DNA from: Catellatospora sichuanensis
GTDB taxonomy: Bacteria; Actinomycetota; Actinomycetes; Mycobacteriales; Micromonosporaceae
NCBI RefSeq assembly: GCF_007483665.1
Contig: NZ_VIQO01000040.1
Coordinates: forward strand, 62,001 to 126,000
Direction: 5' to 3'
Length of the DNA stretch: 64,000 nt
Part shown: positions 1 through 64,000 of the stretch, piece after piece
Numbering within the stretch: the first letter of the stretch is position 1
How the letters are laid out: the number at the start of each line of letters is the position of its first letter
Translations under genes and position numbers: made by a program
The notes under the pieces: model-generated
What the model was told of the DNA's origin: nothing
Database searches by the model: none
What the model saw: the letters and a program-made list of their open reading frames with translations, nothing else

Positions 1-277
1 CGACCGCCCAGGTGTGACCGTCGAAGGTCACCGGGCCCGGGATCCGCTCGGCGCCCTTGCGGGTCACCCGCGCAATGCCGGCACAGATCGAGGTGCTGTG
101 CGAGACATAGCCCTCCTGTATTCCGGGCGCCCAGGTGACGGCGCCCGCCGGGGTGCCACCGAGCATCGCCAGTTCCTCGATCTTCGCAGTCGAGGTTTCG
201 TAGGCCACGAGCCCGTTCCAGCACCCCGTTGGCCACCCGGAGTCCGTATGCAGCACTCTCGGCGATACCTCGAGCAT
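1..277 (-). CDS. Unidentified protein, partial (C-terminus beyond left edge)
   Basis: A minus-strand frame stays open from an ATG at 277 to the window edge (92 codons visible) with about 85-90% G/C at third positions, so I read it as coding. The peptide begins MLEVSPRVLHTDSG, has a Cys/Trp-rich stretch (GWPTGCWNGLVAYE) and later the segments LGGTPAGAVTWAPG and GPVTFDGHTWAV. I do not recognise the family. The same frame is open upstream to a stop near 465, but codon use there is poorer, so the true start could lie upstream or the gene could be a 5'-degraded remnant. No signal peptide is visible after the chosen ATG and no Shine-Dalgarno was identified. Confidence 0.4.
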   Translation of the reverse strand, partial: MLEVSPRVLHTDSGWPTGCWNGLVAYETSTAKIEELAMLGGTPAGAVTWAPGIQEGYVSHSTSICAGIARVTRKGAERIPGPVTFDGHTWAV

Positions 278-300
278 GCTGGACGGGATTGCGGATGACC

Positions 301-1041
301 TGCCCGCCACGGTCTGCCGATCCCGCTGATCACGTGGCAGCCCAAGGTGGACAGGCACGCGCCGAGTCGGGTCCGGCAAGTCGTGGGTGGCCTGCGCACC
401 GACGCTAACGCATCGGGTCCGCCCTGCGCGGGGCCGTCTATGAAAGCACACAGGACGTTCACGCCATCAGCACTGCCGCGGGCCGACCAGCCTGCCCTGC
501 CCATGCCGTGGCACGTCATCGACACTTTCTCCACGGACAGGACAGAGTTCGCTTGCGGCATACGGGTGACGCCGCCCGCGGACTCGGGTGCGGGTGCCCC
601 ACCTTGCGGTGGCGGCCGGGTCGGGCCGCGCACCGGTTCGGCGTGCTTGACACGTCGTGGGGGCGTTGGCCAGGATGAGGCCCGTCAATACGAGCTCGCG
701 ACGGGGGCGACTCTTGGACGCGCAAGCCTCGATGACTGCGCCATATCCGTTCGATGTCCTGACGTGTGTGGCGTCCGGGAAACCGCAGCACGCGTCCGGT
801 CCGGACTTCGTCGGATCCGGAGACCGCCTGCTTGGCGGCACGGTCGACATCGCATACGCCGGCCAGCGCTGGACGATATGGCGACCGCTCACGATCTCCC
901 TCACCTCGGTCTGGGCTCCACACCGGAACTCCCCCCGACGCCGGCGCGTGTCGCCGGGTCCCGTGCCGCCGCGGTTTCGTGACGTCGATCCCGTCGGTGC
1001 CGGCAGGCCGGCTGCCGTGACCAGTTCGAAGGAGTGATCCC
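301..1041. other. Gene-poor stretch, no assignable gene
   Basis: Several overlapping open frames exist on both strands, as expected for DNA this GC-rich, but none shows consistent third-position bias or a recognisable motif. An AAGGAG Shine-Dalgarno-like sequence at 1029-1034 sits at the right edge and probably serves the MFS gene. The stretch may hold decayed coding sequence; I see nothing that can be named. Confidence 0.4.
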
Positions 1042-1089
1042 ATCAACGAGTCGAGGGACGACGGCGCGCTCGCACGCAACCGGCAGGCG

Positions 1090-2292
1090 GTGGCCGCGCT
1101 GCTGGCCCTGGCGGTCGGGGCGTTCTGCTACGTCGCCATGGAGACCATGCCCATCGGGCTGTTGCCGCTGATCTCCGAGGACCTGGGGGTATCGCTGGCC
1201 GACGCCGGACTGCTGGTCACCGGCTACGGCCTCACCGTGGCGATCGTGTCGGTGCCGCTGGCGTACCTCACCCGCAGGGTGCCACGCCGCCTGCTGTTCT
1301 CGGTGCTGCTGGCGGTGTTCGTCGTCGCCACCCTGGCCTCGGCCATCGCGGAGAACTACGCGGTACTGCTCGGCGCACGGGTGGTGGTGGCGCTGAGCCA
1401 GGCCGTCTTCTGGGGAGTGGTCGGCCCGGCAGCGGCCGGCCTGTTCTCCGTGGAGGTGCGCGGCAGGGCCACCGCGACAGTGTTCGGCGGTGGGGCCATC
1501 GCACCGATGCTCGGCGTGCCCGCCGGCACGTGGCTCGGCCAGCAGGTCGGCTGGCGGTGGACCTTCGTCGCGCTGGCCGCCGTCGGCCTGGTGACACTGC
1601 TGCTGCTGGCCGTGTTGATGCCGAGCGTGCCGGTGGGTCAGGGCCACGCCGCCACCGGCACCGCACCCAGCGTCCGGCGGTTCTGGATCCTGATCGCCGT
1701 CACCACGCTGTCCATCACCGGCCTGTTCACCGCGTTCACCTACACCACACCGTTCCTGACCGACGTCGCAGGCTTCCCGGTGGCCGCCATCAGCCCGCTG
1801 CTGCTGCTGCGCGGGGTCGTCGACTTCGGTGGCATCGCGGTCGCCGGCGTGTTCGTCGACCGGCGCCCCCGGGCGGTCATGGCGGGCTCGGTCGCGGTGA
1901 TGGCGGTGTCGCTCACCGGCATGTACGCCTTCGCCGGGGTCCAGATCGCGACGGCGGCGGCGCTCGCACTGTCGGGGTTCGCGCTCGGCGCGTTGACCCC
2001 GGCACTGCAGAACCGGGTGCTCGAGGTGGCACCGGGCAACTCCGATCTGGCCTCGGCGGGAAACTCCGCCGCGTTCAACGTCGGTATCGCGGGCGGCGCG
2101 TTCCTCGGCGGCGCGGTGCTGTCGGACTTCGGGCTCGCTCCCACCGCGCTGGTAGGCGGCCTGGTGGCGACCGTGGCCCTGCTGCTGGTACTCACCGAGC
2201 CGCTCATCGCCCCCGCGGGCAGTCGGCATCCGGCCGCGGACGGCACGCAGCCTGCACGCAAGCCCGACGTGCTGGTGCGCGAAGGCTCGTAG
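1090..2292 (+). CDS. MFS transporter, DHA1 / AraJ-like drug or sugar efflux permease
   Basis: Predicted 12-TM proton-coupled efflux permease of the major facilitator superfamily in the inner membrane. The product (400 aa from GTG 1090) begins with a hydrophobic helix containing ETMPIGLLPLIS, typical of the AraJ/YdhP/Cmx branch, followed by the loop LAYLTRRVPRR (motif A position) and a fifth helix with GGGAIAPMLGVPAGTWLG (motif C-like, diagnostic of antiporters). Length is normal for the family. The start is unclear: GTG 1090 has no Shine-Dalgarno, whereas an AAGGAG at 1029-1034 stands 7 nt before an in-frame ATC at 1042, which would add 16 residues. The substrate cannot be told from sequence. 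It converges on the secreted-protein gene at 2434 and shares a terminator with it. Confidence 0.85.
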   Translation: MAALLALAVGAFCYVAMETMPIGLLPLISEDLGVSLADAGLLVTGYGLTVAIVSVPLAYLTRRVPRRLLFSVLLAVFVVATLASAIAENYAVLLGARVVVALSQAVFWGVVGPAAAGLFSVEVRGRATATVFGGGAIAPMLGVPAGTWLGQQVGWRWTFVALAAVGLVTLLLLAVLMPSVPVGQGHAATGTAPSVRRFWILIAVTTLSITGLFTAFTYTTPFLTDVAGFPVAAISPLLLLRGVVDFGGIAVAGVFVDRRPRAVMAGSVAVMAVSLTGMYAFAGVQIATAAALALSGFALGALTPALQNRVLEVAPGNSDLASAGNSAAFNVGIAGGAFLGGAVLSDFGLAPTALVGGLVATVALLLVLTEPLIAPAGSRHPAADGTQPARKPDVLVREGS

Positions 2293-2360
2293 GAACCAGA
2301 TGACGGGGCGATGCTGCCGGGCGAACGTGGGCGCCCGGGCAGCGGATTGGTGTGGACGAA

Positions 2361-2418
2361 GTGGGGCCTTCAGATACGGCTTGGCGTAGACAACCAAAGC
2401 CGTATCTGAAGGCCCCAC
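2361..2418. terminator. Perfect 22-bp inverted repeat, bidirectional terminator
   Basis: Left arm 2361-2382 and right arm 2397-2418 are exact reverse complements (22 bp) around a 14-nt loop. It lies between the converging MFS gene (ends 2292) and the secreted-protein gene (ends 2434), so it probably terminates both. There is no U-tract on either side, as is common in actinobacterial intrinsic terminators. Confidence 0.8.
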
Positions 2419-2433
2419 CATTGCTTCCTGCGA

Positions 2434-3192
2434 TCAGCAGCGGCCCACCCGGCTTTGGAGCCGTTCGATGGCCTGGATGAGAGCAGCCTGGCGGGAGGTC
2501 AGGTTGGCCACGGCCGAATGCGCGTCGATCAGCTCCTCGCCGACCTCCTGGTAGGCGGCGGCGGCCGCATTCCGGGCGGCCCGCGTCACCAGCTCGCGGT
2601 TCATGGCCGTATGAAGCTCGACGCCGAAGGCCTTGTCGTGGTCGGGCCGGAAGGCTGCCACCGGCCGCACGACGGTGATGCCAGGTCTGATCTCGACCTC
2701 GATTTCCGTGTCCAGGCCGTTGGCCGTGGCGTAGGCGGTGAAGAAGAAGTCGACGTCGGCCTCGGCCCGGCGCCACGTGTCCAATGCCTGCGCCGCTGCC
2801 GCCTCGGCCGTCGCTTCGCGCCCCATGGCATCGCCGAGCCAGATGTTGGCCGCATCGAGCTGCTTGTTGACCAGGTCGAGCGCCTCCTTGGTCCGGGCCA
2901 GGTCCTCCTTGACGACGTCGCAGTCCTCGAAGTCGGGCGTGCCGCCCTTGCCGCCGTCGGGGTCGTCCTCGCCCTTGGTTCCGGTGCTGTCACCGTGATC
3001 GCCGACCTTCGGCGGCGACCAGCGCCAGCGGGCGCAGTAGTGGTGCAACGTGGACTCGAAGTGGTGGCTGACCGTCTCGCTGCGCTCGTCGACACAGACC
3101 AGGTCGTCCAGGGCCGCGGCGCTCGAAACCGGCAGCAGGGCGAAGGCGAGCAGGACGGTGCCTGCACTTATCAATACGTGACGGAGTTTCAT
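2434..3192 (-). CDS. Secreted protein with C-terminal helical region, unknown function
   Basis: 252 aa. A clear Sec signal peptide (MKLRHVLISAGTVLLAFALL, cleavage expected after SSAAA near residue 27) is followed by a short Cys-containing segment (LVCVDERSE, HHYCARW), a Gly/Asp/Lys-rich linker (about 70-90) and a long predicted alpha-helical segment (about 95-250) rich in Ala, Glu, Arg and Leu that looks coiled-coil-like. Four cysteines (near 33, 53, 95 and the C-terminal residue) could form two disulfides. No catalytic motif is visible and I do not recognise the family. The gene stands alone, converging on the MFS exporter. Confidence 0.7.
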   Translation of the reverse strand: MKLRHVLISAGTVLLAFALLPVSSAAALDDLVCVDERSETVSHHFESTLHHYCARWRWSPPKVGDHGDSTGTKGEDDPDGGKGGTPDFEDCDVVKEDLARTKEALDLVNKQLDAANIWLGDAMGREATAEAAAAQALDTWRRAEADVDFFFTAYATANGLDTEIEVEIRPGITVVRPVAAFRPDHDKAFGVELHTAMNRELVTRAARNAAAAAYQEVGEELIDAHSAVANLTSRQAALIQAIERLQSRVGRC

Positions 3193-3539
3193 GCGGTCAG
3201 TGTGGGGCTGCGCGTCGGCCGGTCACGGTGTGAGTCCGGAACCCGGCATCACGTGCGGGCGGCGATCACCGGCGGGTGCCGGCCGGATCGCCCGGCCCGC
3301 TCGGCGCGAGCCGCTGTGCTCTGACGCCTCGGCGTGCCCGGGTGTTGGGGGTTGTATCGGCTGAGTGCTGTGCCGGTTCGGCAGTCCCGAGCAGGGACTA
3401 TGTGCGCAAGGTGGGCGCGGTGATGCATCATCCGGGCCTCGGGGCGTCGATGGTGGATGGTGTCGGCGTCTGCGGTCGGTGACTGCGGTGCTCGCGGTGG
3501 GCCCTTGCCGTCCAAACTCTCCATATATAGACTTTCGAT
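3193..3539. other. Intergenic stretch upstream of padR
   Basis: No coding signal. Divergent promoters for the secreted protein (left) and the PadR regulator (right) should lie here. The AT-rich run TATATAGACTTTCGATATG directly abutting the PadR start is unusual in this GC-rich DNA and is a candidate promoter or PadR autoregulatory operator. Confidence 0.35.
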
Positions 3540-3863
3540 ATGCCGCGTATACCCGACAGCTCGCCACAGACTCTCAAGGTCTTCGGCTCCCTTGTCGACG
3601 ATCCATCGGCCTGGCATTACGGCTACGGCCTCAGCAAGCAGACGGGCCTCGCGCCCGGAACCCTCTATCCGATTCTGGCCCGCCTCGTCGCGCGCGACCT
3701 GCTGGAGACCCGCTGGGAACCGTCCGAGCAGCCGGGCCGCCCACCGCGCCACCTCTACCGGCTCACCGGCGACGGGCTCGCACTCGCCCGCGACCGGCTG
3801 GCTGCGGCGAAGCCGCGTACCGCCGCCAATCCCATCACCGCGACACCGAGGACGGCATCATGA
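3540..3863 (+). CDS. PadR-family transcriptional regulator
   Basis: 107 aa winged-helix regulator. The N-terminal domain shows the PadR signature: a recognition-helix region GYGLSKQTGLAPGTLYPILARL (shown in part as GLAPGTLYPILARL, residues about 38-51) and the wing ending in GRPPRHLYRLTGDG (about 69-82). PadR proteins repress nearby membrane or efflux genes and release DNA on binding small ligands. The start ATG is inside an AT-rich segment and has no obvious Shine-Dalgarno, suggesting leaderless translation. The stop codon overlaps an ATG by the ATGA arrangement typical of a PadR gene followed by its membrane-protein partner, but that partner is broken here. Confidence 0.85.
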   Translation: MPRIPDSSPQTLKVFGSLVDDPSAWHYGYGLSKQTGLAPGTLYPILARLVARDLLETRWEPSEQPGRPPRHLYRLTGDGLALARDRLAAAKPRTAANPITATPRTAS

Positions 3864-4045
3864 CCGAACCATGGTTGCGGCGCGTCGCCCGGCGCACGCT
3901 CATTCTGGGAGTGCGCGGACGCATCGCAAGTCCAGGCAGCATCCGACACCGGCGTGGCGGTCATGGCTCCGCGCCGGCTTCACCACCGCCAGGCGGCATC
4001 GGACCAGTCGGGACGGAAATGGGCCCTGGAATCGTCGCCCACTGA
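3860..4045 (+). pseudogene. Truncated gene coupled to padR
   Basis: An ATG overlapping the padR stop (ATGA) opens a 61-codon frame. Only the first 14 or so codons (MTEPWLRRVARRTL) look like a genuine N-terminus; after that the frame becomes Gly/Arg/Pro/Ser-rich and non-protein-like before stopping. PadR genes in this group are usually followed by a translationally coupled membrane protein, so I infer that the partner was lost by deletion and only its start remains. Function unknown. Confidence 0.4.
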
Positions 4046-4086
4046 GGCCTTCGCCTCATGCCGCGATTCACGACCGTAACTACGTT

Positions 4087-4106
4087 GAAAAGATCTCAAT
4101 CTTTTC
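4087..4106. promoter_or_regulatory. 8-bp inverted repeat upstream of DUF1996 gene
   Basis: GAAAAGAT (4087-4094) and ATCTTTTC (4099-4106) form a perfect AT-rich inverted repeat with a 4-nt centre, 22 nt before the start codon and just before the GTAGGAGGG Shine-Dalgarno. It could be an operator or a 5'-UTR hairpin. An AT-rich palindrome is conspicuous in this GC-rich background. Confidence 0.35.
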
Positions 4107-4128
4107 GCGGATCGTAGGAGGGTCACGC

Positions 4129-5523
4129 ATGACAAGGGACTGGATCAGACGGCGGGCACGGGTGGTCTCGGTCGGCGCCGGTTGTGCGGGGATGGTGCTG
4201 GCCGCGGCCGTCGTCGCGCTGACGCCGTCGGCGGGTGCCGCCGCTGAGCTGGTGGTGCAGGCCGAGGCGTACTCGGCTCAGCTCGGTGGCGTCGTCGAGC
4301 CGACCGTCGACACTGGCGGCGGCTCTGACGTCGGCTACCTGTCCCGGGGGGACTGGCTGCGCTACGACGGTGTGGACCTGGGCGCCTCGGGCACGATGAC
4401 CATCTCGGTACGCGTCGCCTCCGCCGTCGGCGGTACGGGGACCGTCCAGCTGCGTACGGGATCGGTGACCGGGCCCGTCCTGGCACAGTTCGCCATCACG
4501 GCGACCGGCGGCTGGCAGGCGTGGGTCACGCAGACGGTGAACGTCACCAGCCACCCGGCCGGTGTCCAGTCGGTGTACGCCGTCATGGCCAACGCCGGCA
4601 GCGGCGCGGACTTCGTCAACCTCAACTGGCTGTCGTTCAACTCCGGCGGCACGGGCCCGGCGACCGGCTGGGTGAACGTCGACCCGGTGAAATGGAACGC
4701 GCAGCTGGCCGCCTTCCGGGCGATGACGATGGCACCGGCACCGGCCAACGCCGTGCGCGTGCCGGAGTTCAACGCCACATGCACCTACAGCCACTCCTTC
4801 AAGGACGACCCCATCGTGTTCCCCGGGCTGCCGGGTGCCTCCCACATGCACAGCTTCTTCGGCAACCGCAGCACCAACGCGAACTCCACCCTGGACAGCC
4901 TGCGGGCTAACACCGCCACGACGTGCACGCCGGCCCCTGCGGACCTGTCGGCGTACTGGGTTCCGACCCTGTATCACCGCGGTGCCGTCGTGGAGCCGAA
5001 GGGGGTCGTGGTGTATTACGGCTCGCGGCTGGCGGACCCGAGCCAGACGGTTCCGTTCCCGCTGGGCTTCGAGATGATCGCGGGCAGCGCGGGCCGTCAG
5101 GTGCCGACGCCTGCGGGATCGGTGAACCAGTTCTACTGCGTGGGCGGTACGACGGGCGGTGAGATCGGCCGCAGCGCCGACGGCAACTGGCCGATCTGCT
5201 CGCCCGGCGGGACGTTGATGTTCCAGCTCGTCTTCCCCGACTGCTGGGACGGCGTGCACCTGGACAGCCCCGACCACAAGTCGCACGTGGCGTTCACCCC
5301 GAACGGGACATGCCCGAGCGCGTTTCCGGTGGCGATCCCGTCGGTGTCGTTCGTCATCGCGTATCCCGCCGTCGGCAGCGCGGACGGGTTCACGCTGGCG
5401 TCGGGGATGGCCTCGTCCATGCACGGGGACTTCGTCAACGTCTGGGACAACGATGCGCAAGGTCACCGGGTGAAGAACTGCATCGTCCAGTCGGCCAAGT
5501 GCAACAGCGCCGGGCAGTTCTGA
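4129..5523 (+). CDS. Secreted carbohydrate-binding (CBM6/35-like) DUF1996 protein
   Basis: 464 aa exported protein. ATG 4129 is preceded by AGGAGGG and opens a signal peptide with a twin-arginine-like start (IRRRARVVSV) and a hydrophobic core ending near AGAAAE. Residues about 38-170 form a jelly-roll carbohydrate-binding module of the CBM6/35 type (VVQAEAYSAQLGG, GDWLRYDGVDLG, GADFVNLNWLSF). Residues about 185-464 match DUF1996: NATCTYSHSFKDDPIVFPG, GASHMHSFFGN, SAYWVPTLYHRG and CWDGVHLDSPDHKSHVAF. Conserved His/Asp/Cys residues in DUF1996 suggest a metal- or substrate-binding site, but its reaction is not established to my knowledge. DUF1996 with carbohydrate-binding modules is common in fungi and actinobacteria that attack polysaccharide. 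Monocistronic. Confidence 0.85.
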   Translation: MTRDWIRRRARVVSVGAGCAGMVLAAAVVALTPSAGAAAELVVQAEAYSAQLGGVVEPTVDTGGGSDVGYLSRGDWLRYDGVDLGASGTMTISVRVASAVGGTGTVQLRTGSVTGPVLAQFAITATGGWQAWVTQTVNVTSHPAGVQSVYAVMANAGSGADFVNLNWLSFNSGGTGPATGWVNVDPVKWNAQLAAFRAMTMAPAPANAVRVPEFNATCTYSHSFKDDPIVFPGLPGASHMHSFFGNRSTNANSTLDSLRANTATTCTPAPADLSAYWVPTLYHRGAVVEPKGVVVYYGSRLADPSQTVPFPLGFEMIAGSAGRQVPTPAGSVNQFYCVGGTTGGEIGRSADGNWPICSPGGTLMFQLVFPDCWDGVHLDSPDHKSHVAFTPNGTCPSAFPVAIPSVSFVIAYPAVGSADGFTLASGMASSMHGDFVNVWDNDAQGHRVKNCIVQSAKCNSAGQF

Positions 5524-5596
5524 GCGTGCATCCGGGCGGGTGCCTCATCGGGGCGCTCGCCCGGGCGCCGGCGGTGTTCGTCGTGGCGGTGCGGCG

Positions 5597-6265
5597 TCAG
5601 CTGACCGTGATCGTATTGATGTCGGGGGCCGAGCCGGTGTCGTTGAAGAACCGGATCCAGCAGGTGCCCTTCGGCAGCCGCAGCCGCACCGAAACATGTA
5701 CCGGGATCAGCCAGCTCTGGGCGCCGCTGAGCGTAAGTTCGCGGGCAGGGCCGCCGTCGACCGCGACTTTGAGGGTACGCGGCTGCTCGGTCTCGTAGAC
5801 GACGGTCAGCGTTCGCTCACCCGCCTGCGGCACACCCGTGATCCGGACGGCGAGGGTGTTCGGGCCGCCGATGTAGCCGACCCGGCTGCCGTCCACGCAG
5901 GTGGGACAGTCGATCACGCGGGCGCCGACGCGGATGTTGGCCGGGTCGGCGGCGTGCACGGTGATCGGGCTGAACCGGGTCGCTGTGGGCGCGGTCGTCT
6001 TCGCCGGCGGCGCGGGTGCCGACGCCTTGCCCGGCACCGCAGCGGCCGGCGGCCGGGAAGTCCGCGACGGCGCGGGTGTCGATGGTGGGCCCGGCGCCGA
6101 TGTGGTTGACGGCTGCGGACTCGGCGAACTGGGAGGTTGCCCTGCGACGGGTGCGCCGTCGCGTTCCGGGACGGGCATGATCAGCGGCGGCACGACGGCG
6201 ATCGTGGCGCCGACGGCCACGACAAGGGCCGACCAGCCCAGCACGCGCGCGGATACGACCGGCAC
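5597..6265 (-). CDS. Membrane-anchored surface protein with beta-sandwich sugar-binding-like domain
   Basis: 222 aa. One N-terminal membrane helix (about residues 8-30), then a Pro/Ser/Thr/Ala-rich extracellular linker (about 36-95), then a beta-sandwich domain resembling a CBM35-type module (ITVHAADPANIRVG, RVIDCPTCVDGSRVGYIGG, LAVRITGVPQAGERTLTVVY, WIRFFNDTGSAPDINTITV). Two cysteines in CPTC could form a local disulfide. It is the last gene of a three-gene operon, starting 1-2 nt after the response-regulator stop, so it may be a surface sensor or output of that two-component system. Ligand unknown. Confidence 0.65.
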   Translation of the reverse strand: MPVVSARVLGWSALVVAVGATIAVVPPLIMPVPERDGAPVAGQPPSSPSPQPSTTSAPGPPSTPAPSRTSRPPAAAVPGKASAPAPPAKTTAPTATRFSPITVHAADPANIRVGARVIDCPTCVDGSRVGYIGGPNTLAVRITGVPQAGERTLTVVYETEQPRTLKVAVDGGPARELTLSGAQSWLIPVHVSVRLRLPKGTCWIRFFNDTGSAPDINTITVS

Positions 6266-6266
6266 G

Positions 6267-6926
6267 TTATCTCTGCCCGGTCCACACGACGACCGCCTCG
6301 GTGCGGCTGGCTACGCCCAGCTTGGCGAAGATGTGCTGCAGGTGGTTCTTGACGGTCTTCTCGGTCAGCATCAGCCGGTGCGCGATGGCGGCGTTCGACA
6401 ATCCCTGTGCGAGCTGTGCCAGCACCTCCTGTTCCCGTCGGGTCAGACCGAAGCGGGATCTCGCGAGCCGCCGCCGTTCGGCGAGTTCGCGGTGGGCGCG
6501 TTCGTGTTCGGCGTGTTCGCGTACGGCTGCGGCGGCGACTGCGGCCGCGACAGGGGAGAGCCAGCCGTGCCCGGCTGCCACGGCGAGCACCGCGCGATGC
6601 AGTTCCGGCGGATCGAAGGCCCCGTGGACGAGGTAGCCGCGGGCGCCGCCGCGGATCATCCCGGCGATGAGTTGCGGGTCGGCGTCGCTGGTGAGCACCA
6701 GCACCCGCGTATAGGCGATCATCTCGCCGAGCACCGAGAGTCCGTCCGCCACCGGCATGCGGTGGTCGAGCAGGGTCACCATGGGCCGGTACCGGCGGGC
6801 CAGCGCGACGGCTTCGCGTCCGTCGGCGGCCTGGGCCGACACGCTTACCTCCGGGCATAGCTGCAGGTAGCCGTTGAGGGCGGCCCGGACGATCGGGTTG
6901 TCGTCCACGACCATCACCGAGATCAT
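6267..6926 (-). CDS. NarL/LuxR-family response regulator
   Basis: 219 aa. An N-terminal receiver domain (MVVDDNPIVRAAL; phospho-acceptor Asp in TLLDHRMPVADG, about residue 57; LTSDAD for the switch Thr/Ser; the usual Lys position is replaced in GYLVHGAF) precedes a LuxR-type helix-turn-helix (LTRREQEVLAQLAQGLSN, then LMLTEKTVKNHLQHIFAKL). The position of the conserved beta-5 lysine is occupied by His, which may alter phosphorylation control. The gene overlaps the kinase stop by ATGA and is followed immediately by the anchored surface protein. Confidence 0.9.
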   Translation of the reverse strand: MISVMVVDDNPIVRAALNGYLQLCPEVSVSAQAADGREAVALARRYRPMVTLLDHRMPVADGLSVLGEMIAYTRVLVLTSDADPQLIAGMIRGGARGYLVHGAFDPPELHRAVLAVAAGHGWLSPVAAAVAAAAVREHAEHERAHRELAERRRLARSRFGLTRREQEVLAQLAQGLSNAAIAHRLMLTEKTVKNHLQHIFAKLGVASRTEAVVVWTGQR

Positions 6927-8119
6927 GGCAGCGTTCCGGCGTACGCGGCCGCTTTGAGCGGACTGTTCGCGGCGACGGTTTCGACGGTCGTTCCCGCGCC
7001 TGGCGCGGAGATCACGCGCAGGGTGCCGCGGACGGCGGCGGCCCGTTCTGCCATGCCGATCAGGCCGAAGCAGCCGCTCAGCTCCGCAGGTACGCGGAAC
7101 CCGGCGCCGTTGTCGGTGACGCGCAGCCGGACGCTTGCGCGGGTGTGCGCGAGTTCCACGGTCACGGAGCTCGCCCGAGCATGTCGGGCGATGTTCTCCA
7201 GTGACTCGTGCAGGATCTGGGCGAGCTCGTAGCGCAGGTCCAACGGGAGGTCGGCGGTCGCGACCGTCATGTGCACCGGGATGCCTTCACGTTCGGTCCA
7301 CCGGCGGCAGATACGGTCCACCGTCGTGGCGAACTCGTGGTCCGGGTTGTCGAGGCGAAGGCCCTCGAGGACCTCTTTCGCCTGCCGGACCGCCGCGGTG
7401 GCTCCGGCTGAAACCGTTGCGGCCAGTTGTTCGGCCAGGGCGGGCTGTCGTCGCAGGGAGGTCGGCAGCGCCAGTGCCGCGAACGAGACCCCGCGCAGCG
7501 TTTTGGTGACCGAGTCGTGCAGCTCGCGGGCGAGCCGGGCTCGTTCCGCGGCAGCCGCCGTACGCTGGGCCGATGCGACCAGCTTGACTGACAGGTCGAC
7601 GTGGGCGGCCAGTGCGGCGGTCGCGACGGCGGCGCCGACGGCGGTGAGCACGTTGATGATGGGGAAGGCCAGGACGAAGCCGGCCAGGCTCGGCGCGCCC
7701 GGCGTCGAGGCGAGCAGGTGGGCCGCGACCAGGTAGCCGAGTCCGGCGTAGCACGCGGCCGGCAGCAGTGCCCAGAAACCTACGAGTACGCCGGCCAGCG
7801 CGCTGGCCCCTGCGGCACTGCAGAAGAAGGCGACGTCGCCGTCGCCGACCCCGAGGACGACCATGACGATCGTGGCGTCGGCCGCCAGGATGGGCAGGGG
7901 ATGAGTGACCACGTGGGGATTGCGGGACAGCGTCACGAGAGCGACGACTGCCGTGAGGAGGACGAGTAGGAGCACGACGATCAGCGAAGCGGGCTGTGCT
8001 CGAAGGCGTAGGCCGCCGCCCGCGACGGCGAGGGTCGCAGCTGCCCGGCCGAGCAGCACTGCCCGCGCGACAGCGGCCCGCGCGACTACACGGTCGAGGT
8101 GTCCAGCGGTCGTTGTCAC
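6923..8119 (-). CDS. Sensor histidine kinase (HisKA_3 / NarX-like)
   Basis: 398 aa from GTG 8119. The N-terminal half has about four to five membrane helices with short loops and no large extracellular sensor domain. The dimerisation/phosphoacceptor region contains RARLARELHDSVTKTL (HisKA_3 motif), followed by a HATPase_c domain with the N box (ILHESLENIARHA), G1 (DNGAGF) and G2 (GLIGMAERA). It should phosphorylate the adjacent NarL-type regulator. A longer frame reaches 8236, but the first 39 residues are polar and non-conserved-looking, and GTG 8119 is preceded by AGGA at suitable spacing, so I prefer the shorter form. The sequence 8150-8180 upstream holds an imperfect dyad (ATCTTCGAG / CTCGAGGAT) that may be promoter-associated. 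Confidence 0.88.
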   Translation of the reverse strand: MTTTAGHLDRVVARAAVARAVLLGRAAATLAVAGGGLRLRAQPASLIVVLLLVLLTAVVALVTLSRNPHVVTHPLPILAADATIVMVVLGVGDGDVAFFCSAAGASALAGVLVGFWALLPAACYAGLGYLVAAHLLASTPGAPSLAGFVLAFPIINVLTAVGAAVATAALAAHVDLSVKLVASAQRTAAAAERARLARELHDSVTKTLRGVSFAALALPTSLRRQPALAEQLAATVSAGATAAVRQAKEVLEGLRLDNPDHEFATTVDRICRRWTEREGIPVHMTVATADLPLDLRYELAQILHESLENIARHARASSVTVELAHTRASVRLRVTDNGAGFRVPAELSGCFGLIGMAERAAAVRGTLRVISAPGAGTTVETVAANSPLKAAAYAGTLP

Positions 8120-8264
8120 GAGTCCTGCCCCGGGCGTGGGCGATACCTGACGATCTTCGAGGGAGCGCTCTCTCGAGGATCGGGCAAGTGATTGACGGTT
8201 GTCAAGGCATCCATCATTTCCGCAGGGCCGTGTCAATGGCGGGCAGGTAGTCCAGGCGCGAGAG

Positions 8265-8825
8265 ATGGTTAGGCCAGCCGCCGCAGGCTCTGCGGGGGTA
8301 GCGGGAAATAATGGCGTGGTAGACGATGACGCCGTGCGGCAGAGATGGCGAAGGCCTTACGACATCGACTACGGCCTGGCCAGCGCGGTGAACGCCCTGT
8401 TCATCCTCGGTGCCGGGACCCTGTTCTGCCTGATCGACCTTCTCGCCGGCGGCAGGCGGTTCGGCCTCTACGCCGTGTGCTGGGTGCTGACCGGGGCCGT
8501 CGTCCGGACGTGTTTCGTGGGCCTGTTCGTCAGCGGCGCCGGGGTACGTGTCCGCAAGTTCTGGCGGACGTACACCGTGCCATGGCGCGACATCTCGAGC
8601 GTCGGCATGCGGCCCCGTGCTCCATGGGGTCACCAGCGCATCCGCATCGTGACCCGCCGCTACACGATCATCGACACGCCGGTGCTCGCCGGTCCTCCCG
8701 GCGAGTGGCGACCGGCGCTGTACGGGCAGCAGCGCGGGGGATTGCTGACCCGGGTACTGCCGCCGCGGGAGTTTGCGCGGGTCATCGAAGTACTGACGGA
8801 CGCGGTACAGGGCGCGGGCGCCTGA
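8265..8825 (+). CDS. Membrane protein with bacterial PH-like domain
   Basis: 186 aa from ATG 8265. Two hydrophobic helices (about residues 44-64 and 72-95) precede a short basic segment and a beta-rich domain (VRVRKFWRTYTVPWRDISSV, then RIRIVTRRYTIIDTPVL) like the small bacterial PH (bPH) proteins of actinobacteria. Role unknown; such proteins are often envelope-associated. The start is uncertain: frames are open from 8199, and GTG 8316 (VVDDDAVRQR) is an alternative. It is divergent from the sensor kinase and shares its upstream region. Confidence 0.7.
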   Translation: MVRPAAAGSAGVAGNNGVVDDDAVRQRWRRPYDIDYGLASAVNALFILGAGTLFCLIDLLAGGRRFGLYAVCWVLTGAVVRTCFVGLFVSGAGVRVRKFWRTYTVPWRDISSVGMRPRAPWGHQRIRIVTRRYTIIDTPVLAGPPGEWRPALYGQQRGGLLTRVLPPREFARVIEVLTDAVQGAGA

Positions 8826-9030
8826 GCTGGTCGTTTGCCGGCGTCGCTCCCGGACTCGGCCTACGCGTCGGCCCACAGGCCCGCCAACTTTGTCGAGTCC
8901 CTGTGCCGCAGCCATTCGCCGCGAAATGAGCGCGATCAGACGCGCCCTCGGCACCCGCAGCCAGATGGCTGCTTAGCCGCCTGCGGTAAGAATGTCGATC
9001 AGCGGAGCGCGTCCGAGCGGAACCTCTCGA

Positions 9031-9234
9031 TCAGCTTTCGAGCATGGGATGGCCCTGATCCGCCAGTTCTTGCAGCTCCGAGACCGCTGCGTCGGTGTCG
9101 CCCGCCTCGGCGAGCAGCCGAGCAAGACTCCGCAGTGCCTGGTCGTCCCCACCGGTAGCCCGTCCACGCAGGCCGTCCACGTCTCGGTGGTCCACCAGCC
9201 ACAGATTGAGCCGACGGCCGGCGGCCCGGTCACC
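9031..9234 (-). pseudogene. Remnant of a TPR/Sel1-like helical repeat protein
   Basis: A minus-strand frame between an in-frame TAG (9235-9237) and TGA (9031-9033) has no start codon of its own but strong coding bias. It reads as two tetratricopeptide-like repeats of a type common in Micromonosporaceae: GDRAAGRRLNLWLVDHRDV, then ATGGDDQALRSLARLLAEAG and DTDAAVSELQELADQG. The frame immediately upstream of the TAG (LLQSGLAD) continues the helical pattern, suggesting an internal stop in a once longer gene. No intact flanking copy is present. Confidence 0.6.
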
Positions 9235-9490
9235 CTAGTCCGCCAGCCCGCTCTGCAGTAGGGCCGACAGGCAGGAGCAGGTTCTCGACCGGTTCGGTCT
9301 GGTCGTGATGGCGCGGCTTAGCACAGTCGCGGGCCGTTCCGCATCTTCATCCAGGGCGCATCCATACACGACGGACACGCGGTGCGAATAGGATAGTACG
9401 AACGGCTACTGATTTCGGTTTTCCTAGTCTGATAAGTCGTGATTCACGCCGCGACCCGTATCTGCCGGCGCGGGCGTCGTTGACCTGTTC

Positions 9491-10459
9491 ATGTCCTGGA
9501 TAGTGACCGGAGGCGCCGGATACATCGGCGCCCATGTCGTGCACGCCCTGCTCGCATCGGATCTCGAAGTCGTCGTCGTCGACGACCTGTCCACCGGCGA
9601 CGCCCGGCGGATACCCGCGCAGGTGGCGATCGAGCAGATCGACGTCTGCGATCTGGCCGCGATGGACACCGTCGTCGCCCGGCACCGGCCGGTGGGCGTC
9701 ATCCACCTGGCGGCGCACAAGGACGTGGCCGAATCGGTCCGCCAGCCGATGCGCTACTACCGCGACAACCTGGACGGGCTGCGTTCCGTACTCAGCGCCG
9801 TCGTCAACAACGGCGTCGGACATGTGCTCTTCTCCTCCAGCGCGGCCGTATACGGCACCCCGGACGGCGACACGCCGATCCCGGAGACCGCGCAGACCTC
9901 GCCCGACAACGCCTACGGGCGTACCAAACTCGTCGGCGAATGGCTGCTGCGCGACACGGCAGCAAGCCATGGGTTCCGGTGGGCGGCGCTGCGGTACTTC
10001 AACGTGGCCGGCGCCGCCGAACCAGGGCTGCGCGACACCGGCCTGACCAACCTGCTGCCCCGGCTGCTGCTCGCGTCGCGGCGCGGCCTGCCCGCCACCG
10101 TGTACGGCGGCGACTACCCGACCCGCGACGGCAGCGCCGTCCGTGACTACGTACACGTCGGCGACGTCGCCGACGCCCACGTATCGGCTGCGCGCGCCCT
10201 GGTCGACGGCGTGCTCCACGCCGACGTGCTCAACGTCGGCCGGGGTGAGGGCACCACGGTACTGGAGATGATCGACGCCGTCGGCCGGGCCACCGGGCGC
10301 GAGCTGTCCTACCTGGTCGAACCCCGCCGCACCGGCGACCCGGCGCACGTAGTGGCCGGCGTCGACGAGATCTCAGCCCGGCTGGGCTGGACGGCCCGCT
10401 ACGGGCTCGACGACATCGTCGTCTCGGCAGCCGCCGACAGCACCCTGGCAACCGTATGA
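9491..10459 (+). CDS. galE: UDP-glucose/UDP-GlcNAc 4-epimerase (GalE/Uge3-like), first gene of the GAG-like operon
   Basis: 322 aa extended short-chain dehydrogenase. The NAD-binding motif TGGAGYIG (residues 6-13) opens the protein, VVVDDLSTGD follows, and the catalytic triad is Ser117 (FSSSAAVYG), Tyr142 and Lys146 (AYGRTKLVGE). LRYFNVAGA and the C-terminal RRTGDPAHVVA complete the GalE pattern. Length is normal for GalE. It interconverts UDP-Glc/UDP-Gal or UDP-GlcNAc/UDP-GalNAc; the sugar specificity cannot be settled by eye, but its place as first gene of a PelF/Agd3/Sph3/GH114 operon suggests that it supplies UDP-GalNAc, as Uge3 does in fungi and PelX in Pel systems. Its stop overlaps the next frame by ATGA. 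The upstream region (9380-9490) is AT-richer and likely holds the operon promoter. Confidence 0.9.
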   Translation: MSWIVTGGAGYIGAHVVHALLASDLEVVVVDDLSTGDARRIPAQVAIEQIDVCDLAAMDTVVARHRPVGVIHLAAHKDVAESVRQPMRYYRDNLDGLRSVLSAVVNNGVGHVLFSSSAAVYGTPDGDTPIPETAQTSPDNAYGRTKLVGEWLLRDTAASHGFRWAALRYFNVAGAAEPGLRDTGLTNLLPRLLLASRRGLPATVYGGDYPTRDGSAVRDYVHVGDVADAHVSAARALVDGVLHADVLNVGRGEGTTVLEMIDAVGRATGRELSYLVEPRRTGDPAHVVAGVDEISARLGWTARYGLDDIVVSAAADSTLATV

Positions 10460-10478
10460 CCAGGTCCGTGACTCAACC

Positions 10479-10485
10479 AGAGGAG
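10479..10485 (+). promoter_or_regulatory. Shine-Dalgarno deciding a TTG start
   Basis: AGAGGAG lies 6 nt before TTG 10492. This supports TTG 10492 as the start of the deacetylase rather than ATG 10456, which overlaps the galE stop but lacks its own ribosome-binding site. Confidence 0.6.
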
Positions 10486-10491
10486 ACAACC

Positions 10492-12522
10492 TTGTTCGGC
10501 AAGCACACATCGCCGCCGGGCGGGCGCAAAGCGCGCCTGCTCGCGGCCTGCACCGTCGCGTGCCTGGCGGTGACGGCGCTGGCCGGCTCCCCGGCGCAGG
10601 CGTACGCCACCGGCGTCCGCGTGGACCTGCGGGTGCTGGTCTTCGACGACGGCTCGGCCGGTGTCGGGGTCGTGACCGCGCAGATGGACCGCGAGGGCGT
10701 GCCCTACGACACGATCGACCTGAACCAGCCGGCCCGGCCCGCGCTGACCGCCGCCGCCCTGTCGGACCGGGTCGCCGGCCAGCCGCGCGCCAAATACAAC
10801 GGCGTCGTCATGCCCAACGAGCACGCGCTGCCACCTGCCGAACTCGCGGTCCTCGCGGCATTCGAGCAGACGTTCGGAGTCCGGCAGCTCGACGCGTACA
10901 CGGCACCGACCGCGGCCGTCGGCCTCACCACCACCTGGAGCGGGCTGCTCGACGGCGGCGCGCTGGCCGTCACGCCCGCCGGGCAGGCAGCCGGGTTCGG
11001 TTACCTCACCGGTGCCCTGGCGGTCGACGACGCCGACCCGGCCGTGGCGGAAAGCTACGGCTACCTGGCCGCACCCGCCGCCGGGGCGAACTACACCCCC
11101 CTGGTCAACGGCACCAGCCCCGCATCCGGGGCGATCATCGGCGTGTACCGCACCGGCACCCGCGAGGAGCTGGTGGTGACACTGGCGATGAACGAGTACC
11201 AGAGCGTCGCCCAGCAGCTCGGCCACGGCCTGGTGACCTGGCTGACCCAGGGCGTGCACCTGGGCCACTGGCGCAACTGGTTCAGCGTGCACATCGACGA
11301 CGTCCTGCTGCCCGACGCCCGCTGGGACGCCGAGCGCAACTGCACCGTCGGCGACGACTGCCCGCCGATCCCGGACCCGCTGGCCGACATCCGGATGACC
11401 GCCGCCGACGTCACCGCGCTGGTGTCCTGGCAGAACACCCAGGGCATCAAGGCCGACCTGGCGTTCAACGCCGAGGGTGCCGTCGAGGCGGGTCCGACCG
11501 ACGCGCTGACTGCGAGGCTGGTCGCCGACCGGGCCCAGTTCCGCTGGCTCAACCACACCTACTCGCACCCCTACCTGGGCTGCGTGCAGGACTTCTCCAC
11601 CACGCCATGGCACTGCGCCACCGACCCGGTCACCGGCGCCGTGCTCTATGCCGCCCAGGCCGACATCCGAGCCCAGATCACCGACAACCTGACCTGGGCG
11701 CAGGGCAGGGGCATCAGCGTCAACCGGGCCGAGCTGGTCACCGGCGAGCACTCGGGCCTCAAGACCCTGCCGCAGATGGCGGTCGACAACCCTCACCTCG
11801 CCCCGGCGCTGGGCCAGGCAGGTGTCACGATCATCGCCTCCGACGCGTCCCGTGAGCCGGTCACGCGCCGCGTCGGCGCGGCCCGTACGGTGCCCCGCCA
11901 CCCGATGAACATCTTCTACAACGTCGCCACCCGGGCCGACGAGGTCGACGAGTACAACTGGATCTACACCAGCCGTGCCGACGGCGGCAGCGGCATCTGC
12001 GAGAACAACCCGTCCTCGACCTGTATCGCCCCGCTGTCCACCGTGACCGGCTTCGACGACTACATCGTGCCGGTCGAGGCCCGGATCGCCTACGGCCACG
12101 TGATCTCGGCCGACCCGCGCCCGCACTACGTGCACCAGTCGAACATCACCGCAGACCGCATCCTGTACCCGGTCCTCGACGCGGTGCTCGACCGGTACCG
12201 CAGCACCTACACCGCCGCCACACCCATCGTGAATCCGCGGATGAGCGAGGTCGCGGCGCTGCAGACCCAGCAGGCCGCATGGCGGGCCGCCGTCGCGGCC
12301 CGCACCGTCGAGGCCTACCTCAGCAACGGCCGGATCACCGTCATCAACCGCGGTGCCGCCCTCGCCGTGCCGATCACCGTACCGGCGAACACGCAGACCA
12401 TCATGCTGTCGCTGCTCGGCCTCGAACTGCGCGGCGGCCCGTACGGCTCGGTCTACGGCCCGGAGCGCTCCGGGTGGACGACCCTGGCCGCCAACGGCCA
12501 GCAACTGCTGCGCACGGCATAG
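10492..12522 (+). CDS. Secreted Agd3-like (CE18) polysaccharide deacetylase
   Basis: 676 aa from TTG 10492 (12 residues more if ATG 10456 is used). A signal peptide (RKARLLAACTVACLAVTALA, cleavage near SPAQA) directs export. The central (beta/alpha) NodB-like domain has metal-ligand motifs WFSVHIDDVLLPD (Asp269/Asp270) and WLNHTYSHPYLGC (His355, His359), the arrangement seen in the fungal GAG deacetylase Agd3 rather than in classic NodB enzymes. The preceding 250 residues (DLRVLVFDDG, YNGVVMPNEHALP) form a second domain, and the C-terminus is a small beta domain, as in Agd3. The expected reaction is removal of acetyl groups from GalNAc in an extracellular alpha-1,4-linked polymer, giving a cationic adhesive product. 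It is coupled to galE upstream and lies 10 nt before the glycosyltransferase. Confidence 0.8.
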   Translation: MFGKHTSPPGGRKARLLAACTVACLAVTALAGSPAQAYATGVRVDLRVLVFDDGSAGVGVVTAQMDREGVPYDTIDLNQPARPALTAAALSDRVAGQPRAKYNGVVMPNEHALPPAELAVLAAFEQTFGVRQLDAYTAPTAAVGLTTTWSGLLDGGALAVTPAGQAAGFGYLTGALAVDDADPAVAESYGYLAAPAAGANYTPLVNGTSPASGAIIGVYRTGTREELVVTLAMNEYQSVAQQLGHGLVTWLTQGVHLGHWRNWFSVHIDDVLLPDARWDAERNCTVGDDCPPIPDPLADIRMTAADVTALVSWQNTQGIKADLAFNAEGAVEAGPTDALTARLVADRAQFRWLNHTYSHPYLGCVQDFSTTPWHCATDPVTGAVLYAAQADIRAQITDNLTWAQGRGISVNRAELVTGEHSGLKTLPQMAVDNPHLAPALGQAGVTIIASDASREPVTRRVGAARTVPRHPMNIFYNVATRADEVDEYNWIYTSRADGGSGICENNPSSTCIAPLSTVTGFDDYIVPVEARIAYGHVISADPRPHYVHQSNITADRILYPVLDAVLDRYRSTYTAATPIVNPRMSEVAALQTQQAAWRAAVAARTVEAYLSNGRITVINRGAALAVPITVPANTQTIMLSLLGLELRGGPYGSVYGPERSGWTTLAANGQQLLRTA

Positions 12523-12532
12523 GGGACAGTCG

Positions 12533-14014
12533 ATGCGCGTCGCGTTGGTCAACGAGGGCACCTACCCGTACGTGCTCGGCGGCGTCAGCACCTGGTGCGA
12601 TCACCTCGTCCGCGGGCTGACCGACGTCACCTGGCACCTGGTCACCATCGTCGGCCAGCCGACGATGACACCAGCGCTGGCCCTGCCCGACAACGTGGCG
12701 TCGCTGTCGGCCGTTGCCATCTGGGACCGGCCCCGGGCTCCGCGCCGCCGCTCCATCAGGGCGGCGGCGCGGATGTGCACCGGCATGCTCGGCGACACAC
12801 CCGCCCACCTCGACCTGTTCCGATCCGGGCTACGCGAACTGGCCCTGGCCCAACCCGGGCACGCACGGCCAGGATGCGCCCACTGCGCCCGGGCACCAGC
12901 CGCCTGCCCCCGCCACGGGCTCGCCGGCCGCCACCCGCTCCACGGACTTCCCCTGGCCGACCTGCTACTCGACGCCTGGACACAGGCCGCACGCACCACC
13001 GGCCGGCCACTGCCCCGGCTCACGCTACGCGACGCCGACGAAGCCGCAGCCCTCATCGAACACGCAGTACGCCCCCTCGCGGCCTTCCTGCCACCGGTCG
13101 ACGTATGCCACGCCAACGCCAACGGCCTGTCGTCACTGGTGGCGCTGGCCGCGAAATGGCGCGACGGCGTCCCGTTCCTGATGACCGAACACGGCGTCTA
13201 CCTACGCGAACGCTACCTGTCGGCAGGCACCCACCAGCCCGGGGTGAAAGTCGCGGTGCTGCGGTTCCACCGGGCACTGGCCCGACTCGCCTACACCGAA
13301 GCCGACCTGATCGCCCCCGTCAGCGCCTTCAACCAGCGCTGGGAGGAACGCCACGGCGCCGACCCCGCCCGCATCCACGTCATCCCCAACGGCGTCGACC
13401 CGCACCGCTTCCCGCCGCTCACCGCCGAACCCGACATCCCCACCATCTCCTGGGTCGGCCGCATCGACCCGCTCAAAGACCTGGAGACGCTGATCAGCGC
13501 CCTCGCCGTGGTACGACAGCAAGTACCCGACGCCCGCCTGCACCTCGCCGGACCCGTACCCGCCGGCAACGAGGACTACGCCCGCACCTGCCACGACCTC
13601 GCCGCCGGACTCGGCCTGGCCGACGCGGTGACCTTCGCCGGCCCCGTCGCCAGCAGCCGCGACGCGTTCCAAGCCGGACACGTGGCAGCACTGTCGAGCA
13701 TCTCCGAAGGCATGCCCTACACCATCGTCGAAGCGATGATGTGCCAACGGCCCACCGTCAGCACCGACGTCGGCGGCGTCGCCGAAATGGTCGGCGACGC
13801 CGGCATCGTGGTCCCGCCACGCGACCCGATCGCCTTCGGCACCGCCTGCGCGACCCTGCTACGCGACACCGGGCAGCGCCGCGACCTCGGCCGCCGCGGC
13901 CACGACCGGGCACTGCGACTCTTCACCCTGCGCCGATGCCTGGACTCCTACCGCCGGCAGTACCAGCTGCTGGGCGGCAACCGGCCACCACACGACGGCA
14001 GCGCCCCCGCATGA
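12533..14014 (+). CDS. PelF-like GT4 glycosyltransferase
   Basis: 493 aa, cytosolic. The N-terminus carries the PelF/DUF3492 hallmark EGTYPYVLGGVSTW (residues 8-21), and the middle includes TEHGVYLRERY. The C-terminal GT4 Rossmann domain has VIPNGVDPHRF, SWVGRIDPLKD and the retaining EX7E motif at Glu392/Glu400 (SEGMPYTIVEAM). PelF polymerises UDP-activated N-acetylhexosamine during Pel synthesis, and the fungal Gt4C carries a related GT4 domain. The length matches PelF (about 500 aa). Residues about 80-170 contain a Cys/Pro/Arg-rich insert (ARPGCAHCARAPAACPR) that could bind metal and is unusual. The start ATG 12533 follows a GGGGACAG Shine-Dalgarno-like sequence, and the stop overlaps the membrane-protein start by ATGA. 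Confidence 0.88.
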   Translation: MRVALVNEGTYPYVLGGVSTWCDHLVRGLTDVTWHLVTIVGQPTMTPALALPDNVASLSAVAIWDRPRAPRRRSIRAAARMCTGMLGDTPAHLDLFRSGLRELALAQPGHARPGCAHCARAPAACPRHGLAGRHPLHGLPLADLLLDAWTQAARTTGRPLPRLTLRDADEAAALIEHAVRPLAAFLPPVDVCHANANGLSSLVALAAKWRDGVPFLMTEHGVYLRERYLSAGTHQPGVKVAVLRFHRALARLAYTEADLIAPVSAFNQRWEERHGADPARIHVIPNGVDPHRFPPLTAEPDIPTISWVGRIDPLKDLETLISALAVVRQQVPDARLHLAGPVPAGNEDYARTCHDLAAGLGLADAVTFAGPVASSRDAFQAGHVAALSSISEGMPYTIVEAMMCQRPTVSTDVGGVAEMVGDAGIVVPPRDPIAFGTACATLLRDTGQRRDLGRRGHDRALRLFTLRRCLDSYRRQYQLLGGNRPPHDGSAPA

Positions 14015-15366
14015 GCATCGACAGCGCCGCACCGCCGACCATCGCACCCATCGCGATCCCGTCCGCCGCCGACCTCGCCCAGCAGGTACACGCCCGGCTC
14101 GGCTGGGCCGCCGACACCGGCGAGGTCGCCGCAGTCCTCGAATCAACCGGAATCAACGACCGGGCCGCCGGAACCTACGGACACCCGTCGGTCTTCACCC
14201 TCGCCCGCCAGATCCTGACCACACCCGCACAACCCCACCCCGCACCCGAACCGGCACCCCAGACACCACGCATCCCGATCATCGACGCACTCGTCCGCGC
14301 CGGACTCTTCCTCACCCCGACGGTCATCGTCACCGGCAGCGCCCCACTGTTCGGCACCCTGCCCTGGTACGCCACCACCGGCCCTCTCGTAGCCGGCTGG
14401 GCCACCGCCCAAGCCCTGGCATTCCTCGGCTACCAAGCAGTCAACGAAGCCGGCGTACGCTGCGCCGCCCGACGCCTCGCCCTCGGATTCGCGACACTGG
14501 CACTGCTCTGGGCCGCCCTGCTCGCCGCCTCCGGCGCCTCAACCACGTCCTACCTCGTCAGCGCCGCCCAGATAATGCTGTTCGCGGCCAACACCGCCGC
14601 ACTGGTCACCGGCACCGAACGACGCACCCTCATCGCCGCAGCCTCCTGCTGGCTCGCCACCGCCGCCCTGCTCGCCGGCACCGGACCACCCGCCGTCGCC
14701 GCCCTGCTCGCCGGCCTGCTCGCCATGGTCACCGTCGCCTACCTACCGGCATGGGGACGCGGCACCCAGCCGTGGCGCCCGGACCTGAACCGCTACGCCG
14801 TCGCCGCCCGGCACGGCACCGTCGGCGCCGGGCAGGCCCTGCTGTTCATCCTCGTAGCCCTGCAGCAGACGGGCACCATCGCGCCGGCCGCGACCTCGGC
14901 ACCACTGCTGGTCGGCATACCCCTGACGGAACTGATGCTGCTGCGCCACCAGCGGCGCGTCGCCGACGGCCGGGTCCGGCTCACCGACCGCACCGCCTTC
15001 CGCCGCCACCTGGCCCGCACCGGCACCACGACCGGACTCGCCCTGGCCGTACCGCCGCTGGCCGCCGCGGCACTCCTGCTGTCCACACCCACCCCCGACG
15101 GCTGGGCGGTCACCGCATCCACCCTGCTCGCCGGAATCAACGCGATCTGCCTGGTCCTCGTCGCGCACCGCCGCCCCGCCTCCGCGCTGGCCCTGATCTG
15201 GCTCAGCGCGGCCCTGATCGCCCTGAGCATCACCGCCCTGCGGATCCTGCTGCCGAACGCACCCGACGCAGCCACCGCCAGCAGCGCCGTAATCCTCCTA
15301 TGCCTCTACCCGCCCGCCCTGGCCGAAGCCGTCAGGGCACTGAAAGACCCCTGGAGCTACCGATGA
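14011..15366 (+). CDS. Polytopic membrane protein of the GAG-like operon (putative polymer export partner)
   Basis: 451 aa. The N-terminal 90 residues are soluble and contain a motif recurring in actinobacterial polysaccharide membrane proteins (VAAVLESTGINDRAAGTYG, then SVFTLARQIL). About 12 hydrophobic helices follow from residue 93 to 440, with a basic loop near 315-335. No known transporter signature can be read, and there is no clear PelG identity. Coupling by ATGA on both sides to the glycosyltransferase and the spherulin-4 gene suggests that it forms the export channel or flippase for the polymer, the role played by PelG in Pel or by the membrane part of fungal Gt4C. Function is inferred from context only. 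Confidence 0.7.
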   Translation: MSIDSAAPPTIAPIAIPSAADLAQQVHARLGWAADTGEVAAVLESTGINDRAAGTYGHPSVFTLARQILTTPAQPHPAPEPAPQTPRIPIIDALVRAGLFLTPTVIVTGSAPLFGTLPWYATTGPLVAGWATAQALAFLGYQAVNEAGVRCAARRLALGFATLALLWAALLAASGASTTSYLVSAAQIMLFAANTAALVTGTERRTLIAAASCWLATAALLAGTGPPAVAALLAGLLAMVTVAYLPAWGRGTQPWRPDLNRYAVAARHGTVGAGQALLFILVALQQTGTIAPAATSAPLLVGIPLTELMLLRHQRRVADGRVRLTDRTAFRRHLARTGTTTGLALAVPPLAAAALLLSTPTPDGWAVTASTLLAGINAICLVLVAHRRPASALALIWLSAALIALSITALRILLPNAPDAATASSAVILLCLYPPALAEAVRALKDPWSYR

Positions 15367-15995
15367 CCACCCTGCTCCCGCTCTACACCCACCCGCTGGA
15401 AGACCCCGCCGCCTGGCAGGCGGTAGCATCCGCCGGCCCGACCGTCACCACGATCATCAACGTCCACAACGGACCCGGCAGAGCCGCCGACACCGTCTAC
15501 GACCAGGCCACCACGCTGCTGCGCGCCGCCGGAGCACCCATGCTCGGCTACGTCGACCTCGACTACGGCCACCGCGCCGACGCCGACATCGAAGACGACC
15601 TCGCCGCCTGGCACCGGTATCCCATCGACGGCGTCTTCTTCGACCAGGTACCGACCGCCGACGCCGCGCTCGCCGGGACCGCCCGGATGACCCGCCTCGC
15701 CCGTGGCCTGGTCGTGCTGAACCCGGGCACCCGCCCCGACCCGGCCTACGCAGCCCTGGCCGACCTCGTCTGCACGTACGAGGGGCCCTGGCCGGACTAC
15801 CGGCAGCAGCCCGACACACCGGACCTGCCCAACGCGGCGCACCTCGTCTACGGGGTGCCCACCGCCGAACTGGCCCACGCCCGTGCCGTGCTGGCCACCC
15901 GCACCGGTGGTGCCGGGCTCGTCACCGACGGCACCGCCCCGCTGCCGTACCGGGGCGTCCCGTCGTGGCTGGTCCCGGCCGGGATGCCCCGATGA
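15363..15995 (+). CDS. Spherulin-4 / Sph3-like glycoside hydrolase (GH135 type)
   Basis: 210 aa TIM-barrel protein. It starts directly with the first barrel strand LLPLYTHP (residues 4-11), followed by TIINVHNGPG (INxxxGPG motif), MLGYVDLDYG (YVxxxYG motif, about 60-70) and the acidic strand YPIDGVFFDQV (residues 86-96, Asp94). These are the signature motifs of spherulation-specific family 4. Fungal Sph3 (GH135) is an alpha-1,4-GalNAc endo-hydrolase required for galactosaminogalactan synthesis. No signal peptide or membrane anchor is present in this start choice, so the enzyme appears cytosolic or depends on partners for localisation, which differs from the membrane-anchored fungal protein. 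ATGA overlaps with both neighbours leave no room for a longer N-terminus. Confidence 0.85.
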   Translation: MTTLLPLYTHPLEDPAAWQAVASAGPTVTTIINVHNGPGRAADTVYDQATTLLRAAGAPMLGYVDLDYGHRADADIEDDLAAWHRYPIDGVFFDQVPTADAALAGTARMTRLARGLVVLNPGTRPDPAYAALADLVCTYEGPWPDYRQQPDTPDLPNAAHLVYGVPTAELAHARAVLATRTGGAGLVTDGTAPLPYRGVPSWLVPAGMPR

Positions 15996-16936
15996 CCCGC
16001 CGCACCGCCGCGATCAGCGCGGCCGGCGTCGCCGTTGCGTTGGCCCTCACCTGGCTCGCCGTCACCGCGATCCCCGACGGCACCCGGCCCGCCGCCGCCA
16101 CTGGTGCCGGATCGCCGGACGCGCCCGCCCTCACCGGCCGGCCGGACGGCACCGCCTCGGAACCGCCTGCCGCGACAGGCACCGCAACACCCGCGCCGGC
16201 CGCGCTCACCAGCGCACCCGCGGCACCGCACGAGCGCTGGCAGCCCCGGGTCGGTCAGACATGGCAGTGGCAGCTGTCCGGCGACCTCGACCTCACCGTC
16301 GACGCCGACGTCTACAACCTGGACGCCTTCACCGCCACCGCCGAGCAGGTGACGACCCTGCACCGGGCCGGACGGCACGTGATCTGCTACGTCAACGTCG
16401 GCGCATACGAAGACTTCCGACCCGACCAGGCGGCCTTTCCCGCCGAGATCCTCGGCCGGCCCCTCGACGGCTGGCCCGGCGAGCGGTGGCTCGACATCCG
16501 CCGCTGGGACCTGCTCGAACCCCTGCTGGCCGAGCGGCTGGCCCGGTGCCGGCAGAAAGGCTTCGACGGGGTCGAGCCCGACAACGTCGACGCCTACGCC
16601 AACGACAGCGGATTCCCGCTCACCGCAGGCGACCAGCTGCAGTTCAACCGGCGCGTAGCGGACCTCGCCCACAACGCGGGCCTGGCCGTCGGACTGAAGA
16701 ACGACGTCGAGCAGGCGGCCGCCCTGGTCGGTGTCATGGACTTCGCCGTCAACGAGGAGTGCGCCAGGTACCGCGAGTGCGACACGCTGGCCGTGTTCAC
16801 CGATGCGGGCAAGCCCGTCTTCCACGCCGAGTACGACCTGCCCGCAGGTTCGTTCTGCGCCCAGACGAGCCCGCTGCGCTTGTCCTCCATCCACAAGCGC
16901 CTCAACCTGGACGCCTATCGCGTCCCCTGCCCCTGA
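15992..16936 (+). CDS. GH114 endo-alpha-1,4-polygalactosaminidase (Ega3-like), membrane-anchored or secreted
   Basis: 314 aa. An N-terminal hydrophobic helix (about residues 6-26) followed by a Pro/Ala/Thr-rich spacer (30-80) suggests a membrane anchor or uncleaved signal. The barrel starts at WQWQLSGDLDLTVDADVYN and contains HVICYVNVGAYED (131-141), FDGVEPDNVDAY (191-202, with the conserved acidic Glu195/Asp197), AVGLKND and NEECARYREC. These are GH114 motifs. GH114 Ega3 and the TM1410-like family cut alpha-1,4-linked galactosamine chains, so this enzyme should trim the deacetylated polymer outside the cell. It is the last gene of the operon. A short GGGCCG/CGGCCC stem (16979-16992) downstream may end transcription. 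Confidence 0.87.
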   Translation: MTRRTAAISAAGVAVALALTWLAVTAIPDGTRPAAATGAGSPDAPALTGRPDGTASEPPAATGTATPAPAALTSAPAAPHERWQPRVGQTWQWQLSGDLDLTVDADVYNLDAFTATAEQVTTLHRAGRHVICYVNVGAYEDFRPDQAAFPAEILGRPLDGWPGERWLDIRRWDLLEPLLAERLARCRQKGFDGVEPDNVDAYANDSGFPLTAGDQLQFNRRVADLAHNAGLAVGLKNDVEQAAALVGVMDFAVNEECARYRECDTLAVFTDAGKPVFHAEYDLPAGSFCAQTSPLRLSSIHKRLNLDAYRVPCP

Positions 16937-17033
16937 GCCACCCGACACGGCCCTGAACCCACGCGGAGGAGGCGTGCTGGGCCGAACGGCCCGCTCAAGT
17001 CGACGCGGCCGAAGGCATCGAGCAACGCATCGG

Positions 17034-17234
17034 TTAGACGGTGACCTTCAGGTCCATCTCGACCGGATGCAGCACGACCAGCGCCAACAGGGAGAACTTC
17101 TTGCCGCCGGTGGTCACGATCGTGCGTGACTGCTCCTCGCATCGGACCATCGTCACGATCAGCACCCCGGCGAACGAATGCCCGGTCTGGCAAGCCGATC
17201 TAGTGCTGCCTCTCCCGTTCCCTGCGGGCAGCAT
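17034..17234 (-). pseudogene. Short coding-like remnant, unknown
   Basis: The last 45 or so codons (GHSFAGVLIVTMVRCEEQ, then TIVTTGGKKFSLLALVV and HPVEMDLKVTV) have strong actinobacterial codon bias and look like the C-terminus of a real beta-rich protein, but the frame upstream (17190-17234) loses this character and overlaps the next small gene. I infer either a very small protein (from GTG 17165 or ATG 17150) or a 5'-truncated remnant. Family not recognised. Confidence 0.35.
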
Positions 17235-17343
17235 CCTCGATGCCCGACGAGACAGCAGCGCGCACCACCCAGAACAGCAGGAAGAAGAAAAAACAGACGC
17301 CGCCGACTAAAAGGAACATCGGTATCCAGGACGCGGTAGCCAT
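17200..17343 (-). CDS. 47-aa single-pass membrane protein
   Basis: ATG 17343 opens a 47-residue protein: MATASWIPMFLLVGGVCFFF begins it, one long hydrophobic helix (about residues 7-30, Phe-rich) spans the membrane, and the C-terminus is highly charged (GIEDAARRERERQH). Such proteins often modulate membrane complexes, but nothing here identifies a partner. No Shine-Dalgarno is evident. It is divergent from the duplicated-domain gene at 17448. Confidence 0.45.
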   Translation of the reverse strand: MATASWIPMFLLVGGVCFFFFLLFWVVRAAVSSGIEDAARRERERQH

Positions 17344-17447
17344 GACGTAGACCGTAAGGCGTCGATGCCAAGTGCGCCGCCCGCACTGCCGCATTAAGCT
17401 CCGCTGCCATGGTGCGATGGACCAATACCCCGATTTTTGGCTGCTAC

Positions 17448-18179
17448 ATGGGTGTACGGGCCACGGTCGACGTCGAGCAGGCGGTCGTGCGTGAGGTAGT
17501 GCTGGCCGACGGTTTCGTGCAGCACGAGCCGGACGACCGCATGGGCGCGGACGAGATCGCCGAGATCGAGGCGAGGGCACTGGCCGGTGTGCGGTCGGCT
17601 CTGGACGACCTGGAGCCGCACGTCGGCCCGCTGCGGGTCGTGTTGGTCCGGCACGTGGTTCATCCGGTCGACTACTCCTGTGGCGGCATCCACTCCGCCG
17701 CCGCACGGGCGGTGCGGGAGTCGGTCGAGCAGCTTCCTGTACCCGTAGGCTTCGCCCGGCGCTGGCTCGCGGCCACCGCGGAGCCCGGCGGCTGCGTCCG
17801 GGCGCGGGTGACCAACCCGGCCGACGCCGGCAGTGCCGTCGGCGGGGTGAGGGTGACCATCGAGGTGGAGCGCGTGCCGGTGCGGGAGGTAGAGATCAGC
17901 CATCGCTTCGTCGTGGTCTCCGACGCCGACCGCGAGTCCGCGACTGAGGCGGTCGTGGCCGAGCTGGAGCAGGGTGCGGTGCTAGCGGTCCACGAGATGC
18001 TGGACGAGCTGGAGCCGAGGACGGGGCCGTTGCGCGTGAACCTCGTCCGGCACCGGTTCCGCCCGGTGGACTCCACGGTCTCGTCGATCGCGGCCGCCCT
18101 CGACTGCGGTCTGCGCAGGGCGGTCCAGGAGTTGGACTCCGCGCGTCCGGAAGCGCTGAGCGGGCCCTACATCGGCTGA
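17448..18179 (+). CDS. Protein with two tandem copies of an unknown domain
   Basis: 243 aa from ATG 17448 (an alternative ATG at 17409 adds 13). The two halves are clearly duplicated: copy 1 has VDVEQAVVREVVLADGFV, LDDLEPHVGPLRVVLVRH and HPVDYS; copy 2 has VTIEVERVPVREVEISHRF, LDELEPRTGPLRVNLVRH and RPVDST. The shared block (LEP..GPLRV.LVRH...PVD) may be a ligand-binding or dimer interface. The fold pattern faintly recalls domain IV of elongation factor G, but I would not name it so. No signal peptide or membrane helix. Monocistronic; function unknown. Confidence 0.65.
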   Translation: MGVRATVDVEQAVVREVVLADGFVQHEPDDRMGADEIAEIEARALAGVRSALDDLEPHVGPLRVVLVRHVVHPVDYSCGGIHSAAARAVRESVEQLPVPVGFARRWLAATAEPGGCVRARVTNPADAGSAVGGVRVTIEVERVPVREVEISHRFVVVSDADRESATEAVVAELEQGAVLAVHEMLDELEPRTGPLRVNLVRHRFRPVDSTVSSIAAALDCGLRRAVQELDSARPEALSGPYIG

Positions 18180-18526
18180 CGGTCGGGGCCGGCCAGGCGG
18201 CCCGCCCCCGCGCAGGATCAGCGGGTGGAGAGCTGCCTGCCGAGCGTGAACAGGCTCGGCAGCATGGGTCGAGGCCTTGGTGCGAATCCGCGAAGCCGAC
18301 GTTCACCGTCGTACCTGGCACCATCGTGCGGGTGGTGGTCCGCGACGGCCGTCCCGGCTGCCGGCCGGCCTCCTGCCGATCCTGCCCTGGTAGGAGGCAA
18401 CCCGACGGTGATCACCCACATGCCATACCTGCTCGACGCGGTCGGCGAGGACCAGGTGGAGCTGATGGTGCGAGCCGCCGCCGAGCGGCCGTGACCTCCG
18501 CGTACTGATTCATGCTGGGACGCCGT
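18180..18526. other. Stretch with a frameshifted coding remnant
   Basis: Two plus-strand segments look coding in different frames: LPAGLLPILPW ends at a stop near 18390, and GGNPTVITHMPYLLDAVGED continues to VELMVRAAAERP and a stop at 18494. Together they look like the decayed C-terminus of an unidentified gene. Nothing intact is present. Confidence 0.3.
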
Positions 18527-21262
18527 CTAGTTGATCTTTATCTTCCCCTTCGCCAGGCCGGCATCCACGCGGTAGAGCACCGTCGCTCGTGAGGCGTCGG
18601 TGTAGACCGTGAGTCGGAGACGGTGCGGCGTACCGTTCCCGGCCGCGTCACCGTCCACCGCCGTGACGGTGAAGGGCAGACCGGCCGTAGCCGTTCCGTT
18701 GAGCACGGCGTCGGCCACGCCCTGGAACGTGGCGACCGAGTTGTCGGCGCCGCTGACCACGAGCCAGTCGATCCGTGTCGAGGCGAGATGGAAGGCGTCG
18801 TCGCCGATGTTGTAGGTGAAGGTGAGGGCGCGTCTGGTGTCGAGGGTGCCGTCGCCGCGGTAGCCGAGACTGAAGTCGAAGTCGGCCTTGGTGTTGCTCC
18901 CGGTGGCCAGGCCCGGCAGCTGATCGGTGCCGTGGACGGGCACGACCCGGCTCTGGCCCTGCGCGGTGGCATTGCGGCTGTGGTTGGCAGGCGAGCTGAG
19001 GTTGGTGACGGCTACCTGCACCGGGGCGGACAGCGTGCTGCTGTTGCCCGCCAGGTCGACCGCCGCGACGGCGTACTGGTAAACCCCGGGAATGTAGCCG
19101 TCGGTGAAGTTCGTGGCGTCGAGGGCCGCCGGTGAGACCAGCACGCTGTCCCCGGTGAGGATGTCTTCACGCCACACCTGGTAGGTGGCGGCACCGGGGA
19201 CGGTATTCCAGGTGAGCACCGGGGCGTTGTTGGTCGGCGTGGCGGCCGACAGGCCCGTGGGAGCGGGCAGGCCGACCACGAGTGTCGTAGCCACGGTGGC
19301 GCTCCAGTTGCCCGCCCGGTCCCTGGCGCGCACGTGTACGTCGTAGACGCCGGCCAGGCCGGTGTCGAACTCGGCCGACAACGTGGCACCGTTCCAGGAC
19401 ATGCCGGTGCCGTTGCCCGCGCCCGGGTCGGCGGCACCGACGTAGTACTCGCCGGTGTCCACGCCGGTGAGGTCGTCGTCGGCCGGGACTGTCAGGGTGC
19501 TGGCTTCGTCGAGCTGCTTCGGGTTCGCCGTCCAGTGCGGGGCGCCCAGCGAGGGCGGGGTCAGATCGGTGCTGGGGTCGACGACCTCGAATCGCGCCTC
19601 GAACGTGGGTGACCAGTTGCCGAAGCTGTCATGGACACGGTAGTGAATCGTGACCGTTCCCGCAGTATCAAGGTTGGACGCAGCTGCGACGAGGTCGTAG
19701 CGGAAATGTGAGGTGTCCGGATCCGGAACCGCGCCGAAGGACACGAGGCTGCCCTTGCCGAGTCCCGGGTCGGTGTCGCCGAGGTAGAACTCGCCGTGGG
19801 CGACGCCGGCACCGGTGTCGGTGGCGTCGATGCGGAACGGCATGTTGCGGCCCAGCAACGCGTTCGGAGCCAGAAAGGTGATCCCGACCTGCTGAGGTGG
19901 CGTCGTGTCCGCGATGGCGGCGGGATCGGTGGCGACGACGTACGCGTTGTTGCAGGGCCTCGTATTGGGGTAGGCGCGCTCGTCGTAGCTGACGGCGCAG
20001 TAGTACGGGGCGCCGAACGTCTCGGCGGCGGAGGTCATCGCGACATGGGATCCGTCCGCGGTCAGCGCGCTGCCGGACTGCAGGCGCCAGGTGGCCGGAA
20101 CGCCGTTCGCGTCGACGTTCACCAGGTGCACTGCGCCGGTGTCCAAGCGCTTGGAATACAGGCCGGTGCCATGGAAGTAGGTGCTGTTCGAGCGCATGAT
20201 GGATTCGGTCGTCCAGACGAACACGTTCCCGTCGTCGGACATCTGGAAGGATCCCGGCAGGGTGTAGCGGTCGGGTGTGGTCCCGTCGGCGTTCACATCG
20301 GCCCGCTCCAACGTGGCGGTGACGGTGTCGTAGCGGAACAGGTTGCGACAGACGCCGAACGCCGTCATGAAGTACTCGCAGTATCCAGGGGTCTGCGGGT
20401 AAAGCATGGCGGAGTCGGCGATGAAGCCCAGGTAGCGTCCGGTCGCCGAGACCTCGATCGTGAATGCGTTCGGGCTGGCAAGGTGATCGAACACCAACGT
20501 GGTGGTCCGGCTGGGGACGTCATAGCGGTAGATGCTGTAGACCAGCGGCTGATTGAACTCCGATTCGACCCGCCGGTAGTAGACCGTGTTGCCGTCGCTC
20601 GACAGGCCCAGAGGTCTCGCATTGTCCGCGACACGGGTGAGCGCAGGCGTGCCGGGCGCCGCGGTGCGGTCGACGAGCATGACGGCGTTGGCGAAATTGT
20701 TGTTCCCCGACACCTGGTACCCGAAGACGACTTTGGAGCCGTCGGCCGACGCGTGATGAAACTGCGATCCGGCATTGGAACCGATGTATGTCGGCGTGCC
20801 GATGTAGGTTCGTTCGACATTGACGACGGCACCGGTGACGAGGTCTTTGGCGAACAGATACGAGCGGCTGTCGGTGTCACTCGGATTCACGGTCCGGGCG
20901 CCGGTGACGAAGAAGAGATGTCTGCCGTTGCCTGACAGTCGACCGTCGCCCAGCGCCATGTCGGGGTTGTTCGCCGACGTCGACACCAGAGTGAGCGTGC
21001 CCTCCTGCCGGTCGCGAACATAGAGGCGCGACCGCTGCGACTCGAACGACAGATTGGTGGCGTTGGAGCTCAGCAAGACGTACCGACCATCGTGCGAGAT
21101 GTCGAGGGCGTTGCCGCCGCGGTCGGCGTACTCGCCGTCGTCGTCGACCGAGACGACATCGCCGGCCGGAGGCGCCGCAGCATGCGCCGGAGTCGCGACA
21201 GCGATCATGGAACTGAGCAGCATCAGGCTGCCGACGGCGAATCTTCCGACCATGCTGCGCAT
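18527..21262 (-). CDS. Large secreted protein: TolB/WD40-like beta-propeller plus Ig/FN3-like domains
   Basis: 911 aa from ATG 21262 (the frame is open to GTG 21454, but the extra 64 residues precede a proper signal peptide, and GGTGGA sits upstream of 21262). The signal peptide MRSMVGRFAVGSLMLLSS ends near TPAHA. Residues about 40-480 are a repeated propeller (ALDISHDGRYVLLSSNATN, RLYVRDRQEGTLTLVS, GLSSDGNTVYYRR, YDVPSRTTTLVFDHLASPN). From about 490, three or four beta-sandwich domains follow: two Ig-like repeats with D-T-G-A-G-V style loops (ATDTGAGVAHGEFYLGD; GVDTGEYYVGAADPG), one FN3-like (PAPTGLSAATPTNNAPVLTW), and a C-terminal beta domain. No catalytic motif. Probably a surface or extracellular binding protein; partner unknown. 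Confidence 0.8.
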   Translation of the reverse strand: MRSMVGRFAVGSLMLLSSMIAVATPAHAAAPPAGDVVSVDDDGEYADRGGNALDISHDGRYVLLSSNATNLSFESQRSRLYVRDRQEGTLTLVSTSANNPDMALGDGRLSGNGRHLFFVTGARTVNPSDTDSRSYLFAKDLVTGAVVNVERTYIGTPTYIGSNAGSQFHHASADGSKVVFGYQVSGNNNFANAVMLVDRTAAPGTPALTRVADNARPLGLSSDGNTVYYRRVESEFNQPLVYSIYRYDVPSRTTTLVFDHLASPNAFTIEVSATGRYLGFIADSAMLYPQTPGYCEYFMTAFGVCRNLFRYDTVTATLERADVNADGTTPDRYTLPGSFQMSDDGNVFVWTTESIMRSNSTYFHGTGLYSKRLDTGAVHLVNVDANGVPATWRLQSGSALTADGSHVAMTSAAETFGAPYYCAVSYDERAYPNTRPCNNAYVVATDPAAIADTTPPQQVGITFLAPNALLGRNMPFRIDATDTGAGVAHGEFYLGDTDPGLGKGSLVSFGAVPDPDTSHFRYDLVAAASNLDTAGTVTIHYRVHDSFGNWSPTFEARFEVVDPSTDLTPPSLGAPHWTANPKQLDEASTLTVPADDDLTGVDTGEYYVGAADPGAGNGTGMSWNGATLSAEFDTGLAGVYDVHVRARDRAGNWSATVATTLVVGLPAPTGLSAATPTNNAPVLTWNTVPGAATYQVWREDILTGDSVLVSPAALDATNFTDGYIPGVYQYAVAAVDLAGNSSTLSAPVQVAVTNLSSPANHSRNATAQGQSRVVPVHGTDQLPGLATGSNTKADFDFSLGYRGDGTLDTRRALTFTYNIGDDAFHLASTRIDWLVVSGADNSVATFQGVADAVLNGTATAGLPFTVTAVDGDAAGNGTPHRLRLTVYTDASRATVLYRVDAGLAKGKIKIN

Positions 21263-21473
21263 ACCGTTATCCACCGCCAGTGGCTGTCTCGGAATGGGAT
21301 CCATCAACCTGTCGGCGCCAGTCTGCACGGTTACGCTGATTGAACGATACGGCCGCCCATCGAAGTGGGCCGTTAGACCGAATCGAATCGGATCGCAGTC
21401 TGATGCCGGGTGACTGGACAGGCCGATCACAGCTACGGATGTACTCGCCCGCACGAGCTACACGTCTCCGTGT

Positions 21474-21632
21474 TCAGCGGTGGCAGGCCAGCTTGTTCAA
21501 CGTCCACCGGTCGGTGACCTGCTCGTCCTCGGCCAGCGGCAGGATCCTGCCGAGCAGGCGCCTGGCCGGGTGGTGGTCAGTGCCGTCGACGGCCCGGAAC
21601 GACGCCCGGGTGTTGGAAGGCCGTAGAAGCGT
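21474..21632 (-). pseudogene. Coding-like remnant, unknown
   Basis: A 53-codon minus-strand frame opened by an in-frame TGA has strong codon bias and ends TRASFRAVDGTDHHPARRLL, then GRILPLAEDEQVTDRW and TLNKLACHR. It looks like the C-terminus of a real protein whose 5' part has been lost or frameshifted. Family not recognised. Confidence 0.35.
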
Positions 21633-21715
21633 TCAGGACCGGTGCACCTCGCCGTCGAGCAGTCGGCGGTGCCCACGCCACCAGGCTGGAGACGGTTGGG
21701 CGTCAGGTCGACGCC

Positions 21716-22042
21716 GTGGTCACCGACGTTGAGCCGGGCAGTAGAGGCAAGCACGTCACCGTCGAGTTCCCGCTCGCGTCAGGGGAGCGAGTGTCGGCCT
21801 GGTGCGACAGCTGTGACGACGGGCTGCGTCAGGGCGACCAAGTCCGAATTCGCTACGACCCGACGGATCCCGACCAGCTCGTGGAGCAGGTCGGGAGAAC
21901 CAGCCGACGCAACGTCTCCCGTTTCAGCTGGTTCGCAGCGGCAACGCGGACGGCCGGAATGATCGCGATCATGGTCGCCCGCTGGCGGCGTCGGCGGGAC
22001 CGCAACAGCACCAGTTACGGCAGCTCAACCAGTCAACCGTGA
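21716..22042 (+). CDS. DUF3592-like small membrane-associated protein, possibly truncated
   Basis: 108 aa from GTG 21716. The N-terminal part (VVTDVEPGSRGKHVTVEFPL, then VRIRYDPTDPDQLVEQVG) matches the beta-rich core of DUF3592-type proteins (value-V-x-Y-DP-x-P). The C-terminus is basic with one weak hydrophobic stretch (AAATRTAGMIAIMVA). The coding character extends upstream in the same frame (RLETVGRQVDAVV), without a start, into a segment occupied on the other strand by a second remnant, so the 5' end may be missing. A related intact protein is at 56253. Confidence 0.4.
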   Translation: MVTDVEPGSRGKHVTVEFPLASGERVSAWCDSCDDGLRQGDQVRIRYDPTDPDQLVEQVGRTSRRNVSRFSWFAAATRTAGMIAIMVARWRRRRDRNSTSYGSSTSQP

Positions 22043-22124
22043 CTGCCGTACTAATCCCCGCGCTTTCGGCAACATTGTTCGGGCCATCCCGGAGGGGCGG
22101 TGCTGTCAGGTCAGAAACTCCCGG

Positions 22125-22511
22125 TCAGATTCGCAGCACCGAGCGCAGCTGCGCGACTTCCGCCTTGTTGTACAGCGGGCGCAGCTTGAGCTTCTGCCGC
22201 GGATCCCTGCCGGCGAGCTCCCAGTAGCCGTCGACCTTTCTGAGCCCCATGATGTCGGACCTCGGCATGGCTTGATCCGGCCAGACTGTGTCGTAGACAC
22301 GGACGTGGGTCGCGTCGACAACGACTTTGGTCACACGGACATAGCGTATCCAAACCGCCGCGAAACCTGCGCTGATCAGAGCCATCCCGACGTATTTCCA
22401 AAGCTCCGTCGGCGGCCAGATGACACTCAGGATGGCAGCGAGCATGACCGGCCACATGCCGTACACAGCGGTGCGCCGGTATGTCAAGCGCAGGACCATT
22501 ACCTCCTGCAT
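22125..22511 (-). CDS. Small membrane protein with PH-like domain
   Basis: 128 aa. Two membrane helices (about residues 17-33 and 40-58: GMWPVMLAAILSVIW; YVGMALISAGFAAVWIRYV) are followed by a short beta-rich C-terminal domain (VVVDATHVRVYDTVWPD, SDIMGLRKV, LRPLYNKAEVAQLRSVLRI) in the style of small bacterial PH proteins. Function unknown. ATG/GTG choice at the N-terminus is open (MQEVMVLRL). Monocistronic between a remnant and the LacI gene. Confidence 0.6.
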   Translation of the reverse strand: MQEVMVLRLTYRRTAVYGMWPVMLAAILSVIWPPTELWKYVGMALISAGFAAVWIRYVRVTKVVVDATHVRVYDTVWPDQAMPRSDIMGLRKVDGYWELAGRDPRQKLKLRPLYNKAEVAQLRSVLRI

Positions 22512-22654
22512 GGTGATCCTTCCGGGGAGAGGGCCGGACGGCGGCCGGACATCCCGGCTTCGCCGGCGCTAGTCGATCACTGCTAAGGCCGGTGCCCGGA
22601 GGAGGAGCACCAGAACCTCGGCGGTCATGCCGTGTCTGGCGATGCCAGGAAGCG

Positions 22655-23734
22655 TCATGGGCGTGTGCCGGTCGAGCCTCGAACGACGAGCGTGGGGCCG
22701 AAAGTGGACCGCCGATTCCGTAACGGTCGGCCGTCGATCACCTGAGCCAGCATCTGCACAGCCGTGGCCGACATCGCGGCCACGGGCTGGCGGAGTGTGG
22801 TGAGCGGCGGATCGGTGAATGACATCAGCGGGGAGTCGTCGAACCCGATGACGGAGATGTCTTCCGGCACAGACAGACCCCCGGCGCGGGCGGCGCGTAC
22901 AGCCCCAAGTGCCATCAGATCCGAACCACAGACTACGGCGGTCGCACCGTCTGCCATCAGCCGCGCGGCTGCCACCTGGCCATCCTCAGCCGTGAACCAC
23001 GGCGCGACCTCAACCATTTCCCGCAGCCCGGCGGTACGCATGGCCTCCAGGTATCCGTCGAGCGCGCCCCGTGCCGGCAGGTAGCGTTCCGGACCGATGA
23101 CCATGCCGATACGTCGGTGCCCGAGTGAGGTCAGATGGGACACGGCGAGTCGTCCCGCGGCACGGGTGTCACACGATACGAAGGACGCCTCAACGTCTGG
23201 CAGGTCTCCGTTCATGAGCGCCATCGGCAAAGAGCGACCGACAAGGTCGCGGTATCGATCGCGATCCTCGGTGGCATCCGCGTGCAGCCCTGAAACGAAG
23301 ATGATCCCTGAGGCCCCCTGTTGCAGCAGCGTCTTCACATGGCTGTCCTCGCCGGGACCGCCAGGTGCCAGGGTGTGCAGTGCCGGGGTGTAGCCCTGCT
23401 GGATCAGCGCCGCTCCTATGGCACGAGCGAAAAGCGAGAAGATCGGGTTCTCCAGTTCGGGCGTGATCATCCCGATCAGGCGGTCTTGGCGCTCACGCAG
23501 GTGCTCCTGACTCTGGTATCCGAGCGCCTCCAGGGCGGCGGTCACGGCCAGTCGGGTAGCCGGATTGATGCCAGGTTTGTTGTTGACCACGCGGGAAACG
23601 GTGGACTCACTGACCCCCGCCTGCCGGGCGACGTCGGCCAAGCGGGTCGTGCCCCCGTCTGCGGTCGTCACGGTCTTCCGCGAACCGGTGCCCGAGCCGC
23701 CCGAGGATGGATGCAGGCCACGGCGCGATGACAT
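22655..23734 (-). CDS. LacI/GalR-family transcriptional regulator
   Basis: 359 aa. The HTH is TRLADVARQAGVSESTVSRV (residues about 30-49), with hinge helix NPATRLAVTAALEALGYQ. The periplasmic-binding-protein-like ligand domain follows (LIGMITPELENPIFSLFARA; GIIFVSGLHAD; RRIGMVIGP; VVCGSDLMALGAVRAARAGG; IGFDDSPLMSFTDPPLTTL). It should bind a sugar or derivative and control a catabolic operon, but no sugar transport or hydrolase gene adjoins it, so its target is elsewhere. The N-terminal 25 residues (Ser/Gly/Arg-rich) are unusually long; a start nearer VTTADGGTTRL is possible. Confidence 0.92.
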   Translation of the reverse strand: MSSRRGLHPSSGGSGTGSRKTVTTADGGTTRLADVARQAGVSESTVSRVVNNKPGINPATRLAVTAALEALGYQSQEHLRERQDRLIGMITPELENPIFSLFARAIGAALIQQGYTPALHTLAPGGPGEDSHVKTLLQQGASGIIFVSGLHADATEDRDRYRDLVGRSLPMALMNGDLPDVEASFVSCDTRAAGRLAVSHLTSLGHRRIGMVIGPERYLPARGALDGYLEAMRTAGLREMVEVAPWFTAEDGQVAAARLMADGATAVVCGSDLMALGAVRAARAGGLSVPEDISVIGFDDSPLMSFTDPPLTTLRQPVAAMSATAVQMLAQVIDGRPLRNRRSTFGPTLVVRGSTGTRP

Positions 23735-23868
23735 GCGGGCACTCTAGTCGTTCCACGAACGCCGCAAGTGCCCGTCGAGGAACCAGGCAAGCCGGTGCCG
23801 ACGGCCGTGGGGGAGCTGCCGACGCGGTGTTCGTGGGCCAGGCGCCGGGTCAGACGTTGTCGATCCGC

Positions 23869-24948
23869 TCAATTCGCCATGAGGTCGGTCTGGCGGGCCT
23901 CGATGACGCGGGACAGCCACCGTGCTGCCTCGTCGGGCGGCAGTTCGTGGTCGAAGGTCATGGTCGGGACCAGGTGCTCGTAGACACGACCGTTCAGCCA
24001 GCCGTACATGCCGTTCGGCGGGTGCATGACCAGAATCCGCATGCCGTCGGTGGTAGCGATATCGGCGGGCCTGCTCTCGGGGGAGACGTACGCACCAGTG
24101 CCGTCGAACAGCCGGAACCGGCGGACGACCATGTTCCCGGCGGACAGGTTCGGTTCGCCGGTGGTCGCAGCGTCGACCCAGTCGGGCGGCACCGGTTCGA
24201 AGTGGGGCAGGCCCCGTCGGGTGGGACCGACAAGGCGGTCGGCGAGCAGCGTGTGTAGTTGGAAGTTGTCGCCGAGGCCGCTCATGGTCAGCCGGAATCC
24301 GCGCCCGGTGGCGTGATCGAGCACGATCAGCGGCTCGTCGTCGAGCACCTCGGCCAGGCCGTGCACCCAGTGGGCGAGTGGGACGTCCCCCGCGATCTCG
24401 GCGGCGGTTTCGCGGACCTTGTCGCGGTCCGACATCGCGCGGCGGAACTCGGGCAGGGCCATCGTGGTGATCAGCGCCTTGCACCAGTAGTCGACGTCGT
24501 ACCAGGCCATCGCGATAATCGTGGCCTCTTCCTCGGAAAGGCCGAGGCGGCGCGATCTGCGGACCAGCTTGTCGATCACCTTCGCCATGGGTGGCGGGTT
24601 CTCGCGGTCGGGCAGCTTCCCGGTCCAGGTCACCCGATTCCAGAGCACCCGGAACACGTCGGCGGCGAGCATCGACTTCGCCGCCTGTGCCGGCAGCACC
24701 TCGGCGAGGGGCAGTGGGGAGCCGCCCCACTCCACGCAGGCCCCGGCGAGGACCGCGACCCTGGCGAAGTCGCCGCTGAGTTTCGGGAGGAGAGCCGCCA
24801 GATCCTCGACGACGGTGGTGAGCTCGTCGGGCGGGAGCGGCCGGGCGTGTTCGGAGACCCTGCCCAGGTGTGCCCAGAAGCCTTCGATGTCGCCGGACTG
24901 CATCGCCTGGTACAGGCCGTCGGTAAGCGGCTTCAGCGGGGACGGCAC
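23869..24948 (-). CDS. Conserved actinobacterial protein, unknown function
   Basis: 359 aa, soluble. The N-terminal half is helical (SGDIEGFWAHLGRVSEHARPL; VFRVLWNRVTWTGKLPDREN), the C-terminal half mixed alpha/beta with a glycine-rich HATGRGFRLTMSGLGDNFQ and Trp/His-rich end (PPNGMYGWLNGRVYEHLVP; TMTFDHELPPDEAARWLSRV). No catalytic motif or membrane segment seen, and I do not recognise the family. It is divergent from the NACHT NTPase gene with 246 nt between starts, so a functional link is possible but unproven. Confidence 0.6.
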   Translation of the reverse strand: MPSPLKPLTDGLYQAMQSGDIEGFWAHLGRVSEHARPLPPDELTTVVEDLAALLPKLSGDFARVAVLAGACVEWGGSPLPLAEVLPAQAAKSMLAADVFRVLWNRVTWTGKLPDRENPPPMAKVIDKLVRRSRRLGLSEEEATIIAMAWYDVDYWCKALITTMALPEFRRAMSDRDKVRETAAEIAGDVPLAHWVHGLAEVLDDEPLIVLDHATGRGFRLTMSGLGDNFQLHTLLADRLVGPTRRGLPHFEPVPPDWVDAATTGEPNLSAGNMVVRRFRLFDGTGAYVSPESRPADIATTDGMRILVMHPPNGMYGWLNGRVYEHLVPTMTFDHELPPDEAARWLSRVIEARQTDLMAN

Positions 24949-25194
24949 AGTCGGTCAACGTACCGGCTTCGTCGGGACATGTCAGCCCCGCCGGGTTCGC
25001 CTGCCCGCAGATGCTAGGCGATCGAGGTTGCACGGACCGCCCTCGAGGACAAATGATCTTTGGTTGGCAGGGGCGTTTGCCCTAAGGAGCGCAGGTTCAC
25101 CCGGACAGGCGACGGCGGCTCGCCGCCGACTCGTACACAGTGTGGAAGGCCGCCGTCACACCGCGCGGTGGTGCCGACAGCCGGAGAGGTGCCC

Positions 25195-28100
25195 GTGCGA
25201 CGCGACAACCCACTCACCCTCGATGGCGCGCTGAAGATCCTCGGCAAGCACGAACCGAAGACGATCGGGCTGCTCGACAAGATCCTCGGCGGAGTCATCC
25301 TGGTCGGCGGTGGGATCGCCGCGGCGACCAACCCTGCTCTCGTGCCGCTGGCCATGCTGGCCGCTTCGTGGGGCTGGGTCGACCAGAAGAACGAGGCCGT
25401 CAAGCTTGTCCGTGCCGCGGTCGACGCCGTCAGCGCGAGGTTCTCCGCCACCAACGGCCACGACCGCGTCGACCTGCTCGCCGCAGCGCACACCACGATC
25501 GTCGTCGCGGGCTACTTTGAGGCGCTGCGCGAGGCGCTGGGCGAGTCACAGTGGGCCAAGCTGGACTTCTCGGCCGACGAGCAGGTCAACGTCGCCCTGG
25601 ACGTCCGCCCCAGCGACTTCCTGTCCACGCTGTACACGGCGGAGGTGCCACGGCCCTGCGCGACCCAGGGCTTCGTCGAGAGCAACGAGCTGGTGCGCGA
25701 ATGGATGACCGGCCTGAGCGTGCGCTGCATGCACTTCATGCGAGGCCTGGCAGGGTTCGAGGACATCTCGCCGGTGATCTTCGCGGAGACGCCGCGCAAC
25801 GGCCTGAAGCGATACCGATCCCTCTACTTGCAACTCGCCGACCAGGCGCCGGAGTTCAACATCTGGGCTTCGCTCGCAGAGCACGCCGCGACCCGCGACG
25901 CGACGCGGATTCTTGGCGCCGACCTCCACGCGGCGCTCGACGGGCAGTCCGACGCCCTCGCCCGAGTCGAGTCCCTGCTCACCATCTCCCGGACCTGCCC
26001 GGAACCGGTCGACCTGGCTCTCAAACTGCACCGCGCCAACCAGCGCGTCCTCGACCAGCCGATCGTCGACTCCTCCGCCGACCGCCACGAACTGCCCATC
26101 AACGTCCCCACCGTCGCCGAGGCCTACCTCAACCCGCGCTACCGCCACGCCCGCTACGACAGCGAGCAGTCCCGCCCCGGCGACGAGTCCTGGTGGGACG
26201 CCCAGCCCGCCGGCGACGACCTCGACCTGCTGGTCGTCGACCACGTCACCGGCCCCGAGGCGCAACGCCTGCCGATGCTGCTGCTCGGGCACCCGGGCGC
26301 AGGCAAGTCGCTGCTGACGAAGGTGCTCGCCGCCCGCCTGCCACCGTCGTCGTACACGGTCGTGCGGGTGCCGCTGCGCCGGGTCTCCGCCGACGTCCCC
26401 CTGTACAGGCAGATCCAGCTGGCACTCGACCTGGACACCAACTGCCGCATCGGCTGGCCTGAGCTGGTCGAGCAGACCTCCGACACCATCCGGGTGGTGC
26501 TGCTCGACGGCCTCGACGAGCTGCTGCAGGCCACCGCCCACGACCGCGCCGGCTACCTGCACGAGATCGTCGACTTCCAGCGGGCCGAGGCGGCGCAGTT
26601 GCGACCTGTCATCGTCGTGGTGACCTCCCGCACGGTCGTCGCCGACCGCGTCGACATCCCGCCGGGCACACCCGTCGTCCGCCTCGACGACTTCGACGAC
26701 GCCCAGACCCGGGCCTGGATCGACCAGTGGCGCGCCACCAACGACACCGCCATCCGCGCCGGCCGCCTGGGCGCGATCACGCACGAGGCGGCCCTGGCCC
26801 AGGGGGTCCTGGCCCGGCAGCCGCTGCTCCTGCTCATGCTCGCCCTGTACTGCGCCGACCCCGCCGCCGCGCCGCTGGATTCGGATCTGTCCCGGGCGGC
26901 CCTCTACCGAAAGCTCATCGACAACTTCGCGCTGCGTGAGGTCAGGAAGCGAGCCGACGGTGGGCTGACCGGAGATCGGCTCCGGGACGCCGTCGACGAC
27001 CAGGTGGGGCGGCTCGCGATCGCCGCGCTGGGAATGTTCAATCGCGGCCGGCAGGACATCACCGACCGCGAGCTGGGCGCGGATCTGGCGGCCCTGGGCG
27101 AGGCCGGCGACGCGCCGGACCCTGCCGAGTCGGGCCGGCGCGCGCTGGCCGAGTTCTTCTTCGTGCACACCGCCGAAGCCCAGACGCTCGCCTCAGGCCC
27201 CGCGCCGAGCGAACGTCACGGTGCGACGAGACGCTGCTACGAGTTCCTCCACGCGACCTTCGGGGAGTACCTGGTCGCAGCACGGATCGTCGAGGCGCTC
27301 GCGGACACCGCCGACAGCACCGTCGGCCGACGCCGCACCCACGAGCCCGACGACAGCTTCCTGTTCGCCGTCACCGGCCACCAGAGCATCGCCGGCCGCC
27401 AACCCGTGCTGGAGTTCGCCCGGCAGCTGCTCATGGAACTGGAGCCCGACGAGCGCGAGCAGATCGACGGCGTGCTCGTGACGTTGCTGGCCGAGGTGCG
27501 GCAGCGGCCCGATTCGGCGAAGTTCGCCGGATACCTGCCGACGGCGCAGGACCGGCTGCGGCGGATGGCCGCCTACTCGGCCAACCTGGTGCTGCTGCGG
27601 CTGCTGCTGTGCCCGGTCGAGCACGGCCTCGCCTGGGCGGATCTGTGGCCCGACCAGAACGAACAGGACGCCGCAGCGTCCTGGCGGGCCACCGTCAACA
27701 TGTGGCGGGCGGGTCTGGACCCCGGCGGCTGGCAGGCGATGATGACAACCCTGCACAGCTTCGAGGCGAAGGTCTACCTCACGACAGCGGACCAGTCGCT
27801 CACATACGACATAGGAGGGCTGCTGTACGCGCGGCTGTCGGGTGATCAGGTGATGGAACGCCATCTGCGCATCGGTACGGCGGTCACCGGCGAACTGATC
27901 TACACGCTGCTCCCGCACGACGATGCGCCGACTGTCGTGCTGACCAAGCTCCTGGCGAGGAACAACGGTTCACCGATTCCGATGCCGCTGTTGCCGATCC
28001 CCGACGGCCTCGAGGACGACGACCTCTACGCTCTCGACGACATGGTGGTCCGGCAGCTCATCCAGTTCAGCGGCCGCTGGTCGACGCAGGTGGTGGAGGT

Positions 28101-28446
28101 GTCGGTGCGGTGGTTGCTCGAGTCACCCGGCCATCATCGCCTTCGGTCGTACGCGCTGACGGCGGCTGTCTGCGCCCACCCCGACATGTTGTCCGGCCTA
28201 CCGTGGCGGGAGCTGGCGGCGCACTTCCGCGGTCCGGGTACGCGGCTGATGGTCGACGTGGCGCTGGCAATCCGCGCCTACACCGATCCCGAGCGGAACC
28301 AGTTGGCCGACTTCTGCCAGGCGGTCTTTCCGAGGGCTTCAGACGAACCCCGCTTCGACACGCTGCTACAGCGTGGTGATCATGTCGGGCTTCAGGTGCG
28401 TGACCTGCTGTCCGCGTTCATGCCCGATCAGAAACGCCTACTCTGA
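25195..28446 (+). CDS. STAND NTPase with NACHT domain (bacterial NLR-like)
   Basis: 1083 aa. GTG 25195 is preceded by GGAGAGG at good spacing; the frame is open to 25060 but that start has no support. Residues 1-360 form an N-terminal helical region with a hydrophobic patch (ILGGVILVGGGIAAATNPAL and PLAMLAASWGW). The NACHT ATPase follows: Walker A GHPGAGKSLLTK (from about residue 365), Walker B VVLLDGLDELL (about 433-443), sensor-like VIVVVTSRTVV, and the winged-helix/post-NACHT motif YEFLHATFGEYLVAARI (about 680-700). The C-terminal 380 residues are helical, probably the sensing region. Bacterial NACHT proteins of this build protect against phages by oligomerising on sensing infection; whether this one does is inference. 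No separate effector gene adjoins it on the same strand. Confidence 0.85.
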   Translation: MRRDNPLTLDGALKILGKHEPKTIGLLDKILGGVILVGGGIAAATNPALVPLAMLAASWGWVDQKNEAVKLVRAAVDAVSARFSATNGHDRVDLLAAAHTTIVVAGYFEALREALGESQWAKLDFSADEQVNVALDVRPSDFLSTLYTAEVPRPCATQGFVESNELVREWMTGLSVRCMHFMRGLAGFEDISPVIFAETPRNGLKRYRSLYLQLADQAPEFNIWASLAEHAATRDATRILGADLHAALDGQSDALARVESLLTISRTCPEPVDLALKLHRANQRVLDQPIVDSSADRHELPINVPTVAEAYLNPRYRHARYDSEQSRPGDESWWDAQPAGDDLDLLVVDHVTGPEAQRLPMLLLGHPGAGKSLLTKVLAARLPPSSYTVVRVPLRRVSADVPLYRQIQLALDLDTNCRIGWPELVEQTSDTIRVVLLDGLDELLQATAHDRAGYLHEIVDFQRAEAAQLRPVIVVVTSRTVVADRVDIPPGTPVVRLDDFDDAQTRAWIDQWRATNDTAIRAGRLGAITHEAALAQGVLARQPLLLLMLALYCADPAAAPLDSDLSRAALYRKLIDNFALREVRKRADGGLTGDRLRDAVDDQVGRLAIAALGMFNRGRQDITDRELGADLAALGEAGDAPDPAESGRRALAEFFFVHTAEAQTLASGPAPSERHGATRRCYEFLHATFGEYLVAARIVEALADTADSTVGRRRTHEPDDSFLFAVTGHQSIAGRQPVLEFARQLLMELEPDEREQIDGVLVTLLAEVRQRPDSAKFAGYLPTAQDRLRRMAAYSANLVLLRLLLCPVEHGLAWADLWPDQNEQDAAASWRATVNMWRAGLDPGGWQAMMTTLHSFEAKVYLTTADQSLTYDIGGLLYARLSGDQVMERHLRIGTAVTGELIYTLLPHDDAPTVVLTKLLARNNGSPIPMPLLPIPDGLEDDDLYALDDMVVRQLIQFSGRWSTQVVEVSVRWLLESPGHHRLRSYALTAAVCAHPDMLSGLPWRELAAHFRGPGTRLMVDVALAIRAYTDPERNQLADFCQAVFPRASDEPRFDTLLQRGDHVGLQVRDLLSAFMPDQKRLL

Positions 28447-28686
28447 GCGGCGGGCGCCGGCGGATGGAGAGCGATCAGTTGCCGGCGTGGAGGACGACGC
28501 TGCTGGCTTCCGCGCAGCTGCGCAGCCTAGGCCGCGGCAATGGCACCGGAGGGACGAGTAGGGGAGCGCCCGCATCGGTGTGGGTACGGGTTTGTTGGTG
28601 CGTTCGATATCGCCTCGCGGGAGACCCTGAGCACCCGTGGCGCGTGCTGCTTCCCGTAGCGGGTCCGCGGGCGCCTCATGTCGTCG

Positions 28687-29613
28687 TCACCCCGGGATCG
28701 GGCCGTGGTGCCCCGCATCCTGCCGGAAGGTAGCGACACGGTTGCCGGAGATCTCGAGCACCACTTCGACTGCGGCCGACATGTATTGCTCATCGGAGGT
28801 GGCGAACGGCAGGTTCAGATGGGCTTCCACGCTCTGCGTAGACACGCCGGCCGCGCTGCTTTCGGCTCCGATCAATGCGGTGATGGTCCGAGGTAGATCA
28901 AAGGAAATGATCGTATATTCGTTGCCGGTAAGCGTGATCTGGCCGGGAAAGCTGACTTCCAGCCAACTTCTGCCAGTCTTGCAACTGTTGAACACTCTGC
29001 CGTTCAGTTGCACCTTGGTGCCGGCCGATTCGCTCAGCAGCGAGCCTTCGACCTGCCAGTGATCGCTGGCGACCGAGCTCACAGTCAACGTGGATCCGAC
29101 CCGTTTCGCGGGCTCCTCCTCGCCCATGCAAGCCACCGCGATGGGCTCGTTCGTCGTCGCTCGCACGGTGACGTTCTTGAGTAGTTGCTGTTCTTCGCTG
29201 GAGTTGTACACGGCGAGCTCCAGCCGGTAGTTCTGGCCCGCCTCCGCGATCGTCAATGCCTCGACCTGGACCTGCCCGGACGTGTCCACGAACCCGAGTG
29301 CATCATGGATCAGGAAGTGTCGGCCGGCCGCGGTCATCGACGCCGTACCTATGCCCAGGACGAGGCCAGCGGCCAGGGCTGCCGCCAGCAGCCGCAGCCG
29401 CGGGTAGCGCGGCTTGTCCTCGGCATTCCTGGCTCGCCACAGGTTGTGCAGCCCATATCCGCCAAGTGCCACGACGGCCACTGCCACGCCGACGGACGAG
29501 GCCGGACGGTCCTGGGTCAACGCCACAGTCGCCGATACCGACGTCAACGCGACCGCGAGCAACGGCTCGACTTTCGACAGCAGCGATGGCCGTGATGGCT
29601 GCGGTTCGGTCAC
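28687..29613 (-). CDS. Membrane-anchored extracytoplasmic protein, unknown
   Basis: 308 aa. Three N-terminal membrane helices (about 15-33 VEPLLAVALTSVSATVAL; 40-58; 74-92) are followed by an extracytoplasmic beta-rich domain (VQVEALTIAEAGQNYRLELA, LNGRVFNSCKTGRSWLEVSF, VEVVLEISGNRVATF). Two cysteines (AVACMGEE, NSCKTG) could pair. No catalytic motif, family not recognised. Codon third positions are less GC-rich than in neighbours, hinting at transfer. It is the second gene of a pair, its ATG abutting the stop of the 29615 gene. Confidence 0.6.
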   Translation of the reverse strand: MTEPQPSRPSLLSKVEPLLAVALTSVSATVALTQDRPASSVGVAVAVVALGGYGLHNLWRARNAEDKPRYPRLRLLAAALAAGLVLGIGTASMTAAGRHFLIHDALGFVDTSGQVQVEALTIAEAGQNYRLELAVYNSSEEQQLLKNVTVRATTNEPIAVACMGEEEPAKRVGSTLTVSSVASDHWQVEGSLLSESAGTKVQLNGRVFNSCKTGRSWLEVSFPGQITLTGNEYTIISFDLPRTITALIGAESSAAGVSTQSVEAHLNLPFATSDEQYMSAAVEVVLEISGNRVATFRQDAGHHGPIPG

Positions 29614-29614
29614 G

Positions 29615-30277
29615 TCATGGTCCCTTCGTCGCCGCCGGCAGCGGCTGGGGCGGAAGATTGATGCGCTTCATGTGACTCAGGGAGCCGACCGTGCCCATGC
29701 TGTCGGGTTCACAGAAGTAGCTCTTGTTGTTGCTGACGGTCTGGATATGCAGGTCGATGGTGTCGAGTGCAACGCCGTCGATCGGCGAGTAGGACACCAG
29801 CGCGCCTTTGGCGTTGTCGTACTCGACGATCTGTAGGTTGCCGTCGGTTGTGCTCCAGAGAAACGGGATGCTCCCCGAGAACCTGAACCACAGCTCGTCT
29901 TTGTCGTTGAACTTGACCAGCTGCGGTCCGGTGGTGTTGTAGCTGTAGTAGCCAGTGCCGTCGGCGTAGAAGACTGCCATCGGTCCGTAGGCGGTGACGG
30001 TGTCGCTGCCAAGGTCATCGATCCGGACTGAGTAGTCGTCTTCAGGTACCTGCCATGCGCCGAGCACGCATGGATCGTGCGGCCCGGTCGGCGGGGCTGT
30101 CGGTGGACGGACCGCAGGTTCGGAGGGCTCCGCTTCGTCAGTCTGTTCCGCGATGACCGGGCTGGTTTGATCGCGTCCAGCCGAGGTCGTCATCACGAAG
30201 GCGGCGACCGCGATGGCGACCACCATCGCGCCCGTTGCGGCGTCGGCGAGTCTCTGACGTGTCGCTGCGTTGGGCAT
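29615..30277 (-). CDS. Membrane-anchored lipocalin-like extracytoplasmic protein, unknown
   Basis: 220 aa. One N-terminal membrane helix (AATGAMVVAIAVAAFVMTT, about 13-31), a Pro/Glu/Thr linker (38-65), then a domain beginning CVLGAWQVPEDDYSV with repeated aromatic beta-strands (VFYADGTGYYSYN, ELWFRFSGSIPFLW, NLQIVEYDNAKG). The GxW start resembles lipocalin/START-like small-molecule-binding barrels. A cysteine pair (CVLG, YFCEPD) may close the barrel. First gene of a two-gene operon with the 28687 gene; both are probably cell-envelope proteins. Function unknown. Confidence 0.6.
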   Translation of the reverse strand: MPNAATRQRLADAATGAMVVAIAVAAFVMTTSAGRDQTSPVIAEQTDEAEPSEPAVRPPTAPPTGPHDPCVLGAWQVPEDDYSVRIDDLGSDTVTAYGPMAVFYADGTGYYSYNTTGPQLVKFNDKDELWFRFSGSIPFLWSTTDGNLQIVEYDNAKGALVSYSPIDGVALDTIDLHIQTVSNNKSYFCEPDSMGTVGSLSHMKRINLPPQPLPAATKGP

Positions 30278-30435
30278 GACCTAAGCCTTCGAGGATTGAC
30301 GTGTTGGGATCACGTGTTACCGAACCTGCCAGCTGCCGCGCACACTGAACAGCAGCCGGGGTGTCAAATCATGGACAGGCCTGCCAAGCTGTGGTTGCGT
30401 CCGCGGTGGCGAGCTCGAGCTGAGTCGAGGAGGAC

Positions 30436-31128
30436 GTGTTGCGGATCCTGGTGGCCGACGACGACACTGCCGTGCGTGACTCGCTCGCGCGCAGTCTCAG
30501 GTTCGAGGGCTACGCGGTGGACGTCTCCGCGGACGGCGCCGAAGCGCTCGCCTCCATGCTTGTCGCCGAACCCGATGCGCTCGTGCTCGACGTGATGATG
30601 CCCGGCGTCGACGGACTCGACGTATGCCGATCGCTGCGCGGGCGAGGCATCGTGGTTCCCGTGCTGATGCTGACCGCCCGCGACAGCGTCGGCGACCGGG
30701 TAGCCGGGCTGGACGCCGGCGCCGACGACTACCTGGTGAAACCGTTCGCCCTGCAGGAGCTGCTGGCACGGCTGCGCGCACTGCTGCGTCGCGCGGTGCT
30801 CACCGGCGCCGGCAGCCAGGACGGGCCGCTGCGCTTCGCCGGAATCACCCTCGACCCCGTCACCCGCGAGGTGAGCGCCGACGGCCGCCCCGTACGGCTG
30901 ACCCGTACCGAGTTCAGCATCCTCGAAGTGTTCCTGCGCCATCCGCGCCAGGTCATGACCAGGTCGGCGCTTTTCGAGCAGGTCTGGGGGTACGACTTCG
31001 GCGAGAGCTCCAACAGCCTGCACGTGTACCTGGGCTACCTGCGCCGCAAGCTGGAGGCCGACGGCCGCGACCGTCTGCTGCACACCGTGCGCGGCATCGG
31101 CTACGTGCTGCGTGAGACGCCGCTGTGA
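30436..31128 (+). CDS. OmpR-family response regulator (MprA-like)
   Basis: 230 aa. Receiver domain: acidic pocket [10 protein letters not shown], phospho-acceptor Asp in [12 protein letters not shown] (about residue 52), switch Thr in MLTARD, Lys in YLVKPFAL. The C-terminal winged helix has [28 protein letters not shown] and RRKLEADG. It closely follows the MprA layout, a regulator of envelope stress in actinobacteria. GAGGAGGA at 30427-30434 is too close to GTG 30436, so the real start may be TTG 30439. It overlaps the kinase start by GTGA. Confidence 0.93.
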
Positions 31129-32534
31129 GCCTCACCAACCGGCTGAGCGTCATCGCGGCGCTCGCCGTCGCCGTCGCCGTCGTGGCCGTCAGCGCCATGG
31201 CGTTCCTCCTTGTCCAGGAGGAGCTGTACCGGCAGCTCGATGCCCAGCTCGACGCCGACGCCCGCACCATCGCAACTCAGCCGGACCGGTGGATGGCCAA
31301 GTCCCCGATGAAGCCGCCGCCGAAAGGTCCGGTCGAGGGACAGCGGCGCGGCATCGAGGAAGTCGGCCTCGGGCCGCGCTGGCAGATGATCACCGTCAAG
31401 GGCGTCGTCTTCACCTCCGCCCTGCCGGTCACCGACGGCACCCTGGCAGTCCTCAACGGGCAAGCGGCCGGCAGCAAGGAGACGGTCACCGCCGGCGACG
31501 AGCAGCTGCGGATGGTTTCGCTGCCCCTGGACGAGGGCGGCGTCATCCAGGTGGCCCAGCCGCTCGGACCGCTCCATCAGACGCTCAGACGGCTGGCGAT
31601 GCTGCTCGCGTTCGGCTGCCTCGGCGGTGCCGCGCTGGCGGCACTACTGGGGCGCAGTGTCGCGCGCGCCGGACTCTCGCCCATCCACCAGCTGACCGGA
31701 GCCGTCGAGCGCGTAGCCGCCACGCGGGACCTGCTCACCGCGATACCGGTGCGCGGCCACGACGAAGTCGCCCGCCTGGCGGGAGCGTTCAACGACATGC
31801 TCGCCGCGCTGAGCGAGTCGCGTGCCGCCCAGCGGGCCCTGGTCGAAGACGCCGGACACGAGCTGCGAACGCCGCTGACGAGCCTGCGTACCAACATCGA
31901 GCTGTTGGTGCGGGCGGAAGCCGAACCCGAATCGGGTCGGGTACTGCCGGCGCAGGACCGGGCCCGGCTGATGCAGGACCTGGAAACACAGGTGGTGGAA
32001 CTGACGCAGCTCACCAACGAGCTGGTCGACCTGGCCCGTGAACAGACGAGCCCGGAACAGGCCGAGCCGGTCGACCTGGCCGAGGTGGTCGTCACGGCGG
32101 TCGAACGGTGCCGCGGCCGTACCGCGGTGCCGATCGACGCCGACCTGGTCACAGCGGAGCTGACGGGCCGTCCCGGCGCATTGGAGCGGATGATCATGAA
32201 TCTGCTCGACAACGCCACCAAGTGGAGCCCGGCCGGCGGGCGGGTTTGTGTGCGCCTGCGCCATGTCGGACAGCAGGTGGAACTGAGCGTCGTCGACGCC
32301 GGCCCCGGCATCGACGAAGCCGATCGCCTGCGCGTGTTCGAGCGGTTCTACCGGGCCCCCGCGGCCAGGGCACTGCCCGGTTCCGGCCTGGGCCTGGCCA
32401 TCGTCGCGCAGACGGTGGCCCAGCACGGCGGCACGGTGACCGCGGAACCGGCGACGACCGGCGGCGCCCTGTTGCGGGTGCTGCTGCCGTCGAACTCATC
32501 GCATTTTCTTAACCAACCGATCAGCGGCGTTTAG
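31125..32534 (+). CDS. Sensor histidine kinase (MprB-like)
   Basis: 469 aa. TM1 (about residues 7-30), an extracytoplasmic sensor segment of roughly 115 residues rich in Lys/Pro, TM2 (about 150-170), a HAMP linker, the HisKA phospho-acceptor ([17 protein letters not shown]), then HATPase_c with the N box [12 protein letters not shown]1 [13 protein letters not shown] box VFERFYR and G2 GSGLGLAIV. It pairs with the upstream MprA-like regulator, starting inside its stop codon. The pair likely senses envelope perturbation. The third gene of the operon may be an accessory or target. Confidence 0.92.
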
Positions 32535-32557
32535 CCGCCTGCGCCACCGTGTCCTGC

Positions 32558-32998
32558 ATGACAACAGAGTCCTTCGAAACACCACCCGCCGACGCCTCCG
32601 CAGAACCGGTGGCCCCGGTGGCCACGCAGCCGGCCGCGGCACCGGCTCCACGGCGCTTGTCAGGCAAACTCGCACTGGCACTGGCCGGGGCGTTTCTTGC
32701 CGGAGCGGTCTGCACCGGATGTTTCGGTGTCGCGGTCGTATTCGTAGGGCACCATGCCGACGATCACCGCGAGTTCGGTGGCGACCACCCGAAGATCGAG
32801 CGCGTGATCCCGGAGCGCGGTGAGTGGAAGGGCGAGAAAGGCCGGCCCGGTGGCGGGATGCCATGGGAGAAGCAGGCCTGGCCCGGGCCGCAGGACAAGG
32901 GAATATGGCCGGATCCGAACGGCAAGCCCGGTTGGCCGGGCGTGCCGGCACCCGCTGACAAACTCCCGTCGCCGGTGCCGTCTCCGTCGAGCTCCTGA
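32558..32998 (+). CDS. Small membrane protein with Pro-rich extracellular tail
   Basis: 146 aa from ATG 32558 (or 149 from GTG 32549). A Pro/Ala-rich cytosolic N-terminus is followed by one membrane helix with three cysteines (LALAGAFLAGAVCTGCFGV, about residues 43-65) and a charged, His/Asp/Glu/Lys then Pro/Gly/Trp-rich tail (GHHADDHREFGGDH; PGGGMPWEKQAWPGPQ). It starts 14-24 nt after the MprB-like stop, so it is probably co-transcribed and may tune or report on the kinase. A short dyad GCGGCGTTTAGCCGC spans the junction. Family not recognised. Confidence 0.6.
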   Translation: MTTESFETPPADASAEPVAPVATQPAAAPAPRRLSGKLALALAGAFLAGAVCTGCFGVAVVFVGHHADDHREFGGDHPKIERVIPERGEWKGEKGRPGGGMPWEKQAWPGPQDKGIWPDPNGKPGWPGVPAPADKLPSPVPSPSSS

Positions 32999-33309
32999 CC
33001 AGAACGGCACCAGCAGGTTGCACCGAAGCCGGGGTCGTGCCGTCGTTGCCCGAGGGCCGACCCTTCGCTGAACCACTCACCCGGCCGCCCTCCCCGGTTC
33101 ATGCCGGCCGACAGCGTCGGATCGCGGCGTTATTCGGCCGGGAGCTGTGATGAAGACGGCGGTGTGCACGAGATCGGTGGCGTCCCCTCGCTGCGAGGAC
33201 TTCCCGGATCCCGTGGCCGGTGACCGATGAGGTGGTCATCGACGTGAAGGCGGTCGCGGTCGCGGTCGAGAACGTCGACAACCGGCCGCGGCCGGCCTGC
33301 TCGCCGCGA
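32999..33309. other. Intergenic stretch between two converging genes
   Basis: No assignable gene. A short plus-strand segment (VTDEVVIDVKAVAVAVENVD, from 33220) has coding-like codons but leads into the antisense of the next gene, so I regard it as either a remnant or chance. Confidence 0.3.
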
Positions 33310-33346
33310 CCGACCGCTGCCCGCCGGTGCGGCGGGCAGCGGTCGG
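33310..33346 (-). terminator. Perfect 16-bp hairpin terminator
   Basis: Arms 33310-33325 and 33331-33346 are exact reverse complements (GC-rich, 5-nt loop), starting 9 nt beyond the stop of the minus-strand lectin-like gene. A strong intrinsic terminator without a long U-tract. Confidence 0.8.
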
Positions 33347-33354
33347 TTCATCGC

Positions 33355-34128
33355 TCAGTCGCGGTGGAAGAAGATGTCGTCCATGTCGCCGCGGAACTGG
33401 TCGGTGTCACCGTCGTGCTTGGCGCCGTTGATCGTCTTGGCCCCGATCGTCACGGTGCCGGTCGGCAGGATCGCGCCCATGGTGGCCGTGGCCGTGACTG
33501 CAGGCGTCAGGAGCGTGCCGGTGGCCGGGTCGGTGACGCGGAGCTCGAAGCTGGTCGCAGACAGGCGCGAACACTTCATCTTCACCCACGTGTTGTCGGG
33601 CAGGGTGTATCCGGTGGCCTTGAGCAGCACCTCGGTGGTCCCGTCGGCCCAGCGGCAGCTCGGCGTGAGCTTGTCGACCTGCAGCTTCCACTGAGACGCG
33701 CCGACCGTGGCGAAGCCGTACTGGAAGACGTTCATGCCGGCGTTGGGGTTCACGACGCCGTTGTGGACCCGGACGCTGGCGCCGAACGCGAACGTGCCCG
33801 CGCCGGCGCTGTTCGGGACCAGGGTGCTGGACACCGCCGGGGTGATCCTGGACTGCTCGCACGTTCCCGCGGTCGCGCACGCGGCCCCGCTGAAGTGCAG
33901 GTACGGGTTGGTCGTGCCGGCGTCGGTGACGGTGGTGACCGTGCCGCCGTTGGCGGACCCGACGGTGCCGTCGTTGAGGTTGCCGGACGTGTCGACGACC
34001 GTCGTCGCCGACGACATCGTGCCCTGGTATCGCAGCTCGTAGTAGAAGACGGCCTGCGCCCCGCTGGCCATCGACACCGCGATCGCAGCGCCGAACGCCA
34101 CGGCCGCGAAGAGCCTGGATTTCTTCAT
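33355..34128 (-). CDS. Secreted concanavalin/LamG-like lectin-fold protein
   Basis: 257 aa from ATG 34128 (MKKSRLFAAVAFGAAIAVSM, signal peptide ending GAQAV). The mature part is one jelly-roll domain: VDTSGNLNDGTVGSANG, then HFSGAACATAGTCEQSRITP, SVRVHNGVVNPNAGMNVFQ, WKLQVDKL, WVKMKCSRLSATSFELRV, and a C-terminal DGDTDQFRGDMDDIFFHRD, the GxMDDIxFxR ending typical of LamG/ConA-like modules. Four cysteines suggest two disulfides. It is predicted to bind a sugar or protein outside the cell. The frame is open to 34467, but the upstream part lacks coding character and would bury the signal peptide. Confidence 0.8.
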   Translation of the reverse strand: MKKSRLFAAVAFGAAIAVSMASGAQAVFYYELRYQGTMSSATTVVDTSGNLNDGTVGSANGGTVTTVTDAGTTNPYLHFSGAACATAGTCEQSRITPAVSSTLVPNSAGAGTFAFGASVRVHNGVVNPNAGMNVFQYGFATVGASQWKLQVDKLTPSCRWADGTTEVLLKATGYTLPDNTWVKMKCSRLSATSFELRVTDPATGTLLTPAVTATATMGAILPTGTVTIGAKTINGAKHDGDTDQFRGDMDDIFFHRD

Positions 34129-34868
34129 TTCGTTGACTCCATCCGAAGGGGTGAGCGCCCAGGGAGGGTGCGCAGGACGGATCGCCGTGACGGATGCCTG
34201 AGCGGAACAAGGACGGCGGTCAGGCGTCGGCCAAGACCGTCCTTGATGGAACGCGAACCGCTCGATGCGTCGGAGACGCGGTTGCCGAGTCGCAGAGTCG
34301 CCGCGACCTGTGCGACTGGCGCTTGCCCATGACGTCGCGGAAAAACCGCGGACGACCGGGCATTGCGGCGTTGAAAGGCGCATTTGCGGCGCGCTGATAC
34401 TCGGAAGTGAGCATCCTTGGTGATGACATGATTCTGCGCCCTCCCCGTGGCTTCCATATGAGAACACGCGGCCCTCTTTCGCCGCTGTCCCGTAATCGAA
34501 TCGTGACGGCCCAGAACGGCGTCGATACCGGTGACCTGCCTGAGGTCAGGGCGGCCACAACGCGGATACAAAGCCCCTGTGCCTGCGGTGCAACCACATC
34601 GACGCGATGAGCGGCCGGGACTGCAGGAAATGCAGTGCTCTTGTCCGGACGTTCGCCTTCGTGCATGATCTGCCGCGTTGTGCCCGTCGGTGCGCAAAGA
34701 CACCATGAGTCCGATATGGATCAGTAATGCCTGCCCCATCCAGAGAAGCAGTAGATAGCATCCGCCCACGCCGCGACCACGCAGTTACGAACCTCGCGCG
34801 GCTCGACGTCTGCATCGACTCCCTGTGGATCTTCTCGCAGTTATCGGCTGTGGTTGCTCGTTCGCGCG
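34129..34868. other. Long non-coding or decayed stretch
   Basis: About 740 nt with lower GC than average and no frame with convincing codon bias on either strand. It holds the promoter region of the lectin-like gene and possibly degraded sequence next to the mobile-element debris at 35.5-36.7 kb. I see no RNA gene. Confidence 0.4.
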
Positions 34869-35384
34869 TCACACCATCGAGGCGCCGACCGCCAACTCGT
34901 ACTGCAGCACATGGGCGATGTCGACCATTCGCCCGTCGGCCAGTGTCCGGCCCGACGGCCACACGATCGACTGCAGTCGCCGATTCTCGATGGTGCGGAT
35001 CGGCGCGCTCGCATGAAGATCGATGCTGTCCTGGTCACACCACGTGACGACGGCCTGCCAGAAGCGCTCCACCTGCATCCAGCCCGCGACCGTCCGCGGT
35101 CCGCGCAAAGGCAGCAGATCTTCGGTGGTGAACAACCCAACCACGCCGTGCGACGTGGTGTTCTGCAGCGCCTCCAGAAACTTCAGCGCAGTGAGCGGGC
35201 CGTCGCCCTGCTCCGCCAGCAGGTCCTCGACAACACGCAGGCAGGCCGCGGCTCGGCCGTTGTCCCTGCGCGCCACTTCCATCGCGATGGCCGGCATCTG
35301 GATCTCACCACCCGCCGTGGGTAGCCCCGCAGCAGCCATGAGACGAAGCACCGGCGGCAATGGCCGCCGTTTGAACAGTCCCAC
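34869..35384 (-). CDS. Small soluble protein, unknown function
   Basis: 171 aa. A basic N-terminus (MGLFKRRPLPPVLRLMAA) is followed by helical segments (AIAMEVARRDNGRAAACLRV, then LTALKFLEALQN) and an alpha/beta C-terminus with W-Q-A-V-V-T-W and HASAPIRTIENRRL. No signal peptide or membrane helix, no catalytic motif. The style is that of actinobacterial proteins found near contact-dependent toxin immunity or NTF2-like families, but I cannot assign it. Next to mobile-element debris. Confidence 0.5.
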   Translation of the reverse strand: MGLFKRRPLPPVLRLMAAAGLPTAGGEIQMPAIAMEVARRDNGRAAACLRVVEDLLAEQGDGPLTALKFLEALQNTTSHGVVGLFTTEDLLPLRGPRTVAGWMQVERFWQAVVTWCDQDSIDLHASAPIRTIENRRLQSIVWPSGRTLADGRMVDIAHVLQYELAVGASMV

Positions 35385-35533
35385 GTCGTCACCTCGTCCA
35401 GCCGGTCGCGGTCATGGATCATGCCAGCCGCGACCCCGCACGTCGACCCGCTCGCCTGAGTTGCCGTTGCAATCGAGTGATCTCTAGTGGGCACTCAATT
35501 GCAGTCGGCCGTTGCCGGCCGACGGTCCCCGTC

Positions 35534-36312
35534 TTACCCACCGAGGTGGTGGTGCGGGGTGGTCGGTTCACAGCCACCTGCCACCACGGGGTTGGTCTTA
35601 CGGTCGGCTCCACGGCCGTTTAGCGTCTCCCGGCCACTCCGGGCGACGTCCTGCTGCAGGTTGATCGCCGCGTTCAGATCACGGTCCAAGCTGAGGCCGC
35701 AATGGCCGCAGGTGTAGGTCCGTTCCCGCAGCGCCAGCTTGGGTTTCACCACGCCGCAGGATGAACAGGTCTTCGAGGAGGCAAACCACCGGTCGGCCCT
35801 AGCCAGGCGGCCGCCGTGCCATGCGGTCTTGTATTCGAGCTGGCGGCGCAGGGTGGCCCAGCCGGCGTCGGCGATGTGGCGGGCCAGGCGCCGGTTGGCC
35901 ATCATGCCGGCGATGTTGAGGTCCTCGACCACGATCGAGCCGTATATGCCGGCCAGGGTGGTGGTGAGTTTGTGCAGTCCGTCGGCGCGCAGGTTCGCCA
36001 TGCGGGCGTGTGCGCGGGCCAGGCGGGTCTTGGCCTGCTGCCAGCGGCGTGATGGCCGCCGTCCGGTCCGCCGGTCCGGGCCCTGCCGCCGGGACAGTGT
36101 CCGGGCCGCACGGGGGTGAGCTGCTCACCGTCCAGGCCGTAGGTGCGTTCGGCGGCGCGCTGGTCGAGGTTGGCGCGCACCGCCGCTAGGGCCCAGTTGA
36201 ACGCGAACCGCCCGGCTCCGGCGTGGCGGTGCAGGTAACGGTCCTGGGCCGGGGTCGGGTCCAGGGCGAACCGATACGCCTGCACCACCACCGAACCAGC
36301 CACATCGGACAC
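35534..36312 (-). pseudogene. tnpB: Decayed TnpB (IS200/IS605-type) with internal deletion and frameshift
   Basis: Two frames join a TnpB. Frame 1 (from 36312) gives the N-terminus (VVVQAYRFALDPTPAQDRYL; FAFNWALAAVRANLDQR). Frame 2 (to 35534) gives the C-terminus: RWQQAKTRLARAHARMANLR, SIVVEDLNIAGMM (RuvC Glu), the zinc finger CSSCG...CGHCG and LDRDLNAAINLQ (last RuvC Asp). About 120-150 residues including the first RuvC Asp segment are missing near 36060-36120, so the nuclease is dead. It differs from the intact tnpB at 46107. Short hairpins at the 3' side (around 35503-35522, GTCGGCC/GGCCGAC) fall where the omega-RNA/right end would be. Confidence 0.8.
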
Positions 36313-36539
36313 TCGAGCAGATTAGACAACCCGTACGACTACACCGCCATCGCCCGCGGACATCAGCCGGGCCGAGCTTGCCACCGCACGCTGGAGCGCA
36401 CCAAAGCACACTCAAACACCAGCAGTTGGATACCCCACTCGCGGCGAGGCAGGCAGAAAGTCGACGTCCGTCCGGCAGCTGGGCGGGTCGCCGTCAGAGG
36501 TCCCGCACCGTGCCGACGTCCACGAACTGGCGCTCCTGG

Positions 36540-36692
36540 ATCACAGGCTGCCGGCGCACTGTCCATGACTACGAACGCCACCCGGAGCACCGCGCCGCCA
36601 TGGTCCAGTGGGCCATGGTCGTCGTCATGACCCGGCGCCTGACCCGATACCACACGACCGGACGCCTCCAAGCCATACTCGGCACCGCCTGA
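36540..36692 (+). pseudogene. C-terminal remnant of an IS5-family transposase
   Basis: The frame reads RRTVHDYERHPEHRAAMVQW, then AMVVVMTRRLTRYH, which is the C-terminal signature of IS5/IS4-type DDE transposases (R-x-x-x-D-Y-E-R-x-P-x-H-x-x-M-x-x-W-A). The upstream part lacks the DDE core. This is a leftover of an insertion that, with the broken tnpB next door, marks 35.5-36.7 kb as an insertion hot spot. Confidence 0.6.
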
Positions 36693-36701
36693 CCTGGTTG
36701 G

Positions 36702-37430
36702 TCAACGAGCGCTCAGTCCCGTGACCCGGATGCTCAGCTGGGTGCCAAGTTCATGGAATCCGAGCGCACGTGCCACTCGACGCGACGGTTCGGGACGAGC
36801 CCGCCACTGGGGCAGGAGGTCGTTGGCCAAGGCGTCAGCCACTGCTGCGCCCCCGACGACGCGTGCAAGCCCGCGCCCACGCTGTTGCGGGGCGGTGAGT
36901 ACGCAGATATGGGCAGCCTGACCCGGCCAGCGTCGGTAGCCGGCCGCCGCCACAACGTGTGTCCCGCTGCGCATCACGAACGCGGGCGAGGTGATTTCTG
37001 CGAGCCCGCACTCGTCGGCGTCATCCGACGGAACCGAGGCGAGGAATGCGGCGAGATCAGCATGACCTGCGGGGATGACGTCTATAAGGTCGGTATCCGT
37101 TGGTCGGAAGCTGTCCTTGTCACAGTAGGCCAGTGTCGCTGGACCCAACAGTTCAGCGACAGGCAGGGCGCGGCACACCCGGTCAGGGTCGGTCAGGGTG
37201 GTGACCGGCAGTCCGCCCAGCCGCTCCCGTACGAGATCACCGATGCCGTCCTCCGGAACAGTGATGATCGCGGCGTTGCCGAGCGTGACGATCCCGCTCC
37301 AGCCGGGCGGACACAGCAACGACCTCTCCGAGACGACCACTTCCGTGCCCTCGGCGGGGAAGGTGACGGCGACGCCGGCCAGCTCAAGCCAGACCTGCCG
37401 AGCCCGGACGATCAAGAATTCACTGGCCAT
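36702..37430 (-). CDS. GNAT-family N-acetyltransferase
   Basis: 242 aa from ATG 37430, which has a CAGGA ribosome-binding site at suitable spacing; the frame is open to 37541. The C-terminal GNAT domain includes SPAFVMRSGTHVVAAAGYRR, AAHICVLTAPQQRGRGLARV (acetyl-CoA pyrophosphate loop Q/R-x-x-G-x-G/A) and a final SRRVARALGFHELGTQLSIR. The N-terminal 110 residues are a separate domain. Substrate unknown; the fold resembles FR47-like acetyltransferases. It stands between the IS debris and a HAD gene. Confidence 0.78.
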   Translation of the reverse strand: MASEFLIVRARQVWLELAGVAVTFPAEGTEVVVSERSLLCPPGWSGIVTLGNAAIITVPEDGIGDLVRERLGGLPVTTLTDPDRVCRALPVAELLGPATLAYCDKDSFRPTDTDLIDVIPAGHADLAAFLASVPSDDADECGLAEITSPAFVMRSGTHVVAAAGYRRWPGQAAHICVLTAPQQRGRGLARVVGGAAVADALANDLLPQWRARPEPSRRVARALGFHELGTQLSIRVTGLSAR

Positions 37431-37537
37431 GATCGCATCCTGGTGGTTGCTGGGGACGCACGCCACCGAGTTGCGGCCGGCGATGGGTGTCGCATCGATC
37501 GTCGACAACGCCTTGACCTGCCCAGTTCTAGCAATTG

Positions 37538-38227
37538 TCAAATCTTGCGGGTGGGCAGTGCCTGATGGAGGGTTGGCTGCCGTTCGGTGATGAGATTCGG
37601 CAGCTGGCGCATGTCGTGGAAGACGACGGTGTTGTGGCCTTCAAGGCGTTCGGCCGGGGTGAGTCCGCCGGCGTAGCCGAAGGTTCGCATGCCGGCGGCG
37701 CGGGCGGCGTGGACGCCGGGTTGGCTGTCCTCGACGACAACGCAGGCTTCGGGATCGACGCCCATCTGCTGGGCGGCGTGCAGGAACAGGTCGGGTGCGG
37801 GCTTGCCGCGGGAGACTTCGGTGGCACTGTAGATGCGGCCTGCGAAGCGTTCGTAGAGCCCGGTGCGGCCCAGAGTGTGCCGCATCTTGTCGTGGGAGCC
37901 GTTGGAGGCGACGCATGTCGGCAGAGTGAGCGCGTCGAGTGCTTCCGGCAAGCCGTCGACCGGGGCAAGCTCGGCGTCCACGGCCTCCCGGTGGAGCTGC
38001 TCGAACCTCTCCGACCAGATCGCGGCCGTGTCCGGGCCGAGCTGGGCGGCGATCTGCTCGTGGATGGCGGCGGGTGAGCGCCCCATGAACCGGTCCACGA
38101 CCTCGTCCTCTGTCAGCGGCCACCCGAGCTCGGCTCCGAGTCCGACCTGGACACGAGCGGCGATGCGCTCGATGTCGACCAGTACGCCGTCGCAGTCGAA
38201 TATGACGAGTGCAATGGGCTTGATCAT
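37538..38227 (-). CDS. HAD-superfamily phosphatase / beta-phosphoglucomutase-like
   Basis: 229 aa from ATG 38227 (27 nt shorter than the open frame). Motif I VIFDCDGVLVD (residues about 7-17), cap domain helices, motif II VASNGSH, motif III Lys in SRGKPAPDLFLHAAQQMG and motif IV VVVEDSQPGVHAARAAGM. Motif I FDCDGVLVD with the helical cap places it in HAD-IA, with phosphoglycolate phosphatase or beta-phosphoglucomutase as nearest functions. Substrate unknown. Confidence 0.88.
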   Translation of the reverse strand: MIKPIALVIFDCDGVLVDIERIAARVQVGLGAELGWPLTEDEVVDRFMGRSPAAIHEQIAAQLGPDTAAIWSERFEQLHREAVDAELAPVDGLPEALDALTLPTCVASNGSHDKMRHTLGRTGLYERFAGRIYSATEVSRGKPAPDLFLHAAQQMGVDPEACVVVEDSQPGVHAARAAGMRTFGYAGGLTPAERLEGHNTVVFHDMRQLPNLITERQPTLHQALPTRKI

Positions 38228-38458
38228 TCCCGCAGCATAGGCCCTGCTGCTCACGCTGCGGCGGCCTCCTCACGCTCGACCACGCCGTTGTTGAACTGGG
38301 CGCCGGAGCGGACCAGAGCGACGAGGCAGACTCCGGTGATGGCTCGCGCTCTACCTCATCCACCTGGGCAGCGCTATCCGCGTCTTCTACGACACGAGGA
38401 TCGCCAACGCTTCCAACGCAACAGCCGTACAAGAGCCCTGGGCATTGACGTCACTTGG

Positions 38459-38797
38459 ATGATTGGTCGCATGACCGTGGATGATCCGGAGCCGGTGTGG
38501 GTCGCCTTGCGTCTGGTCATCGTGGCCCTCGGCTTTGTCTGGGTCTTACTCGGCGTGCGTGTCGCGGTGACGCGACGGTTTCCTATGGCCTGGGTGCGGG
38601 CTGCGCGCCTGACGACGAGCCAGCGATCCCAGCCCATCCGCCTCGGTGGTGGCGTCGCCCTGCTCGGTGCGAGTGCGCTCCTCCAGCAGGCACCGTTTCT
38701 CCTCCCCCTGCCCTCGGCGGTCGGACGTGCCCTGTTCGCAGTGGCACTGCTTCTCCTCATGAGTGCGGTGGGAGGGCACGTCCTGCTCCGGCGCTGA
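38459..38797 (+). CDS. Small membrane protein, unknown
   Basis: 112 aa from ATG 38459 (ATG 38471 possible). Three hydrophobic helices (about residues 14-34 VALRLVIVALGFVWVLLGV; 62-80 GGGVALLGASALLQQAPFLL in part; 86-104 LFAVALLLLMSAVGGHVLL) with a basic loop. The frame is open to 38288, but the upstream part is not protein-like. No family recognised. Confidence 0.55.
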   Translation: MIGRMTVDDPEPVWVALRLVIVALGFVWVLLGVRVAVTRRFPMAWVRAARLTTSQRSQPIRLGGGVALLGASALLQQAPFLLPLPSAVGRALFAVALLLLMSAVGGHVLLRR

Positions 38798-38864
38798 CCG
38801 TCCTGAAGATCAGTAGCGGACCGGCAGCCCTTTCCCGTCGTGGCCGGGTGCGACTATTCCCGAC

Positions 38865-39700
38865 ATGGCTTCCACCATCGACCTCGCCGCGATCGCCCAT
38901 CGGCACCTGCCCGCCGACATCGCCGCCCGTTGGATCACCCTGCTGCGACCCGCGATCCGACTCCGCTCGGATGGCGCAGCGGGACGGCTCGAGGTCGGCC
39001 ACAGCGGCGGCGAGCCGGTGCTGCCGGCCGGCGAGCCGTGGCCGGTGTGGCCGGGGCATGGCCCGCTGACGCTGGTCGCGTCGATCGACTGTGCTCGGCT
39101 GCCAGTCGTCGCCGGCCTGCCGCTGCCGGCCGGTGGCCGGCTGCTGTTCTTCTACTTCGACGGCCAGTACGACAACGGAGAGGCGTTGGTGTACTGCATG
39201 GATCCCCAGTCGCAGGCCGGTGCCCGAGTGGTCTTCGTTCCCGCCGAGCTGCCGTCGGAGCCGGCTGTCGCCCCCGCCGGCATCGAGCCGTATCCGCGGT
39301 GGCCGCTGTACGCGGACGTGGTCGACACCGCGCCGGATTACGACAGCCTTGCGGTCCGGAAGGCCTTCCCGGAGTCGGCGAACACCGACGGCGATCATCC
39401 GGTGTGCGGTGACGACTTCGTCGATGGCCTGGATCTGCCGTACCACTTCGGTGATCAGCTCGGCGGGCACCCGCTGTCTATCCAGGGTCCCGTCGAGTTC
39501 GAGGTGGCACAGGCCGCGCTCGGCGGCGTGATTGGCGGTCGCCGGTCCTGTCGCTCGAAGCGGCGCGCTGGCGGCTGCTCGCCCAGTTCAGCCACGGCAG
39601 CCATGGCGGGCACACGGCAGGCACCCTGTACTGGATGATCAAGGAGGAAGACCTCGCGGCGGGCCGCTTCGACCGGGCGCTGTTCGCCCGGCAGTGCTGA
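38865..39700 (+). pseudogene. DUF1963 (YwqG-like) protein gene with C-terminal frameshift
   Basis: The first frame (from ATG 38865) encodes a DUF1963 protein: GGEPVLPAGEPWPVWPGHGP, LTLVASIDCARL, LLFFYFDGQYD, HFGDQLGGHPLSIQGPVE. After about residue 225 (near 39530-39545) the natural continuation is in another frame: VLSLEAARWRLLAQFSHGSH, then LYWMIKEEDLAAGRFDRA and a stop at 39698-39700. The YWMI..EDLA..FD ending is the DUF1963 C-terminus. A single-base change in the run near 39540 would restore one 277-aa product. It is either a recent inactivation or a sequencing error. Confidence 0.75.
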
Positions 39701-39872
39701 CGGCGATGTTCTCGGCTGGACGGCTCACGCCGCGTTGGTCAGCCGCCAGAGCCGGCGCAGGGCCGACGGCTCGGTCGGGCGATTGTGGGCCCGTTCGGCG
39801 GATGCCCGCATATCAGGTGATCTTCTAGATTGCTGCGGGCCGTCGGTGGTGGCCGGGACTTAGGGAGCGATC

Positions 39873-40979
39873 GTGAGGAACCGTCTGGCCGGCCTGCTGG
39901 CCGCCGTCCTGTGCGCCGTCGTGTGGGCGCCGTCCGCTGCGCACGCCGCGGTGCCGCTCGACCTGGCACTGTCGAGCGTGCCGTCGTCGGTGACGACCGG
40001 GGCGCGGGTGACCACCGCGGTGGACGTCATCGTGCGCAACCAGGGCTCGGCCACCGCCGAGGCATACCTGGCGGTGACGCTGGAGGGTGGCACCGGCCGG
40101 GTCTCGGTCAGCTCGACGGGCACCTACGCCCAGCTCGAGCCGGGCGAGCAGCGACGGCTCACCGCACTGATCACGCTGCGGCCGTATGCGAAGACCGGCT
40201 TCGCGGGCACGATGGTCGTGCGCGCCGAGGGCGGAGTCGACGGCGCGGTCCCGGCCGATGCCCGCTTCGGCATCGCGCGGGTCAAGGTCACCGTCGGCGT
40301 GCCACGCACCGCGGACGTGGTGGTCAGCGGCAACAGGGTCGCACAAGCCAACCCGGGGGAGACGGCGGTGTTCCGGTACACGGTCGCCAACCGGGGCCCG
40401 ATGGAGGTGCCGACCTTCGAGCTGACGGTGCGCAGCAGCGGCTTCGAGATCGTCCGACTGGTCGGCTGCACGAAGCTGGCGAAGTCGGCGTTCCGGTGCC
40501 GCGCGAACGATCTCGCCCCCGGCAAGTCGCTGCGCTGGGAGATGCACCTGCGGTTCGCCAAGACCGACGTGAGCGCCTCAGGTGGGGCAAGTGTGCTCGT
40601 GGCCGAGCGCAGCGATGACACCAACGTCACCAATAGCGACTTCGGGTTCGACGTCCGCGCCCGCGGCTTGGGCGCCACCCCGGCGGCCAAGCCGACGGTC
40701 GGATCCTCAGCCGCCCCGTCGCGGTCGTCCGCGACGACCGCGACGGTTCCGTCCGCACCGGTCTCGGCGTCCGCCACCCCGGTGGCGCCGGCCACGGCGG
40801 GGTCGGAGGCGGCTGCGGGTGTGCCGGTCAGTGCTTCGGAGCCGAAGTCCGGCTCCGGCTCCGGCTCACCCGCGATAGCCGCGTTCGCGCTCGTGCTGGC
40901 GCTGACCGTGGGCGCTTCGATCGGCCTTTGGCGGCGGAGCCGTGCTGCTGCGGCGGAGGCAGCCGAGCCCGTCGAGTGA
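39873..40979 (+). CDS. Surface protein with Ig-like domains and C-terminal membrane anchor
   Basis: 368 aa from GTG 39873 (AGGGAG Shine-Dalgarno). Signal peptide MRNRLAGLLAAVLCAVVWAP to AHAA. Two beta-sandwich domains (about 30-135 LALSSVPSSVTTGARVTTAV; 140-255 ADVVVSGNRVAQANPGETAV, RYTVANRGPMEVPTFEL) resemble CARDB/DUF11-type repeats. A Pro/Ala/Ser/Thr-rich stalk (260-330) precedes a membrane helix (AIAAFALVLALTVGASIGLW) and a short basic tail (RRSRAAAAE), the anchor layout of actinobacterial surface proteins, without an LPXTG motif. Binding partner unknown. Confidence 0.78.
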   Translation: MRNRLAGLLAAVLCAVVWAPSAAHAAVPLDLALSSVPSSVTTGARVTTAVDVIVRNQGSATAEAYLAVTLEGGTGRVSVSSTGTYAQLEPGEQRRLTALITLRPYAKTGFAGTMVVRAEGGVDGAVPADARFGIARVKVTVGVPRTADVVVSGNRVAQANPGETAVFRYTVANRGPMEVPTFELTVRSSGFEIVRLVGCTKLAKSAFRCRANDLAPGKSLRWEMHLRFAKTDVSASGGASVLVAERSDDTNVTNSDFGFDVRARGLGATPAAKPTVGSSAAPSRSSATTATVPSAPVSASATPVAPATAGSEAAAGVPVSASEPKSGSGSGSPAIAAFALVLALTVGASIGLWRRSRAAAAEAAEPVE

Positions 40980-41260
40980 GCAGACGACCAGGCGCCCGCC
41001 GCGGTCCGACATCAAGTGCTTGCCGCGGGCGGCTCCTGCTCGCAGACGAGAGGTCGCCTACCGCGCACGCGGCACATTGCCGGGCGCTGCCACGTCCACG
41101 GCAGCCGGATGCGCTGTCTGGGCAGCGCGTGCGCAAAGGCGACGGCCCGATTCGAGCGGCCAGGCATGAGACAATACAGCCTAAAGGGGATGCCGGCACG
41201 GTACCTGCAGGAGTGACCTTCGTCCAAGCGCCGGCGCCCGATCTGCCGAGGAGGCGTGCC

Positions 41261-41752
41261 ATGCGTGAACACGTCAAGGGCAGGACGCTCATTGCCGCAG
41301 GCGAGGGCGACGACGCCGACGGCGTCGTGATCAAGCTGTACGGCGAGGAGACGAACGGGGTCGTCTCGGTCGTCGAGCAGCCGTTCGAGCCGGGACTTCT
41401 CCTACCGCCACATGTGCACCAGAACGACGTGTGGCTCTACGTGCTCGAGGGGGAGATGCACGCGCGGGTCGGCGACGAGGTCGTCAGGGCGACACCCGGC
41501 TGCTGGGTGCTGAAGCCGCGCCGGATCCCTCACACCATGTGGAACGCGGGGCCCGAACCTGCCCGCATCATCGAGGTGTACACGCCTGGTGGGTTCGAGT
41601 TGTTCTTCAAAGACTTCGGGCAGCGGTTGCGCCAAGGGCCGATCGGGCTCGATGAACTGAACCGCCTTGGCGAGCCGCACGGCATCCGGTTCTTCGACGA
41701 CTGGGTTGCCGACCTCAAAGCGACCTACAACCTGCGCCTCATCGGCGAGTAA
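41261..41752 (+). CDS. Cupin-domain protein
   Basis: 163 aa from ATG 41261 (GAGGAGG 6 nt upstream). Single small beta-barrel: cupin motif 1 is HVHQNDVWLYVLEGEMHARVG (in part PHVHQNDVWLYVLEGEM; His, His, Glu) and motif 2 PRRIPHTMWNAGPEPARI (His). It may be an enzyme or a ligand-binding stress protein; the metal ligands for dioxygenase-type cupins are present (HxH-x4-E and H). Monocistronic. The 280 nt upstream (40980-41260) hold no gene. Confidence 0.8.
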   Translation: MREHVKGRTLIAAGEGDDADGVVIKLYGEETNGVVSVVEQPFEPGLLLPPHVHQNDVWLYVLEGEMHARVGDEVVRATPGCWVLKPRRIPHTMWNAGPEPARIIEVYTPGGFELFFKDFGQRLRQGPIGLDELNRLGEPHGIRFFDDWVADLKATYNLRLIGE

Positions 41753-42138
41753 CCAGCGGTGCCGCCCGAGATGTGATCAGAGTGCCGTCCACCCCGACGC
41801 GACCGGTGCGCCGGGCACCTCATCACGGCGAGCACGTCGGGCACGCGGACGCCGAACTCGTGGAGAACCCGCCCGATCAGCGCGCCGCCGGCCGCAACAC
41901 CGGCTCTCGGCTGATGTACCACCAGCTGCGCCAACTTCAATGTTCGGCCGCCGGGCCGACCTGGCCGCCGATCAGGACCGCCTGTCGGCTGCATCAATGC
42001 GGTGCCCGAACGCGCCGCCATGTCGTGTATGGACGACCAGGCCGGTCGTGGAATGCGGCACAGAGCAACCGCGGACGCCCGGCAGATTACGCAGGTCCGT
42101 GATGCAAACTTCCGGGCGTCCCCGTCGTGAGGAAGGCG
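41753..42138. other. Intergenic stretch upstream of the sigma factor
   Basis: About 385 nt without a convincing coding frame on either strand. It probably includes the promoter of the ECF sigma operon; no -35/-10 pair can be called with confidence. Confidence 0.35.
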
Positions 42139-42154
42139 AAAGGAGGTGCACACA

Positions 42155-42673
42155 GTGCAAGATTCCGAGGAGGCCGACTTCACGGCCTTCGTCGCCGACC
42201 GCGCCCATGCCCTGCTGAAGACGGCGTACGCGCTGACCGGCGACCGGCACGCCGCCGAGGACCTGGTCCAGGGCGCACTGGCCAAGGCGTTCGCACGCTG
42301 GCGGCGCATCGAAGAACCCGAACCGTATCTCCACAAGATGATCTACAACGACTTCGTGTCGGGCTGGCGTTACCGGCGCCGCCGACCCGAGGTCGCCATG
42401 GCCCGGCTCCCCGAACGCGCCGCCGGGCAGCACGTGGAGTCGACCACCGCGCTACGCCTGATGATGCGTGAGGCGCTGCTGTCGCTGCCGCCACGCCAAC
42501 GCGCAGTGCTGATCCTGCGCTACTTCGAAGACCTCAGCGTCGAGGAGACCGCACGGATCCTGTCGTGCCGCCGCGGGACGGTGGCCAGCCAGGCCAACCG
42601 CGCCCTCACCAAACTACGCGAGCTGGTGCCCCTGCAGGGCATGGCCCCCGACCTCGTGGAAGGACGGCGATGA
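42155..42673 (+). CDS. SigE-family ECF RNA polymerase sigma factor
   Basis: 172 aa from GTG 42155, which sits 8 nt after a near-perfect AAAGGAGG; the GTG at 42146 overlaps that ribosome-binding site. Region 2: FVADRAHALLKTAYALTGDR and HAAEDLVQGALAKAFARW; region 4: LPPRQRAVLILRYFEDLSVE, ETARILSCRRGTVASQANRAL. The SigE-family pattern (short linker, R-x-x-L-x-x-TAYLLTGD-like start) is typical of actinobacterial ECF group 14/41-type factors. The next gene overlaps its stop and encodes a single-TM protein, likely its regulator. Confidence 0.92.
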   Translation: MQDSEEADFTAFVADRAHALLKTAYALTGDRHAAEDLVQGALAKAFARWRRIEEPEPYLHKMIYNDFVSGWRYRRRRPEVAMARLPERAAGQHVESTTALRLMMREALLSLPPRQRAVLILRYFEDLSVEETARILSCRRGTVASQANRALTKLRELVPLQGMAPDLVEGRR

Positions 42674-43698
42674 CACACTTCGGACAGGTCTTCTCCGACA
42701 CGATCGAGGAGATGACCGAGCAGATCACGGGGCCGCCTGCGGGCCTCGCTGGGAACGCGATGGCACGTGGCCGGCGCCTGCGCCACCGGCGGCGGCTCAC
42801 CGCCGCGGGCGGTGCGCTGCTGGCATGCGCGGCGCTCGTGCTGCCGTGGGTGGTTCTGTCGCCGGCCGCGGACTCGCCCCAACCCGGATCGACGGCGGGG
42901 GTGGCCGCCACCGGCCGGCCGGCGGACACCGGACTGGTCGGCGGATGGGTCATCGTCGGCAACGGAAGTCGCGTCCTCGACCGCGCCACCGGGAAACTCG
43001 TCGAAATGGCCGGTTCGGTCCTGCCCGCACCGGCCGGCGGCCGGGTCCTGATCGAGGAGAGCGGAGGCGGGCTGCGGATCACCGACGCACACGGTTCTCC
43101 GCCGGTCGCCGTCGACCCCACCGACCTCGGCGGCGCCTACCAGTGGTCGCACACGGGCGAGTGGCTCGTCGGCCGGGCATCGCAGAAGGAACCGTTCCGA
43201 ATCGGCTTCGCCGTCATCGACGCCCGCACCGGCGCCGTGAGCAAACACTGGATCGACCGCTCCGCGCACGACTGCAGCCGGTGCTCGTTCAGCTGGACCC
43301 GCGACGGGCGCGAGATCGTCATGGCGGTCGCCGACCGGTCCGGTGGCGAGGGCGCGGAGAAGGTGCGCCGCTTGCAACTGTTCGATGCCGCCACGGGGGC
43401 GCCGACCCGCTCGCTTGCGATCACGGCGATGCCGTCGGGTCCGTACTCGTGGTCACCGGACGGGCGATACGTCATCGCCGACGTGGATGTCCTGGCGGGC
43501 CGGTGGCAGATCGTCGAACTCGCCACGGGCCAGGCCCGCCCGTTCCCTCACGACGCCGTCTGGGCTACCGACGACCGGCTCCTGGCCACCGACGACGGCA
43601 AGCTGCTCACCTTGAACCCCGACGGAGCGGTGCTGTCCACGGTCCAGATCAATCCTCCCGGCGAACGGGATGTGATCACTGTCGGCCCGCCGGCCTGA
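42670..43698 (+). CDS. Membrane-anchored beta-propeller protein, probable sigma-factor partner
   Basis: 342 aa from ATG 42670 (ATGA overlap with the sigma factor). A 45-residue cytosolic N-terminus (MTHFGQVFSDTIEEMTEQIT) could hold the sigma factor, one membrane helix follows (about 46-65 GGALLACAALVLPWVVL), and the extracytoplasmic part is a TolB/WD40-like propeller (GAYQWSHTGEWLVG; FSWTRDGREIVMAV; YSWSPDGRYVIADVD; DAVWATDDRLLATDDG). This arrangement is common for SigE-family operons and suggests anti-sigma or signal-sensing function, though no zinc-finger anti-sigma domain is present. Confidence 0.75.
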   Translation: MTHFGQVFSDTIEEMTEQITGPPAGLAGNAMARGRRLRHRRRLTAAGGALLACAALVLPWVVLSPAADSPQPGSTAGVAATGRPADTGLVGGWVIVGNGSRVLDRATGKLVEMAGSVLPAPAGGRVLIEESGGGLRITDAHGSPPVAVDPTDLGGAYQWSHTGEWLVGRASQKEPFRIGFAVIDARTGAVSKHWIDRSAHDCSRCSFSWTRDGREIVMAVADRSGGEGAEKVRRLQLFDAATGAPTRSLAITAMPSGPYSWSPDGRYVIADVDVLAGRWQIVELATGQARPFPHDAVWATDDRLLATDDGKLLTLNPDGAVLSTVQINPPGERDVITVGPPA

Positions 43699-43790
43699 CC
43701 CGTACGATGCCGCCGACGCCGGTCCACGCCCGGCGTCGGCGGGTACGCCCACCATCTTCAGCAGCCCAACGAGTGAATGGTCGTCGGTAT

Positions 43791-44273
43791 ATGGCGGTGA
43801 ACTGGGCCGATGACGCCCCTGACACCGAAGCAGTCTGGCCGCGGCTCACCCGGGCGGAGCAGGCGACGATCGAGCAGGTCGACGCCGACCGCCTGGAACG
43901 TGAACGCGCCGCGATGGCTGCCCGTCTCGCCGCCGCGTTGCCGGAGCCGCGGTATGCGGTGCGCAACCGGTTCAGGTACTGGGAGCACCTGGTCCGGCGA
44001 CTTGAGCAACGAACCCTCGGCGACGGTTACCTGATCGACCTCTATTTCAACGACCTGGCCAACCGCGACTCGCTCGATACGATCCTGGTCGCGCATCCGG
44101 GCCTGGCCGCTGGGCAGCTGGGCCCGCTGCTGGCCGCGCTGGATCGCCGGTTCGACGCGGCGACCGAGTTCGACGGCGGAGCCGAACGGCGGAGGTGGAC
44201 CTCGCGGTTCGACTCCGCACAGCTGAGTCCGCGCTGGTTGCGCAGGCCGCGCGAGCTGCCCTGGGAGCACTGA
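43791..44273 (+). CDS. Small soluble protein, unknown
   Basis: 160 aa from ATG 43791 (GTG 43797 possible). Helical: RLTRAEQATIEQVDADRLER, RERAAMAARLAAALPEPRYAV in part, then RYWEHLVRRLEQRTLGDGYL and LGPLLAALDRRFDAATEFDG, ending PRWLRRPRELPWEH. No motif recognised. Possibly cotranscribed with the sigma operon but separated by 92 nt. Confidence 0.55.
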   Translation: MAVNWADDAPDTEAVWPRLTRAEQATIEQVDADRLERERAAMAARLAAALPEPRYAVRNRFRYWEHLVRRLEQRTLGDGYLIDLYFNDLANRDSLDTILVAHPGLAAGQLGPLLAALDRRFDAATEFDGGAERRRWTSRFDSAQLSPRWLRRPRELPWEH

Positions 44274-44342
44274 TCGCCTGCACTCCCGATGATCACCCAG
44301 GCACTGCCATTGGTCATCGCCAGGCTGCTCGGCGCGGTGATC

Positions 44343-45119
44343 CTATTGCGGGCTCGGCCGCAGCTCGGCCCGCAGCTGCAGGAACCGGAACACTCCCGGC
44401 CGGCCGGCCACCGTCTGATACCTGTCGACGACGGCATCCACGAATGCGGGGACGTCTGCGGCCGGTAGCCGTGACGTCCAATCCGAGAACCCGACCGTGC
44501 ACCACTGCGCGAACTGATCACGGGAGCCGAAGTCCCATTCGCGGTCGACGACCGATTGCCGTGTGACTTGCAGACCTGCGCTGCCCGCGATCACGGGCAG
44601 ATCATCGGGCTCGATGTGCAGGTACGGTTGCGCGAAGTCGGCGAACGCTGGCGCCCAGCGCGAATCGCGCGTCACCGCCATCGCGACGCGCTCGACGCTC
44701 GGGCGGGAACCGTGGCAGACGAACTGCACGAGCGCTCGTCCGCCGGGTTGGAGCGCCGCGGCGATGTTGCGGTAGGCGGTCTCCTGGTCGGCGACCCAAT
44801 GCAGCGCGTTGAACGACACCACGAGGTCGAAGTCCGGCCCGAACCCCATGGTGGTGACGTCGCCGACCTGGAACGACACGTTCGTCAACTGGTCATCGGC
44901 AGCGCGAGCCGCCTCGATCATTCGTGGTGACGGATCGACGCCGAGGACGGACCCATCTGGCACGCGGGACGCGATCAGTCGTGTCACGCACCCGTCGCCA
45001 CAGCCCACGTCGAGCACGCGCTCGGTGCCCTCGACCGTGACGGACTCAAGGGAAGCCGTCGCCATCGCACGCTGCAACTCACTGATGTGCGCGTAGCCGG
45101 CGCCGTCCCAGTCGGCCAT
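44343..45119 (-). CDS. SAM-dependent methyltransferase, Tam-like
   Basis: 258 aa class I methyltransferase. SAM-binding motif I VLDVGCGDGCVTRLIAS (residues about 35-51), motif II VLGVDPSPRMIEAARA, motif III FDLVVSFNALHWV, motif IV ALQPGGRALVQF. The N-terminal WDGAGYAHISELQ and the C-terminal W/F-rich region resemble trans-aconitate 2-methyltransferases. Substrate unknown. It is preceded by a small gene whose stop touches its ATG. Confidence 0.88.
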   Translation of the reverse strand: MADWDGAGYAHISELQRAMATASLESVTVEGTERVLDVGCGDGCVTRLIASRVPDGSVLGVDPSPRMIEAARAADDQLTNVSFQVGDVTTMGFGPDFDLVVSFNALHWVADQETAYRNIAAALQPGGRALVQFVCHGSRPSVERVAMAVTRDSRWAPAFADFAQPYLHIEPDDLPVIAGSAGLQVTRQSVVDREWDFGSRDQFAQWCTVGFSDWTSRLPAADVPAFVDAVVDRYQTVAGRPGVFRFLQLRAELRPSPQ

Positions 45120-45323
45120 TCACGCTCCCGGCCGCGTCGGTGGTGCGTCGTTCGGCGCGAGGTGCGCACCGACCTGGCGCAGAAGCGCATCTCTACCGTT
45201 CGAGTACAGGCCGTCGTCGTCGAACGCACCCGGCTCGCGGGTGACCGCCACGGTGATCGCGATCTTCGCCGGCGGCACAGGCGCGTTCATGGCTGCGCAC
45301 ATGATGCATTCTCTCGCCTTCAA
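45120..45323 (-). CDS. Small coupled protein upstream of the methyltransferase
   Basis: Up to 67 aa; an internal ATG gives 56 residues (MNAPVPPAKIAITVAVTREP ... SNGRDALLRQVGAHLAPNDA). Its stop codon abuts the methyltransferase ATG, suggesting translational coupling. No motif, and a purely accidental frame is possible. Confidence 0.35.
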   Translation of the reverse strand: MKARECIMCAAMNAPVPPAKIAITVAVTREPGAFDDDGLYSNGRDALLRQVGAHLAPNDAPPTRPGA

Positions 45324-45495
45324 AGGGAGAAAACCGATCGACGCCTTTTCTGGACTGGTTCAAATGGCGCAGGCTCGCAACTTGTCACGCGAGGATCTAG
45401 ACGCTCGTAGGATCTTTTGCAGCGATCTGCATCGGGTTGCGAGGAGGCCGACTCTAGCTTGATGTTCTTTACTACTTCTACCTAGAGTTGCTTTC

Positions 45496-46110
45496 ATGGG
45501 CAAGGTTTACCGGATTTCGGAGTTCGCGGAGCGCATCGGGCGCTCCGCGAGCACCGTGCGCCGCTGGGAGGCAGAAGGCCGAATCACCGCCCGACGCACG
45601 CACACTGGGCAGCGATATTTCGACGAATCCGACGTCTTTGCCGTACTCACCCCCGGCTTCACACGTGACGACCGCAAGGTGATCGTCTACTGCCGCGTGT
45701 CCTCCGCCGGCCAGCGCGACGACCTGGCATCCCAGCGCGCCGCGATGGAAACGTTCTGCCTCGCCCGAGGGCTGGCCGTTCACGAGTGGGTCAGCGAGAT
45801 CGGCGGCGGCATGAACCTGTTGCGGCCGAAGCTGATCGACATCATGCGCCGTGTTAAGGCCGGGCTGGTGTCTACGCTGGTCGTGGCCCACAAGGACCGG
45901 CTGGCCCGGTTCGGTTTCGACTATCTCGCCCACGAGGCCGAAGCCGCCGGATGTGAGCTGCTGGTGGCCGATCAGGAGTCACTGTCCCCGCAGGAAGAAA
46001 TGGTCGCTGATCTGCTCGCGATCGTGCACACCTTCTCGTGTCGCCTATACGGACTGCGCCGATACGAGAAGTCGATGAAAGCCGATGATCTGATCGGGAG
46101 CGGATCGTGA
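45496..46110 (+). CDS. tnpA: IS607-family serine recombinase/transposase (TnpA)
   Basis: 204 aa. N-terminal MerR-type HTH (YRISEFAERIGRSASTVRRW, residues about 5-24) then a resolvase catalytic domain: VIVYCRVSSAGQRDDLASQR with the active serine in YCRVSS (about residue 69-70) and conserved Arg residues, LVVAHKDRLARFGFDYL. The layout and length are those of IS607 transposases, which excise circular intermediates and insert with little target specificity. The stop overlaps the TnpB start (GTGA). Confidence 0.93.
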   Translation: MGKVYRISEFAERIGRSASTVRRWEAEGRITARRTHTGQRYFDESDVFAVLTPGFTRDDRKVIVYCRVSSAGQRDDLASQRAAMETFCLARGLAVHEWVSEIGGGMNLLRPKLIDIMRRVKAGLVSTLVVAHKDRLARFGFDYLAHEAEAAGCELLVADQESLSPQEEMVADLLAIVHTFSCRLYGLRRYEKSMKADDLIGSGS

Positions 46111-47489
46111 GGGTCACCCGGATCGCGTACTCGCACCGGCTCAACCCCGGCAAGTACGCCCAGCTCGAAGAGCAGGCCCGCCGTCTGGGCCGGGTCCGCT
46201 GTGAGGTCTGGCGGCGCTACGGCTCCGTCGCCGGGGCCGCATTGTCCGATCGGCAGGTCCGGGACCGGTGGCTGGCCGAGGGCACGCACCGCACCTTCGG
46301 GGTGCTGGCCAATGCGTGGAAGGAGACGGTCCGCGACGCGATGGCCGACATCGCCGCGCACCGGGCCGCGGCGAAGGTGAGGGTGCGCCGCGCGATCGGT
46401 CGGCGCACCACCGACCCGGCCGAGCGCAAGCGGCTGTTCATCACGTTGAGAACCGAACGATGGGCGGCTGATCCCTACCTGGCCCGGCAGATGCGCCGGC
46501 ACTGGCGACGCGGCCACAACCGCACCCACGACCAGATCATCGTGCGTGCCGACCAGCACAACACCAGGGCCGACGCCCGCGGCCGGCTGTGGCTGGCCGT
46601 CTCGGGCCTGCGCCAGCGCGCGATGGTGAGGATCGGGCTGAACACCACCCTGGCACCGGCCGGCACGCTGCGGCTGATCCTGCGCGGCGGCCGGGTGGAG
46701 ATTCACTACCAGATCGACTCCGCCGCCATGCCCACCTCGCAACGCCCCTGCGGCACTGGTGCAGTGGGTGTGGACAAGGGCTACACCGAGGCGCTGACCG
46801 ATTCCGACGGTGACCACCACGGCACCGGCCTCGGTGCGCTGCTGACCGCCGAGTCGGACCGGATCAAGGAGCGCAACCGGCGGCGGGCGAAGCTGCGTTC
46901 GATCGCGAACTCGGCCGAGCAGCGCCGCGACAGGGCAAAAGCCAACCGGATTCGCAAGAACAACCTCGGCACCGTGAAGCGGGACCGGCAGGCCGCCAAG
47001 CACCGGGCCCGGGTGCGTACGGAGATCTTCGCCGCCGTGCACGCCGTGGTCGACAAGGCGTCCACAGTCGTCGCCGAGGACCTCACCAAGACCTTCGCCG
47101 GGCGTAAACCGCTCGGTAAGAACATGAACCGACGTCTCGCCGGGTGGACCAAAGGGGTCACCGCCGAGGCATTGAAGAACGTGTCGGAGCGCAGAGGTTC
47201 TGCGCTCGTGCACGTCAACGCCGCCTACACCTCACAAGTCTGTTCCGGCTGCGGTGCCCTCGGGGACCGCAGCGGGGACCGGCTTCACTGCACTGTGTGC
47301 GGGGTGGTGTGGCAGGCCGACGTGAACGCCGCGATCAACGTCCTGCAACGACATGGTGATCCCGACATCACCCTGCACACCCCACACCGAGTGGTGAAGC
47401 AGATCGTGCAGGCACGGGCCGATCGCCATCGGAGCAGACTGCCGCTCCCGGACTCCAGCCTGAGTGTTCAGCAGACGGAGAGCGAATAA
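46107..47489 (+). CDS. tnpB: TnpB RNA-guided nuclease (IS607-type)
   Basis: 460 aa, full length. RuvC-I Asp in GAVGVDKGYTEALTD, Glu in STVVAEDLTKTFAG, zinc finger CSGCGALG ... CTVCGVVW and the last RuvC Asp in QADVNAAINVLQ. All catalytic residues are present, so the nuclease should be active if an omega-RNA is made. The N-terminal WED/REC-like part is rich in Arg/Lys (RQMRRHWRRGHNRTHDQIIV). TnpB cuts DNA at the empty donor site and helps the element persist. A gene starts 58 nt later (MBL-fold), so the guide segment must fall in the tnpB 3' end and this gap. Confidence 0.93.
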   Translation: MRVTRIAYSHRLNPGKYAQLEEQARRLGRVRCEVWRRYGSVAGAALSDRQVRDRWLAEGTHRTFGVLANAWKETVRDAMADIAAHRAAAKVRVRRAIGRRTTDPAERKRLFITLRTERWAADPYLARQMRRHWRRGHNRTHDQIIVRADQHNTRADARGRLWLAVSGLRQRAMVRIGLNTTLAPAGTLRLILRGGRVEIHYQIDSAAMPTSQRPCGTGAVGVDKGYTEALTDSDGDHHGTGLGALLTAESDRIKERNRRRAKLRSIANSAEQRRDRAKANRIRKNNLGTVKRDRQAAKHRARVRTEIFAAVHAVVDKASTVVAEDLTKTFAGRKPLGKNMNRRLAGWTKGVTAEALKNVSERRGSALVHVNAAYTSQVCSGCGALGDRSGDRLHCTVCGVVWQADVNAAINVLQRHGDPDITLHTPHRVVKQIVQARADRHRSRLPLPDSSLSVQQTESE

Positions 47490-47546
47490 TCCGAATACCT
47501 CACTCAGCGATGAACAGGTGTGAGGAACAAAAAGGAAGCAGGAACG

Positions 47547-48731
47547 ATGGCTGATGCCGAAGTTCACGAGATAGCCCCGAACCTCTGCGTCATCGAGGGT
47601 CACCACCCCCACCGCATGTGGGAAGACCCGGATATTCCGAGCATCGCGGTCTACAGGGGCGCATCGACTCTCTACCTGTTCGACACCGGCGTCGGTCCAC
47701 CGCAGCGAAACTCGATCCTCGAGATGGCGGCGAGGTACGGACCGGCCGACGAAGTGCTCATCCTGTCCAGCCACGGGCACATCGACCATCTCGGCAACAA
47801 CGACGTCGTCGACGACATCCCCGCGACGACCAAGCGGAACTACTTCCCGCGGGCCGGCCGGCCCGGACTCGACCCCAAGACGTTCTTCCGGGCGATGTAC
47901 GAGCGGGGCGCGCCGTATTTCGACTACGCAGACGGCTTGAACCTCGACGCGGATACGGTCGGTTCACTTCTGCGCGGCGTCGGCGCCGACGATCGGGCGA
48001 CGCCCGGCAACATCGCCGACCTCGGCGCCGCCATCGAGGCCGCCGGCGTAGCTCCGGCGATCTCGAAGTTCCTACCGGGGCTTGTCGTCGACATTCTGAT
48101 GAGCACCTACCCGCCCGTGAACATCCGTGCCGAGTCGATGCGCGACTACGAGGAGCTCGGCCCTGCGCAAGACATCACGATCGGCCAGACGACGTGGAGC
48201 GGATGGACGTTCGGCGGCGGCGAGGTACACGTCTTCCAGACCGCGGGCCATTCGGCCGGAGGCTGCGTCTTCTACGTCCCCGAGCATCGTTTCCTCATGT
48301 TCGCGGACGAGACGACGGGCATCCCGATCTGGGCGGACACCAACCCGGCCAACACGGTCCGCACGATGCAACGCGCACTGCAGATGATGGACTCCGGCCA
48401 CATCGTCACGGTGTGCGCGGGCCACCGCCCGATGCTGCCCCTGTCCGATGCCGAAGCACGTGCCACCCTTGGCGGAGTCATCGCGGGTGCGGAAGAATTC
48501 ACGGCGACCGTGCGCGACGGGATCGCGAAACACCCCGACGGCATATGCATCGACGAGCTCTACGCCGAGCTGATCTCGGCCGCCGCGCCAGAGTCGATGA
48601 TCGCGCTGTTGAAGCGGCTCCAGTTCCCGGTGTTCGCGACCTTCCTCAAGCTGACGCTGGCCAACGAGTGCCTGCTGCAGGGCTACCAGCAGGGGCGCGA
48701 CGACAGGGGCCGCATCACGTTCCGTGTCTGA
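47547..48731 (+). CDS. Metallo-beta-lactamase-fold hydrolase
   Basis: 394 aa from ATG 47547 (AAAGGAAG before it; the frame is open to 47520). The metal-binding motif is SSHGHIDHLGNND (His76, His78, Asp80, His81), further ligands are in QTAGHSAGGCVFYV and MFADET. Strands TLYLFDTGVGP precede. The long middle segment (FRAMYERGAPYF) and the C-terminal helical domain (ALLKRLQFPVFATFLKL) make it longer than plain MBL enzymes and recall alkylsulfatase/hydrolase-type MBL proteins. Substrate unknown. It follows the IS607 element directly. Confidence 0.85.
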   Translation: MADAEVHEIAPNLCVIEGHHPHRMWEDPDIPSIAVYRGASTLYLFDTGVGPPQRNSILEMAARYGPADEVLILSSHGHIDHLGNNDVVDDIPATTKRNYFPRAGRPGLDPKTFFRAMYERGAPYFDYADGLNLDADTVGSLLRGVGADDRATPGNIADLGAAIEAAGVAPAISKFLPGLVVDILMSTYPPVNIRAESMRDYEELGPAQDITIGQTTWSGWTFGGGEVHVFQTAGHSAGGCVFYVPEHRFLMFADETTGIPIWADTNPANTVRTMQRALQMMDSGHIVTVCAGHRPMLPLSDAEARATLGGVIAGAEEFTATVRDGIAKHPDGICIDELYAELISAAAPESMIALLKRLQFPVFATFLKLTLANECLLQGYQQGRDDRGRITFRV

Positions 48732-48918
48732 GGGCCCTTGCCCTGGACGTGAATGTTGTGGTGCCGGACCGGCAGGCATCGTGACGTGACCCCGGCGCGG
48801 TCGCCGACCCGGATCGAACCACCGCCGCCGGAACCAGGAACTAGACCGCGGTCGCCGGTGCCGCTCCAACCGACCCTGGCCGGAGGCGGGCAGGGACCGC
48901 TGGATCCGATCTGCGGGC

Positions 48919-50142
48919 CTAGAAGCCAGAGTGCAGGCTGGGACCGGCATGGCCGTGGTCGTCGGGGCCGTCGAGCCTGCGGTTGGGCGGGAGTCCGTCG
49001 TCCAGATCCGTGCGGAGCGGGTGCGAGCCGGGGGCGGATGGTGGGATGGGAGTTTCAAAAATTTCGAAGTCGGTGTCGGCAGGGTGGAAGGGGTCCGCGT
49101 TCAGGTCGATGTCCGCAGCTTTCAGGCCGACGTCGACGACGGTGGTCTGCGTGCCGCCGACGATTTGGACGCCGTGAGCGTCTGCCACGCGGAGGACCGA
49201 GACGTCGTGGACGTCGTACTGCACCGCGTGCACGCGGCCGTCGGTCCACACGATGGCGAGTTCGGACAGCTCGTCGCACAGCAGGTCGATCAGCTCGGCC
49301 ATGGCCGAGTCGCGGCCCGGCGGCGGGCAGACGACGTCCACGAGCAGCTGGGCGAGAGCACCGTTGCCCTGCAGGAGCGAGACGCCGTCAGGCAAGCCGG
49401 TGATCCCGTACACGAAGCGGTTGTGCTGCTCACCGTCGTCGCTGATCTGAACGCCGCGCACGTCGAATGTCAGCAGGTCGCGGAGGAACTCGACGATCGG
49501 ACCGTACCGGTCGCCGACCGTCAAGGTCAGCGGCGCGGGTGTCCAGGTCCAGCCAGGGCGCATCAACGCCCCCACCAGTTGGTCTCTCAGGCCGCGATCA
49601 CCGGGTCGGGTCTGGAGCGCACGGATGAGCCACGCGATGGCAGGACGGCGCAGCAGGTCGTCGAAGCTGATCGCCGCCCCGCGCGTCTCGAGGATGAAAC
49701 GGTTGACCTGGAGGTTGCGGTGCCCGATCTGGACGCCCCTGACGTTGTGCAAAGTGAGATGCAGGTCCGCGAGCGGGTCACGGGTGGTGTCGGGTGACGA
49801 TGCCGCCACCAGCAGCAGCTCGGCGAGGCCGAACGCGGGCAGTTCGTCGTTGCGGCCTACCCGCAGCCGGTGGGGCAGATCCATGTATCGGAGCGGCGAA
49901 CCCGACAGGAGCCGCAACCAGAATCCCTGATATCCGTACAGGGCGAGGGCGTTCGGGTTCAACAGGTCGCTGATGAGGAAGTCGACGGTCCGGGATTCGC
50001 TGGAAGACGCGTCGTCATCGTCGTCTGCGCCGTGGTGCCGGACGACTCGTTCGACGAGCAGATGTCCGTGCCCGGTGTCCGTCCACAGCCAGGAGATGTA
50101 CAGCACGACCTGCGGCGGCTCGTCGTTCCATGTGGGATACAC
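48919..50142 (-). CDS. Protein with repeated RHIM-like GVQIG amyloid-signalling motifs
   Basis: 407 aa, no signal peptide or membrane helix; starts at GTG 50142. Three spaced copies of a motif resembling the RHIM/BASS3-type amyloid signalling motif (G-V-Q-I-G-x-x-N-x-Q-x-N-x-F) are visible: VRGVQIGHRNLQVNRF (residues 134-149), VRGVQISDDGEQHNRF (228-243) and a degenerate HGVQIVGGTQ (323-332). Each follows a beta-strand-like L-T-[LFV]. Between them lie helical segments (LADLHLTLHN; DDLLRRPAIAWLIRALQ; AELIDLLCDELSELAIVW). An acidic stretch DDDDDASSSESR is near 40-50. The upstream gene in the same operon carries the same motif. Function is inferred: assembly by beta-templated interaction between the two proteins. 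No enzymatic domain recognised. Confidence 0.7.
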   Translation of the reverse strand: MYPTWNDEPPQVVLYISWLWTDTGHGHLLVERVVRHHGADDDDDASSSESRTVDFLISDLLNPNALALYGYQGFWLRLLSGSPLRYMDLPHRLRVGRNDELPAFGLAELLLVAASSPDTTRDPLADLHLTLHNVRGVQIGHRNLQVNRFILETRGAAISFDDLLRRPAIAWLIRALQTRPGDRGLRDQLVGALMRPGWTWTPAPLTLTVGDRYGPIVEFLRDLLTFDVRGVQISDDGEQHNRFVYGITGLPDGVSLLQGNGALAQLLVDVVCPPPGRDSAMAELIDLLCDELSELAIVWTDGRVHAVQYDVHDVSVLRVADAHGVQIVGGTQTTVVDVGLKAADIDLNADPFHPADTDFEIFETPIPPSAPGSHPLRTDLDDGLPPNRRLDGPDDHGHAGPSLHSGF

Positions 50143-50147
50143 GGCGG

Positions 50148-50570
50148 TCAGCGCCTCCGCCCGGTCAGTGCGCGAAACAGCGTGGAGATTGCCTCGAGCA
50201 GGCCGGCACCGTTGTGCTGCACGGGGCGGTAACCGCCGATCTGGACTCCGCGCATGTTACGTGCGTTGATCGTCAGGCCTCCCGATGTGGCCGGGTCGCC
50301 GGGCGCGCCGGAGCCGGGCTCGGCGGTGGGGCGTGCCGTGGACCGGGTCGCGGTCCAGATGGAGAATCCGAGGCCGGTGACCCCGGCGACGGCGCCGACG
50401 ACGCTCGCCAGCCGGTCGGCCTGCTCCAGTCCGATGAACAGGAAGGTCACGCCGAGCGCGGCGACGACGATGCCGGTCACCACCGGCACTGCTCGAGAGG
50501 TGCGCATGGATGGATTGTCCGACCGGCGCGCCACCACGTCGATGACGGATTCGCGTCGAACGATGAGCAC
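50148..50570 (-). CDS. Two-helix membrane protein with C-terminal RHIM-like motif
   Basis: 140 aa (119 if it starts at ATG 50507). Two membrane helices (about residues 28-47 PVVTGIVVAALGVTFLFIG; 53-71 LASVVGAVAGVTGLGFSIW), a Pro/Ser/Thr/Gly-rich linker (78-97), then LTINARNMRGVQIGGY, RPVQHN (motif 106-120) and a helical tail LLEAISTLFRALTG. It precedes the 407-aa motif protein by 5 nt. A membrane-anchored amyloid-motif protein with a soluble partner is the arrangement expected of a signalling pair. Confidence 0.65.
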   Translation of the reverse strand: MLIVRRESVIDVVARRSDNPSMRTSRAVPVVTGIVVAALGVTFLFIGLEQADRLASVVGAVAGVTGLGFSIWTATRSTARPTAEPGSGAPGDPATSGGLTINARNMRGVQIGGYRPVQHNGAGLLEAISTLFRALTGRRR

Positions 50571-50638
50571 TGTTCAATTGCCAGATCAGCCGGTGTCGAG
50601 TGTGGCTTGGAGCCGGCCGGGCACGGTGCTCCGCTCCG

Positions 50639-51283
50639 CTAGCCGATGCCCAGGACGGGCAGGCACTCCTCGACGCCGGTCAGTTCGATGTCGTCTCGGC
50701 GGACCCGTTGCCACGCGTCCCGGGTGAGCCGCCACTGTTGGATCCGCGCGGGCTCGCCTCGGCGGGTGTCCCAGTCCGTGCCGTTCGGTTCGTAGCCCAG
50801 GCCATGGGAGACGCGGTTGGACGCTTCGTTGTCGACGAAGGCGTCACTGCCGGCTTCGCGTGCGCCCAGCCCGGCGAAGGCCAGCTGCAGGATCGCCGCC
50901 CGCATCTCCTTGCCGAGCCCCTGTCCGCGGCTGCCGGGGGCCAGCCACGAGAAGCTGGACACCGTGCCGAACCGCGTGAAGTTCTTGCCGATGAGGTCCT
51001 GCATACCGACCGGTTCGCCGTCGACGAGCACGGCGAAGTACAGCCGCCACGCATCCGGGCTCACGCGGCCGCGGCCGGCCCAGATGCCCCGCAGCCATTG
51101 CCATTCGCGTTCGGGGCTGTCGGCGTAGAACGAGATCGGGTCGTCGAACGGCCACGGCTCGGCGTCGGCGACCCCGGCCCGCACGAGCGGCACAAGACGT
51201 TCCAGCAGCTCGTCGGACGCGCCGGCCAGCGTCAGGCGCGGCGTGCGGACTTCGACGTTCAGCGGGGGATAGGTGTGGGCCAC
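50639..51283 (-). CDS. GNAT-family acetyltransferase (RimJ/RimL-like)
   Basis: 214 aa. LNVEVRTPRLTLAGASDELL at the N-terminus, YFAVLVDGEPVGMQDLIGKN (strand beta-4), FSWLAPGSRGQGLGKEMRAA (acetyl-CoA loop R-x-x-G-x-G/A) and ASNRVSHGLGYEPNGT near the end are the marks of RimJ/RimL-type N-acetyltransferases. Substrate unknown, possibly an amino terminus of a protein or an antibiotic. Monocistronic. Confidence 0.87.
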   Translation of the reverse strand: MAHTYPPLNVEVRTPRLTLAGASDELLERLVPLVRAGVADAEPWPFDDPISFYADSPEREWQWLRGIWAGRGRVSPDAWRLYFAVLVDGEPVGMQDLIGKNFTRFGTVSSFSWLAPGSRGQGLGKEMRAAILQLAFAGLGAREAGSDAFVDNEASNRVSHGLGYEPNGTDWDTRRGEPARIQQWRLTRDAWQRVRRDDIELTGVEECLPVLGIG

Positions 51284-51446
51284 GCCCGGACGGTAGCCAG
51301 CCCGTCGGGCCGCCGCATCCGGTTTCCCTGGGCGGTGTCCTGTACGTCATCGGAGCCAGAAGCTGGTGGCGGCGATGGTGACTTCGGCTTGGTGGTGGGC
51401 GGCGCGGCGGGTGATCTGGTCGTCGCGTTCCGGCTGATGGCCGCGT

Positions 51447-52007
51447 TCAATCCGGGGGGCGCGCGCCCTGGAGCAGGTCGACGGCGTCGATCCACACGAA
51501 CCGGTACCTTCTCGGCTGGTGGAGGCCCTGTGCCGCGTCGACCGGGCGGCCCTGAGTGCTGGACGCTGCGATCGTGGGGTCAGCACCGCGGGCGAGCAGA
51601 TGCTCGAGGACAAGGTAGCGAGTGGCGCGTTCGTCGGCCGGGAACTGTGTGGTGCCGGAGGCGGCGGCATACCAGAGCGCAGTCCGGCCGGTGCTGTCCA
51701 CGGCGTCGATGGGGCACCCGCCGGCGAGCAGATCGTCGATGATGTCGAGGCGTGCCCTGGCGGGCGCGCGTCCTCCGCCCGAAGCCGCTTCGTGAAGTGC
51801 CGTTGTTTCGAACGTGGTTCGTGCGGATGGGTTCGCGCCGGCCGATAGCAGGTACGCGACCATGTCGGCGGCCCCGATGCCGGCGGCGACGTGCAGCGGC
51901 GTGTACTTGCGGTAGTTGCATGCGTCAATTGCTGCGCCCGCTGCGACCTGGCGGACCACTTCGTTGTGGTCGCGGGCCTGGGCAGCGACGTGTAGCGGAG
52001 TGTTCAT
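51447..52007 (-). CDS. Ankyrin-repeat protein
   Basis: 186 aa from ATG 52007. Four ankyrin repeats: MNTPLHVAAQARDHNEVVRQ, TPLHVAAGIGAADMVAYLLS, ALHEAASGGGRAPARARLDI and ALWYAAASGTTQFPADERAT, with the typical TPLHxAA...LLxxGAxx turn. It is a protein-protein interaction module, probably cytosolic, without catalytic domain. An upstream extension to 52436 lacks coding character and overlaps the HAD pseudogene. Confidence 0.85.
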   Translation of the reverse strand: MNTPLHVAAQARDHNEVVRQVAAGAAIDACNYRKYTPLHVAAGIGAADMVAYLLSAGANPSARTTFETTALHEAASGGGRAPARARLDIIDDLLAGGCPIDAVDSTGRTALWYAAASGTTQFPADERATRYLVLEHLLARGADPTIAASSTQGRPVDAAQGLHQPRRYRFVWIDAVDLLQGARPPD

Positions 52008-52101
52008 GAGCGGTCCACAGATTCCGATAGTGACCGAGGTCGCTGGAAGAGAGCTGAGTTCGTGGCGGACCACAAGCATGGACGGCAGTGGCACATGCTG
52101 G

Positions 52102-52792
52102 CTATGGGCTGGTAGCGGGACCGCGAAGGGCCGCGGAAAGGAGCAGCATCCCATCGGGGCCGAGCACATGCTTGGCACCGACGGTGCGCAAGTGCTCTGC
52201 TGACGCCCTCGGGCCCGCGATACCGAGGAAGGGCATCCGTGCCGCTGCCGCCGTCTGCACGTCAAGTGCGGTTGAACCGATGAAGAGAGCCACCGCTGGG
52301 TCGGCTCCGAAGCATCGCAGCGCATCGCAACGGATGGGCGTCGGGCATCCAGCGCTGTGGCTGCACCGTCCACCGGCCGACCGCGTTCACCTGGTCGGTG
52401 AGGGCATGGATTGCCAGGTAGCGCTCCATGGTCCATGCGGCCTGATCGCCGACCATCGAGACGCCCTTGGCGGCGGCTCGGGAAGCCCGGACAACCTCGT
52501 GTGCGCCGGGCGTCGGATGGGCCTTCATCATGGCCAGAAGCTCCAGCCGGGCCAGCACGTCTTCGATGTCACACAGCAGTCGTACGTCACCGAGCGAGCC
52601 TGCAAACCGCATGACCATGAGCGGATCGTCGACCACCGTCAGCTCGGCAGGTACGCGATGGCCAGCGACCTCGACCAGGCCACGCACTCGATCGGCAGCG
52701 CCAAGGCTGCTCAGCTGTGGCGTCAGCGCGCAGACCGGGCCATCGACTGACAGGATCAAGGCGCGCGCTCTGACCAACAGGCGGGGAATCAT
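52102..52792 (-). pseudogene. HAD-superfamily hydrolase, frameshifted
   Basis: The 5' frame (from ATG 52792, MIPRLLVRARALILSVDGPV) gives a degenerate motif I (ILSVDGPV instead of FDxDGTL) and a HAD cap (DIEDVLARLELLAMMKAHPT). Near 52320-52330 the coding sense moves to another frame that continues CFGADPAVALFIGSTALDVQ, then AAAARMPFLGIAGPRAS and stops at 52102. FIG[DS]x..D[VI]Q.A is the HAD motif IV. Two lesions (altered motif I and the frameshift) suggest a pseudogene. The locus overlaps no other gene. Confidence 0.65.
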
Positions 52793-53111
52793 GGTGCGCG
52801 CTTCGTCGGACGCGATCGCTGGGCTCTCCGGCATGGCGGGACCCTACCGGTCTTCCTCGCATGGCTGGCGGCCGCGACGGGCCCGGCACCCGACGGCGCT
52901 TGATCCGCCGTGGTCGAGCAACTCCGTTCTGTAGGCCAGTTGTATTCAAGTCGATGGTGATCGTCGTGTGCTCGGGTTTTGTATTTGCCTCTGGTGCCCA
53001 CGAGCCGGAATGTGCAACGATCCCTTCGCATCGCGGTGCGGCGCTTCATCGTCAGTGGACCGGCACCCCGTGGTCCCACGCCGCCATCGCCTCATCCAGG
53101 AGGACACCCCC
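52793..53111. other. Upstream region of the subtilase gene
   Basis: No gene visible; AT-richer around 52920-52990 (TTGTATTTGCCTC), which is a plausible promoter region. The Shine-Dalgarno AGGAGG ends at 53104. Confidence 0.35.
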
Positions 53112-56096
53112 GTGAGATTCGATCGACTGGCCGGCAAACGCCCGGCCTCGATGGCGCTGGCCGTCGTCGCGACCGCCGCACTCGCGGCGTCGGCGGCAGG
53201 CGGCGCCCAGGCTGCCCCGCCGAGCTCGGACGCGACCGCGCTGTACCTGATCCAGACCGTGAGCGAGCCGGTCGCCAACTACGCCGGCGGTGTCAGCGGC
53301 TACGCCGCGACCCGGCCGGCCGCAGGTGAGCGCGTCGACGCGCATTCGGCCGCGGCGACCAGGTGGCGTGACCGCCTGCGCGGCGAGCACGACGCCGCCC
53401 TGCGCGGCGCCCGGGTCGACACCGGCAAGAAGTCCTACGACTACGGCGTCACGTTCAACGGTTTCAGCGCCCGGCTGACCGGGGCCGAGGTCGCGCGGCT
53501 GCGGGCCGACAACGGCGTGCTGCGGGTGTGGAAGAGCGAGCAGCTGCAGGCCGACACGATCACCACCCGTGACTTCCTGGGCCTGACCGGCTCCGGCGGG
53601 GTGTGGAACAAGCAGTTCGCCGGCGATGCGCACGCCGGCGAGGGTGTCATCGTCGGTGTCATCGACTCCGGCATCTGGGCGGAGAACCCGTCGTTCGCCG
53701 CGCTGTCCACGCCTCGGCCGGACCAGCGTGTCATCGACAAGAAGTGGAAGGGCACCTGCGACGCGGGTGTCGAGCAGCCGGTGGCCTGCAACAACAAGCT
53801 GATCGGCGCCCGCTATTTCCACGCCGATGCCAACGTCAACGACGTCGAGTTCCTGTCGCCGCGTGACTACAACGGCCACGGCTCGCACACCGCCTCGACG
53901 TCTGCCGGCAACTCCGGGGTGACCGCCTCCATCAACGGCGGCGTCGTCGGGACCGTGTCCGGTGTGGCGCCGGCGGCTCGCGTCGCGGCGTACAAGGTGC
54001 TGTGGCACAACCCGGTCGCGGGCAACTCCTCCGGCGGCACCGCGGACATCGTCGCCGCGATCGACGCGGCTGTCGCCGACGGCGTCGACGTCATCAACTA
54101 CTCGATCTCCGGCTCGAGCCAGTACGTCGTCGACCCGGCCGAGATCGCGTTCCTCAACGCCGCCGCGGCCGGTGTGTTCGTCTCCGCCTCGGCCGGCAAC
54201 TCCGGTGACACCATCGGCGTGAGCAGTGTCGCGCACAACTCGCCGTGGCTGACCACGGTCGCGGCCAGCACCCACGACCGCGGCAACACCAAGACCGTGA
54301 CGCTGGGCGACGGTACGACCTACACCGGTGTCGGTGTCGGCGTGGCGGCCGGCCCGGCGGCGCTGATCGACTCGACCAGCGCCGGCCTGGCGGGCGCAGA
54401 CCAGAACCTGGTGAACCTCTGCTACCTCGGCACGCTGGACCCGGCGAAGGTGACCGGCAAGATCGTGCTGTGTGACCGGGGCGGCAACGCCCGCGTGGAG
54501 AAGAGCGCCGCGGTCGCCCAGGCCGGCGGCATCGGCATGATCCAGGCCAACACCAGCGCCGCGCAGTCGCTAAACGCCGACTTCCACGCGGTGCCCAGCA
54601 TCCACCTCGACGCCACCGCCGGCGCCGCGGTCACCGCGTACGTCGCCTCGGCGGCGACCCCGACCGCGAGCATCTCAGCGGTCAGCACCGACCCGGTGCG
54701 GGCCCCGGCCATGGCCGGCTTCTCGTCCTACGGCCCGGCACTGGCCGGTAACGGGGACCTGCTCAAGCCGGACATCACCGGGCCCGGTGTCGACATCATC
54801 GCGGCGGTGTCCCCGGCGGGCAGCGGCGGCAACAACTTCAACTCCCTGTCGGGCACCTCGATGTCGGCTCCGCACATCGCCGGTGTCGCCGCCCTGATCA
54901 AGAGCAAGAACCCGAAGTGGTCCCCGATGTGGATCAAGTCGGCGATGATGACGACGGCCAGCACCAAGGACAACACCGGCGCGCCGATCCAGTGGTCGCA
55001 GGGCGACGCGACGCCGCTCAACTACGGTGCGGGCCACGTCGTGCCCGGCAGCGCCTTCGACCCGGGCCTGGTCTACGACTCGACGCCGGAGCAGTGGCTG
55101 CAGTACGCGTGCGGCATCGGCCAGCTGCAGCTGATCACCGAGGAGTCGTTCTGCGAGTCGGTCGGCTCGATCGACCCGAGCGACCTGAACTACCCGTCGA
55201 TCGCGGTCGGTGACGTTCCCGGTGCGCAGACCGTCACCCGCCGGGTGACCAACATCAGCAAGAACTCGTCGGTGTACACCGCACAGGTCAAGGCCCCGGC
55301 CGGGTTCACCGTCAAGGTCGAGCCCAAGACGATGACGGTCCCGCCGGGCAAGTCGAAGACCTTCAAGGTCACCATCACCCGCACCACCGCGGCCGCCGGC
55401 GCCTGGGCGTTCGGCTCGCTGACCTGGTCGGACCTGCGCAACCACAAGGTCACCAGCCCGATCGCGGTGCGCTACTCGGCGCTGGCCGCGCCGGTCGAGG
55501 CGAACGGCTCGGGCACCAGCGGCAGCACCACGCTGGCGCTGCGCACCGGCTACGCCGGCACCCTGACCACCGCCGTCGGCGGCCTGGTCGCCGCCGACGT
55601 CAGCAACCTGGCCTTCGCCGGACCGAACCCGACCTTCACCCCGGTGGAGTCGGACTCGGTCAAGAAGGTCACGGTGACGGTCCCGGCCGGCACCGCGGTG
55701 GCACGGTTCTCGACCTTCGACGCCGACGTGCCCGCAGGCACCGACGTGGACGTGTTCGTCTACCCGGCCGGTAACACCGCCAACCAGGTCGCCAGCAGCA
55801 CCGGCGGCACCGCACAGGAGTCGGTGACCCTGTCCGAGGGCACCTACGACGTGTACGTCCACCTGTTCGCCGCAGGCGGCGCGGTCACCATGCCGGGTAA
55901 CGCCTGGGTCGTGCCCAACGCGGCGGCGGGCAACCTCACCGCCACCCCGGCAAGCCAGACCGCGACCGTCAACGGCCCCGCAACGGTCACCGCGACCTGG
56001 ACCGGGCTCACCGCGGGCGTCCGCTACCTGGGCGTTCTCGCCTACGGCAACGGCACCTCGCCCATCGGCCAGACGGTGCTCGCCATCAACGGCTGA
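53112..56096 (+). CDS. Secreted subtilisin-like serine protease (S8) with PA domain
   Basis: 994 aa from GTG 53112, preceded by AGGAGG. Signal peptide MRFDRLAGKRPASMALAVVA to GGAQA. An I9 inhibitor propeptide (about 40-150: YDYGVTFNGFSARLTGAEVA) precedes the S8 catalytic domain with Asp185 (VGVIDSGIW), His256 (NGHGSHTASTSAGN) and Ser583 (LSGTSMSAPHIAG), and the oxyanion Asn in SASAGNSG. A PA insert (about 370-480: LCDRGGNARVEKSAAVAQAG) lies inside the domain. C-terminal fibronectin-type (VTRRVTNISKNSSVYTAQV) and beta domains (TFDADVPAGTDVDVFVYPAG) follow. It should degrade extracellular proteins. A strong terminator follows at 56112. Confidence 0.92.
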   Translation: MRFDRLAGKRPASMALAVVATAALAASAAGGAQAAPPSSDATALYLIQTVSEPVANYAGGVSGYAATRPAAGERVDAHSAAATRWRDRLRGEHDAALRGARVDTGKKSYDYGVTFNGFSARLTGAEVARLRADNGVLRVWKSEQLQADTITTRDFLGLTGSGGVWNKQFAGDAHAGEGVIVGVIDSGIWAENPSFAALSTPRPDQRVIDKKWKGTCDAGVEQPVACNNKLIGARYFHADANVNDVEFLSPRDYNGHGSHTASTSAGNSGVTASINGGVVGTVSGVAPAARVAAYKVLWHNPVAGNSSGGTADIVAAIDAAVADGVDVINYSISGSSQYVVDPAEIAFLNAAAAGVFVSASAGNSGDTIGVSSVAHNSPWLTTVAASTHDRGNTKTVTLGDGTTYTGVGVGVAAGPAALIDSTSAGLAGADQNLVNLCYLGTLDPAKVTGKIVLCDRGGNARVEKSAAVAQAGGIGMIQANTSAAQSLNADFHAVPSIHLDATAGAAVTAYVASAATPTASISAVSTDPVRAPAMAGFSSYGPALAGNGDLLKPDITGPGVDIIAAVSPAGSGGNNFNSLSGTSMSAPHIAGVAALIKSKNPKWSPMWIKSAMMTTASTKDNTGAPIQWSQGDATPLNYGAGHVVPGSAFDPGLVYDSTPEQWLQYACGIGQLQLITEESFCESVGSIDPSDLNYPSIAVGDVPGAQTVTRRVTNISKNSSVYTAQVKAPAGFTVKVEPKTMTVPPGKSKTFKVTITRTTAAAGAWAFGSLTWSDLRNHKVTSPIAVRYSALAAPVEANGSGTSGSTTLALRTGYAGTLTTAVGGLVAADVSNLAFAGPNPTFTPVESDSVKKVTVTVPAGTAVARFSTFDADVPAGTDVDVFVYPAGNTANQVASSTGGTAQESVTLSEGTYDVYVHLFAAGGAVTMPGNAWVVPNAAAGNLTATPASQTATVNGPATVTATWTGLTAGVRYLGVLAYGNGTSPIGQTVLAING

Positions 56097-56111
56097 CCGG
56101 CAACGCAGTAA

Positions 56112-56163
56112 GCAGGGGGCGCCTTCCCGCCACGGCCGCCAGGCCGGGGAAGGCGCCCCCTGC
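56112..56163 (+). terminator. 17-bp hairpin terminator of the subtilase gene
   Basis: Arms 56112-56128 and 56147-56163 are exact complements (GC-rich, 18-nt loop). It starts 15 nt after the subtilase stop and lacks a T-run. Confidence 0.8.
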
Positions 56164-56252
56164 GCGCTCGTACGGTTCGCAGACGCCGCTGGAACACGGC
56201 TCAACGAGGCCGGCGGTACCCGGGTCTTGCCCGCCAGGTCTATCCTGCGCCC

Positions 56253-57056
56253 ATGAAACTCGGTGATCTTCGGTTGAGCCCGCTGGGCGCGGCGTATCTG
56301 GCCGTGTTCACCGTCGGCGGGGCGGTCGGTGCCCTGGGGGGAACAACCTGGATCCGATCCGACACCGCGGCCTTCCCCGGCACCCTGCTGTTCGGCGCCG
56401 TCCTGATGGCGGCCGTGCTGGTGGCCTCGCCGCCTCCGCGCATGGGCCTGCTGCTCGTTGCCTGGGTGCTCAGCCCGCTGCTCATGGCCGTGGCTGCCTG
56501 GGGACTGTGGTCGGCAGTGCTGACGGATCGCGGGCAACGGGTCGAAGCCACCGTCATCTCGCTGCGAGACGCCAAGGGATCGAGCCGCCACCTCTACTAC
56601 ACCCTCGCCGACCCGAGCGGCCGGCCCATTCCGGGGGAACTGGGGCGGTGGCCGGGGAGCAGCATCGGCGCCTCGGGCAACCCGGAGGGGACCGTCGGGC
56701 AACGTGTCACCGTCGTGCGAGATCCTGAAGGCCTGGTCGACCCGCGCCTGCCCGAGGAACTCACCGACGCCGCGGGCCTGTGGATCATCGGGCCGGGCGT
56801 CGCCTCCGTGATCGCCGTGCTGTGCGTGCTGGCCGGGCGGCCCGTAACCGATGACAGAACGAAACGTTCACGGCGGCGACCGGCCAAACGCTCCGCTGCC
56901 AAGTCCGGCACCCGCCCGCGGCGGAAGGGCAAGAACGGGCGCCGCTCATCCGGTACGCCGCAGGCGGGGCCTTCGCCTCACCACGACGGCTCAACGAAGT
57001 CAGCTGGCGCCGAGGTGTCCGCGGCTTCGCCGGGTGGTGGCGTAGCGGGTGCGTAG
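56253..57056 (+). CDS. Membrane protein with DUF3592-like domain and basic tail
   Basis: 267 aa. Three or four membrane helices (about 14-30, 45-62, 66-92 and 175-192) flank a beta domain (VEATVISLRDAKGSSRHLYY; TVGQRVTVVRDPEGLVDPRL), the DUF3592 pattern. The C-terminal 75 residues are Arg/Lys/Ser/Pro-rich and probably disordered. Function unknown. Start ATG 56253. A truncated relative is at 21716. Confidence 0.6.
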   Translation: MKLGDLRLSPLGAAYLAVFTVGGAVGALGGTTWIRSDTAAFPGTLLFGAVLMAAVLVASPPPRMGLLLVAWVLSPLLMAVAAWGLWSAVLTDRGQRVEATVISLRDAKGSSRHLYYTLADPSGRPIPGELGRWPGSSIGASGNPEGTVGQRVTVVRDPEGLVDPRLPEELTDAAGLWIIGPGVASVIAVLCVLAGRPVTDDRTKRSRRRPAKRSAAKSGTRPRRKGKNGRRSSGTPQAGPSPHHDGSTKSAGAEVSAASPGGGVAGA

Positions 57057-57160
57057 CCGCTGGTCGGCAGGGTCGCCGAGGCCCGGCGGCCGGGTCGTGG
57101 CATCATCCATGCCCACGGCTTGTCACTTGTGATCGACTCGCCGATTCCGTGCAGACCGGT

Positions 57161-58006
57161 TCACTCGGCGCCGGTGTCCGGCGTGGGCTTGTCTCCCGCC
57201 GCGAGGTGGCCGGTGAGCACAGCCAGCTGCTCCCGCAGGGCGGCGAGCTCCTTCACCTCCGCCCGCAGCTGGGCGAGCTCGGCGAGCACCGGCTCGTTCG
57301 ACGGTTCCGGCGCTGTTCCGTTCTCCTCGGGTTGCAGGCCGAAGAAGCTGGCCAGAGAGCCTGCGAGCAGGCCGAGCAGGGCGACACCCATGAACATGAT
57401 GGCCGTCCCGTCGATCCGGCCGGCGGTCGTGACGGGCACGATGTCGCCGTACCCGACGGTGGTCAGGGTGACGATCGCCCACCACAGCGCGTCGCCGAAG
57501 GTCGCGAACTCCGCGTTCACGGGGTGCTCTGCGTAGTAGGCCATGGCGGCGCCGACGAACAGGACCGCCCCTGCCATGATCGCGACGCGTCCCAACCGGG
57601 CGAACAGCCGCCTGACACCCTTGGTGGCGAGCACCAGCCGGCCGAGCCTGGCCAGTCGCAGGATCACCACGATGCTGCCGCCGTGTGCTCCGGCCAGCAG
57701 GAACCACGGTGCGGTGAGGATCACGATGGCGAGGTCGAACTTGCCCAGGCGGGTGCCCAGGTAGTTCACCAGCAGCCGCTCGTGGGTGAAGAAGTCGACG
57801 ACGAACACGAGCCACGACACGACGCCGATCAGGACCGCGACCCAGTTTCCCTGCTCGGGGACGACGATCAGCGGCAGTACCGCGGACAAGATGATCGGTA
57901 GCCGGGCCAGGCGGTCGTATCTCGCCAGCGCTGCCGCAGCCGCCGCATCCCGCGGCCGGCCGCGTCGCGGGACCGCGTCGGTGCTTTGGCCTGCCGTCGC
58001 GTTCAC
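57161..58006 (-). CDS. Voltage-gated-type potassium channel
   Basis: 281 aa from GTG 58006 (the frame runs to 58093). Six membrane helices: S1-S4-like region (IILSAVLPLIVVP; VAVLIGVVSWLVFVVDFFTH; IVVILRLARLGRLVLA with Arg repeats as in a voltage sensor), S5 (VAIMAGAVLFVGAAMAYYAE), the pore with the filter TLTTVGYGDIVPV and S6 (DGTAIMFMGVALLGLLAGSL). A C-terminal helix (LAELAQLRAEVKELAALREQ) is a coiled coil for tetramer assembly. It conducts K+ across the cytoplasmic membrane. Monocistronic. Confidence 0.92.
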   Translation of the reverse strand: MNATAGQSTDAVPRRGRPRDAAAAAALARYDRLARLPIILSAVLPLIVVPEQGNWVAVLIGVVSWLVFVVDFFTHERLLVNYLGTRLGKFDLAIVILTAPWFLLAGAHGGSIVVILRLARLGRLVLATKGVRRLFARLGRVAIMAGAVLFVGAAMAYYAEHPVNAEFATFGDALWWAIVTLTTVGYGDIVPVTTAGRIDGTAIMFMGVALLGLLAGSLASFFGLQPEENGTAPEPSNEPVLAELAQLRAEVKELAALREQLAVLTGHLAAGDKPTPDTGAE

Positions 58007-58099
58007 ACCACAGATCCTGCCCGTTTCGGGCCGCCGCGCTCGGGAACCGGGCGACTGCCGCCGTAGCGTGTTGTCCGCCCAGGATCGCGTCATGCCTTG

Positions 58100-58495
58100 T
58101 CAGCGCCGGTGGTACTCCTCATCGGTGACCAGCGCGCCCCACCGGGTTTCGGGGCCGTCGTCGGGCGCCTCCCACATGGCCAGGTGGCTCATGAAGTGGT
58201 CGGGGTCGGCGCCGTGCCAGTGCCATTCACCGGGCGGGGTGTGGACGGTGTCGCCGGGCCCGATCTCGGTCACCTGGCCGCCTCGGGCCTGGATGAGGCC
58301 GCGGCCTTCGGTGACGTGCAAGGTCTGGCCGACGGCGTGGCTGTGCCAGGCGTTGCGGGCTCCCGGGGCGAAGCGGACGACGTTGACCCGCAGCCGGGAC
58401 GGACCTTCGCCTTTGGCGATGACGTCGAACCAGGCGTCGCCGGTGAACGTCTCGGCGGGGGCTTTGACGGTGGGCTGCTTGTTCACGATCTCCAT
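58100..58495 (-). CDS. Cupin-domain protein
   Basis: 131 aa; GGGAGTT precedes the ATG. Small cupin: RNAWHSHAVGQTLHVTEGRG (motif 1, HxH-x3-Q/E type) and PPGEWHWHGADPDHFMSHL (motif 2, His-rich). The family around YhhW/carboxymuconolactone-linked cupins includes quercetinase-like and stress enzymes. It lies 79 nt downstream of the XRE regulator on the same strand, so it may be cotranscribed. Confidence 0.85.
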   Translation of the reverse strand: MEIVNKQPTVKAPAETFTGDAWFDVIAKGEGPSRLRVNVVRFAPGARNAWHSHAVGQTLHVTEGRGLIQARGGQVTEIGPGDTVHTPPGEWHWHGADPDHFMSHLAMWEAPDDGPETRWGALVTDEEYHRR

Positions 58496-58573
58496 AGGAA
58501 ACTCCCGGCCGTGTCGATAGCGCTGTCGCCGGGGCCGCGCCTCGTTGAGCGCCCCGGAGCTTTGGACCCGCCG

Positions 58574-59476
58574 CTAGCGCGGTGCCGTGCCCCGGCCGGT
58601 GCGCGCGGGCCGGTCGGTGCCGTCCTCGCCGGTCCGGGGGCTCCAGGAGGCGAGGAACGCGAGCGCCTGCTCGGTGGGGCTGGCCGGCTCGCACGTGTAG
58701 GTGATGATCGTCAGGTCGGGGTCGCCAGGCAGCTGGAGGGCTTCGCCGGTGAGTTCGAGGTCTCCGGCGATGGCGTGGTGCATCGTCTTGGTGGCGGTGT
58801 GGTGCAGTTTCACGTTGTGGGTGGCCCACCAGGTGCGGAACGGTTCGCTGCGGGTGCTCAGTTCGCCGATCAGGTCGGTCAGGGCCCGGTCGTAGGGGTT
58901 GCGTCCGGCGTAGGTGCGCAGGGCGGCGACGCAGTCGGCGGCCACGGTCGGCCAGGCGGGGTAGAAGTCCTGTGCGCGGGCGTCGAGGAACAGGTAGCGG
59001 GCCAGGTTGAAGCTGTCGCCGGTGCCGAGCGCGTCGGCGTACAGGGCCCGGCCGAGGCGGTTGACGGCGAGGATGTCCATCCGTCCGTTGCGGGCGTACG
59101 CGGGGGCGTTGATGGTGTCGAGGATGCGCTGTACGCCCTGCCGCACGGTCGTCCGGTTCGGCACCCGCCGCGGCGTGCGGCCTGCTGTGGGCGTGTTGGC
59201 GGTTTCGGCGAGGTCGAGCAGGTGCGTGCGTTCGGCTTCGTCAAGCCGCAGGGCGCGGGCGAGGGCGTCGAGCACGGAGTGGGACACGCCGGTGAGGTTG
59301 CCGCGTTCCAGACGGGTGTAGTAGTCGGTGCTCATTCCGGCGAGCATGGCGACCTCTTCGCGGCGTAGCCCCTTGACCCGCCGTCTGCCGCCGAAGAACG
59401 GCACTCCGGCCTGCTCGGGGGTGAGGCGCTCGCGGCGGGTGGTGAGGAAGTCGCGGACCTCGCTGCGGTTGTCCAT
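58574..59476 (-). CDS. XRE-family regulator with MmyB-like ligand domain
   Basis: 300 aa. N-terminal [29 protein letters not shown] (residues about 34-60), then a MmyB-type C-terminal domain ([96 protein letters not shown]). Such regulators sense small hydrophobic molecules and commonly control adjacent oxidoreductase genes. It is divergent from two aldo/keto reductase genes that are probable targets. Confidence 0.92.
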
Positions 59477-59623
59477 GGCTTCGAACCTACGGCGCTGCCC
59501 GGGTGCGCAGGGAGGGTCTGGCGTTACCGGGCAGGAGCGTCACTGCCTACGGCGCCGCAAGTGAGGTTTGGTGGAGGCAAGGCAAGCAGCAGGGCGAGTC
59601 GCGAATCGTGGGAGGAACCCGTC

Positions 59624-60481
59624 ATGGCAGCGCAGAACCGCATGATCACGCTCAACAACGGGGTCCGGATGCCGATCCTGGGCTTCGGTGTCTTCCAGGT
59701 GCCGGACGAGCAGACCGAGCAGGTCGTCACCGAGGCGCTGGCGGCCGGTTACCGGTCGATCGACACCGCGGCGTCGTACGGCAACGAGCAGGCCGTCGGC
59801 CGGGCGATCGCGGCCAGTGGCATTCCGCGCGAGGAGCTGTTCGTCACGACGAAGCTGTGGATCCAGCACACCGGCGAGGACACCGCCAGACGCGAATTCG
59901 ACAAGTCCCTGGCCAAGCTGGGCCTGGACTACCTCGACCTGTACCTGATCCATCAGCCGCTGGGCGACTACTACAGCTCGTGGCGGGCGATGCAGAAGCT
60001 GTACGGCGAGGGCCTGATCAAGGCGATCGGGGTGTCGAACTTCTTCGGCGACCGGCTCGTGGACCTCATCCAGCACAACGACGTCACCCCGGCAGTCAAT
60101 CAGGTCGAGACGCACCCGTTCTTCCAGCGTGTGGCCGACCAGGAACTCATGCGGGAGTACGGCGTGCAGATCGAGTCGTGGGGTCCGTTCGCCGAAGGCA
60201 AGAACGACCTGTTCACCAACCCGGTCCTGACCGGGATCGGCGCCGCGCACGGCAAGTCCGTGGCCCAGGTCGTGCTGCGCTGGCTGATCCAGCGTGACGT
60301 CGTGGTCATCCCCAAGTCGGTACGGCCCGACCGGATGGCCCAGAACCTCGACGTCTTCGACTTCGAGCTCAGCGACGAGCAGATGGCCCGCATCGCCGCC
60401 CTGGACACCGGCAAGTCGATGTTCTTCGACCACCACGACCCGCAGATGGTCAAGTGGCTCGGCGGACGCCGCGTCGACTGA
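59624..60481 (+). CDS. Aldo/keto reductase
   Basis: 285 aa from ATG 59624 (GGGAGGA upstream; the frame is open to 59561). AKR5-type: [20 protein letters not shown], catalytic Asp and Tyr in [17 protein letters not shown], Lys in [11 protein letters not shown], His in [17 protein letters not shown] site [12 protein letters not shown]. Reduces aldehydes or 2,5-diketogluconate-like substrates with NADPH. First of a cluster AKR-AKR-flavodoxin divergent from the XRE regulator. Confidence 0.93.
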
Positions 60482-60531
60482 CCCACCGACCACCGGTCTG
60501 CCTGCGGCAGATCCGACAGCGAGGAGACGTC

Positions 60532-61515
<984 letters not shown>

Positions 61516-61562
61516 CCCGAGCACCGAGCTGAAGCCCGACAAGCGACCCGGAGGTCAATGAC

Positions 61563-62249
61563 ATGCGCGACATCACGGTGCCGCGGCGATCGCTGCTGCG
61601 CCTGGCCGGTGCGGGTGCGATCGGCACCGCGGCCGCGAACATGCTCGGCGGCTGCCGGTCCGACACATCCCCACAGTCGGCGGCCAGCGCGCCGCCGCGC
61701 ACCTCAACCGCGCCGGACGGCCGGCGCAAGGTGCTGTTGGCCTACTTCTCCCGTGCCGGATGGAACTACTTCAACGGCGGCCGCAAGTTCCTGCAGACCG
61801 GCAACACCGAAGTCCTGGCCGCCATGATCGGCAAGCTCATCGGGTGCGATGTCCACCGCATCGAAGCCGCCGACCCCTACTCCGACGACTACGGCGACAC
61901 CGTCGCACGCAACGTGCGCGAGCAGAACGCCGACGCCCGCCCCGCCATCGCCAACCCCCTGGCGTCGATCGACCAATACGACACCTTGCTGCTGGCCAGC
62001 GGGATCTGGAACGTCCGCGCACCGATGATCATGTCGACGTTCGCCGACAGCTACGACTTCGCGGGCAAGACCGTCCACCCGGTCACCACCTACGCCATGA
62101 GCGGGCTCGGCACCACCGAGCGCGACTATGGCGCATCCTGCCGGGGCGCGACGATCGCCGCCGGGCTGGCCGTACGCGGCGAGGAAGTGGAAGGCGCGGG
62201 CCCCGCCGTCGAAGCCTGGCTGCGCCGGAACAGCCTGCTGAAACCATGA
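61563..62249 (+). CDS. Tat-exported flavodoxin-like lipoprotein
   Basis: 228 aa. Twin-arginine signal VPRRSLLRLAG (Arg8-Arg9), lipobox NMLGGC (Cys31), a short Ser/Ala/Pro spacer and a flavodoxin fold (KVLLAYFSRAGWNYFNGG; GNTEVLAAMIG; DTLLLASGIWNVRAPMIMST; VTTYAMSGLGTTERDYGAS). The phosphate loop AYFSRAG-type is that of FMN-binding flavodoxins, here attached to the outer face of the membrane. Physiological partner unknown; its neighbours are two aldo/keto reductases. Confidence 0.88.
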   Translation: MRDITVPRRSLLRLAGAGAIGTAAANMLGGCRSDTSPQSAASAPPRTSTAPDGRRKVLLAYFSRAGWNYFNGGRKFLQTGNTEVLAAMIGKLIGCDVHRIEAADPYSDDYGDTVARNVREQNADARPAIANPLASIDQYDTLLLASGIWNVRAPMIMSTFADSYDFAGKTVHPVTTYAMSGLGTTERDYGASCRGATIAAGLAVRGEEVEGAGPAVEAWLRRNSLLKP

Positions 62250-62366
62250 TCGAATGTGGTGAGCGGCTCGAGGCCGCGCAGCCCCGCTCCCGCCGGCGAC
62301 TGTTCAGCACGTGCCGCCATGGCGCATACTCTCCCCGCAACGGCAAGGGAAGGGGCCGGTCGCCGA

Positions 62367-63359
62367 ATGCTGGATGCGCTGGGCCTCGACCCCGACGACG
62401 AGCACGTCTACCGTGCCCTGCTCGGACAGCCGGACGCCACCGCGATGCTGCTGTCGGACCTGCTCGCCGTGCCGCGACCCGACGTCGACAAGGCGCTGTC
62501 GCGGCTGGTCGACTGGGGACTGGCGGTCAAATCCTCCGATGAACAGTTCACGGCCGCGCCGCCGGCCATGGCGCTCGGTGCTCTCATCACCCAGCGCCGC
62601 GACCGGCTGCGGATGGCCGAACAGGCACTGGTGACCTTCGCCGAGCAGCACCGGGCGGCGATGACCGGACGCAGCATCAACGACCTGATCGAGGTCGTCA
62701 CGGGCGTCGACGCGATCCGCCACCGCTTCCTGCAGGTGCAGCAGGCGGCCCGTACCCAGGTCCGCAGCTTCATCACCGCACCGTTCGTCGCCGTGCCGCC
62801 CGAGCAGAACACCGCCGAACCCGCGGCCATCGGCCGCGGCGTGCAGTTCCGGGCGGTACTGGACCGGGCGGTGCTGGCCGAGCCGGGCATCGTCACCGAC
62901 GCCATCGCGTCGCTGCACAGCGGCGTGCAACTGCGCGTGGCCGACCGACTGCCGATGAAGCTGGTGCTGGCCGACGCCGACCTCGGCCTGGTGCCGCTCA
63001 CGGTCAGCCCGACAGGGGAGCCCGGCGCGGTGCTGCTGCACCGCAGCGGACTGCTGGATGCGCTGGACGCGCTGTTCGAGACGGTGTGGCACACCGCCTA
63101 CCCGCTCAAACTGTCGAGCAACGCCGGTGAGCCCGACACCGTCACCGAATCCGGTCCGCAGGGCCCGACCGACCTCGACCGCGAGATCCTCACGCTGCTG
63201 CTGGCCGGGCTCACCGATCAGACGGTCGCGACCCAGCTGGGTCTGTCACCACGCACGCTGCACCGGCGCCTGCGCCACCTCATGGACATCGCCGGCGTCC
63301 AGACCCGGATGCAGCTGGGCGGTTACGCCACCCGACAAGGCTGGGTCGACTCGTCCTGA
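62367..63359 (+). CDS. Two-HTH transcriptional regulator (TrmB-like N-term, LuxR-like C-term)
   Basis: 330 aa from ATG 62367 (a purine-rich GGAAGGGG lies upstream; ATG 62319 is an alternative). An N-terminal winged helix (LGLDPDDEHVYRALLGQPDA; LLAVPRPDVDKALSRLVDWG) resembles TrmB, the centre is a ligand-type domain with repeated Val/Ala-rich strands (RTQVRSFITAPFVAVPPEQ; MKLVLADADLGLVPLTVS), and the C-terminal LuxR-type HTH is DREILTLLLAGLTDQTVATQ, LGLSPRTLHRRLRHLM. This TrmB-plus-LuxR layout is found in Streptomyces and relatives. It follows the flavodoxin by 117 nt and may control the cluster. Confidence 0.82.
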   Translation: MLDALGLDPDDEHVYRALLGQPDATAMLLSDLLAVPRPDVDKALSRLVDWGLAVKSSDEQFTAAPPAMALGALITQRRDRLRMAEQALVTFAEQHRAAMTGRSINDLIEVVTGVDAIRHRFLQVQQAARTQVRSFITAPFVAVPPEQNTAEPAAIGRGVQFRAVLDRAVLAEPGIVTDAIASLHSGVQLRVADRLPMKLVLADADLGLVPLTVSPTGEPGAVLLHRSGLLDALDALFETVWHTAYPLKLSSNAGEPDTVTESGPQGPTDLDREILTLLLAGLTDQTVATQLGLSPRTLHRRLRHLMDIAGVQTRMQLGGYATRQGWVDSS

Positions 63360-63374
63360 CCAAAGGAAAGGGCC

Positions 63375-63398
63375 CCCTCGACGGAACTCCGTCGAGGG
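63375..63398. terminator. 11-bp hairpin terminator between converging genes
   Basis: Arms 63375-63385 and 63388-63398 (CCCTCGACGGA / TCCGTCGAGGG) are exact complements with a 2-nt loop, 15 nt after the regulator stop and 21 nt before the stop of the converging gene, flanked by GGCC/GCCC. Probably terminates both. Confidence 0.65.
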
Positions 63399-63419
63399 CG
63401 CCCCTGCCTACGGGCTGCG

Positions 63420-64000
63420 TCAGAAACGCAGGATGGCGTGGGTCTTGCCCGAGCCGTCCATGGCGATGCCGTAGACGACGAACCCGCCGTCGTCGGTCAC
63501 GTCCGCCGCCTCGGACAGCCACCACTTGTCGGTGCCGAGCATGTTGGACAGGTCCCACATCCGGCCCTGCGGGTCCCAGGCCACGACGTGCGGCTCGTAC
63601 GGCGCGACGTCAGCCTCGCCGATGATCCAGCCGGAGGCGTTGATGCCGACGGCCTTGGAGTGCAGCCCGAAGTCGGGCAGGCGCCGCATGCCGCCCTCGG
63701 CGGTCCAGATCGCGGCCCGGTTGCCGCTCTCGCCGACCGCCGTGCCCGCATCGTTGATCTCGACGAGGAAACTGTGCTCGCCCGCGGCCGCCGGGCCGAT
63801 GCGGTGCACGTTACCGGCGGCGTCCCAGCGGACCGCGGTCTGGTAGCCGGCGGCGTCCATCGACACGCCGACGACAGTGCCGCTGGAGTTGATCGCGTAC
63901 GGCTCGGTCAGTTCCGGGTTCGCGGACAGGTGCGGCAACTTCACCATGCCGCCCTGCGCGGTCCACCGGAACCCTTCGTAGTGCCAGTACCAGTCGGCGT
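63420..64000 (-). CDS. HAF-repeat-like exported beta-propeller protein, partial (N-terminus beyond right edge)
   Basis: The minus-strand frame is open from the window edge to the stop at 63420 (193 residues visible, N-terminus missing). Repeats of about 45 residues show the HAF-type pattern: YAINSSGTVVGVSMDAAGYQ with RWDAAGNVHRIGP, VEINDAGTAVGESGNRAAIW, VGINASGWIIGEADVAPYEP, and DVTDDGGFVVYGIAMDGSGK, each with aIN..G.vvG and a W-containing strand. The protein is a surface or secreted propeller of the kind common in actinobacteria. Internal ATG 63947 is probably not the true start because coding sequence (WYWHYEGFRWTAQGG) continues upstream of it. Confidence 0.75.
   Translation of the reverse strand, partial: ADWYWHYEGFRWTAQGGMVKLPHLSANPELTEPYAINSSGTVVGVSMDAAGYQTAVRWDAAGNVHRIGPAAAGEHSFLVEINDAGTAVGESGNRAAIWTAEGGMRRLPDFGLHSKAVGINASGWIIGEADVAPYEPHVVAWDPQGRMWDLSNMLGTDKWWLSEAADVTDDGGFVVYGIAMDGSGKTHAILRF

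Follow-up and report, generated by a model that had tools for sequence, protein, structure and literature searches.

A six-gene Catellatospora operon for a probable Pel/GAG-like polymer, with a candidate MOP-type exporter and an Sph3 protein lacking an export segment

Gene content and conservation

We analyzed a stretch of 64,000 nucleotides from Catellatospora sichuanensis (hereafter, the window), in which six adjacent open reading frames occupy positions 9491 to 16936 on the plus strand. Their successive junctions are −4, +10, −4, −4, and −4 nt, i.e., four ATGA overlaps and one 10-nt gap, exactly as in the preliminary description of this locus, and family, structure, and profile matches agree with the six products named there (GalE, Agd3/CE18, a PelF-type glycosyltransferase, a polytopic protein, Sph3, and GH114):

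galE, 9491–10459, plus strand: UDP-sugar 4-epimerase (TIGR01179), with the YxxxK and GxxGxxG motifs present
agd3-like, 10456–12522, plus strand: secreted CE18 polysaccharide de-N-acetylase, matching PDB 6nwz
pelF, 12533–14014, plus strand: GT4 glycosyltransferase (NF038011, PF11997/DUF3492)
gene 4, 14011–15366, plus strand: predicted membrane protein of 12 helices, preceded by a helical domain in the cytosol at the N-terminus (AlphaFold2 and Foldseek)
sph3, 15363–15995, plus strand: Spherulin4/GH135 TIM-barrel protein without a signal peptide (PF12138, PDB 5c5g)
gh114, 15992–16936, plus strand: predicted exported or membrane-anchored endo-alpha-1,4-galactosaminidase (PF03537; Ega3, PDB 6ojb)

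Curated cut-offs, where they exist, were passed by GalE, PelF, Spherulin4, and GH114. GalE scored 309.1 bits against TIGR01179 (cut-off 262.3), and two more GalE-like genes (41–42% identity) lie elsewhere in the genome. The column that we take to be the substrate gate, Tyr in E. coli GalE and Cys in the human enzyme, is occupied by Val or Ile in each of eight operon GalEs compared (Val in the window's GalE), a weak indication that is compatible with UDP-GalNAc as the substrate. GalE probably supplies UDP-GalNAc. PelF, the sole PF11997 gene of the assembly (E = 1.6e-41), scored 188.9 bits against NF038011 (cut-off 100) and is a probable cytosolic UDP-GalNAc polymerase. The Agd3-like protein had no match in Pfam or NCBIfam and aligned with Aspergillus Agd3 (6nwz) at E = 1.5e-5 in phmmer; a profile of 14 bacterial homologues recovered 6nwz at E = 2.6e-35, covering both the N-terminal and the catalytic parts. 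All four catalytic motifs of Agd3 (CM1–CM4) are present as D281, D282, H367, H371, R481, and H560, residues that are invariant across the 14 homologues (R481 nearly so) and to which PMC7229062 assigns the roles of base, metal ligands, arginine, and acid. The GH114 protein matched PF03537 (E = 3e-81) and Ega3 (6ojb, E = 3.5e-58), and its D197 and E255 align with D189 and E247 of Ega3 (Asp189 and Glu247 in PMC12054363). A hydrophobic segment lies at its N-terminus, and such a segment was detected in 54 of 55 operon GH114 proteins by the 15-mer hydropathy test described below.

An operon scan found no promoter-like sites and one terminator-like site (minus strand, 10819–10803), fewer than in shuffled sequences. 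The G+C content of the operon, 70–73% throughout (2-kb steps), gives no sign of foreign DNA. In a neighborhood survey, an Agd3 alignment scan of genome contigs returned 409 confirmed relatives, of which we kept the best 80, all actinobacterial, so that distant Agd3 relatives lie outside the locus set. Of these 80 loci, 66 extend for 5500 nt or more beyond agd3 and could be examined; within that range, pelF and gene 4 were each present in 64/66, sph3 in 62/66, and gh114 in 55/66, and the five-gene order agd3-pelF-gene4-sph3-gh114 was complete in 53. Eleven of the 66 loci lacked gh114 and four lacked sph3, and at two (L112 and L122) all four downstream genes were missing. This recurrence of the gene set shows that the arrangement is not due to chance. 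A GalE gene directly upstream of agd3 was found in 8 of 79 loci (Catellatospora, Dactylosporangium, and one Virgisporangium), and at loci L047, L051, and L056 it was not directly upstream. In automatic annotation, two genes of the core five are left as hypothetical proteins.

Agd3 matches occurred in 14 of 396 genomes sampled from the phylum, in 63 of 250 from the window's family (21 of the 63 with at least 43% identity), and in 3 of the 11 same-genus genomes listed, being absent from the other 8. The operon is thus an accessory trait with a patchy distribution. A gene 4 with 42% identity or higher was present in 16 of the 250 family genomes, and a comparison of coordinates placed it, in all 16, on the same contig and strand as, and a few kb from, an Agd3 with 56% identity or more; 60 more family genomes held weaker gene 4 matches (below 42% identity). 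Some related operons contain extra sugar-nucleotide genes; therefore, the monosaccharide may vary among them.

A candidate exporter

Gene 4 had no Pfam or NCBIfam match, and the same libraries returned only scattered single matches (E = 0.096 or weaker) across 24 of its orthologues. An AlphaFold2 model based on these 24 orthologues (pLDDT 87.4, pTM 0.78) contains about 12 long helices behind an N-terminal helical domain of about 70 residues. When this model was searched against the PDB with Foldseek, the first 28 rows were all of WzxE, MATE, or MurJ kinds at a probability of about 1.00, with a best E value of 3.0e-3, none reaching 0.001, and TM scores of 0.30–0.49. A second model, of a Streptomyces gene 4, was built on an alignment from which the window's branch was absent (pLDDT 79.2, pTM 0.73). 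Its first 24 rows again belonged to these MOP kinds (best E = 1.8e-2, TM < 0.5), which is a repeat and not independent proof because the two alignments have members in common. A viral fold library returned nothing for gene 4 (best E = 0.41). Judging from these models, gene 4 is probably a polymer exporter of the MOP (MATE/Wzx/MurJ) type that fills the place of PelG. Its family extends to Deinococcus and Kocuria plasmids (101 and 56 bits, respectively).

PelG itself (PF16933) had no match in the assembly, and the control genome of Thermotoga maritima had one. Equating gene 4 with PelG by sequence found no support, as hhalign of the two profiles gave a probability of 0.1 (24 versus 3 rows and 37 versus 8 rows). 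We nevertheless retain, because the fold class agrees, the reading of gene 4 as a PelG that has diverged strongly and not as a separate MOP lineage, and consider it a serious though less probable alternative. The two proteins share the same slot and general fold class; canonical PelG sits between pelF and agd3 in two genomes of another family, and the best non-PelG match of a PelG model is gene 4 of locus L037, though at E = 0.073. Against this reading stand the hhalign result and the conserved N-terminal cytosolic domain of gene 4.

Sph3 without an export segment

The Sph3 protein (PF12138, E = 1.3e-28; PDB Sph3 5c5g, E = 3.5e-7) starts straight at the first strand of the barrel. We sought a hydrophobic 15-mer in the 75 in-frame residues ahead of the Sph3 domain and found such an export segment in 0 of 64 operon Sph3 genes; at several loci, the reading frame was closed just 6–9 codons upstream. 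The same test detected a segment in only 43 of 80 Agd3 proteins and thus misses some signal peptides, and its result for locus L102 is unreliable because the start of that locus is broken. As none of the 64 showed the segment, operon Sph3 is, on sequence grounds, probably cytosolic, unlike fungal Sph3, which is described as membrane-bound and acting on the acetylated polymer leaving the synthase (PMC12054363).

In the alignment with 5c5g, D94 and E140 of the window protein match D166 and E222 of Sph3, and Q95 stands at E167. Directly after the nucleophile, 62 of 64 operon Sph3 proteins carry Gln (56 by pattern, 6 by reading), the exceptions being L117, which has D-R, and L102, with its broken start; an E222-like motif was recognized in 60 of 64. 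Asp166, Glu167, and Glu222 are given as putative catalytic residues in PMC10485009, and PMC12054363 gives the pair as Asp196/Glu222. The same genome encodes a GH135 paralogue with a signal-like segment and FFDE (contig C15), and a second operon-like pair in which Sph3 has FFDQ and no signal (contig C14).

Both the missing export segment and the Gln in place of Glu167 would suit a binding or regulatory subunit of a cytosolic synthase that replaces PelD/PelE and is not a hydrolase. PelD (PF16963) had no match in the genome, which is in line with such a role, although no control genome gave a match either. The residues matching the D166/E222 nucleophile and acid/base pair are retained, however, and the E222-like motif is widespread, which makes this role unlikely. 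A cytosolic GH135 would, hypothetically, encounter the acetylated chain only.

Proposed pathway and comparison with known systems

The operon is well conserved and most probably encodes a Pel/GAG-like pathway. In our interpretation, which we hold with good confidence, its products assemble a polymer of alpha-1,4-linked GalNAc and GalN resembling Pel and GAG, move it out of the cell, deacetylate it, and trim it. A partly deacetylated GalNAc polymer had been proposed in the preliminary description, and this proposal is supported, as are the PelF-type glycosyltransferase and the CE18 enzyme with its four motifs. GalE would provide UDP-GalNAc, which PelF would polymerize on the inner side of the membrane, and the MATE/Wzx/MurJ-like gene 4 product would export the chain in PelG's stead. 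Secreted Agd3 would then strip acetyl groups, rendering the chain cationic and adhesive, and GH114 would cleave deacetylated stretches outside the cell. In the cytosol, Sph3 would meet the chain while fully acetylated, the form preferred by fungal Sph3, and would probably trim, recycle, or sense unexported chain.

The product could instead be a galactosamine-containing polymer of the hyphal cell wall, with the hydrolases remodeling the wall, and not a loose exopolysaccharide. Low levels of galactosamine polysaccharide in Streptomyces cell walls are cited in PMC7229062, GH114 is anchored or secreted, and Gram-positives need no outer-membrane export parts. Where PelF and Agd3 have been studied, however, they are linked to adhesive exopolysaccharides, and no wall-attachment gene was recognized among the six, so that we regard a wall polymer as improbable. 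A catabolic operon attacking fungal GAG or the Pel of neighboring bacteria is highly improbable: three of the six genes belong to GAG-active families and moulds share the soil habitat (PMC7229062), but the same transcript retains GalE and a PelF polymerase together with a protein resembling an exporter, Sph3 shows no export segment, and none of the six genes encodes a sugar importer.

This gene combination is already in print. Agd3 operons of bacteria that hold "most, or all" homologues of the GAG cluster were described by Bamford et al. 2020 (PMC7229062), and the window operon accordingly belongs to a described kind. It shares with those operons an Agd3 homologue with four catalytic motifs, a cytoplasmic glycosyltransferase, a multi-spanning membrane protein, GH114, and spherulin-4, the last reported in some Actinobacteria. 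The section describing them makes no mention of the epimerase, the fold of the membrane protein, or the location of Sph3.

All five functions of the Aspergillus GAG cluster (uge3, gtb3, agd3, sph3, and ega3) had been attributed to the operon at the outset. This holds for the epimerase, CE18, GH135, GH114, and the presence of a glycosyltransferase, but not for the form of the synthase: the fungal enzyme is described as one transmembrane glycosyltransferase, Gtb3 (PMC4817252, PMC12054363), whereas two genes, pelF and that of the membrane protein, take its place here. Aspergillus Sph3 is membrane-bound and extracellular, whereas the operon protein has no export segment and carries Gln at Glu167 with the D166/E222 equivalents kept. 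Gram-positive pelDEA(DA)FG operons (PMC7112168) likewise have PelF and a deacetylase, often with a GalE orthologue and a hydrolase gene nearby; the present operon differs in having no PelG match, in its CE18 type of deacetylase, and in carrying GH114 and GH135 in place of the GH166-type PelA hydrolase.

Taken further, the operon may represent a third architecture beside Pel and fungal GAG, a bolder proposal that we make only tentatively and consider doubtful as a whole. PelF would be paired with a MOP exporter of its own lineage in a system without PelD or PelG, an acetyl-specific cytosolic GH135 would police unexported chains, a deacetyl-specific GH114 would act outside, and the system would spread between actinobacteria on plasmids or transposon-like units. 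The difference between gene 4 and PelG, the location and Gln of Sph3, and the transposase flanks in Kocuria (see below) were not found in a search of open-licence PMC articles and may be published elsewhere.

Two points merit the attention of specialists: the exporter and where Sph3 is located. The unrecognized exporter would show that a PelF polymerase is not tied to a single transport partner, and ideas on how hydrolases act in polymer operons would change if a GH135 works in the cytosol. Operons of this kind are frequent in Streptomyces and its relatives in soil; if the product is indeed a cationic GalNAc/GalN adhesive, it would account for the adhesion of hyphae in many actinomycetes and provide harmless, genetically tractable models for a polymer important in Aspergillus and Pseudomonas biofilms.

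Transfer and mobility

The distribution of the operon also bears on the origin of the fungal cluster, a question posed in 2016 and 2020: transfer from bacteria was first suggested in PMC4817252, and Bamford et al. 2020 (PMC7229062), who proposed horizontal transfer, support that direction. Only GH114 had fungal rows that could be used in trees, namely two, both PDB chains (Ega3 and a Fusarium enzyme). Ega3 is 51% identical to the GH114 of the actinobacterial locus L130 and 47% identical to that of the window. In a tree of 58 rows, the two fungal enzymes grouped with L130 and one Pseudoalteromonas row, and the branch splitting this group from the operon rows had support values of 99/99, or 100/98 in a tree of 46 rows with 12 dropped; both trees carry a long-branch warning, above all for the two fungal rows. 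An AU test against placing Ega3 with the operon rows gave p = 0.028, which is not a clean result because the operon rows that it constrained to group do not form a single clade when the tree is free. Around L130, agd3, pelF, gene 4, and sph3 are all absent from the surrounding 31 kb. Fungal and bacterial GH114s are thus intermixed, which fits transfer in general and not transfer from the operon clade. The horizontal link between operon and fungi suggested in the preliminary description is therefore unsupported for GH114: Ega3 groups outside the operon clade, among GH114s from other bacteria, a placement subject to the long-branch warning, and direct transfer between that clade and fungi finds no support.

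Among bacteria, the operon does move. The operon of Kocuria rosea lies on a mobilizable plasmid, flanked by two inverted copies of one transposase, and that of Streptomyces californicus lies on linear plasmids.

Agd3, the CE18 deacetylase of the operon, is patchy and accessory in its distribution, both in the genus Catellatospora (present in 3 of the 11 same-genus genomes among those listed) and in the family Micromonosporaceae (63 of 250 genomes). The family also contained a second, wider Agd3 group, consisting of low-identity homologues (~30%). In one actinobacterial genome, agd3 was split over several frames (locus L035, 7937–10200), and this broken gene adjoined pelF, gene 4 (the probable exporter), and a divergent gh114.

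Relatives of the operon were also found on plasmids. In Kocuria rosea, agd3-pelF-gene4-sph3-gh114 were all present (L169, 6678–15746) on plasmid NZ_CP126484.1, which was typed as mobilizable. Genes for the same transposase (WP_284563886.1) flanked this operon on both sides in opposite orientations, and together with it they form a composite-transposon-like unit. On plasmids of Streptomyces californicus (L171, 14141–16821) and Deinococcus ficus (L170, 4954–7658), three sugar genes were located downstream of gene 4, encoding an SDR, a sugar phosphate nucleotidyltransferase, and an NAD(P)-dependent oxidoreductase. The polymer of such operons may include another sugar as a constituent.

In the C. 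sichuanensis genome itself, sph3 and gh114 occurred side by side a second time, close to the end of contig C14 and on its minus strand (L041, 17249–18495). The Sph3 of this pair was without a signal and carried the motif FFDQ, and the profile match of its GH114 was restricted to positions 1–145 of 231.

In the window, the following neighbors were located upstream of or adjoining the operon:

4036–5523, upstream of the operon: CBM6- and DUF1996-containing protein that looks secreted
6267–8236, minus strand, adjoining the operon: pair of a HisKA_3 histidine kinase and a LuxR-type response regulator
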